In this document: in pieces, positions 1 through 36,064 of the stretch | How the letters are laid out: each line of letters opens with the position of its first letter | Numbering within the stretch: the first letter of the stretch is position 1 | NCBI GenBank assembly: GCA_903872185.1 | Contig: CAIQJL010000055.1 | Location: 1 to 36,064 of the forward strand | Source of the DNA: an uncultured Bacteroidota bacterium | GTDB lineage: Bacteria; Bacteroidota; Bacteroidia; Bacteroidales; GWA2-32-17 | DNA length: 36,064 nucleotides | Direction of reading: 5' to 3' | The notes under the pieces: model-generated | What the model was told of the DNA's origin: nothing | What the model saw: the letters and a program-made list of their open reading frames with translations, nothing else | Database searches by the model: none | Made by a program: the position numbers and the translations under genes

Positions 1-867
1 AAATGCATCAATTCTCATAGCACCAAAAAAATGTCCGATTCCTTTTCCTGTCGATTTTTCTAACAAAGGTAAAAATGCTACTTGAGGAGGAGTAAATGGA
101 CCAAAATTAGCGCCACCAAGAACTGATGAAAGTATGTCAACTATTGCTCCAAGGCAATATCCTTTATGACTTCCATGTTCGTAATCGCTACCAAGCGGAA
201 CTATTGCACCACCTTGTTTTAATATTGTTGGATCAGTTGAAGGATTTCCAATTTTATCCTGAACATAACCTGTTTTACAATTTTCTCCTTTTCTTTCGAT
301 AAGCGCTAGCTTACCTTGTGCTATGGGTGTTGTAGCAAAATCGGCAACAAATGCTGGATTTTTCCCAGCTGGAATTGCCATAGCAATTGGGTTTGTTCCT
401 AAAAATCTTGAAGTACTCCATGTTGGTGCAACCAGTGGACTTGCATTAGTTGTGGTTATTCCAATCATGTTTTCTTCTAGGGCCATCATTGCGTAATAAC
501 CTGCAATTCCAAAATGATTTGAATTGTTTACCGAAACCCATCCTGTTCCTGCTATTTTAGCTTTTTCAATAGCAAGTTTCATAGCTTTTTTTGCGCCAAT
601 CATGCCATACCCATTCCCACTATCTATTGTTGCGGTAGAAGGTGTTTCGTGAATTATTTTAACTTCATTATTTAATGTTATTCTTCCAGCTTCCCATAAT
701 CCAAGATATGTTTTTACACGTGCTAGTCCATGTGATGAAATTCCACGTAACTCAGAAACAAGTAATACTTCCGAAATAATTTTGGCATCCTCAACAGGGC
801 AACCAATTTTTGTAAAAACACGAATTAAAAATTCATCTAATAATTGATATGAATATCTGTTAGCCAT
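1..867 (-). CDS. Malate/L-lactate dehydrogenase family (Ldh_2), 3' truncated by window edge
   Basis: Cytoplasmic NAD(P)-dependent 2-hydroxyacid dehydrogenase of the Ldh_2 family (malate, L-lactate, sulfolactate and ureidoglycolate dehydrogenases). The 289 codons present begin at ATG 867 and stay open to the window edge; the family is about 330-360 residues, so roughly 50 C-terminal residues are missing. Family motifs seen are RGISSHGLAR at about residues 41-50, NSNHFGIAGYY near 115, and a late GSDYEHGSHKGYCLG segment. It begins 8 nt after the stop of the SDR gene upstream, so the two are probably co-transcribed. Substrate cannot be set from sequence; malate or lactate is most likely. The family assignment is firm. 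Confidence 0.88.
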   Translation of the reverse strand, partial: MANRYSYQLLDEFLIRVFTKIGCPVEDAKIISEVLLVSELRGISSHGLARVKTYLGLWEAGRITLNNEVKIIHETPSTATIDSGNGYGMIGAKKAMKLAIEKAKIAGTGWVSVNNSNHFGIAGYYAMMALEENMIGITTTNASPLVAPTWSTSRFLGTNPIAMAIPAGKNPAFVADFATTPIAQGKLALIERKGENCKTGYVQDKIGNPSTDPTILKQGGAIVPLGSDYEHGSHKGYCLGAIVDILSSVLGGANFGPFTPPQVAFLPLLEKSTGKGIGHFFGAMRIDAF

Positions 868-875
868 AATTTAAA

Positions 876-1631
876 TTATTTTTTTCTGATAACATTTGTT
901 GCAGAAGCTTGTGCTGTGGGTGTAATTACAATATCGTTTAAATTTACATGAGATGGTCTAGTAACTGCAAAAAGAATAACATCTGCAACGTCTTCAGCTT
1001 TTAATGGTTCTAGACCATCGTAAACAGTTTTTGCGTTTTCTTTATTTCCTTTTAATCTTACTAACGAGAATTCGGTTTCTACCATTCCTGGGCAAATGCC
1101 TGTTACTTTTATATTATGTTCAAGTAAATCAATTCTCATTGCCTTTGTTAATGCGTCAACAGCGTACTTAGTTGCGCAATAGACATTCCCCATAGGGTAA
1201 ACTTCTTTACCTGCTATTGATCCAATATTAACAATGTGCCCTCTTTTATGTGAAATCATCATAGGGATAATTTTTTTTGTAACATATAAAAGACCTTTAA
1301 CATTTGTGTCAATCATTTTTTCCCAGTCTTCAATATCTCCATTTTGAATTGATGATAAACCTGCAGCAAGGCCTGCATTGTTAACAAGAAGTTCAATATT
1401 TTTCCATTCTTCAGGTAATTTATCAATTGCATGATTTACTTCTTCGTTATTACTAACATCAAAACTTAATGCAAGTACTCTACTTTTTTGAATTATCTGT
1501 TTTTCGAGTTCTGCAAGTAAATGCCATCTTCGGCCTGTAATAATTACAGAATATCCTGCTTCTGCAAGTTTTAGTGCAGTTGCTTTACCAATACCGGATG
1601 TGGCACCGGTTACAAGGGCTATTTTTTCCAT
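876..1631 (-). CDS. SDR family NAD(P)-dependent oxidoreductase (YdfG-like)
   Basis: Classical short-chain dehydrogenase of 251 residues, a normal length. The cofactor motif TGATSGIG is at residues 8-15, NNAG at 84-87, and the catalytic residues are Ser138 and YCATK (Tyr151, Lys155). Arg residues just after beta-2 (TGRR) suggest NADP preference. The overall pattern resembles YdfG-type 3-hydroxy acid/serine dehydrogenases, but substrate is inferred only. Its start lies inside the 3' end of the upstream membrane-protein gene (13-nt overlap), and its stop is 8 nt before the next dehydrogenase, giving a compact three-gene operon. No signal peptide; cytoplasmic. Confidence 0.92.
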   Translation of the reverse strand: MEKIALVTGATSGIGKATALKLAEAGYSVIITGRRWHLLAELEKQIIQKSRVLALSFDVSNNEEVNHAIDKLPEEWKNIELLVNNAGLAAGLSSIQNGDIEDWEKMIDTNVKGLLYVTKKIIPMMISHKRGHIVNIGSIAGKEVYPMGNVYCATKYAVDALTKAMRIDLLEHNIKVTGICPGMVETEFSLVRLKGNKENAKTVYDGLEPLKAEDVADVILFAVTRPSHVNLNDIVITPTAQASATNVIRKK

Positions 1632-2947
1632 TTAACAAAAGGTATATGAATTTTATTGAATAAGATATTTATTCGGTTTAGATCAATAAATGTTAGAAAG
1701 ATAATAAAAAGAAATGGTAGGGCAGGGGTTCTGTATCTGACAAGTGCTCCTAGTACAGGAGTTGTTAATCCGCATAGAATAAATAGAATAAAAACAAAAG
1801 AGAGGCAAAACCAAAACCATGTAAAATTTTTGATGTCAGGCTTTTTGTAAAAAATTATTGTTAGAATAAGTAAGATAACTATTAGCATATTTTCGAGTGC
1901 TGAAGGAATAATCATTGCTGATTTAATTTCTAAAATATGCGGTCGGAAAAATGAATTGATAAAAGCTGTTGGAGTATTTTTTATAAAACTTAAAAATGTA
2001 GGCTCAAGTAAAGGTAAATTAATTTTGCTTCCAACATTGGGTGTCTGATTAATCATGTTAATAAAGTCGTGTTGTTTGGTAGCAGTTATTTCTGTAAGAT
2101 TATATTTAGGAAATAAAAAATGGAAAAAGAAAAAGCAAGAAATTATGATAATATGAATTCCTGCAACAATGGGAAGTGAAGGTAATTTCTTTGTGTATTT
2201 TAATGTAATTATGCTTAATAAACCTGGTAGTATGGCTAGTAAAACATAGAATTTGGAGTAGAATAATAATATTATTGTTAATACTAAAAGTATTAAATGT
2301 TTCCAGGTAAATTTCTTGAAAAATAATTTATTAACATAATATACAGAAAAGCCTAATGCGAACATTAAAATACCTTCTTTTAATAATCCAGAAGTCCATA
2401 AAATTACCGATGGAACAAGGAAAATCGAAAATATTAAAGCGTTTCTTTTTTGTAAAAAATATGGATAAAATACTTTAAAAATAGCAGTTAATCCGGTAAA
2501 TGAAATAAATGCCATAAAGATATTATGTACATTAAAATAGCCAAATGAAAAAAGCATTACTATAGCATTAAATCTTATAATGGTACGGTTATCATTATAT
2601 AAATTGTAATCAATTCCTTTGAACCAATAGTCAGCTACTTTATAATATTGATCTAAATGAGGGGCATCAGCACCAATTCCGGTAATCATTCTTAAATAAT
2701 CAACTGGATTGTTATGAATGCTGCTAAATATTACTTTTCCATCATCAAAATATTTAAAAATATCTGAATCGGTTCTCACTTTATAGTAATATGTGTATAT
2801 AAAAGTTAGTGCAAAAGCACATAAGATTTTAATTATAAAAAGACTGAACAGGATTTTACGCGAAACATTGTCAATTCTGAAAAAAGGTAATTTAAATATC
2901 AGAAAAGCAAAGATTAATGTATATCCTATACATAAAGTAAATTCCAT
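1619..2947 (-). CDS. Polytopic inner-membrane protein of unknown function
   Basis: A 442-residue protein with about ten hydrophobic segments separated by short, mostly Lys-rich loops, and a longer polar stretch at about residues 80-125 (predicted soluble). I do not recognise the family; the topology resembles Wzy/EpsG-like or glycosyltransferase-C-type membrane proteins of polysaccharide assembly, but no diagnostic motif is seen. ATG 2947 is chosen, which places the first membrane helix at the N-terminus; an in-frame TTG at 2965 would add six residues. Its 3' end overlaps the start of the SDR gene by 13 nt, implying translational coupling. No role shared with the two downstream dehydrogenases is apparent. 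Confidence 0.8.
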   Translation of the reverse strand: MEFTLCIGYTLIFAFLIFKLPFFRIDNVSRKILFSLFIIKILCAFALTFIYTYYYKVRTDSDIFKYFDDGKVIFSSIHNNPVDYLRMITGIGADAPHLDQYYKVADYWFKGIDYNLYNDNRTIIRFNAIVMLFSFGYFNVHNIFMAFISFTGLTAIFKVFYPYFLQKRNALIFSIFLVPSVILWTSGLLKEGILMFALGFSVYYVNKLFFKKFTWKHLILLVLTIILLFYSKFYVLLAILPGLLSIITLKYTKKLPSLPIVAGIHIIIISCFFFFHFLFPKYNLTEITATKQHDFINMINQTPNVGSKINLPLLEPTFLSFIKNTPTAFINSFFRPHILEIKSAMIIPSALENMLIVILLILTIIFYKKPDIKNFTWFWFCLSFVFILFILCGLTTPVLGALVRYRTPALPFLFIIFLTFIDLNRINILFNKIHIPFVKWKK

Positions 2948-3030
2948 AAATACTTGTTTGGACAAAGATAATTATTAAATAATATTTACACCTAATAGGC
3001 CTTTATGACTTGTTCGGATTCTATAAAAAG

Positions 3031-3061
3031 AAAAAACCTTGAATTTTTATTCAAGGTTTTT
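3031..3061 (-). terminator. Rho-independent terminator of the KYDA-repeat gene
   Basis: A 13-bp stem (ACCTTGAAT core plus A/T pairs) with a 4-nt loop lies 20 nt past the stop codon of the 3082-3426 gene. On the minus strand the 3' arm ends in a T run. The stem is symmetric, so it may also stop plus-strand transcripts. Confidence 0.8.
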
Positions 3062-3081
3062 ATGTATTAAATTATTTAACT

Positions 3082-3426
3082 TTAATACATTAATTGTTTT
3101 TTATTTGTTTTTTGCCATCCTGCATCATATTTGCTTTCTGTAAAATAAATTATTAATTCTGCATCGTATTTTGAATCAACAAAAAATATTTTCTTTTTAG
3201 CATCATACTTCGAATCACAAAAATACCATAAGCCATTATTATCGCCAGCATCGTATTGTGAAGTAACTTTGCATACAACTAAATCTGCATCATATTTACT
3301 GTCAGCAACCCATACTTTAACATCAGCATCGTATTTTGAATCGCAACTATAAATTTTTTGTGCATTTACATTTGTAGTTAGTAACATGCTAAATACTATT
3401 CCAATAAGTAATGTTATTTTTTTCAT
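3082..3426 (-). CDS. Secreted six-fold KYDA-repeat protein (probable 7_1-knot 'septknot'/DUF6150 family)
   Basis: A 114-residue protein. Residues 1-22 form a Sec signal peptide ending NVNAQ, so the mature protein of about 92 residues is exported. The mature part contains six copies of a S-K/Q-Y-D-A motif, with KYDA/QYDA at residues 31, 44, 57, 73, 86 and 99. The spacing is 13, 13, 16, 13, 13: two sets of three joined by a 3-residue insertion. Each unit reads as a beta strand plus a tight turn. From memory, this matches the small Bacteroidota family formerly DUF6150, reported to adopt a 7_1 knotted fold; that is recall, not a search result. Biological function is unknown. Single-gene unit with its own terminator, divergent from the next gene. 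Confidence 0.75.
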   Translation of the reverse strand: MKKITLLIGIVFSMLLTTNVNAQKIYSCDSKYDADVKVWVADSKYDADLVVCKVTSQYDAGDNNGLWYFCDSKYDAKKKIFFVDSKYDAELIIYFTESKYDAGWQKTNKKQLMY

Positions 3427-3532
3427 AAAATTTTGTTTTAGTAAAGTTAATTAAATTTTAGCAAACAAAAATTGTACCTGCAAAAATATTAAATGGTATT
3501 TTATAACTTGCCATAATAATAATTTTAATGTT

Positions 3533-5734
3533 ATGAAAAAGATATTTAAAGGTTTACTTATTATTATTCTAATAGTTATCCTTGGTATTGGAGCCTTTTT
3601 TGGATACATGTATTTTAAAAATGTAAATAACCGTAATCCATATACATTAGTTCCTAATGATGCAGTTTTTATAATTGAAACGAAGAATTTAAATGATGGT
3701 TGGAATGCTATAAGTCAAAGTAAAATCTGGAATCATTTAAAACAGAATCAATATTTTGCTGACATTAATGAAAGTGCAGCTTCGCTTGACTCATTAATGA
3801 AGTATAATAAAACAATGGATATGTTGCTAAGTGACCGTCAAATGGTTGTTTCTGCACATATGATATCTGCTTCAGATTATAATTTTTTATTTGTTGTAGA
3901 TGTTCAAAAGGCAGGACAGGCAACATTTTTAATGGAAACTTTGAACCTTATTTCAGATTACTCTGTTTCAAAAAGAGATTATAAAGGAATTGAGATAATA
4001 GATATGCTTGATGTAAAGACAAAAGAAACTCTTTCTTTTGCATTTATTGATAATTTAATGGTTGGAAGCTATACTTCTTCATTAGTTGAAAGGTCAATAG
4101 ATCAACGTGATTCTGAATTCTGGTTAAAAAACAAGAAATTCCAGCTTGCAAAAGATCAAACAGAATCATCGCTTTTTAATTTCTATATTAATTATAAAAT
4201 TATTCCTGAATATTTAAAATGTTATATGAGTGAAAGCAGTGAGCTTGTTGATGCTCTTTCGCAAACAATGGCTTATACCACTTTAAAATGCAATTTAGAA
4301 AATGAACGACTTAGTATGATTGGGTATTCAAATCTTTATGATAGTGTGCCTTCATATTTAAATGCATTATTGCAAGTTAAACCTGGTAAAATGTCTGCTT
4401 TTGAAATAATACCAGATAATGCAGCACTATATATGCCAATGTGTTTTAATGATTTTAATGACTTTTTTGAAAAATTGAAAGAGTATTATAAATCTGCTGA
4501 TACAACTGGTTATGAAGATTATAATGGCAATATTGTTAAAGTCGAGAAATATTTAAAAGTAAATTTAAAAGAAGATTTTTTTAGCTGGATTGGAAGTGAA
4601 ATCGCTTTTGTAAAACTTCAACCAGAGGCAAATGCAAGGGAAGAAGATGTTGTAGTTGTTATTAAAGCTAATAATATTGAAAATGCACATACAGGATTGG
4701 ATCATTTGTTACGACAAATAAAAAGACGTACTCCAGTAAAATTTGAAGAAACAGAATATAAAGGCTATCCGATAAATTATTTAAGTGTAAAAGGATTTTT
4801 TAAAATGTTTTTAGGAAAGATGTTTGGAAAACTTGAGAAACCATATTTCACTTATATTGGCGATTATGTAGTTTTTTCAAATTCAGATAGTCAGTTAATT
4901 GATTTTATTGATTCATATAGTGAAGGAAAAACACTTGTAAAAAATGAAGCCTTCATGAATTTCAAAAACGATTTTGAAGATGAAGCTAATGTTACAGCAT
5001 TTATTCAAATGCCTAAAATTTACCAATATATGTATTTCTATGGAAAAGAAAGTACACGAGATAGTATTAAACAGAATAAGGATTTGATTCTTAGTTTTGT
5101 TAGAATTGGTTTTCAGTTAGTGTCTGATGGTGATATGTTTAAAACATCACTAATAACAGAGCATGACCCAGATGCCTTAAAAGATGAAACGCTTGAAAAA
5201 ATCGGTAAATCGGCAGAAGAACTTTTCTTTAAAGAGTATGATAGTTTACAGTTTAAGGTTGACTTAACTGGAGTCCCAACATCTGATAATGCTCCATTAA
5301 CACTTTATTATAATGATAAACTTGTAATGTCTGAAGGAAGTGTAATTGATGGAAAACCAAATGGAACATGGAAAAATTATTATCAGTCAGGAAATCTTCA
5401 AAGTATTGTGAAATATGAAGATGGTTATGTAAGTGGTCATATAATATTTTATTATGACAGTACTGAAGAAAATATAAAAGCCGAAATGGATTTTATTCAA
5501 GATGAAATTCATGGTGATTATAAAGAGTATTATGAAAATGGAAAACCTAAAGCATGGCTTGAAGTAAAAGCTAACTTACAGGATGGCGATGCTGAATTTT
5601 ATTATGATAGCGGAACCGTAAAAGCAAAGGGACAGTATTCTGATGGATTAATGGGTGGGAAATGGAAATATTATAGCGAGACTGGTCAGGAATTAGGAAA
5701 AAAGAAATTTTCTGAAGGAGTAGAAAAAGAATAA
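3533..5734 (+). CDS. Membrane-anchored DUF3352-like protein with C-terminal MORN/YwqK-type repeats
   Basis: A 733-residue protein. Residues 5-27 form an uncleaved N-terminal membrane anchor (Lys start, Ile/Leu/Gly core), leaving the rest in the periplasm or outside. Residues about 35-560 start with PNDAVFIIETKN and alternate strands and helices; this resembles the DUF3352-type proteins of Bacteroidota, an assignment made from memory. From about residue 610 to the end there are at least five MORN-like units (for example NGTWKNYYQSGN, HGDYKEYYENGK, GGKWKYYSETGQ), the pattern of the YwqK family. Function unknown. Monocistronic, 106 nt from the divergent KYDA-repeat gene. The same MORN-type repeat makes up the whole of the 33685-35442 protein. 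Confidence 0.8.
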   Translation: MKKIFKGLLIIILIVILGIGAFFGYMYFKNVNNRNPYTLVPNDAVFIIETKNLNDGWNAISQSKIWNHLKQNQYFADINESAASLDSLMKYNKTMDMLLSDRQMVVSAHMISASDYNFLFVVDVQKAGQATFLMETLNLISDYSVSKRDYKGIEIIDMLDVKTKETLSFAFIDNLMVGSYTSSLVERSIDQRDSEFWLKNKKFQLAKDQTESSLFNFYINYKIIPEYLKCYMSESSELVDALSQTMAYTTLKCNLENERLSMIGYSNLYDSVPSYLNALLQVKPGKMSAFEIIPDNAALYMPMCFNDFNDFFEKLKEYYKSADTTGYEDYNGNIVKVEKYLKVNLKEDFFSWIGSEIAFVKLQPEANAREEDVVVVIKANNIENAHTGLDHLLRQIKRRTPVKFEETEYKGYPINYLSVKGFFKMFLGKMFGKLEKPYFTYIGDYVVFSNSDSQLIDFIDSYSEGKTLVKNEAFMNFKNDFEDEANVTAFIQMPKIYQYMYFYGKESTRDSIKQNKDLILSFVRIGFQLVSDGDMFKTSLITEHDPDALKDETLEKIGKSAEELFFKEYDSLQFKVDLTGVPTSDNAPLTLYYNDKLVMSEGSVIDGKPNGTWKNYYQSGNLQSIVKYEDGYVSGHIIFYYDSTEENIKAEMDFIQDEIHGDYKEYYENGKPKAWLEVKANLQDGDAEFYYDSGTVKAKGQYSDGLMGGKWKYYSETGQELGKKKFSEGVEKE

Positions 5735-5770
5735 TAAATTAATTGCGTGTCTTGCTTTGCCCTGTCTTGC

Positions 5771-5788
5771 CTCGGCCTTCAGGCCGAG
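5771..5788. repeat. GC-rich perfect hairpin (CTCGGCCT-TC-AGGCCGAG)
   Basis: An 8-bp perfect inverted repeat with a 2-nt spacer, strikingly GC-rich against about 25-30% GC surroundings. It is preceded by two copies of GTCTTGC. No T run follows on either strand, so it is not a standard terminator. It resembles a short interspersed (REP-like) element. Confidence 0.5.
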
Positions 5789-5912
5789 TGACCCCAGAAT
5801 AAAAATTATTTGACTTTAACCATAAATTATTATTAAATAGAATATTAACAAGAATTAAGAAAAAGAATTTTTAGTGGAGTTAGAAAATAAATTATCAATT
5901 TAAAATTTTAAT

Positions 5913-5920
5913 TACCTTCG
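5913..5920 (+). promoter_or_regulatory. Putative -7 element (TACCTTCG) of the FKBP gene
   Basis: TACCTTCG is one mismatch from the Bacteroidota -7 consensus TAnnTTTG and lies 23 nt before the chosen ATG. An identical octamer precedes gyrB. No clear TTTG -33 element is at the expected spacing. A transcript starting just after it would exclude an in-frame GTG at 5920, supporting the ATG at 5944. Confidence 0.45.
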
Positions 5921-5943
5921 TGCAAAATTTAAAAAGAAAAAAA

Positions 5944-6633
5944 ATGAGAAAATCTTTAGTTTATGTTTCTTTCATTGCAGTTTCGATGATACTCGCTTCA
6001 TGCGGTGATAAGAAAGACGATAGTGCTGTAAAACTTACAAATAATCGCGATTCTTTAAGTTATTCCTTTGGAGTTAATGTTGGTTCAAGTATGAAACAAG
6101 AAGGAATTGATACTATTATTAATCTTGATATTTTTACTCAAGGTTTTAATGCAGTTCTAACTAATAATAATCCTGTTCTTACTAGCGAACAAGCTTTAGA
6201 AGTATTAAAAGCATATTTTACTAGACTTCAGTCTAAAGAGTTTGAAAAAGGAAAAGGAGAAGGCGAAAAATTCTTAGCTGAAAATGCTCAAAAAGAAGGT
6301 GTTAAAACTCTTCCAAGTGGATTGCAATATAAAGTTATTTCAGAAGGAAAAGGTGCTAAACCAACTGCTACAAGTACAGTAAAGGTTCATTATACTGGAA
6401 AATTATTAGATGGAAAAGTATTTGATAGCTCAGTTGGAAAAGATCCAGTTACATTTCCTTTAAATCAGGTTATTCCAGGTTGGACAGAAGGAATTCAACT
6501 TATGTCAGTTGGTTCAAAATATGAATTATACATTCCTTATAACTTAGCTTATGGTGAAAAAGGTATGCAAGGAGCAATTCCTCCATATGCAACTTTAGTT
6601 TTCGAAGTTGAATTAATAGGAATAGAAAAATAA
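5944..6633 (+). CDS. FKBP-type peptidyl-prolyl cis-trans isomerase lipoprotein (FkpA/Mip-like)
   Basis: A prolyl isomerase that assists folding of exported proteins; 229 residues. The N-terminus is a lipoprotein signal with lipobox LASC and lipidated Cys20. A helical dimerisation region of the FkpA/Mip type follows (about 35-120), then the FKBP domain (about 125-229) with VKVHYTGKLLDGKVFDSS, FPLNQVIPGWTEGIQLM and YGEKGMQGAIPPYATLVFEVEL; the hydrophobic active-site residues are in place. ATG 5944 is preferred to the upstream in-frame GTG 5920, because it puts Met-Arg-Lys directly before the hydrophobic core and lies downstream of the putative promoter. Monocistronic with its own terminator. 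Confidence 0.94.
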   Translation: MRKSLVYVSFIAVSMILASCGDKKDDSAVKLTNNRDSLSYSFGVNVGSSMKQEGIDTIINLDIFTQGFNAVLTNNNPVLTSEQALEVLKAYFTRLQSKEFEKGKGEGEKFLAENAQKEGVKTLPSGLQYKVISEGKGAKPTATSTVKVHYTGKLLDGKVFDSSVGKDPVTFPLNQVIPGWTEGIQLMSVGSKYELYIPYNLAYGEKGMQGAIPPYATLVFEVELIGIEK

Positions 6634-6654
6634 TAAATAATTTCTTAAAATTAA

Positions 6655-6682
6655 GCCTCACATGAAAATGTGAGGCTTTTTT
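6655..6682 (+). terminator. Rho-independent terminator of the FKBP gene
   Basis: A 9-bp stem GCCTCACAT / ATGTGAGGC closes a GAAA tetraloop and is followed by six T residues, 21 nt past the FKBP stop codon. Confidence 0.92.
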
Positions 6683-6696
6683 ATTTGCAAATTATT

Positions 6697-6820
6697 TTAA
6701 TACAGATTCCATGATTTCATTTTCACTTTTATAGTCTGTGTTTTACCATTTGTACGCCGCTCAGCCATAGCTAATCTCATTGACTTTAGAAAATTTTAAT
6801 TCGTTAATCCATTTGCTTAC
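6697..6820 (-). pseudogene. Frameshifted C-terminal gene remnant
   Basis: Read on the minus strand, 6764-6820 encodes VSKWINELKFSKVNEISYG. A single-frame shift at about 6764 continues as AERRTNGKTQTIKVKMKSWN and ends at the TAA at 6697-6699. The two pieces together look like the C-terminus of a normal protein, with varied composition and alternating charge, rather than intergenic AT-rich translation. The upstream side is cut at 6821, where repeat-like DNA (TCTCGATACGCTTCGCTACT) begins. The parent family is not recognised. Neither piece has a usable full-length reading frame, so it is called a remnant. Confidence 0.35.
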
Positions 6821-6990
6821 TCTCGATACGCTTCGCTACTCGAAGTTGCAAATAAAAATTGCTACTCCAACACTTTGGCCCGAGTAACAATTTACAATGC
6901 TAGTTCAAGTTCAATAGAGAACTAAAGGGGGTTTGACATTAAGTTAATGATGCTAGAGTATTATAAAGCTAAAAATTAAAACAAATATGA

Positions 6991-7056
6991 AAAATCCGTA
7001 GGATTTTAATGTTTATAAAAGAAAAAAAAGATTGAGCTAAGCTCCAGAGGAGCTTA
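6991..7056. repeat. Two tandem palindromic repeat units
   Basis: Unit 1 is AAAATCC-GTA-GGATTTT (6991-7007) followed by AATGTTTATAA. Unit 2 is TAAGCTCC-AGA-GGAGCTTA (7038-7056) followed by ATGTACAA. Both are perfect inverted repeats with a 3-nt loop, a CC/GG pair closing the loop and a similar TTAATGT flank, offset by 48 nt. The stems differ in sequence but pair perfectly, so structure rather than sequence is kept. Confidence 0.6.
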
Positions 7057-7087
7057 ATGTACAACCCCAAATGCATTTTTTACATAT

Positions 7088-7116
7088 AAAAAAACCTCAG
7101 ACTTATGTGTCTGAGG
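7088..7116 (-). terminator. Rho-independent terminator of gyrB
   Basis: An 8-bp stem CCTCAGAC / GTCTGAGG with a 6-nt loop. On the minus strand it is followed by a run of seven T residues, 31 nt past the gyrB stop codon. Confidence 0.92.
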
Positions 7117-7147
7117 CTCTTTATTCTATAATTTGTTATATCTAATT

Positions 7148-9115
<1,968 letters not shown>

Positions 9116-9148
9116 CTATATCTTTTTCTTGTTTTTTTTAATGCAGTG

Positions 9149-9156
9149 CGAAGGTA
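9149..9156 (-). promoter_or_regulatory. Putative -7 element (TACCTTCG) of gyrB
   Basis: The octamer TACCTTCG, one mismatch from TAnnTTTG, is 39 nt upstream of the gyrB ATG on the minus strand. It is identical to the one before the FKBP gene. No convincing -33 TTTG is seen. Confidence 0.4.
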
Positions 9157-9233
9157 AGAAATAGTCTTCTAAAATACTAGTGAATATCAATAAAACTAAG
9201 ACTTTGTTAATAAGTTTTTATGTGTATAATTAT

Positions 9234-9267
9234 AAAAAAAAACAGGTTGAAAATCAGCCTGTTTTTT
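9234..9267 (-). terminator. Rho-independent terminator of the TPR/outer-membrane operon
   Basis: The stem AACAGGTTGA / TCAGCCTGTT (one G-U pair) with a 3-nt loop is extended by A and T runs on both sides. It lies 38 nt past the stop of the beta-barrel gene. The structure is symmetric. Confidence 0.85.
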
Positions 9268-9305
9268 AAATAGAAAAAAGATATTTTTTATTTAAAAATA
9301 ATTGC

Positions 9306-10973
9306 TTAAAAAGAATAAGTTAATCCACCAAGAATATTAAACCCTTGAGTAGGATAAAAATTCCAATAATATTTTTTTGATGCAGTTATATTATTAAGAT
9401 TTAAAAATGCAGATAAAACTTTTGAGTAACGATACTCAATTCCAATATTTGCATCTATAGTATTTTTTAGTTTAAAAGGTGAATCTTGTGCTCTGAAATT
9501 TGGTGCATATCTGTCGCCTAAACAAAATACATCTAATGCAACAATAATTTTATTGCGTAAGTTATAGCGAGTTGTTAGGGTCACATCCCATTCTGGTTTA
9601 TGCCATGGTTTGTCAAGAGTTTTAAGAGTGTATTTGTAATAATTTCCTTTTAAGAAAATATTTAATTTTTCAGAATTTTTATAAGAAATTTCTCCATTAA
9701 AATGTAAAAGTTCTACTTTATCATAAACTACATTAAAGTAATTACCAATTGCAAGTGAATCATTAACATTTACGAAGAAATACATGTTATCATATGTGCC
9801 ATACGTTCCTTTAACAAGAAAAGAAATTTTCTTACTGAAATTGCCTTTAAAGCCTGCAAAAATATTTATTTTGTTATTAGTATTCTTCATTTGTAATCCT
9901 GGTCTTGTATAAGGATTTTCTATTGTCATCTTTGAAAAATGATTCTGAATCATTCCTCCATCAATTCCAACAAATGGGATTAAAAAATTTTCAATAACAT
10001 TATATTGTAAATTTACATTAGGGTAGAAATGATAAAAGGTTGAGTCGGAATATGCATCAACATTCATCACTAAACCACAATTAATTTTCCAGTTATTACC
10101 TGACAGTCTTACCCATGGATTTAGTGTTATTAAAGCATTATTAAGGGTGTCCATTACAGAATTTTTATTTATCCATGATAAACCAATTGTTCCACCAATT
10201 AATTCGCTTTTATAAAAACTATTTATATCTGCTCTTAAGTCAAAAAGATTTTGGTAACTTTTATAATGATCTTCAAAATATTCGTATTTCAATTTTACAT
10301 CATAATTAATATGGGTAGAATCTTTATAATTTGTAAGCAGGCTGGCATTCCCAGTTATAGTGTTATAATGTTGAAAGATCTGTTTTTTCTCAATAACTGT
10401 ATCAGTAAAAGCTGTATCGTAACCATAATAGTGAAGAGCATTTCGTACATATGATGCATCGCCACACAATGTAGAATTTTCAAAAAACTTTTTCCCGAAA
10501 AGTTTTATATTATTATCACTATATGATGCAGGTGACTTAAAATCGTTAGCGAGTTTCAACTTTGTTATCGAAGAATGGTGTTTTATGTAAAATCCACCTG
10601 AATAATCTTTTGATCTTAGCATATTAATTCCACCTTCACCAAGTAGAGTGTTATAATTACCATAGCCTGCTTTTAAATAAGTTGAATAGAGTTTTGATAT
10701 AGGTTCGCCAACCATTTTTGCAGGTTGAATAGGTAATACCTGAAAATCTACTGGAAGTTGTTTAGGATATACTTTATAGTTAAAAATATTTTTTACTCCT
10801 GAAGTATCATTAATTTCAGGTAATAAGTTTATTTTATATGCATCGCCAACTGTAGGGTCGTATGGCTTTACTACAATTACATTGTCGTTTAATTTAGTTT
10901 GCGAAATAGCCGCTTTATTAAAAGCAAGTAATGTGCAAATAAATATTATGGTTATAACCAAAATGTTTTTCAT
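9306..10973 (-). CDS. Outer-membrane beta-barrel protein, TonB-dependent-receptor-like without plug
   Basis: A 555-residue exported protein. The signal peptide ends near residue 24 (KAAISQ). After about 80 residues of extended periplasmic linker, amphipathic strands alternate to the end, with many aromatic girdle residues and Asn/Asp-rich loops. The C-terminus GGLTYSF is a classic outer-membrane insertion signal with terminal Phe. The late strands resemble those of TonB-dependent receptors, but there is no plug domain or TonB box, so a transport role is not shown. The start is 11 nt after the stop of the large TPR gene, so the two form an operon and probably an envelope complex. Substrate unknown. 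Confidence 0.82.
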   Translation of the reverse strand: MKNILVITIIFICTLLAFNKAAISQTKLNDNVIVVKPYDPTVGDAYKINLLPEINDTSGVKNIFNYKVYPKQLPVDFQVLPIQPAKMVGEPISKLYSTYLKAGYGNYNTLLGEGGINMLRSKDYSGGFYIKHHSSITKLKLANDFKSPASYSDNNIKLFGKKFFENSTLCGDASYVRNALHYYGYDTAFTDTVIEKKQIFQHYNTITGNASLLTNYKDSTHINYDVKLKYEYFEDHYKSYQNLFDLRADINSFYKSELIGGTIGLSWINKNSVMDTLNNALITLNPWVRLSGNNWKINCGLVMNVDAYSDSTFYHFYPNVNLQYNVIENFLIPFVGIDGGMIQNHFSKMTIENPYTRPGLQMKNTNNKINIFAGFKGNFSKKISFLVKGTYGTYDNMYFFVNVNDSLAIGNYFNVVYDKVELLHFNGEISYKNSEKLNIFLKGNYYKYTLKTLDKPWHKPEWDVTLTTRYNLRNKIIVALDVFCLGDRYAPNFRAQDSPFKLKNTIDANIGIEYRYSKVLSAFLNLNNITASKKYYWNFYPTQGFNILGGLTYSF

Positions 10974-10984
10974 ATGAGTTTCGG

Positions 10985-13900
10985 TTAATTAGATTTATTT
11001 TCTTCGTTAATATTAATTTCAATATTTTCAGGAGCTGGCTGACCTTGTTCTTGTTGTTTTCTTAAAAGTTCCTGCTCTTCCATAATTTTTATCTGGTCGA
11101 GTTTTGATTTTGCATCGTCAATCATGCCATCATCTTTAATTGTATAATTATCAATTACACTTTGTAGTGTTGCTTTTGCTTGAAAATTATCTTTTTTAAC
11201 TACATAAATTTCGGCAAGTAGAAGGAATCCTTTTGCCAACCATTTTTGTTGAGGAGTATTCTTTTTAACAAAATCGAAAATTTCTTTTTCAGCTAAATCG
11301 TGTTGGTTTTGTTTGAAGTATATATCAGCTGTTAAGTATTTAGATTCTGCTTCAATTGCACTTTTACAACTTTTAGAGATTAAGGTAAACTCTTCCAATG
11401 CTGCCTCGTAGTTAGTTGAATTATACTCGCATTTTCCAACAATATAATGTGCCTCACGAACTATTTCATCAGAAAGTTTTTCCATACCAAGAACTTGAAT
11501 TGCAGATTTTTTTGCGTTTTCTAAATCGTTTAATTGAAAATAACAACGCATTTTACCAATTTTTGAAGCTGTAATATTTGTTTGATAAACTGCTGAACTT
11601 TCTAAATTAAGGTAGTAATTTAAAGCCTCGCGATAGTTAGCTTTATTAAATTCGAACTTTGAAACTTTTGCAAGTGCAGGCTCTGTATATACACTGTTTG
11701 GTCTACTAAGTACTTTTTTGTAAAATTCTGCTGACGCATCTGGATTAGATGATTTGTTTAAACATTCTGCTTTATAATAAAAAACGTTAACAGAAAAAAT
11801 TCCTGTTTCGCCAAACTTTGCAATATAATCTGCAAATAAACCTTCAGCTTTTGCACAGTCGTCTGCCATATAAACTTTTTCGGCAGTAGAATACATAAGT
11901 GAATCTTGTTCTGTTATTCTGAAATCACCTTGATTACCTCTGTCTTTTAAATAAGCATAATAGTTATTTACATCATTCATGTCAAGATAAACAGTTTTTA
12001 AACCTGTGAATGCATCTTTAGCTTCCGGACTATTTGAATAATTTTCTATTACCTTTTTGTAAACTGCAAGTGCTTTTTCATTTTGATCGTTATTATAATA
12101 AACTAATCCCATTTGTATATATGATTTTCTAACAAAATCACTTGCTGGATACTCGTCAATTATTTTTTGATATGTATTTAAAGCCATTTCTTTTTCTTCA
12201 ATAGCTACATAACTGTTAGCAAGCTCAAACATAGCATCATCAACATATGGTGAACCTGAATAATCGCTTAAAAGTTGATTTAAAACAATTATCTTTTCAT
12301 TTTGTTGTTTTAACAAACCAAGGCAAAATCCTTTCTGATACATAGAATAATCAACTGCGGCTAAATGTATGTCTATAGATTTCGAGTAATTTTCTACAGC
12401 AACTTCATAATCTCTTGCCGAAAAATTACAATCACCAATTCTACAATATGCATCTGCTGTTAATTTTGTTTTAACATTTGGTTGGTTGTCTGCAAATTTT
12501 CTAAACCAGGTAAGTGCTTGTTTGTAATCTAGCTTTTTAAAATAACAGTAACCCATACTGTAATATGCCAAATTAAATTCTTTGGAACCAAATGCACCAG
12601 TTGACAATAAAAATTTATTAAACTGAGAAATTGCATCGTCATAACGAGTTAATCTAAAATATGATTCCCCTTTCCAGAAAATAGATTGTGCTTTATAAAG
12701 CTGATTATATTTTGCGTTGTTAAGAGATTTATCAAAGTGAATAATTGCCTGACTGAATTCTAAATTATTAAAAAGCTCCAATCCTCTGAAATATGCTACA
12801 CGTTGGTATGATTCTTCAATCTCATTTGTTATATTCTGAACGCTTTCAAAAACTTCAATGGCTTCTTTATAGTTTTTGGTATTCATATATACTTTTCCTA
12901 ACAAAGTATATACTTCATCAAGTCTTTGTGATTTAGGAAAAAGTTTGATAAATTCATTAAATGTAGATACTGCTTCGTTAAATGGAGAATAAGAAAGTTC
13001 TAAAGTAAGTTTTGCATAATTAAACATTGCATCTTCTTTTATATATGGATCAAAATCCATTTTTGAAGCGTTTCCTAATGCAATTCTTGCCATTTTTTTA
13101 TTGTTATCGGCAAAATAACAGTCTGCTAATAGATAAAGTGAACTTTGCGAAAGGCTATCTTTAACTCCTGTAATTTTATCAAGGGTGGATGTGGCATTTG
13201 CATAATTACCAGTTTTGTAATATGCGTATCCAAGTTCATAAATATCGCGACGGGTAATATTTGAAACTTTATCGCGATACATTTCAAGATAAGGTATAGC
13301 TTCTTTAAAACGATTTGTTCTGTAATATGATTCACCAATTATTCTTGCAATTTCTGGAGCACGTTTAGTAGTTGCCGAATCAAGCAATCCAGGTGAGTAT
13401 GTAATTACGCTGTCAAATTTTTCTTGTAAAAAATAAATCTGAGTAATGTAATAAGGCACTATCTGACCGAAAAGTTCATCTTTAGAAAGTTTTTGAAATC
13501 CCAATAAAGCTGTTTCGTAATTTTTCTTTGTGTAGGAAATATGAGAGTAGAAATATGTTGCAGGACTGGTATATTTTGTATTTAAATCTTTTATTTCATA
13601 AAGAGCTTTTTCTGATTTTTCAAAGTCTTTTACAACAAAATAACTATAGCCGCTTTTAAAATAAAATTCAGCTTTTTCTTCATCATTTAGGTAATATGGG
13701 TCTATTTTCTCAAACCAATCTAATGCTGTTTTAAATCTTTTTTCGCGATACTGGAACTTTCCAATATAAAAAATTGCTGCTTTTTGACGCGAACTTTCGG
13801 GATTATTGTTAATAAAGTTCATTATTCTATATTCCGCATCTTTATTAAAAAGTTCCAACGCGCAAAGAGATGAGTAATAATCTGCGTCGGTACGCATAAG

Positions 13901-14104
13901 ATTTTCTCTTGTAGGTAAAGTTTTTCGATATTCATCAAATGCTTCTTGCGAGAAGCCATATTTCTGTTTTTCGAATAACTCAACTGCTTTTTTAAAACTA
14001 TAATCTGCGTCATTATTAATTGCAGTTTTTTGTGCCCAAGCACTACTGCTAAAACATAATGATACGATTACAAATACTCTGATTAACAAAATCTTGTTGT
14101 GCAT
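10985..14104 (-). CDS. Large exported tetratricopeptide-repeat protein
   Basis: A 1039-residue protein. Residues 1-24 are a signal peptide ending SSAWAQ, so the protein is periplasmic or surface-associated. From about residue 30 to 1000 it consists of tandem 34-residue helical hairpins with TPR signatures, for example W/Y at position 4, A at 8/20 and P at 32 (SYFRLTRYDDAISQFNKFL, SYVAIEEKEMALNTYQKII). At least twenty repeats can be picked out. The last about 35 residues are Glu/Gln/Asn-rich and probably disordered. TPR arrays are protein-binding scaffolds. It precedes the beta-barrel gene by 11 nt, which suggests a lipoprotein-free TPR/outer-membrane pair. The specific function is unknown. 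Confidence 0.88.
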   Translation of the reverse strand: MHNKILLIRVFVIVSLCFSSSAWAQKTAINNDADYSFKKAVELFEKQKYGFSQEAFDEYRKTLPTRENLMRTDADYYSSLCALELFNKDAEYRIMNFINNNPESSRQKAAIFYIGKFQYREKRFKTALDWFEKIDPYYLNDEEKAEFYFKSGYSYFVVKDFEKSEKALYEIKDLNTKYTSPATYFYSHISYTKKNYETALLGFQKLSKDELFGQIVPYYITQIYFLQEKFDSVITYSPGLLDSATTKRAPEIARIIGESYYRTNRFKEAIPYLEMYRDKVSNITRRDIYELGYAYYKTGNYANATSTLDKITGVKDSLSQSSLYLLADCYFADNNKKMARIALGNASKMDFDPYIKEDAMFNYAKLTLELSYSPFNEAVSTFNEFIKLFPKSQRLDEVYTLLGKVYMNTKNYKEAIEVFESVQNITNEIEESYQRVAYFRGLELFNNLEFSQAIIHFDKSLNNAKYNQLYKAQSIFWKGESYFRLTRYDDAISQFNKFLLSTGAFGSKEFNLAYYSMGYCYFKKLDYKQALTWFRKFADNQPNVKTKLTADAYCRIGDCNFSARDYEVAVENYSKSIDIHLAAVDYSMYQKGFCLGLLKQQNEKIIVLNQLLSDYSGSPYVDDAMFELANSYVAIEEKEMALNTYQKIIDEYPASDFVRKSYIQMGLVYYNNDQNEKALAVYKKVIENYSNSPEAKDAFTGLKTVYLDMNDVNNYYAYLKDRGNQGDFRITEQDSLMYSTAEKVYMADDCAKAEGLFADYIAKFGETGIFSVNVFYYKAECLNKSSNPDASAEFYKKVLSRPNSVYTEPALAKVSKFEFNKANYREALNYYLNLESSAVYQTNITASKIGKMRCYFQLNDLENAKKSAIQVLGMEKLSDEIVREAHYIVGKCEYNSTNYEAALEEFTLISKSCKSAIEAESKYLTADIYFKQNQHDLAEKEIFDFVKKNTPQQKWLAKGFLLLAEIYVVKKDNFQAKATLQSVIDNYTIKDDGMIDDAKSKLDQIKIMEEQELLRKQQEQGQPAPENIEININEENKSN

Positions 14105-14236
14105 AAGCTTTTTACTTATAATAAAGCTAAAGTAGATATTTAATATCCTGTCAGATTTTGTAGTTCAATCTTTTAATTAACAATTGAATGTTCATTTCTG
14201 AATAAGAAATTAATTACAATTGGCGATTTATATCTT

Positions 14237-14244
14237 TAGCTTTG
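14237..14244 (+). promoter_or_regulatory. -7 element (TAGCTTTG) of ftsE
   Basis: A perfect TAnnTTTG match 22 nt before the ftsE ATG. A TTG lies only 14 nt upstream of it, shorter than the usual spacing, so the -33 element is unclear. Confidence 0.5.
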
Positions 14245-14266
14245 TAGTAAAAGCAAAACTCAATTT

Positions 14267-14980
14267 ATGGAAGAAAATTATACAGTTCAAATTGAAAACG
14301 CAAACATATATCAGCAAGACGAAAAGGTTTTATGCGACGTTAATCTGAATATTAAAAAAGGCGAATTTGTTTATCTTATCGGTCGTGTTGGAAGTGGGAA
14401 ATCAAGTTTGATAAATACATTATATGGCGAAATTATTCTTACAGAGGGCGAGGGAAGTGTATGTGATTTTAATCTCAAAACAATAAAGAAAAGAGAAATT
14501 CCAATGCTTCGCAGAAAAATTGGAGTAGTTTTTCAGGATTTTCAGTTGCTAACAGATAGAACAGTTTATGCAAATTTAAAATTTGTACTAAAGGCTACAG
14601 GCTGGAAAAATGAAGAAATCGATAAACGCATTTCTGAAGTTCTAGAAAATGTAGGATTGCTTGATAAAATTAAGCGTATGCCACATGAGCTTTCTGGTGG
14701 TGAACAACAAAGAGTTGTTATTGCACGTGCTTTGTTAAATCACCCCGAATTAATATTAGCAGATGAACCAACCGGGCATTTAGATCCCGAAACATCTGAA
14801 GGTATTTTAAATTTATTAACTGAGATAAGTAAAACTGGTTGTTCGGTTTTAATGGCAACTCATAATTACACGGTGTTAAAAAAATTCCCAAATAGAACAA
14901 TTAAATGTGAGGGTGGAAAAATAACAGATCTTAGTGAAACTGTCTCTGCAATTGATTTTGATTCGTTGAAAGAGGATTAA
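14267..14980 (+). CDS. ftsE: Cell-division ABC ATPase FtsE
   Basis: ATP-binding subunit of the FtsEX complex, which controls septal peptidoglycan hydrolases at the inner membrane. 237 residues, a typical length. Walker A GRVGSGKS at 39-46, Q-loop Gln90 in VVFQDFQLL, signature LSGGEQQ at 142-148, Walker B LILADEP at 162-168 and switch His199 are all present, so it should be active. The segment MLRRKIGVVFQDFQLLTDRTV is typical of FtsE rather than LolD. No ftsX is adjacent; the gene stands alone between a divergent TPR gene and a long spacer. Separation of ftsE from ftsX is usual in Bacteroidota as I know them. A LolD-like role is less likely. Confidence 0.87.
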   Translation: MEENYTVQIENANIYQQDEKVLCDVNLNIKKGEFVYLIGRVGSGKSSLINTLYGEIILTEGEGSVCDFNLKTIKKREIPMLRRKIGVVFQDFQLLTDRTVYANLKFVLKATGWKNEEIDKRISEVLENVGLLDKIKRMPHELSGGEQQRVVIARALLNHPELILADEPTGHLDPETSEGILNLLTEISKTGCSVLMATHNYTVLKKFPNRTIKCEGGKITDLSETVSAIDFDSLKED

Positions 14981-14988
14981 TAAACTAA

Positions 14989-15108
14989 TTACAATATTAA
15001 AATGTTTTTGCCTTTTTTGAGTAATTGTTCTGGTAGATAAGGTGCTTTATGTTTTTCTTTTTTATTTTTTGCTACAGTATACACAAATAATCCGCTGCGG
15101 CTTACAAA
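14989..15108 (-). pseudogene. Possible C-terminal gene remnant downstream of ftsE
   Basis: The minus strand is open from just after a TGA (15109-15111) to a TAA at 14989-14991. It encodes FVSRSGLFVYTVAKNKKEKH followed by KAPYLPEQLLKKGKNILIL. There is no start codon. The residue mix looks protein-like, but the stretch is only 39 codons, so chance is possible. The parent family is not recognised. Confidence 0.25.
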
Positions 15109-15348
15109 TCAATTTGTGAAATCAGTTGTTACTTTGTTTTTAGGAAATTAGAGACTCTCTGTCTCGTTGTGATTTTTTTTTAACAGAAATAATGTGACAA
15201 ATACCAATTATTTTATTAATTATTTATTGTTATTTTTGGTTTTAGATATTTATAAATACTTAATGTTGATTTTAGCGATGTGGTTGCATTAATTTATGTA
15301 AACCTAATGTTATCATCTCAATCTAATTTCAAAATTAAATACTTTAGA

Positions 15349-15356
15349 TAGATTTG
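15349..15356 (+). promoter_or_regulatory. Possible -7 element (TAGATTTG) of the lipoprotein gene
   Basis: A perfect TAnnTTTG match 45 nt upstream of the lipoprotein start. No clear TTTG at the -33 position. Confidence 0.35.
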
Positions 15357-15401
15357 AAATTTGAATTTAAGTTAACGCAAAATCAAAATAACTGAATAAA
15401 C

Positions 15402-15878
15402 ATGAAAAATTTAGTAATTGTTAGTGTCTTAATTTTTGGATTATTTTTTATATCATGTAAAAAATATGAGGATGGTCCATATGTTTCACTTAGAAGTTTT
15501 AAGAAGAAAATTGTTGGGACTTGGGAAGCAACTCAACAGTTTGAGGATGATAAAGAATATTTAAATAAATGGACATTAACATTTGATCAATTGGAAGATT
15601 CTAAGAATCCCGAAGGAAGTATAAATACTTATACAATGTTTTTAGCTGATGGGTCAAATGATGAAGTGAAATATAAAGGAATTTGGGAAGTTTCTTCAGA
15701 TAAAAAGCAGATTATTATGAATTTTAGTTCTATATCATATAATGTAGGAAATGGATGGCAGACTAGTAATGACCATAGTAAACTTACTTTTGATATAAAT
15801 AGGATTACTAAAGATGAATTATGGGTTGATAGTGATGTGGCACCCCATAAATATTCTTTTAGATTTAAAAAAATATAA
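15402..15878 (+). CDS. Lipocalin-like lipoprotein
   Basis: A 158-residue lipoprotein. The hydrophobic signal ends in lipobox FISC (Cys19), followed by Lys-Lys-Tyr. The mature part begins with GPYVSLRSFKKKIVGTWEAT, a start typical of the small lipocalin-like beta-barrel lipoproteins of Bacteroidota. It continues with alternating beta strands (WTLTFDQLE, YKGIWEVSSDKKQIIMNFS, ELWVDSD) and ends in YSFRFKKI. It is probably anchored in the outer membrane facing the periplasm or surface. Ligand and function are unknown. Stands alone on the plus strand. Confidence 0.75.
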   Translation: MKNLVIVSVLIFGLFFISCKKYEDGPYVSLRSFKKKIVGTWEATQQFEDDKEYLNKWTLTFDQLEDSKNPEGSINTYTMFLADGSNDEVKYKGIWEVSSDKKQIIMNFSSISYNVGNGWQTSNDHSKLTFDINRITKDELWVDSDVAPHKYSFRFKKI

Positions 15879-15999
15879 AGGTTAACAAATGATGAAATTT
15901 CAAGTTTGGTGCAGAGTTGTGGATAAAATAATAAACAGTTACATGCACTAGAGTAGGATTTCTCTGATTGTAAGTAAATGTAAGGTGTTTGGCAGATTC

Positions 16000-16482
16000 T
16001 TATCCCAAATTATTATTCGGAATATTATTCTGTTTCATGTATTTTGTTATCCTTTTAATATGATCTTTCTCATCGCCATTCAATTTTTGAAATAAAATAT
16101 TATCCTTTGATTCAAAATTACTGGCCATAAATTTTTGATATGTGCTTTCTAATAAAGAAGTCTCAATTAAAAGTGCAAGATTAAATGCAAAAACTCTATC
16201 GGGTACTTTATTAAAATCGACTATTAATTTGTCAATTTTTTCTTTGTTATCAATTATTGATAATATATTGTTAGGAATAATTTGATTAAAAATTTTATTA
16301 TCGCTTTCTAAATAAGAGTAGCTTTTTTGCATTATTACTGCATGATTTCTTTCTTCCTTGGCAATCTTATTCCAGAAAGCAGAGTCTTCTGTATATAATT
16401 TACCATATAAAGTGTAAAGATTATAAATCTCCATTTCAAATTTTACAGCTTCTTGTATCAGCGTTAATAAATAATTTCCCAT
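16000..16482 (-). CDS. Ferritin-like (rubrerythrin-type) four-helix protein
   Basis: A 160-residue cytoplasmic protein predicted to be all-helical. It carries the metal-ligand pattern of ferritin-like diiron proteins: Glu18 (in FEMEIYNLY), Glu44-x-x-His47 (EERNH), Glu107 or Glu112, and Glu138-x-x-His141 (DEKDH). It could bind a dinuclear metal centre and handle peroxide or metal, but there is no rubredoxin domain, so it is not a full rubrerythrin. It starts 11 nt after the fluoride-channel gene and is surely co-transcribed with it. The link to fluoride is unexplained. Confidence 0.75.
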   Translation of the reverse strand: MGNYLLTLIQEAVKFEMEIYNLYTLYGKLYTEDSAFWNKIAKEERNHAVIMQKSYSYLESDNKIFNQIIPNNILSIIDNKEKIDKLIVDFNKVPDRVFAFNLALLIETSLLESTYQKFMASNFESKDNILFQKLNGDEKDHIKRITKYMKQNNIPNNNLG

Positions 16483-16493
16483 AATTACTATTA

Positions 16494-16868
16494 TTAAATT
16501 TTAGAAATAAATAAACCAAACCACACTGCTAAAAGACCAATAATAACACTTAATCCAATATAGGTAATAGCTAAAAAAGTATTTCCGTTTTGCATTAAAC
16601 TCATATTTTCTGACGAAAAAGCTGAGAAAGTTGTAAATCCGCCACAAAAACCTGTTATTAGTAGTAATCGTAAGTTTTCATTAAAATTCCCAGTTCTTTC
16701 AAATAGTCCAATAAATATTCCGATTAATAAACAACCCAAAATATTTACTATAAATGTTGCTAAAGGAAAATTGTTACTATAAAATTTTACAGAAAAAATT
16801 GTTGCCAGATATCTTAATATACTACCTGCAGCACCACCAATTGCAACAATTATAATTTGTTTAATCAT
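16494..16868 (-). CDS. crcB: Fluoride ion channel CrcB/Fluc
   Basis: Inner-membrane channel that exports fluoride; works as an antiparallel dual-topology dimer. 124 residues with four membrane helices. Family signatures are GGAAGSILRY at 11-20, the conserved Asn42 in the second helix (FIVNILGCLLIG) and the polar track GFCGGFTTFSAFSSE at 73-87, which includes the Phe pair and the central Na+-site region. Only 55 nt separate it from the upstream gene, and no fluoride riboswitch is seen there. First gene of a two-gene unit with the ferritin-like gene. Confidence 0.95.
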   Translation of the reverse strand: MIKQIIIVAIGGAAGSILRYLATIFSVKFYSNNFPLATFIVNILGCLLIGIFIGLFERTGNFNENLRLLLITGFCGGFTTFSAFSSENMSLMQNGNTFLAITYIGLSVIIGLLAVWFGLFISKI

Positions 16869-16923
16869 AGTAAATTTTTAAAGTAAAGATAATATGACTG
16901 AGTATTAAATGCAAATTAAGTAA

Positions 16924-17502
16924 TTATTTACATTCAGGTAAAGCAGGTTCATTATCTGGTTCTACTCCAAACCAAACTAATGCAAAATGCCCTTCTACAG
17001 CAATACCAATTGCTTTCCACCCCATTTTGTTAAAGACTCCTTTTTCGGTTATGACTTGATTATGACCCGGGCTTTTTTTCCAACCCGATAAGGCATCAGC
17101 TGGGGTGGCGTTTTCTGATGTCTCAAATGCAATTTCGTACCCTTCAGATTTGTATTTTGTTAGTTCGCTAGGTTTCGACCACATTAATGCTGCATTTTTA
17201 TGATCATCAGTGTAACAACATGCCTTCCATTTTCCTTTGTTCGACCAGCTATGGGTATTGCAAATTCCAGTGTCTGAATGATTCTCTGTTAAATCTGTAA
17301 TGTGAATTTTTGCCACTTTTGTTAGTTCGGTAGATAATTTAATAGGAGGTAACTTTTTTGTTTTTCTATACAGATTAATTTGCTTTAATAATTCTTTTTC
17401 ATTAGAATTAATGCAATATGTTATTTTATTTTGCTTTTGAGCTTTTACTAAATTAGCATTTAATAAAAACAAACAAATAAGTGTTAAGGAATATATTTTC
17501 AT
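16924..17502 (-). CDS. Secreted CAP (SCP/PR-1) domain protein
   Basis: A 192-residue exported protein with a signal peptide ending LVKAQ at about residue 22. The CAP domain shows the helix LLKQINLYRKTKKLPPIKLS, the central THSW with a possible ligand His, GYEIAFETSENATPADALSGW, SPGHNQVI and the closing strands KAIGIAVEGHFALVWFG. The HNxxI motif and Ser/His/Glu cavity of the family are kept, with His in SPGHNQ. CAP proteins are secreted; their bacterial roles are poorly known. Several Cys residues (including an adjacent pair in KACCY) could form disulfides. Monocistronic. Confidence 0.85.
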   Translation of the reverse strand: MKIYSLTLICLFLLNANLVKAQKQNKITYCINSNEKELLKQINLYRKTKKLPPIKLSTELTKVAKIHITDLTENHSDTGICNTHSWSNKGKWKACCYTDDHKNAALMWSKPSELTKYKSEGYEIAFETSENATPADALSGWKKSPGHNQVITEKGVFNKMGWKAIGIAVEGHFALVWFGVEPDNEPALPECK

Positions 17503-17626
17503 TTCTTAATTTAAAAAAAATGTTACAAAAAAAAACAATAAATGATATTTTCAGTTTTTAAATATTTAATTCTTGTCAATTTCATATATATTGTTTTTGT
17601 ATTTTTACATGATAAACGAATAATTG

Positions 17627-19021
17627 ATGGTTAAAGTTATCTTAATTTTTATTTTCTTTCTTTTTTCTATTTTAAATATTTGCTATGGTCAACAAGAGAA
17701 TGTTAATCAGGCTGATACAACTTCGCAAGATCAGCTTGATTTTCAGTTAGTAGTCACTGCAAGTAAAGGCGATGCGAGTACTGTTTTGTATTTACTTAGT
17801 AAAGGTGCAAATGTAAATTCAACATCTGATAATCATGTTTCTGCTTTAATGTATGCTGCTCAGAATGGACATTTTCTTGTTGTAAAAACTTTAGTTGCTA
17901 ATGGTGCAAATGTAAATTATGTTCCAAATTATGATAATTCTGCACTTTCTTCAGCAGTAATTAATAATCAGCTCGAAATTGCTGAGTATTTAATAAGAAA
18001 AGGTGCTAATGTTAATATTGAGAATTATAGAAAAATCACACCCTTAATGCTTGCAGCTGCTTATGGAAATACTACTATTACAAAATTACTTTTAAATGCT
18101 AAAGCTGATAAAAGTTTAAAAGATGTATATGGTAATGATGCGTTAATTATGTCGGTTTTATATGAACACCCCGAAGTAACTGCAATTTTACTAAAAGCTG
18201 GTGCAAACCCAAATACTTTTGATAATGAGAAGTTTTCTCCTTTAATAATTTCGGCACAAAACGGACAAACTTATTTTTTTGAAATGCTAAAATATTATAA
18301 AGCTGATTTTAATTTAAAAAATTTAGATTATTATTCTGCATTAGATATGGCAGTTATAAATAAGCAACCAGAATCTATTTTAAAGCTTTTACAATATGAT
18401 TCAATAAAAAATAAGGAATCAAATAACCCTGTAAAATTAGCTTATTTGTCAGGTAATAGAGAACTAATTCCAATTTTAAGAAAAGGTGGATGTAAGCCTT
18501 ATTTTTTACCATTATTTGATAAAATTGCTATTGGTTATGGAGCTGATGCAAGTATTAATGACCTAATGTTTGGACCAACAATAGGGATTAAAGAAATACG
18601 ATATAATTTCCTGTTTTCATTTTCATATTTTTCTAGATTTTGGGCTAAACGTATTCTTGTAAATTATGGTAATGATATGTTTATTCAATTTTGGGAAAGA
18701 AGATCTTTTCTATCATTTGGTTTAGATAAAAGATTTAATTTAAAAAGAGATGGAAATAAACAAACAGGTATTTTTATTGGTTTAAAAGAAATATATACTT
18801 ATGGTCATTATAGAGGTGCAATAATAATTCCTCCACGCGATTGGATTTTAATGCCAGCAATTGGGTTTTATTCTGATGGAAAGTATGGAGGTGCTTCATT
18901 TAATATAGAATATGTTGATTTTAAAATGATCAATGTTTCTCCCATAAGAATAAACTGCTCAGCATATATATTTATAGGTCTTAAAAAATTCAATAAAACC
19001 TTAAAAATTTCCGAATGGTAA
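17627..19021 (+). CDS. Secreted ankyrin-repeat protein with beta-rich C-terminal domain
   Basis: 464 residues starting at ATG 17627; an in-frame TTG directly before it would add one Met. The signal peptide ends at about residue 22 (CYGQ). Residues about 33-290 hold seven to eight ankyrin repeats with the usual NGHFLVVKTLVANGANVN and TPLMLAAAYGNTTITKLLL consensus. From about 295 to the end, short strands rich in Tyr, Phe and Gly alternate with turns (IGYGADASINDLMFGPTIGI, FIGLKEIYTYGHYRGAIII), resembling an outer-membrane beta-barrel or sheet domain, although the last residues (ISEW) are not a strong barrel terminus. Its last 7 nt overlap the next gene (ATGGTAA), so the two are coupled. Function unknown. 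Confidence 0.82.
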   Translation: MVKVILIFIFFLFSILNICYGQQENVNQADTTSQDQLDFQLVVTASKGDASTVLYLLSKGANVNSTSDNHVSALMYAAQNGHFLVVKTLVANGANVNYVPNYDNSALSSAVINNQLEIAEYLIRKGANVNIENYRKITPLMLAAAYGNTTITKLLLNAKADKSLKDVYGNDALIMSVLYEHPEVTAILLKAGANPNTFDNEKFSPLIISAQNGQTYFFEMLKYYKADFNLKNLDYYSALDMAVINKQPESILKLLQYDSIKNKESNNPVKLAYLSGNRELIPILRKGGCKPYFLPLFDKIAIGYGADASINDLMFGPTIGIKEIRYNFLFSFSYFSRFWAKRILVNYGNDMFIQFWERRSFLSFGLDKRFNLKRDGNKQTGIFIGLKEIYTYGHYRGAIIIPPRDWILMPAIGFYSDGKYGGASFNIEYVDFKMINVSPIRINCSAYIFIGLKKFNKTLKISEW

Positions 19022-19434
19022 AGTATGTATTGATTTTATTTGTTACAATTTTGTTTGCAAGTTGCAATAAGGATTCAAATATTGATTGCGAAAACTATGA
19101 TTATTCATCTTGCAATACAATTGAACCTGAAGATGGAGTGCTAAATATTATTGTTACAAAACAAACAGTTAACTCAAGAGTGCCTATATCATTATATAAA
19201 GGAAAATATGGAGAAACAGCTACTCTAATTTATTCTGATACTATTTCAGAAGTAGAAATAACTTTTAATGTTCTTTTAAATGAAGATTATTATGCTATTG
19301 CAAAATATGAAAGTGGTGGAAAAACTATTTATGCTATAGATGGAACTTATTTTAAAAAAGTTGGACAAACAACCTGTGATTCTACTTGCTGGAAAATAAA
19401 AGGTGCTGAAATTGATATTAGGTTAAAAAACTAG
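19015..19434 (+). CDS. Small lipoprotein, unknown function
   Basis: A 139-residue lipoprotein with lipobox FASC and lipidated Cys17. The mature part is beta-rich with six further Cys residues (Cys25, Cys33 and later TTCDSTCWKI), which could form disulfides in the periplasm. The start ATG overlaps the stop of the ankyrin gene by 7 nt, implying translational coupling and a shared role at the envelope. The 3' end overlaps the convergent gene by 4 nt. The family is not recognised. Confidence 0.78.
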   Translation: MVKYVLILFVTILFASCNKDSNIDCENYDYSSCNTIEPEDGVLNIIVTKQTVNSRVPISLYKGKYGETATLIYSDTISEVEITFNVLLNEDYYAIAKYESGGKTIYAIDGTYFKKVGQTTCDSTCWKIKGAEIDIRLKN

Positions 19435-20048
19435 AACGTCCACCCAAGACCAATTAATGGTCCCATTACTGCTGTTTTAGAGACGTTTTTACCGTTTAAA
19501 TCATAAACACGTTCAAGGTGTATGTCAAATGCAATACGATACATAAAACCACCTTTTGGTTTTTGATGCCTAAAACCTAAAGAAAAATATGGGTTTAATG
19601 CTTTTCTATCAGCAAAATAATAAGCGCCAAAGCCTAATTCCAGATCATTAATATTGCCCAATAACAGATTAATCCCTAACGGATAAAAGTATTCATCACC
19701 TTTTACAGTTGAATCATTAGTAGCCTTGTTTATTCCAATTCCTATTCTGGCACTTAATGCATTTCTATCGCCAGATTGTACTAATAAATCGTAATTTACA
19801 GAATATCTAATACCTGTATAATATCCGAAAAAATATCCGCATTCAACAAATGGGGTGTGTATTCCTAATCTACGTTTTTTAAATCCTGGTCTTGGTTTAG
19901 TAAGTTCATTATCATTTGAGGAATAATTTAAACTAATTGGCTCATTGCCAGTGTTTGAAAAAGACAGCTGAGCATCAATTCTATTGTTAATCAATAATAA
20001 CACAAATATGAAAATCAGTATTTTAGCTGATTTTTTAATTAAGATCAT
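19431..20048 (-). CDS. Small outer-membrane beta-barrel protein
   Basis: 205 residues from ATG 20048; a TTG at 20054 would add two. The signal peptide ends near RIDAQ. The mature protein has about eight amphipathic strands with short Gly/Asn turns (for example GYYTGIRYSVNYDLLV, LGINLLLGNINDLELGFGAYYF) and ends in LIGLGWTF, a terminal aromatic residue typical of outer-membrane barrels. It looks like an eight-stranded barrel of the OmpA/OmpW size class, but the family is unassigned. It converges on the ankyrin/lipoprotein pair, overlapping the lipoprotein gene by 4 nt with no terminator between. Confidence 0.75.
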   Translation of the reverse strand: MILIKKSAKILIFIFVLLLINNRIDAQLSFSNTGNEPISLNYSSNDNELTKPRPGFKKRRLGIHTPFVECGYFFGYYTGIRYSVNYDLLVQSGDRNALSARIGIGINKATNDSTVKGDEYFYPLGINLLLGNINDLELGFGAYYFADRKALNPYFSLGFRHQKPKGGFMYRIAFDIHLERVYDLNGKNVSKTAVMGPLIGLGWTF

Positions 20049-20162
20049 AAACAATAAATAGATAACATTTTAACTTTTCGTTGTAAATGTATAAAAAACT
20101 TTTTTATTTTTAATATGTTTTAAAACTATCTAATAATTTTCAATCTTTGTAAAAAGTAAAAT

Positions 20163-22295
20163 ATGGAAAATGAAATAGTTAAATTGATTTCTAAGGAAGT
20201 TAATTGTAATGATTGGCAAATAAATAATGTTGTAAAACTTTTTGAAGGGGGGGCAACAATTCCATTTATTAGTAGATATAGAAAAGAAATGACTGGAAGT
20301 TTAGATGAGGTTCAGATTTTAAATATAAAAGAACTTATTGATAAGTATCAAAGCCTTGAAAAAAGAAAAATAACAATATTAGAAACGATAAAAGATTCTG
20401 GTTTATTAACTCATGAACTTGAAACATTAATTATAAGTTGTTATAATTCCACAGAATTAGAAGATATATATTTGCCATTTAAACCAAAGCGAAAAAGTAG
20501 AGCTGAAATAGCCCGTTTAAAGGGTTTAGAACAATTAGCAGATTTTATATTTTCGCAGAAAAATCAAAATATTCTGCAATTTGCTCAATCATTTATTAAA
20601 GGAGATGTGAAAAATATTGAAGAAGCAATAAATGGTGCAAATGATATTATTGCCGAAAAAGTAAATGAAGATATAAGAGCTAGAAATTTAATAAGAAATC
20701 TTTTTAAATTTGATGCAGTAATTACTTCAAAAGTAATTAAAGCAAAAGAAACAGAAGCTTTAAAATATACCGATTATTTTAGTCTAAGTGAAAAATTAGT
20801 AAAATGTCCTTCTCATAGAATTCTTGCTATTAGGAGAGGAGAGAGTGAAGGTTTTTTAAGAGTTAAAATTGACATTGATAATGAAAGTGCAATTATTAAA
20901 TTATTTAAATTATTTGTTACAGGAAGGGGTGAAGCATCTAAACAAGTTGAAAATGCAATTGAAGATTCATATAAAAGATTAATTTGTCCATCAATTGAAA
21001 ATGAATTCGCAACATTATCCAAAGAAAAAGCAGATAAGGAAGCTATTCGTGTATTTGGTGAAAATCTTAAACAATTATTATTACTACCACCTCTTGGCAA
21101 TAAACGTGTTTTAGCTATAGATCCTGGTTACAGAACAGGCTGCAAAGTTGTTTGTATTAACGAACAAGGAAATATTTTATTTAATGAAACAATTTACCCA
21201 CATCCTCCACAAAAAGAAATTATACAAGCGTCAAAAAAAATTACTTCTATAGTTAATGCATACAAAATAGAATGTGTTGCAATTGGAAATGCAACTGCTG
21301 GTCGAGAGACTGAAAATTTTATTAAAAATGTACGTTTCGATAAGCCTGTAAAAGTTTACATGGTTAGCGAAGCAGGTGCATCTGTTTATAGTGCATCACC
21401 GGTAGCCCGTGAGGAATTACCGCAGTATGATGTTACGGTTAGAGGTGCTGTTTCTATTGGTAGAAGATTGCAGGATCCGCTTGCAGAATTAGTGAAAATT
21501 GACCCAAAATCAATTGGAGTTGGGCAATATCAGCATGATGTTGATCAAATCCTTTTGAAAAATAATCTTGACAATATTGTAGAAGAATGCGTAAATAAAG
21601 TTGGTGTAAATATTAATACTTCGAGTAGATATTTATTGTCTTATGTTTCTGGAATTGGACCACAATTAGCTAAAAATATATCTGAGTATTGCGAAAAAAA
21701 TGGACCTTTTAAATCTAGGGGTGATTTGTTAAAAGTTCCTCGTTTTGGTGAAAAAGCTTTTGAGTTGGCAGCTGGATTTCTCAGAATTCCTGAAGCAGAA
21801 AACCCTCTAGATAATACTTCAGTTCATCCTGAAAGATATAAATTAATTTCAAAAATTTGTAAAGATTTAAATTGTACAATTGAAAATTTAGTTTCTAATA
21901 AAGAGTTATTAGGAAAAATTCAAATTGAAAAATATATCTCAGATGAAGTTGGCTTACCAACTTTAAATGACGTAATCAGCGAATTAGAAAAGCCAGGAAG
22001 AGACATTAGATTGGGGATAAAGATATTTGAGTTTTCTCAGGATGTATATAATATTGATGACCTAAGAACAGGCATGATACTTCCTGGAATTATTACAAAT
22101 GTTACAAATTTTGGTGCTTTTGTGGATATTGGAATAAAACAAAATGGCTTGGTACATGTTTCAAATATTTGCAATGAGTTTATAACAAATCCAGCAGATA
22201 AGGTAACATTAAACCAGCATGTAAAAGTAAAAGTGATTGAAGTTGATAAGGAAAGAGGAAGAATTCAACTTTCGATGAAAGATATTGGACAATAA
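20163..22295 (+). CDS. tex: RNA-binding transcription accessory protein Tex
   Basis: Cytoplasmic nucleic-acid-binding protein implicated in transcription and RNA metabolism. 710 residues, slightly shorter than proteobacterial Tex. Order of domains: Tex N-terminal helical region (1-190; PFISRYRKEMTGSLDE is the hallmark), helical core (190-310), YqgF/RNase-H-like domain (about 320-450; RVLAIDPGYRTGCKV and YMVSEAGASVYSASPVA), helix-hairpin-helix region (about 490-560; VSGIGPQLAKNISEY, FKSRGDLLKVPRFGEKAFE) and S1 RNA-binding domain (about 640-707; GIITNVTNFGAFVDIGIKQNGLVHVSN). Nothing is missing. Monocistronic with a shared strong hairpin downstream. Confidence 0.96.
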   Translation: MENEIVKLISKEVNCNDWQINNVVKLFEGGATIPFISRYRKEMTGSLDEVQILNIKELIDKYQSLEKRKITILETIKDSGLLTHELETLIISCYNSTELEDIYLPFKPKRKSRAEIARLKGLEQLADFIFSQKNQNILQFAQSFIKGDVKNIEEAINGANDIIAEKVNEDIRARNLIRNLFKFDAVITSKVIKAKETEALKYTDYFSLSEKLVKCPSHRILAIRRGESEGFLRVKIDIDNESAIIKLFKLFVTGRGEASKQVENAIEDSYKRLICPSIENEFATLSKEKADKEAIRVFGENLKQLLLLPPLGNKRVLAIDPGYRTGCKVVCINEQGNILFNETIYPHPPQKEIIQASKKITSIVNAYKIECVAIGNATAGRETENFIKNVRFDKPVKVYMVSEAGASVYSASPVAREELPQYDVTVRGAVSIGRRLQDPLAELVKIDPKSIGVGQYQHDVDQILLKNNLDNIVEECVNKVGVNINTSSRYLLSYVSGIGPQLAKNISEYCEKNGPFKSRGDLLKVPRFGEKAFELAAGFLRIPEAENPLDNTSVHPERYKLISKICKDLNCTIENLVSNKELLGKIQIEKYISDEVGLPTLNDVISELEKPGRDIRLGIKIFEFSQDVYNIDDLRTGMILPGIITNVTNFGAFVDIGIKQNGLVHVSNICNEFITNPADKVTLNQHVKVKVIEVDKERGRIQLSMKDIGQ

Positions 22296-22321
22296 AAAAA
22301 GGGCTAAAAAGCCCTTTTTTT
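22294..22321. terminator. Bidirectional terminator between tex and the AP2/H1-tail gene
   Basis: The stem GGGCT / AGCCC with an AAAA loop is flanked by A and T runs on both sides. It serves tex on the plus strand and the convergent gene at 22338-23291 on the minus strand. Confidence 0.9.
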
Positions 22322-22337
22322 ATTCAGAGTGTTAGAA

Positions 22338-23291
22338 TTATTTTTTCTTTTTAGCTACAACTTTTTTAGCTACTACTTTTGCTTTTGGAGCAACTTTCTT
22401 AGCAACTACTTTTTTAGCTACAGCTTTTTTAGCAACTACTTTTTTAGCTACAGCTTTCTTAGCAACTACTTTTTTAGCAACAGCTTTTTTAGCAACTACT
22501 TTTTTAGCTACAGCTTTCTTAGCAACTACTTTTTTAGCTACAGCTTTCTTAGCAACTACTTTTTTAGCTACAGCTTTCTTAGCAACTACTTTTTTAGCTA
22601 CAGCTTTCTTAGCTACAACTTTCTTAGCAACTACTTTTTTAGCTACAGCTTTCTTAGCTACAACTTTTTTAGCAACTACTTTTTTAGCTACAGCTTTTTT
22701 AGCTACAACTTTTTTAGCAACTACTTTTGTAGCTACTTTTGCGGCAACATTAGGTTTTTTAGATATCACGTTTAAAGTATTAGTTTTACCAAATAATTCA
22801 GTTGATTTTTTATTATAAGCTGCTGCAGCTTGTTCTGCAGTGTCAAATGAACCCAAAGGAATTCCTTTGCGATCTACATAAATATACGAGTAAAATTTAC
22901 GTCCTTGTTTTACAACACCACGGTAACCTGTACTGTTTTTAATTTTACGTGTGTTACGAACAAGATTTGAGAATGTGCTCCACTCTAAATTTTCTAAACG
23001 GCAGTCAACAGCGTTAGCATTAATAAAACGTACAAACCAACGAACTTTTCCTGCAGGTTTTTTAACAAATTTTTCAGAAATAAATTTGTGAAGATAAATG
23101 GTTTCGTTTCTGTATGAACCATCTTTTTGTCTCCAGTTTTTCTGGAAGAAAACGTAACCACTTGAGTGTTCTCTTAAGTTTTCCCAAAATTTAATTGTTT
23201 TGAGATACTTGTCTTGATTTAGTTTTTCATAAACATGTTCATCAAGAATTGCTTTTTTGTCAGAATTTTTCAAACTTACTTTTACTGGCAT
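22338..23291 (-). CDS. HNH-AP2 homing-endonuclease-like protein, catalytic His lost, with histone-H1-like tail
   Basis: A 317-residue protein from ATG 23291. An in-frame ATG at 23345 lies within the promoter and is rejected. Residues 1-115 follow the plan of phage HNH endonucleases (a VKVSL...AILDE start, [17 protein letters not shown] with His68, then RLENLEWST). However, the HINGN motif reads RFINAN (Phe89 for the catalytic His) and LDNR reads VDCR, so cleavage is probably lost. Residues 121-170 are an AP2 DNA-binding domain (GYRGV..., [27 protein letters not shown]). Residues 184-317 are a Lys/Val/Ala tail of repeated [10 protein letters not shown], like histone H1 or bacterial H1-like proteins. 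Probable nucleoid-binding protein; function is inferred. Confidence 0.85.
22341..22742. repeat. 30-bp tandem repeat encoding the [10 protein letters not shown] tail
   Basis: About thirteen units of roughly 30 bp, on the plus strand reading as TTTTTAGCTACAGCTTTCTT plus AGCAACTACT, with units nearly identical at the DNA level. All changes keep the reading frame. Such near-identical units are prone to copy-number change by slippage or recombination, which would alter tail length in steps of ten residues. Confidence 0.9.
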
Positions 23292-23342
23292 TTTTTTTTT
23301 AATTTTAGTTAATACTAGGTGCAGAGTTTTGAAAATGTTATA

Positions 23343-23373
23343 CAAATGTACACATAATTATAATAAAACAAAA
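23343..23373 (-). promoter_or_regulatory. Bacteroidota-type promoter of the AP2/H1-tail gene
   Basis: On the minus strand TTTTG (23369-23373) is followed after 18 nt by TACATTTG (23343-23350), matching TTTG-N19-TAnnTTTG. The expected transcript start, at about 23337, lies inside the longer possible reading frame and supports the ATG at 23291. Confidence 0.75.
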
Positions 23374-23521
23374 CATTTTTTATTAACATTAAATTCTGTA
23401 ATTTAACATACAGTATAGTAGATAGTTATGAAAAAATAATATTTTAAATCTTCATTAAGTGTTTATATTCAGACGAGTATTTAGTGTTAAAAAATGCACA
23501 AAAACGTCATTTTTTGTAAAA

Positions 23522-23551
23522 TTGCAAAATACATTTTGAAATATAATTTTG
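23522..23551 (+). promoter_or_regulatory. Second promoter match upstream of the tRNAs
   Basis: TTG (23522-23524), 19 nt, TAATTTTG (23544-23551), a perfect -7 element. A transcript would begin near 23557 and could read through the tRNA genes as a long precursor. Confidence 0.45.
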
Positions 23552-23621
23552 TAGCAATGGGCAAAATAAAAATGTGTGTATATTGTTTGCGAAATATATT
23601 TTTGATATTAAAAAACAATTC

Positions 23622-23651
23622 TTTGGTGCTTCGATTAATTTTCTAATTTTG
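23622..23651 (+). promoter_or_regulatory. Promoter of tRNA-Thr
   Basis: TTTG (23622-23625), an 18-nt spacer and TAATTTTG (23644-23651) end 9 nt before the tRNA. This matches the Bacteroidota sigma-70-type consensus in both boxes. Confidence 0.8.
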
Positions 23652-23660
23652 CAAAACATT

Positions 23661-23733
<73 letters not shown>

Positions 23734-23790
23734 CAAAATTCAAAGAAATATAATAGATGTTAATTTATTTTTATATAAAAGGATTTTTTC

Positions 23791-23798
23791 TAATTTTG
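23791..23798 (+). promoter_or_regulatory. -7 element (TAATTTTG) before tRNA-Gly
   Basis: A perfect TAnnTTTG match 13 nt before tRNA-Gly, identical to the tRNA-Thr -7 box. No TTTG is present at the -33 position. Confidence 0.5.
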
Positions 23799-23811
23799 TA
23801 AAACTCAATAA

Positions 23812-23884
23812 GCGGGAGTAGCTCAGTTGGTAGAGCATCAGCTTCCCAAGCTGAGGGTCGCGGGTCCGAGTCCCGTTTCCCGCT
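23812..23884 (+). tRNA. tRNA-Gly(CCC)
   Basis: A 73-nt cloverleaf. Acceptor GCGGGAG pairs with TTCCCGC. Anticodon stem TCAGC/GCTGA with loop TTCCCAA gives anticodon CCC, reading GGG. The T-loop reads TCCGAGT, with C in place of the near-universal T at position 55 (normally pseudouridine). All stems pair. The CCA end is not encoded. A corA gene follows 80 nt downstream. Confidence 0.93.
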
Positions 23885-23950
23885 CAAATGGTAGTTTAAA
23901 TGTTTTAATAGAAGGTCTGTTATTGCATTTATTTCTGGATGCTAACCTTA

Positions 23951-23958
23951 AAGGAGGT
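23951..23958 (+). promoter_or_regulatory. Strong Shine-Dalgarno sequence of corA
   Basis: AAGGAGGT is a full complement to the 16S anti-Shine-Dalgarno sequence, with 6 nt between it and ATG 23965. It fixes the corA start against a longer frame that runs back into tRNA-Gly. Other starts in this window lack such a site. Confidence 0.8.
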
Positions 23959-23964
23959 GGGATT

Positions 23965-24912
23965 ATGGTAAATATATTTTTTAAAGAAAACGATAAACTT
24001 AAGCTACATCAAGGAATTTCAGAAATTGAAAATATTCCTGGTATTGATATTGTCTGGATTGATCTTTTGCAGCCTTCCTATGAAGAAAGAATAGCAATTG
24101 AGACTAAATATAAAATTACTCTTCAAACCAGACAAGAGATTGAAGAAATTGAGGTGAGTTCTAGATATTTTGAAACAGATACCTTAATAGTTACTAACTC
24201 GCATTTTCTTATACCAACAGAAAATGAGTTTAGAAAAGAACCGATTTCATTTATTTTAAAAGATAATATTTTATTTTCCCATAGAAATTCTGAAACAAGA
24301 ACTTTTACTGAAATTTATAGAAGGATAGATTTTAATTTTAAACTTTCAGATGCTTATCATGTTTTTTTAAGCATTTTTGAAATTCGTATCGATTTAGATG
24401 CAGATATGATAGAAGCTATGGTAAAAGATATTTCTTCTATTTCTGGTTTGGTAACTCATGAAAAAACTTTTTCGGAAGAAATATTAGTGAGAATTTCAAA
24501 ATTTCAGGAAGACACTATGCAGCTTCGAGAAAATATTATTGATAAACAACGTGTGCTTTCTGCAGTTTTAAAAAGTGATTATTTTCCTATTGAACTTCAT
24601 AACAAAATTAGAGTTATGATTAAGGATACTGGTTCACTTTTAGATTATACAGTTTTTAGTTTTGAAAGACTGGATTTTCTTCAAAATACATTTCTTGGAC
24701 TTGTAAACATAGAGCAAAATAAAATCATAAAAATATTTACAGTTGCAACTGTAATATTTATGCCACCAACTTTAATTGCGAGTATTTATGGGATGAATTT
24801 TAAGTTTATGCCTGAATTAAATTGGGAAATGGGATATTTAGTTGCTGTTTTTCTAATGATTTTTTCCGTGGCTGTAACCCTAGTTCTTTTCAAAAAAAGA
24901 AAGTGGTTATAA
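23965..24912 (+). CDS. corA: CorA-family magnesium/cobalt transporter
   Basis: Inner-membrane Mg2+ (Co2+/Ni2+) channel working as a pentamer. 315 residues from ATG 23965, chosen for its strong Shine-Dalgarno site; the longer frame back to 23827 would overlap tRNA-Gly. A large cytoplasmic alpha/beta and helical domain (about 1-250) precedes two membrane helices, with the selectivity motif YGMNF (Gly276-Met277-Asn278) after the first and a Lys/Arg-rich C-terminus (KKRKWL) after the second. No promoter is obvious between tRNA-Gly and the gene, so read-through from the tRNA unit is possible. The channel gene 24957-26858 follows after 44 nt. Confidence 0.93.
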   Translation: MVNIFFKENDKLKLHQGISEIENIPGIDIVWIDLLQPSYEERIAIETKYKITLQTRQEIEEIEVSSRYFETDTLIVTNSHFLIPTENEFRKEPISFILKDNILFSHRNSETRTFTEIYRRIDFNFKLSDAYHVFLSIFEIRIDLDADMIEAMVKDISSISGLVTHEKTFSEEILVRISKFQEDTMQLRENIIDKQRVLSAVLKSDYFPIELHNKIRVMIKDTGSLLDYTVFSFERLDFLQNTFLGLVNIEQNKIIKIFTVATVIFMPPTLIASIYGMNFKFMPELNWEMGYLVAVFLMIFSVAVTLVLFKKRKWL

Positions 24913-24956
24913 ATTTTTATTAATATTTTTTTTATAATTTAATTTTTCTGTTTAAT

Positions 24957-26858
24957 ATGAAATCATCTGCTTCTTTTAAAGAAAAACTTCGTTATGCTTT
25001 TGATAATACAATGACTTCAGGAACCATATCTCTTATAATATGGTTAGCTATACTTTCTGTTTTAGTTGTAATAATTGCTGCTGTTATTATTATAGTATCA
25101 GGAATTACACCAGCCGATAATCAGCAATTAAGTTTTTATGAAGCATGCTGGCAAAGTTTAATGAGAACAATGGATTCTGGAGCAGTAGGTGCTGATTCTG
25201 GTTGGAAGTTTAGGGGTGTTATGCTTATTGTTACTATTGGTGGAATATTTATTCTTTCAACTTTAATTGGTGTTTTAACATCTGGAATTCAAACCAAAAT
25301 CGAAGAATTAAGAAAAGGGAAATCTAAAGTTTTAGAAACAAATCATACTTTAATTCTTGGTTGGTCAACAAAAATATTTTCGATAATTTCAGAATTAATT
25401 ATTGCAAACGAAAATCAAAAACGTCCTCGTATAGTTGTTATGGCTGATAAGGATAAAGTTGAAATGGAAGATGAAATTAAATCGCAAATAAAAAATACTA
25501 AAAACACTAAAATAATTTGTCGCTCTGGAAGTCCGCTTAATCTTCAGGATATGGATATCGCAAGTCCAAATGAGGCGCGTTCAATAATTATTTTATCTCC
25601 TGAAAATGATAATCCAGATACATATGTTATCAAAACAATGTTAGCTGTAACAAATAACCCAAACAGAAAGGAATCGGATTATCATATTGTAGCCGAAATA
25701 AAAGTGGAGTCAAATATGGAAGCTGCAAAATTAGTAGGAAGGCACGAAGCAGAGTTAATTCTTTCACCAGATATTTTAGCACGCGTTACTGCTCAAACAT
25801 GCAGACAGTCGGGGTTAAGCGTTGTTTATACTGAGTTGTTAGATTTTGATGGAGTGGAAATTTATTTTAACGAAGAACCAAAATTAATTGGTAAATCTTT
25901 TAAAGAAGCATTATTAATGTATGAAGAAAGTGCATTAATGGGTATTATGTTTGCCGATAAAAAAGTAAGCGTAAATCCTCCAATGGATACAATAATAAAA
26001 GCAGGTGATAAAATAATTGCAATTTCTGAAGATGATGATACTATTGTTATATCTGGCAAAACAGACATAGTTATTAACGAGAGTGTTATTAGAACCGGAA
26101 AGCCTGAGCCAAAAATTATTGAGAAAACTTTAATTCTTGGATGGAATCATAAGGGAACTTCAATCATTAAAGAAATTGACAATTACGTTTTAGACGGATC
26201 CACTGCATTAATAGTTTCGGAAACTGAAACAACAAAATCTGAGCTCGAAGAATTACAACCTTTTTTAAAAAATCAGAAAGTTGAGTTTTTACAAGGTAAT
26301 ATAATTGACAGAAAATTTCTTGATTCATTAAATGTCGAAAAATTTAATCACATTATTATATTGTATAATTCGCACATCGAAGATGTGCAGGAAGCAGATG
26401 CTAAAACTTTAATTTGTCTTTTACATCTTAGAAATATTTCTGAAATTAAAAAGATCGATTTTAGTATAGTAAGTGAAATGATTGATATTAGAAATAAAGA
26501 GCTAGCAGAGGTTACAAAGGTTGATGACTTTATTATAGGCGATAAATTAATAAGTTTATTTATGTCGCAGGTTTCTGAAAATAAATTTTTAAAACCTGTA
26601 TTCGATGATTTGTTTGATGCTGATGGTTCAGAAATTTATGTAAAATCTGCATCTGAATATGTAGAGCTGGGTAAGGAAGTAGATTTTTATACAGTAACAG
26701 AATCTGCAGCTCGTCAAAACCAGATTGCTATAGGTTATAAAATTCATGCTTTAGAGCATGCTTCAGATAAAGGCTATGGTGTAGTAGTGGATCCTAAAAA
26801 ATCAGCAAAAATTACTTTTGTAGAAAACGATAAGATTATTGTAATTGCTGAGGAATAG
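24957..26858 (+). CDS. CASTOR/POLLUX-like ion channel with tandem RCK-type domains
   Basis: A 633-residue inner-membrane protein. Helix one spans about 20-48 and helix two about 90-112, with a re-entrant pore segment between (YEACWQSLMRTMDSGAVGADSGWKFRG), whose MDSG...DSGW motif marks bacterial relatives of the plant nuclear channels CASTOR and POLLUX. Two tandem Rossmann/RCK units follow, beginning with HTLILGWSTKIFSIISEL (about 130) and KTLILGWNHKGTSIIKEI (about 390), each with a TrkA_C-like part. Likely a ligand-gated cation (K+ or Ca2+) channel; selectivity is inferred. It lies 44 nt after corA, so the two probably form an ion-homeostasis unit. Confidence 0.85.
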   Translation: MKSSASFKEKLRYAFDNTMTSGTISLIIWLAILSVLVVIIAAVIIIVSGITPADNQQLSFYEACWQSLMRTMDSGAVGADSGWKFRGVMLIVTIGGIFILSTLIGVLTSGIQTKIEELRKGKSKVLETNHTLILGWSTKIFSIISELIIANENQKRPRIVVMADKDKVEMEDEIKSQIKNTKNTKIICRSGSPLNLQDMDIASPNEARSIIILSPENDNPDTYVIKTMLAVTNNPNRKESDYHIVAEIKVESNMEAAKLVGRHEAELILSPDILARVTAQTCRQSGLSVVYTELLDFDGVEIYFNEEPKLIGKSFKEALLMYEESALMGIMFADKKVSVNPPMDTIIKAGDKIIAISEDDDTIVISGKTDIVINESVIRTGKPEPKIIEKTLILGWNHKGTSIIKEIDNYVLDGSTALIVSETETTKSELEELQPFLKNQKVEFLQGNIIDRKFLDSLNVEKFNHIIILYNSHIEDVQEADAKTLICLLHLRNISEIKKIDFSIVSEMIDIRNKELAEVTKVDDFIIGDKLISLFMSQVSENKFLKPVFDDLFDADGSEIYVKSASEYVELGKEVDFYTVTESAARQNQIAIGYKIHALEHASDKGYGVVVDPKKSAKITFVENDKIIVIAEE

Positions 26859-26897
26859 GAAATATCTAAGTTTTATTTGTAAAATTAATAAATTTAG

Positions 26898-26964
26898 GTC
26901 ATGTTGAGGCTCTTGAAACATGTAAAGGGTTGTGTGCATATCCTTCGAGTACCTCAGGATGACT
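26898..26964. repeat. Imperfect inverted repeat element (ATCCTTCGAG family)
   Basis: The left arm at 26898-26922 (GTCATGTTGAGGCTCTTGAA...) is an imperfect reverse complement of the right arm at 26940-26964 (ATCCTTCGAGTACCTCAGGA...). The right arm matches 24 of 25 positions of the reverse complement of the right arm at 33520-33546, so the two intergenic elements belong to one family. Confidence 0.7.
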
Positions 26965-27023
26965 GCGAGTGGAGATTCGAGCTAAAGGTTTTTACTAATA
27001 TTTTACTCTTATTTAGTATGAAA

Positions 27024-27063
27024 TAAAAAAGTGCCTAAAGTACTTTAAGTATTTTAAGCACTT
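27024..27063 (-). terminator. Terminator hairpin downstream of yebC
   Basis: A 15-bp stem with one mismatch (AAGTGCCTAAAGTAC / GTATTTTAAGCACTT) and a TTTAA loop. On the minus strand it is followed by a T run. It lies 20 nt past the yebC stop codon. Confidence 0.8.
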
Positions 27064-27083
27064 ATAACTTTAAGTACTTTTTT

Positions 27084-27827
27084 CTATTCCATTGTATTCA
27101 TGAGTTCATCTGTCATTTCAAGGTTGTGAAATACATTCTGAACATCATCATCATCTTCTAATTCGTCAATAAGTCGTAATATTTTTTGAGCAGAATCTAC
27201 ATCCACAACTTTTGTGTCGTTTGGAACTCTTCTTAATTCTGAGTTTTCTGCTTCAATTTTTAATTCTTCTAATTTTTTCTGAACTTTTCCAAAAAATTCG
27301 AGCGGACAATATAATGTGTAAACATCGCCATCGTCTTCAATATCTTCAACACCAGCGTCGATTATATCAAGTTCAATTTCTTCTAGACTTTTAATATTCT
27401 CTTTAGCAATAGTAAAAACTCCTTTTCTATCAAAAATAAAACTTAACGATCCATTAGTTCCCAGACTGCCGCCACGTTTATTGAAAACTGCACGTACATT
27501 ACTTACTGTACGGTTATTGTTGTCCGATAAGCATTCAACAAATACAGCAACTCCACCTTGTGCATATCCTTCAAATGTAGTTTCAACATAATTACTTCCT
27601 TCTGCACTTGCCTTTGAAATAGCACGCTGAATGTTTTCCTTAGGCATATTAACACCTTTAGCATTCTGAATTGCCATTCTTAACCTTGGATTGCTATCAA
27701 CAGCAGTCCCGCTTTCTTTTACAGCTATACTAATTTCTTTAATAAGTTTTGAGAAAATTTTAGAGCGTTTGGCATCAATAGCTCCTTTTTTTCTTTTAAT
27801 GGTTGACCATTTACTATGTCCTGACAT
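27084..27827 (-). CDS. yebC: YebC/PmpR family regulator (TACO1-like translation/transcription factor)
   Basis: Cytoplasmic YebC family protein of 247 residues, the normal size. The N-terminal signature MSGHSKWSTIKRKKGAIDAKR is unmistakable, followed by FSKLIKEISIAVKESG and the conserved NVRAVFNKRGGSLGTNGSLSFIFDR. The C-terminus ends in an acidic stretch (DELEDDDDVQNVF). Members act as DNA-binding regulators (PmpR) or assist translation of proline-rich stretches, and the sequence cannot decide between them. Monocistronic with its own terminator. Confidence 0.96.
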   Translation of the reverse strand: MSGHSKWSTIKRKKGAIDAKRSKIFSKLIKEISIAVKESGTAVDSNPRLRMAIQNAKGVNMPKENIQRAISKASAEGSNYVETTFEGYAQGGVAVFVECLSDNNNRTVSNVRAVFNKRGGSLGTNGSLSFIFDRKGVFTIAKENIKSLEEIELDIIDAGVEDIEDDGDVYTLYCPLEFFGKVQKKLEELKIEAENSELRRVPNDTKVVDVDSAQKILRLIDELEDDDDVQNVFHNLEMTDELMNTME

Positions 27828-27965
27828 ATGAATTTATTTTGTATGAAATTAGAATACAAATTTGCATTTTTTTTTTCGATTGAAAAAAATAAATTCGAAT
27901 TTATATAATTGTTTTTTAATAAGTGAATAAATGAAATTAATAATTTCACAATTAAATAAATAGTA

Positions 27966-27973
27966 TTAATTTG
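27966..27973 (+). promoter_or_regulatory. Possible -7 element (TTAATTTG)
   Basis: One mismatch from TAnnTTTG, with TTTC 18 nt upstream, 19 nt before the start of the next gene. A weak match. Confidence 0.3.
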
Positions 27974-27992
27974 CAATATTAAAATTAAAGCT

Positions 27993-29123
27993 ATGAAAAA
28001 AATATTTTTATTTATTTTGACAATATTGTCTATTTGTACTGCAAAGGCTCAAATGGGAACTATTCCTAATTATTTTTTAGCAGATAATAGCAATTTTATT
28101 GTTTTAATTGCAACAGAAATTAAAACGGGTATTTCTTATTCAGAGAAAGGTGGAAATGAATTTACAGAATTAAATCCCAATGATTTTACTTCGCCAGATG
28201 ATAAAACTTTTATTTCTATTGCTAATCTGGTAAGAAAAAAGTTTGGAACAATGGGGCTAAAACCTGCAGATTATTTAAGTTTTAATTATACAAAATTTAC
28301 TACGGATGAATTAAACAAAATTAGTGAATCTGTTGCAAATCATACCACAGGTTTTATGTGTACAATAATTATAACCGATAGGGATGCTGTAGATAAAGCA
28401 GTAAAGAAAAATAAATTAGAGTTAAGCAATTGTAAAATGGTTACAGTATCCGTAGCAAAACCCAATGAAACCGATATAACAAAAACATATACAATTTTTG
28501 GTGCCGGAATGGATTTGGCGCAGGCATTTGATCAAATAGAAAAAGATATATCAAAACAAAAGCCTGATTATTTTGTTAAAACAATGAATACTCCTGATGA
28601 TATTCCAGTTATTTCAAAAGAAGAATATGATAAAATGTTGTCTGCAAAAGATAGTGTTCAAGGTTTTCCTTTAGAGTCTGAACTAAAAAATTCAGAATTA
28701 TTAATTTTATGTGGATTTAAAAAAGATGGAGTTTCGTATAAAAGATTTGATCAGATATTAAAGAAAAAATATCCGTATAAATACAGAATAATTTCTACTC
28801 AAGAATATTGGGAGGAATGTAAAAAACCTGAACCACAATATGTTATGCTTTTAAAAGGAAATTCATTTGCATATACAGCGTCGGGTTTGGATTATATTCA
28901 TCGCAATAATAGCCAGACTGCACGCAATCAATCTAGTTCTAAAAACTGGGGTGATTCTGATGCAATGTCACAAGAGGTTTATATTTTTCAGTATGTTATT
29001 AAAGATATGAAAGCACTTAAATTATATCTTGGTAATTGTAAAGATTGCAGGTATTCTGATATAACAGCTGCTTTGCGTTCTTCGCTAAGAAAAATGGGCG
29101 ATTTTTATAAGTGGGTAAAATAA
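27993..29123 (+). CDS. Secreted protein of unknown function
   Basis: A 376-residue exported protein with a signal peptide ending at about residue 19 (TAKAQ). No family is recognised. The N-terminal half (20-190) begins with NYFLADNSNFIVLIATEIK and contains mixed alpha/beta elements. A second part (about 215-376) starts EEYDKMLSAKDS and again opens with a strand (SELLILCGFKKDGVSY), then a helix, then YVMLLKGNSFAYTASGLDYI. It ends YKWVK, with a CKDC pair near residue 352. The layout suggests two alpha/beta domains. Monocistronic; it converges on mutB across a repeat-bearing spacer. Confidence 0.75.
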   Translation: MKKIFLFILTILSICTAKAQMGTIPNYFLADNSNFIVLIATEIKTGISYSEKGGNEFTELNPNDFTSPDDKTFISIANLVRKKFGTMGLKPADYLSFNYTKFTTDELNKISESVANHTTGFMCTIIITDRDAVDKAVKKNKLELSNCKMVTVSVAKPNETDITKTYTIFGAGMDLAQAFDQIEKDISKQKPDYFVKTMNTPDDIPVISKEEYDKMLSAKDSVQGFPLESELKNSELLILCGFKKDGVSYKRFDQILKKKYPYKYRIISTQEYWEECKKPEPQYVMLLKGNSFAYTASGLDYIHRNNSQTARNQSSSKNWGDSDAMSQEVYIFQYVIKDMKALKLYLGNCKDCRYSDITAALRSSLRKMGDFYKWVK

Positions 29124-29149
29124 AATATTATTGTAGTTAAAAAGTAGTA

Positions 29150-29256
29150 TGTCATTTAGAGCAAAACGTAGTGAAGCGAAGTACTTTTCTCACCGAAGGT
29201 AATCTGGTTTAGAAAAATAGATTCTTTGTTACTCCGCCGCGGCGGACAGAATGACA
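29150..29256. repeat. Interspersed repeat-like element with inverted TGTCATT ends and a GC palindrome
   Basis: The element opens with TGTCATT (29150) and closes with AATGACA (29256). Inside are AGTGAAGCGAAGTACTTTTC and the perfect 14-bp palindrome TCCGCCGCGGCGGA (29233-29246). The base composition is unlike the flanking AT-rich DNA. It fills most of the spacer between two convergent genes. No reading frame is present. Confidence 0.5.
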
Positions 29257-29267
29257 AAAGGGAAAAA

Positions 29268-31412
29268 TTAATTCCCTAACAATATATTCAATATTTTAAT
29301 TGCAGCTTCAGCAATTTTTGTTCCTGGGCCGAATATGCCTACAACACCAGCTTTGTATAGAAAATCATAATCTTGTGAAGGAATAACTCCGCCTACAATA
29401 ACCATAATATCATCACGACCATGTTTTTTTAATTCTTCAATAACTTGAGGAACTAAAGTTTTATGTCCCGCTGCTAAACTTGAAACGCCAAGTATGTGAA
29501 CATCGTTTTCTACTGCTTGTTTTGCAGCTTCTGCTGGTGTTTGGAAAAGTGGTCCCATATCAACATCAAAACCCATGTCGGCATATGCAGTTGCAACAAC
29601 TTTTGCACCACGGTCATGACCATCTTGTCCCATTTTAGCAACCATAATACGTGGGCGACGACCTTCTTTTTCGGCAAATTTATCAGCTAAATTTCTAGCT
29701 TCATTAAATTTATCGTTGTCTTTTGTTTCTGAAGAATACACACCAGATATCATACGAATGTTAGCTTTATATCGTCCGTAAACTTTTTCAATAGCAAAAG
29801 AAATTTCTCCCAAAGATGCTCTTTTTTTCGCAGCATTAACTGATAATTCTAAAAGATTTCCTTCACCTGTTTCACAAGCCTTGGTAATTGCCACTAACGC
29901 TTCCTGAACTTCATCATTATTTCTGTTTTTACGAAGTTGGTCAAGTCTTTTTAATTGTGATTCGCGAACAGCAGTATTGTCAACTTCTAAAGTATCTATT
30001 GGATCTTCTTTCTCTAAACGGTATTTATTTACTCCAACAATTATTTCTTTTCCTGAATCAATTCTTGCTTGCTTTCTTGCAGATGCTTCTTCGATTCTCA
30101 TTTTTGGAATACCTGTTTCGATAGCTTTTGCCATTCCACCAAGTTCCTCAATTTCTTCAATATGTTTCCAGGCTTTATGAGCAATTTCATTTGTTAAATA
30201 TTCAACATAATATGAGCCTGCCCATGGGTCAACAGATTTACAGATATTAGTTTCTTCTTGTAAATATATTTGTGTATTTCTTGCAATTCTTGCAGAAAAA
30301 TCAGTAGGAAGAGCAATAGCTTCGTCAAGCGCATTTGTGTGTAATGATTGTGTGTGACCTAATGCAGCAGCCAAAGCTTCAACGCATGTACGTGCAACAT
30401 TATTAAATGGATCTTGTTCGGTTAAACTCCAACCTGAAGTTTGTGTATGAGTTCTTAATGCAAGTGATTTTGGATTTTTAGGATTAAATTGTTTTACAAT
30501 TTTTGCCCATAACAATCGTGCAGCACGCATTTTTGCAATTTCCATAAAATGATTCATTCCGGCTCCCCAGAAGAAAGATAATCTTGGAGCGAAATTATCA
30601 ATATCAAGTCCGGCTTTAATTCCGGTTCTTAAATATTCTAAACCATCTGCTAAAGTGTATGCAAGTTCAATGTCGGCAGTAGCACCGGCTTCCTGCATGT
30701 GGTAACCAGAAATACTTATTGAATTAAACTTTGGCATTTTTTGCGAAGTATATTCAAAAATATCTGCAATTATTCGCATTGATGTTACAGGAGGATAAAT
30801 ATAAGTATTACGAACCATGAATTCTTTAAGAATATCATTTTGAATTGTTCCTGTTAATTCTTCAAGTTTTGCACCTTGTTCCATTGCAGCAACAATATAA
30901 AAAGCAAGTATTGGTAACACTGCTCCATTCATTGTCATTGATACTGACATTTTGTTAAGAGGAATCTGGTCAAACAGAATTTTCATGTCAAGTATAGAAT
31001 CGATTGCAACACCTGCTTTACCAACATCGCCAACCACGCGCTCGTGGTCTGAATCGTAACCTCTGTGTGTTGCAAGGTCAAATGCGACTGAAAGTCCCAT
31101 TTGTCCAGCTGCAAGATTTCTGCGATAAAATGCATTCGATTCTTCTGCTGTTGAGAAACCTGCATATTGTCTGATAGTCCATGGTTTTGTTACATACATA
31201 GCAGGGTATGGGCCACGTAAAAATGGCGCAATGCCGGCAGCATAATTTAAATGCTCGGCATTTTTAATATCCTCTTCTGTAAAAAATGGTTTAATATTTA
31301 TTAATTCTGCTGGTTCCCAAACATTATTATATGTAATTTGTCCGCCGCGGCTGATTGTTGATTTAACAGAACTTACACTATTTAATTTTATATTTTTAAA
31401 ATTTGGCTTCAT
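29268..31412 (-). CDS. mutB: Methylmalonyl-CoA mutase large (catalytic, B12-binding) subunit
   Basis: Adenosylcobalamin-dependent interconversion of (R)-methylmalonyl-CoA and succinyl-CoA, linking propionate and succinate. 714 residues, as usual for MutB/ScpA. The TIM-barrel domain (about 30-560) shows the conserved [17 protein letters not shown]-like segment, [16 protein letters not shown] and [23 protein letters not shown]. The C-terminal B12 domain (about 580-714) has the base-off motif DGHDRG (DxHxxG), SLAAGH and [12 protein letters not shown]. All key residues are present. It starts 9 nt after the mutA stop, so the subunits are co-translated. Confidence 0.97.
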
Positions 31413-31421
31413 AAATAAAAC

Positions 31422-33287
31422 TTAAATGTTTTTTGCTAATATTTTCTGGAAATTCTGTAATTCTTCTAAAAGATTTGATTTAAGATGTATGAAATGTTCA
31501 ATACCTTCTTTCTTATATGTATCAATCATATCTTTTGGATAGCCTGCCATTACTAGAATAGTTTTAGATTTTAATTCTTTAGCTATTTGTGGCACAGCTT
31601 CAATATATTCTTCATCCGAGCTGCACATTACTACAATTTCTGCTTTCGAATCAATTGCTGCCTTAATTCCTGCTTCAATTGTTTCAAATCTTGCGTTATC
31701 CTGAATTTTAAATCCTGCACAACCAAAGAAATTTGTTGTAAAAAATGCACGTGCTTTTAAGCTTACCAGATTGCCAAAAGTTAATAGAAAAACTTTCGGA
31801 GTTTGTTTCATTGCTTCAGTTGTTAGTCTTAATGCTTCAAAAGCGCTGGAGCCTCTGTAAATTTTTATTGGTTCAGCTATTTTTTTATTTTTATCGCATG
31901 ATTTGTTAGCATTTTCATTCTTTGAAAAATGATCAGCTGCTTTCTCATTCAAATCAGGATATCTATTAACGCCTAGTAATATTTCATTTTGAGTTGCTAA
32001 GGCTAAATCACTTTTTTGTTGTGTTGCTGCAGTTTGTTCTTGAATAAATCCATTTTCAAAAGCCTTTATATAACCGCCTTTTTCTTCAATTTCTAAAAAA
32101 AGTTTCCAGGCTTGTTCTGTAATTTCTTTTGTTAAATTTTCAATATAATATGAACCTCCCGCAATATCAACAACTTTATTTAAGTGTGCTTCTTCTTTTA
32201 AAACAATCTGAATGTTTCTTGAAAGTCTTTGTGAAATTTCATTTGTACTTCCAAAAACAGAATCGAACGGACGAACAGTAAGTGATTGTGTTCCGCCAAT
32301 AATTGCCGACATTGATTCTGTAGTTTCTCTTAACAGATTAGTATGATAATCATAAGCTGCCATATTTCTATCAGAAGTAATGCTATGTATATTCATAGGA
32401 ATTACTTCAGTATTATTCGGTAAATATGCTTCTAAAAGTTTCTCCCAGAGTATTCTGGCAGCACGAAGCTTTGCAATTTCCATGAAGTAATTTGAACCTA
32501 CTCCAAAATTAAAAGTTAGATGGTTTGCAATATTTTTAATGTCGGCACCTTTTTCTGAAATTAATGAAAGATATTCTGATGCAATTGCTATGCTATAAGC
32601 TAGTTCCTGAGTTATAAGTGAACCTGCATTTTTAAAACTATAACCATTTACGCCTAATAATTTAATTTGCAGATAATTTTTAGAAGTAGATGTTATTAGT
32701 GTTGATGCTTTTTCAAATAAATTTTCTTCTGAGCAAAAATGACCTTTTGTTGTTAAATCACCAATTGGACTGCAATCAAATATTACCCTTACTTTATTTG
32801 AATCAACGTTTTGGATTTTAATTTCAATTTCAAGTAAACCGAATAAATATCCAGAATTGTCGCCAGAAATAAATCTTAATGTGTTTTTTTCTAAATTTAT
32901 ACCTTTTAATAATGCAGAAAGATCATTTTGATTTTTAATTAATTCCGAAATATTTTCAGGTACTATAAATGTTATGCTATCAGCTCCTTTGCATAGTGCA
33001 TCAACAGCAGATTTATTTGCATCATTGATATTTCGTATAATTATTTCCTGAGAAATCTCCCAGTTATTATCGTTGGTCTTATAACCTCTTGCAACTGAAA
33101 TGTTTTGATTGTCAATTAAATCTTCATTATTGTAAAATGGTTTAACATCAAAACCTTCTGGAGTTTTCCAAATAACTTTTTTATCGTAATCGGCACCTTT
33201 TAAGTCTCTTATAATCGCATTCTTCCAGTCAGTAGCATTTGCTTCAGGGAATTCACTAAAAAGATTTTTTTTGTCTGTGTTTGACAT
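31422..33287 (-). CDS. mutA: Methylmalonyl-CoA mutase small (non-catalytic) subunit
   Basis: Partner of MutB in the heterodimeric mutase; it does not bind cobalamin itself. 621 residues from ATG 33287. A longer frame to 33347 is rejected because it would start upstream of the promoter, and MSNTDKKNLFSEFPEANATDWK is the usual MutA N-terminus. The barrel-like domain (to about 470) keeps RAARILWEKLLEAYLP and GGTQSLTVRPFDSVFGSTNEISQRLSRNIQ. The C-terminal flavodoxin-like domain lacks the DxHxxG cobalamin motif (it reads GNLVSLKARA), as expected for this subunit. First gene of the mutAB operon. Confidence 0.94.
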   Translation of the reverse strand: MSNTDKKNLFSEFPEANATDWKNAIIRDLKGADYDKKVIWKTPEGFDVKPFYNNEDLIDNQNISVARGYKTNDNNWEISQEIIIRNINDANKSAVDALCKGADSITFIVPENISELIKNQNDLSALLKGINLEKNTLRFISGDNSGYLFGLLEIEIKIQNVDSNKVRVIFDCSPIGDLTTKGHFCSEENLFEKASTLITSTSKNYLQIKLLGVNGYSFKNAGSLITQELAYSIAIASEYLSLISEKGADIKNIANHLTFNFGVGSNYFMEIAKLRAARILWEKLLEAYLPNNTEVIPMNIHSITSDRNMAAYDYHTNLLRETTESMSAIIGGTQSLTVRPFDSVFGSTNEISQRLSRNIQIVLKEEAHLNKVVDIAGGSYYIENLTKEITEQAWKLFLEIEEKGGYIKAFENGFIQEQTAATQQKSDLALATQNEILLGVNRYPDLNEKAADHFSKNENANKSCDKNKKIAEPIKIYRGSSAFEALRLTTEAMKQTPKVFLLTFGNLVSLKARAFFTTNFFGCAGFKIQDNARFETIEAGIKAAIDSKAEIVVMCSSDEEYIEAVPQIAKELKSKTILVMAGYPKDMIDTYKKEGIEHFIHLKSNLLEELQNFQKILAKNI

Positions 33288-33309
33288 ATAATTAGTTTCA
33301 GATTTGCTG

Positions 33310-33339
33310 CAAAGGTAGCCATAAAAATATTTATCAAAA
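33310..33339 (-). promoter_or_regulatory. Promoter of mutAB
   Basis: On the minus strand TTTTG (33335-33339), a 17-nt spacer and a perfect -7 box TACCTTTG (33310-33317), 22 nt before the mutA ATG. The spacer is slightly short for the consensus. Confidence 0.65.
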
Positions 33340-33407
33340 TGTATCATTTATCATCTATAAAGCATGACAAGACTCCTATTAATTTGAAGGGTATTCGATA
33401 TAATTTT

Positions 33408-33442
33408 TAGCCAACTGTTGGAGATAACTCCAACTGGGGCTA
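33408..33442. repeat. Hairpin TTGGAG-ATAA-CTCCAA with extended arms
   Basis: The core stem TTGGAG/CTCCAA closes an ATAA loop, and the flanking TAGCC...GGCTA extends pairing with mismatches. No T run follows, so it is not a terminator. Probably another short interspersed element. Confidence 0.5.
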
Positions 33443-33485
33443 CAATCTAGCTTTTATCATCTTTAAAGATATTTGTAACTATTTA

Positions 33486-33546
33486 TCACTCTTCGAGAAC
33501 CTCAGAGTGACTGCATTATAGTCATCCTGAGGCACTCGAAGGATGA
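33486..33546. repeat. 27-bp inverted repeat element (ATCCTTCGAG family)
   Basis: The arms at 33486-33512 and 33520-33546 are reverse complements apart from six mismatches, separated by 7 nt. They carry TTCGAG and CCTCAG. The right arm reads as a near-identical copy, in opposite orientation, of the arm at 26940-26964. Confidence 0.75.
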
Positions 33547-33684
33547 TTAGTAGTTTAATTAGGAAACCAAAACGTTTTTATTACAGAATAAACAATTTAA
33601 ACGGTTGATAATTTTTTGAAATCCTATAATACTTGAATGAATATTGAGTTAACATTATAACTAATTTCAGCAAAAATACATGAT

Positions 33685-35442
33685 ATGAAATCTTACATCT
33701 TTTTAATTTTATTTGGGTTATTATCAACTCTTTGTTTTTCTCAGGATACTGTTGTTACATATTATAAAAACAACAAGAAGGCCAGCGAAGGATTAATGCT
33801 TAAAGGTGCAGAATATGGCAGATGGAAATATTATAGTCAGAATGGAAAACTTATACAGGAAACCGATTTTGTTAATGGTTTTGCTAACGGAAAAATAATT
33901 TATTATTATCCAAATGGAAATAAGCAAAATGAAGGTGAATGGAAATATAGTATGCAGAGAGGTGAGTATAGCGAGTGGTTTGAAAATGGACAGTTAAAAG
34001 CTAAAGGATTTTATAAAATAGGAATTAAAGATAGTCTTTGGACATATTGGTACGAGGCGGGGCAAAAGAAAAAGGAAATACAATATTTTTATTCTGGAGA
34101 TTATAAAATTTTAAATTGTTGGTCGTTTGATGGAAAATTAATGGTTGAAAAAGGAAATGGAATTTTTGAAGATAAGTATGCAAATGGGAAAACAAAGGAA
34201 AAAGGAGAATTCAAAAATGGTAAAGAAACAGGAGAATGGAATTATTGGTTTGATAATGGTCAAAAGCAGTCGTCAGGCATTTATTTAAATGGAATAAGGA
34301 TAGGAAAATGGCTTTCATGGTTTAATGATGGAGTTTTACGATCTGAATTAAATTATGAAAATGGTAAAAATATAACATATTACCATAATACTCAAAAGGA
34401 AATGGAAGGTACTTTAAAGGATAGTTTAAAAGAAGGAACCTGGTTTTTTTATTTTGAGAATGGTCAGAAAAAAATGGAAGGAGAATTTAAAACTGATTTG
34501 CGAACTGGGCTTCATACAAGATGGTTTGAAAATGGGAATAAAGAATCTGAAGTAACATTTGAACAAAGTAAAAAGAATGGTCCGGCAAAATGGTTTTTAG
34601 AAAATGGAAAACTTGATATGGAAGGTTCATTTATTAATGATGTGCAAAATGGAAAATGGACATATTGGAGAACTGATGGCGTAAAAGGTAATGAAGGAAA
34701 TTATACTAATGGAAAAATGGATGGGCTTTGGACATATTGGTATGGAAATGGAAAAATATGGAAAGAAATTACTTTTAAGGATGGGTTAAAAAGTGGTAAG
34801 GTAACATTTTATTATGAAAATGGTAACAAAGAACACGAAGGAAATATGGACAATGGTTTAGAAACTGGTTTCTGGACTATGTGGTACGAAAATGGAAATA
34901 AAAAAATGGAAGGTACATTTGTGAATGGTATTATGGATGGGCTTTGGAAAGGTTATCACGAGAACTCAAAACAGAAATATGAACTGACATATAAAGACAG
35001 CTTGCAAAATGGCAAAATGACTTATTGGTTCCCTAATGGTAATATGTTATCTGAAGAAACAATTATAAATAAAATTCATCAGGGATCATATAAAACCTGG
35101 TTTTCTAATGGCAAACCAAATATTTCAGGAAATTTTAAAGACGATAATAAAATTGGGAAGTGGTTATATTCTAACGAACTGGGACAAATGTTACGACAAG
35201 AAGTATATAAAGAAGGTAAACCAGATGGTAAATGGCTAACATATTACCCACAAGGACCACTTGAAAGTGAAACAAATTATAAAAAAGGTTTTAAAGAAGG
35301 AACCGCTAAATATTGTGAACCAAGTGGAAAAGTAATTTTTGAATCTATTTTTCACAATAATAAACTTGTTAAAACAATTTCAGGAAAAGCGCCAGAAGAA
35401 AAAGTTAATCCTAAACCAAGGAATGATTATGGTAGAGAGTAA
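33685..35442 (+). CDS. Secreted MORN/YwqK-type repeat protein
   Basis: A 585-residue exported protein with a signal peptide ending at about residue 20 (LCFSQ). From about residue 25 to 560 it is built entirely of roughly 23-residue units with the pattern G-x-W-x-x-W/Y-Y-x-N-G-x-x-K-x-E-G-x-F-x-N-G, about twenty-two copies; examples are KNGKETGEWNYWFDNGQKQS and NGLETGFWTMWYENGNKKME. This is the MORN variant of the 'YwqK antitoxin' family. The whole protein is a long beta-hairpin ladder, likely a surface or periplasmic binding scaffold. An actual antitoxin role is not supported here: no toxin gene is adjacent. Repeats also occur in the 3533-5734 protein. Confidence 0.88.
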   Translation: MKSYIFLILFGLLSTLCFSQDTVVTYYKNNKKASEGLMLKGAEYGRWKYYSQNGKLIQETDFVNGFANGKIIYYYPNGNKQNEGEWKYSMQRGEYSEWFENGQLKAKGFYKIGIKDSLWTYWYEAGQKKKEIQYFYSGDYKILNCWSFDGKLMVEKGNGIFEDKYANGKTKEKGEFKNGKETGEWNYWFDNGQKQSSGIYLNGIRIGKWLSWFNDGVLRSELNYENGKNITYYHNTQKEMEGTLKDSLKEGTWFFYFENGQKKMEGEFKTDLRTGLHTRWFENGNKESEVTFEQSKKNGPAKWFLENGKLDMEGSFINDVQNGKWTYWRTDGVKGNEGNYTNGKMDGLWTYWYGNGKIWKEITFKDGLKSGKVTFYYENGNKEHEGNMDNGLETGFWTMWYENGNKKMEGTFVNGIMDGLWKGYHENSKQKYELTYKDSLQNGKMTYWFPNGNMLSEETIINKIHQGSYKTWFSNGKPNISGNFKDDNKIGKWLYSNELGQMLRQEVYKEGKPDGKWLTYYPQGPLESETNYKKGFKEGTAKYCEPSGKVIFESIFHNNKLVKTISGKAPEEKVNPKPRNDYGRE

Positions 35443-35563
35443 GGATTTGTTTGTTACCTTTATTCTTATCAATATAATAACAGCTACCAAGAATATTGGT
35501 GACAATAAATCACCATATGGGTTTTATTTGTAAGCAGTTTGACTTCAATAGTAAACTTAAAAT

Positions 35564-36064
35564 ATGAAATACCTAAAACGCTTAAATAAAACCTGGATTT
35601 TGCTGAATATTTTTCTTGTCATTTGTTTTTCATATTCAAATTTATCAGGGCAAAATTTAATTTACCTTAAAGACAGAGATAAAGAAAAAGATGTTGTTAT
35701 CAAATCAGGAAAAGTAATTAAAATTGTTACTTATGATAAACAAAAAATTAATGGAACAATAACAGCAATAAAAGATAGTTCTATCGGTATTTTTAAGGAT
35801 AAATTAATAGAAATTCCAATTAAAAATATAAAATATATCTATTACTTTTCTACAAATGGATGGAAAATAGCTGGCGGAGTATTTTTAACTACATTAGCAA
35901 TTGCTGCAACTTTTACTTTTAGTGGAACTGAAACAATTGAACCAATTAGATTAGAATCTGGCAGTGGTGAAGCTGTTGGCCCTGATTTAACTCCAGTATT
36001 TGCTGTTTTATTTTATGCAGGCGCATATAATACACTTATAAAAAGTAAAAAATATAATTTACAA
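35564..36064 (+). CDS. Secreted protein of unknown function, 3' end cut by window edge
   Basis: 167 codons from ATG 35564 are open to the window end. The N-terminus carries a signal peptide (WILLNIFLVICFSYSNLSGQ). The mature part begins with a small beta domain (SGKVIKIVTYDKQKINGTIT, DSSIGIF, IPIKNIKYIYY), a layout common in short Bacteroidota exported proteins and loosely like an SH3/Sm-type barrel. A hydrophobic helix (AGGVFLTTLAIAATF) and a second hydrophobic stretch (PVFAVLFYAGAYNTLI) follow, suggesting membrane association. The sequence KKYN at the end resembles the usual C-terminus of such proteins, so little may be missing. Family not identified. Confidence 0.75.
   Translation, partial: MKYLKRLNKTWILLNIFLVICFSYSNLSGQNLIYLKDRDKEKDVVIKSGKVIKIVTYDKQKINGTITAIKDSSIGIFKDKLIEIPIKNIKYIYYFSTNGWKIAGGVFLTTLAIAATFTFSGTETIEPIRLESGSGEAVGPDLTPVFAVLFYAGAYNTLIKSKKYNLQ

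Follow-up and report, generated by a model that had tools for sequence, protein, structure and literature searches.

The joining of an HNH nuclease to an AP2 DNA-binding domain is an established architecture of homing endonucleases in phages, cyanobacteria and protists, and the AP2 domain of plants is regarded as descended from homing endonucleases of bacteria and phages (both in the available part of PMC10448857). The same part of that source describes CapR of the PLE phage satellites, where the DNA-binding domain of a homing endonuclease is in regulatory use. D74, H75 and N96 of I-HmuI are conserved catalytic residues, according to the accessible portion of PMC12724721. A lysine-rich repeat that varies in length is described for the Hc2 protein of Chlamydia in the accessible text of PMC2848022.

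The window analysed here, a stretch of 36,064 nucleotides from an uncultured Bacteroidota bacterium, encodes on its minus strand a protein of 317 amino acids (22338..23291). The coding sequence runs uninterrupted from ATG to TAA, and the position of the start methionine is matched in nearly all homologues. A sequence-only reading had proposed an inactivated and domesticated HNH-AP2 endonuclease fused to a histone H1-like tail. The conserved body, residues 1 to 179 (22755..23291, minus strand), had 14 matches at 41–99% identity and one more, partial, at 31%; AlphaFold2, run with an alignment of 36 rows, modelled it with a mean pLDDT of 91.2.

The N-terminal part of this body resembles the nuclease I-HmuI. 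Residues 61 to 117 (22941..23111, minus strand) aligned with residues 49 to 103 of I-HmuI; the profile of the whole body found this enzyme at E 8.5e-5, and that of the N-terminal part alone at 0.05. In the body model, strands 85–89 and 102–106 and helix 107–112 reproduce the beta-beta-alpha layout. When residues 1 to 120 were modelled alone (mean pLDDT 89.3), I-HmuI (1u3e) was the top Foldseek match (E 7e-3, prob 1.00) and also the top row in VIA, with a Z of 7.9 (94 residues, 3.9 Å), a value under 8 that may reflect a common arrangement; I-PpoI came next (4.8) and made up all the other rows. The whole-body model gave a Z of 6.6 with I-HmuI (94 residues, 3.9 Å), and Foldseek found nothing in the PDB at E 0.001 or better with either the whole body or residues 1 to 120. 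With a Z below 8 and no PDB match as good as E 0.001, the assignment of a His-Me (beta-beta-alpha) fold relies on sequence and structure jointly, and together they support such a fold.

Viral predicted structures gave 140 matches at E 0.001 or better, many of them named HNH endonucleases, with Bacillus phage Stahl on top (E 5e-12, 176 columns), and PHROG families of HNH endonucleases were matched with a best value of 4.8e-19. The body also matched Pfam HNH_3, below the cut-off, and reached no NCBIfam model at its cut-off. The body matched I-HmuI both in structure and by sequence profile; the structural likeness to HNH nucleases on which that reading depended was found. Elsewhere in the same genome, a locus (G000:C355:3934-4080, L223) exceeded the HNH_3 cut-off with 30.3 bits and was absent from the matches to the body.

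Residues 119 to 175 (22767..22937, minus strand) are predicted by model, profile and structure match to form an AP2 domain of three strands and a helix, the sheet and helix of the model lying within residues 126 to 167. The structure matched plant TEM1 (Z 9.4, 57 residues, 1.6 Å) and AtERF1 (Z 7.6), and the family profile matched WRI1 with an E of 7e-13. Pfam AP2 did not match the window row and matched nine of the 36 rows of alignment A3. In the HMM search proposed beforehand, HNH_3 responded below its cut-off, and Pfam AP2 did not respond to the window protein alone. Although the latter falls below Pfam AP2, the matches to TEM1 and WRI1 agree with the claim of an intact domain, and the modelling supports an AP2 fold.

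The catalytic site is altered. In the alignment with I-HmuI, D74 corresponds to R88 and H75 to F89 (codons at 23025..23030), N96 to L110 (22962..22964), and N87 is retained as N101 (22989..22991; all on the minus strand). The motifs RFINAN and VDCR, with Phe89 at the place of the histidine, read exactly as had been claimed, and by its sequence the window protein lacks the catalytic Asp-His pair and the third Asn. We then tallied these places over the 135 family hits left once further loci of the same genes had been removed by locus number; they represent 117 distinct bodies. None of these (0/117) carried the catalytic D, H or N at places 88, 89 and 110, respectively, and N101 was kept in all (117/117). 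Place 89 was occupied by F (65), A (27), I (14), L (7), C (3) or N (1), and place 110 mostly by I, A, V or L. The sequences aligned from outside the family, mostly from viral contigs, carried D in 53/63 cases, H in 56/63 and N in 55/69 (84 hits, 80 from viral contigs and four cellular, reduced to 74 distinct; gaps excluded from the denominators). Among the seven aligned outsiders without the histidine, L243 is a register slip, and its sequence reads DH. Since the site is absent from all 117 family bodies and mostly kept outside the family, its loss is old and most simply preceded the diversification of the family; a purely local loss of catalysis is ruled out. The survey for the same loss of the histidine, suggested with the first reading, thus found it in every family body, and an active HIN motif, which would have had to be the norm for that reading to fail, was absent from them. 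Loss of the histidine also occurred elsewhere, since the non-family HNH-AP2 proteins L113 and L163 (viral contigs) and L212 (G518) lack it. The polar residues H42, Q50, T64, Y66, N101 and R112 were identical in 80 of 80 sequences.

The family forms one branch. It was separated in a careful tree of 84 rows (69 family rows versus 15 others, support 100/100) and in a quick tree of 97 rows (71 versus 26, support 97); the 13 rows left out of the former were 11 long-branch non-family rows (L113, L163 and L212, which lack the histidine, belong to these), L013, a long row of the family, and the second copy of G798. L016, L213 and L210 (G090, G584 and G671) form a divergent second branch; these proteins have about 304 amino acids and a non-basic C-terminal extension, and G090 and G584 hold a normal copy as well. 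The body is under strong purifying selection: dN/dS ran from 0 to 0.17 in the 15 pairs, chosen by hand, for which dS was defined, and one further pair was saturated. Its net charge had a median of +14 over 160 rows, repeat loci included.

The distribution through Bacteroidota is patchy, since matches were obtained in 15 of 99 genomes of relatives (own genome included, G026 only weakly), in 20 of 295 genomes of the order (18 strongly), in 80 of 150 genomes of the distant family f96, and, at E 1e-15, in 4 of 395 genomes drawn evenly over the phylum (own included). The gene is present in all five genomes of the genus and in nine of the ten of the taxonomic family f1, own included, usually as one copy per genome. 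Family f96 is probably Saprospiraceae, because L092, from a MAG of that family, clusters in the tree with the f96 locus L214. Among the best 80 of 134 loci were those of 37 Pontibacter records (one locus apiece), of Flammeovirga (F. pacifica having two), Cesiribacter, Nafulsella, Adhaeribacter, Flexithrix and Salinivirgaceae, together with two Chlorobiota MAGs and one Sphingomonadales MAG that may be mislabelled bins.

In the window, the gene converges on a Tex-like S1-domain gene (20163..22295, plus strand; named from its own sequence), a conserved neighbour common to L018, L020, L021 and L023, and the two stop codons are 42 nucleotides apart. Upstream of the 317-aa gene lie tRNA-Thr(cgt) (23661-23734) and tRNA-Gly(ccc) (23812-23885), both on the plus strand. 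The neighbouring genes read as housekeeping, in agreement with the context first described. The gene, Tex and a small cluster are kept together across the window's genus (g1); in G006 the gene stands beside part of this cluster and in G007 near it, and the f1 genomes G005 and G009 have a different neighbourhood, common to both and partly to G007. Across distant clades, no neighbour was conserved family-wide: the widest clusters covered 6 of 42 labels, three of them being the window's own cluster and one short-chain-dehydrogenase-like, and a dnaX-like gene covered 5 of 42. At L026, an HU-like gene (by reading) divergently adjoins a family member (7232-7552 and 7931-8512). The window also encodes a small, secreted-looking protein built from repeated SKYDA motifs (3082-3426, minus strand) and a long protein with repeated W-x-Y/W-x-x-NG-like units, MORN-like by eye (33685-35442, plus strand).

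The 73 matches among phage records all stayed below 60% identity (28–38% among the 12 matches listed), viral contigs matched at 28–51% identity (best 80 of 86), and the plasmid collection gave none; no close family member was found in the viral, phage and plasmid collections. The neighbours and the lack of a close phage or plasmid match rule out that the window gene is a prophage gene, and carriage by phages, introns or other mobile elements was not found for it. The restriction to prophages that could have undone the sequence-only reading was likewise not observed, the neighbourhood being chromosomal. Anti-phage defence was rejected, with no PADLOC match. Single loci may differ in prophage status, because L014/L030 (G044) lie about 2 kb from a gene reading like a phage tail sheath. 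The single clade, the family-wide loss, the synteny in near relatives, the purifying selection and the lack of a close phage or plasmid member all argue that an HNH-AP2 nuclease was domesticated long ago. With a family-wide loss (0/117) in one clade, the inactivation and domestication go beyond what had originally been proposed.

The gene had also been credited with a well-formed promoter and a terminator. A scan for sigma-70 promoters found 4 against 4.0 expected, which is chance level, and a promoter of that type was rejected. TAnnTTTG is the promoter consensus of Bacteroidota, and a matching -7 element, TACATTTG, is located 59 nucleotides before the ATG (23343..23350, minus strand). Between -35 and -59, TAnnTTTG was present in all 9 f1 loci (9/9, own included), where shuffles expect 0.31. 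It is not a family-wide feature, because it occurred within -110 to -20 in 20 of 80 loci from genome contigs. Between the 317-aa gene and the Tex-like gene, a hairpin followed by a T run (GGGCT-TTTT-AGCCC, 22296..22322) was read directly from the sequence; it is probably a terminator common to both convergent genes, though it was not among the calls of the terminator scanner. Similar hairpins follow the stop in L002, L004 and L005.

The tail occupies residues 184 to 317 (22341..22742, minus strand), and its 134 amino acids comprise 54 K, 41 V, 37 A, 1 T and 1 P. It is encoded by a tandem array of 12.9 copies of a 30-bp repeat (22348..22737, minus strand), and tail length changes in steps of such repeats. 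The whole window protein scored 69.7 bits against Pfam HC2, with a cut-off of 40. Among the six tailed proteins scanned, two were over this cut-off (the window protein and L225), L226 and L005 were below it, and L227 and L228 gave no report. Long K/A-rich tails were found in the window's genus in G000 (own genome), G003, G004 and G001, with 25 residues in G002, and in the distant f96 in G767, G768, G795 and G757, where the repeat words differ (APKK, TAKK). The composition of the eight long tails is 36–47% K+R and 46–63% A/V/P/T, and the length after the body is 138 residues in the window, 131 in L002, whose body is 99% identical, 57 in L005 and 25 in L004. In L228 and L003 the contig ends inside the tail. 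RGRK endings, which we take to be AT-hook-like, occur in 4 of 117 members (L227, L230, L236 and L244, all of f96), and the motif is absent from the bodies.

K/A-rich tails of 50 or more residues follow 8 of the 117 distinct bodies, a count that gives no rate because the f96 loci were chosen mainly for long open frames; fewer than 30 residues follow 98 of the 117. Judged by frame length, 4 of the 80 matching f96 genomes carry a long tail, and G700 is cut short inside AP2. On the tree the tail needs four changes. Grouping all eight tailed rows into one clade was rejected (p-AU 4e-8), and with it a single origin uniting the tails of f96 and of the window's genus; one clade of the four f96 rows was not rejected (p-AU 0.62). 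Because the eight rows do not form one clade, the tail was gained at least twice, unless many losses are assumed. In the window's genus it is a young, recent addition. The H1-like tail fusion is present with the 134 residues first described, and the survey for the same fusion returned long tails in this genus and in f96, but most members are short or tail-less. An H1-like region is not the main, common part of the family: a tail that most members lack or have only in short form cannot be the core function, and, being recent, it did not create the domesticated protein.

The explanation that we hold to be rather probable is that the protein is a cleavage-dead HNH-AP2 chromosomal DNA-binding protein, nucleoid-like or broadly regulatory, whose tail raises its affinity. 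In every member seen, an HNH-AP2 endonuclease has lost its three catalytic residues, most simply before the family diversified, and strong purifying selection has kept the folded body with its AP2 domain. DNA may be gripped, without being cut, by the AP2 domain together with the former HNH groove. Repeat expansion produced a long lysine/alanine tail in the window's genus and, separately, in f96; such a tail would strengthen non-specific binding and might, like the bacterial H1-like proteins, bridge DNA or neutralise it. We infer the DNA binding, the absence of cleavage, the compaction, the regulation and the affinity of the tail. We consider a role in the nucleoid or in broad regulation more likely than a narrow one at a single site; that similar tails were gained separately in a distant family speaks for the binding of nucleic acids and does not separate nucleoid packing from regulation. 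The sparse occurrence over the phylum (4/395, and 18/295 in the order) is unlike that of a universal nucleoid protein and counts against such a role, as do the HC2 scores, over the cut-off in two of the six tailed proteins scanned, and the four HU-family genes that the genome carries; since it has these and another HNH_3 match (C355), the protein would be an addition to the usual nucleoid set and not a replacement.

No part of the protein matches solved structures more clearly than the AP2 domain, which would also suit a sequence-specific regulator, like the plant AP2/ERF factors or CapR, in which it reads a short site and the tail aids the search on DNA. DNA-binding domains of endonucleases have turned into regulators before (available part of PMC10448857), the gene is mostly single-copy, and its promoter element is conserved within f1. 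However, long low-complexity basic tails in two lineages suit a broad binder better, and we regard a regulator of this kind as unlikely. Lysine-rich tails can bind any polyanion, and the gene next door looks like Tex, a protein of an RNA-binding type; the tail might thus serve RNA, ribosomes or polyphosphate instead of DNA. AlgP, which is H1-like, affects the spacing of polyphosphate granules according to the accessible part of PMC9239181. The tail-bearing body nevertheless has a DNA-binding fold and four members end in AT-hook-like motifs, which makes a target other than DNA quite improbable.

A functionless tail, a passive expansion of repeats on an otherwise working protein, would account for the youth of the 30-bp repeat and for lengths that vary from 138 to 25 residues. 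Its composition has nevertheless stayed steady during repeat turnover, and the same composition recurs with other words in a distant lineage, so that we give little credence to a functionless tail. The polar residues identical in 80 of 80 sequences could form a rebuilt active site on the beta-beta-alpha layout that the model retains, and DNA would then still be cut; against this, places 89 and 110 are varied and mostly non-polar, with no conserved replacement, and continued cleavage is extremely unlikely. A dead nuclease body that binds chromosomal DNA is the reading that we retain. A whole class of bacterial chromatin protein derived from a homing endonuclease, with the dead body in more than 100 genomes and H1-like tails grown independently, is a tentative extension of it whose chances fall somewhat short of even.

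A bacterial chromosomal family that keeps a whole dead nuclease and has independently added H1-like tails appears to be new; no description of it was found in a literature search whose scope left out most subscription journals. It offers a testable case of the passage from selfish nuclease to bacterial chromosomal DNA-binding protein, with named carrier isolates in Pontibacter, Flammeovirga, Cesiribacter and Adhaeribacter, and the repeated growth of tails on one scaffold would allow their effect to be measured inside one family. With the HNH-AP2 homing endonucleases, the family shares the order of the two domains, a related body and the matches to PHROG and viral HNH proteins, but it is devoid of all three catalytic residues, chromosomal, and syntenic among close relatives. 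The first 120 residues resemble I-HmuI in structure and residues 61 to 114 do so in sequence; unlike in I-HmuI, D74, H75 and N96 are replaced and the C-terminal part of the body is AP2, a domain that to our knowledge I-HmuI lacks. Like Hc2, the window protein has lysine-rich repeats of variable number and exceeds the HC2 cut-off. In contrast to Hc2 and AlgP, for which we know of no HNH-AP2 body, its tail is an optional addition to a folded body of 179 residues. The putative regulatory use of a homing-endonuclease DNA-binding domain is common to CapR, as far as the available part of PMC10448857 describes it, but CapR is a satellite gene of T5orf172 (GIY-YIG) origin, whereas the present family is HNH-AP2 and chromosomal. 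As in the plant AP2/ERF factors, the AP2 domain would have been kept without nuclease activity, although here in bacteria and still attached to a conserved, dead nuclease domain. If a class of chromatin protein of homing-endonuclease origin is indeed what the family represents, it is a bacterial parallel to the rise of the plant AP2/ERF factors from the same type of selfish gene.
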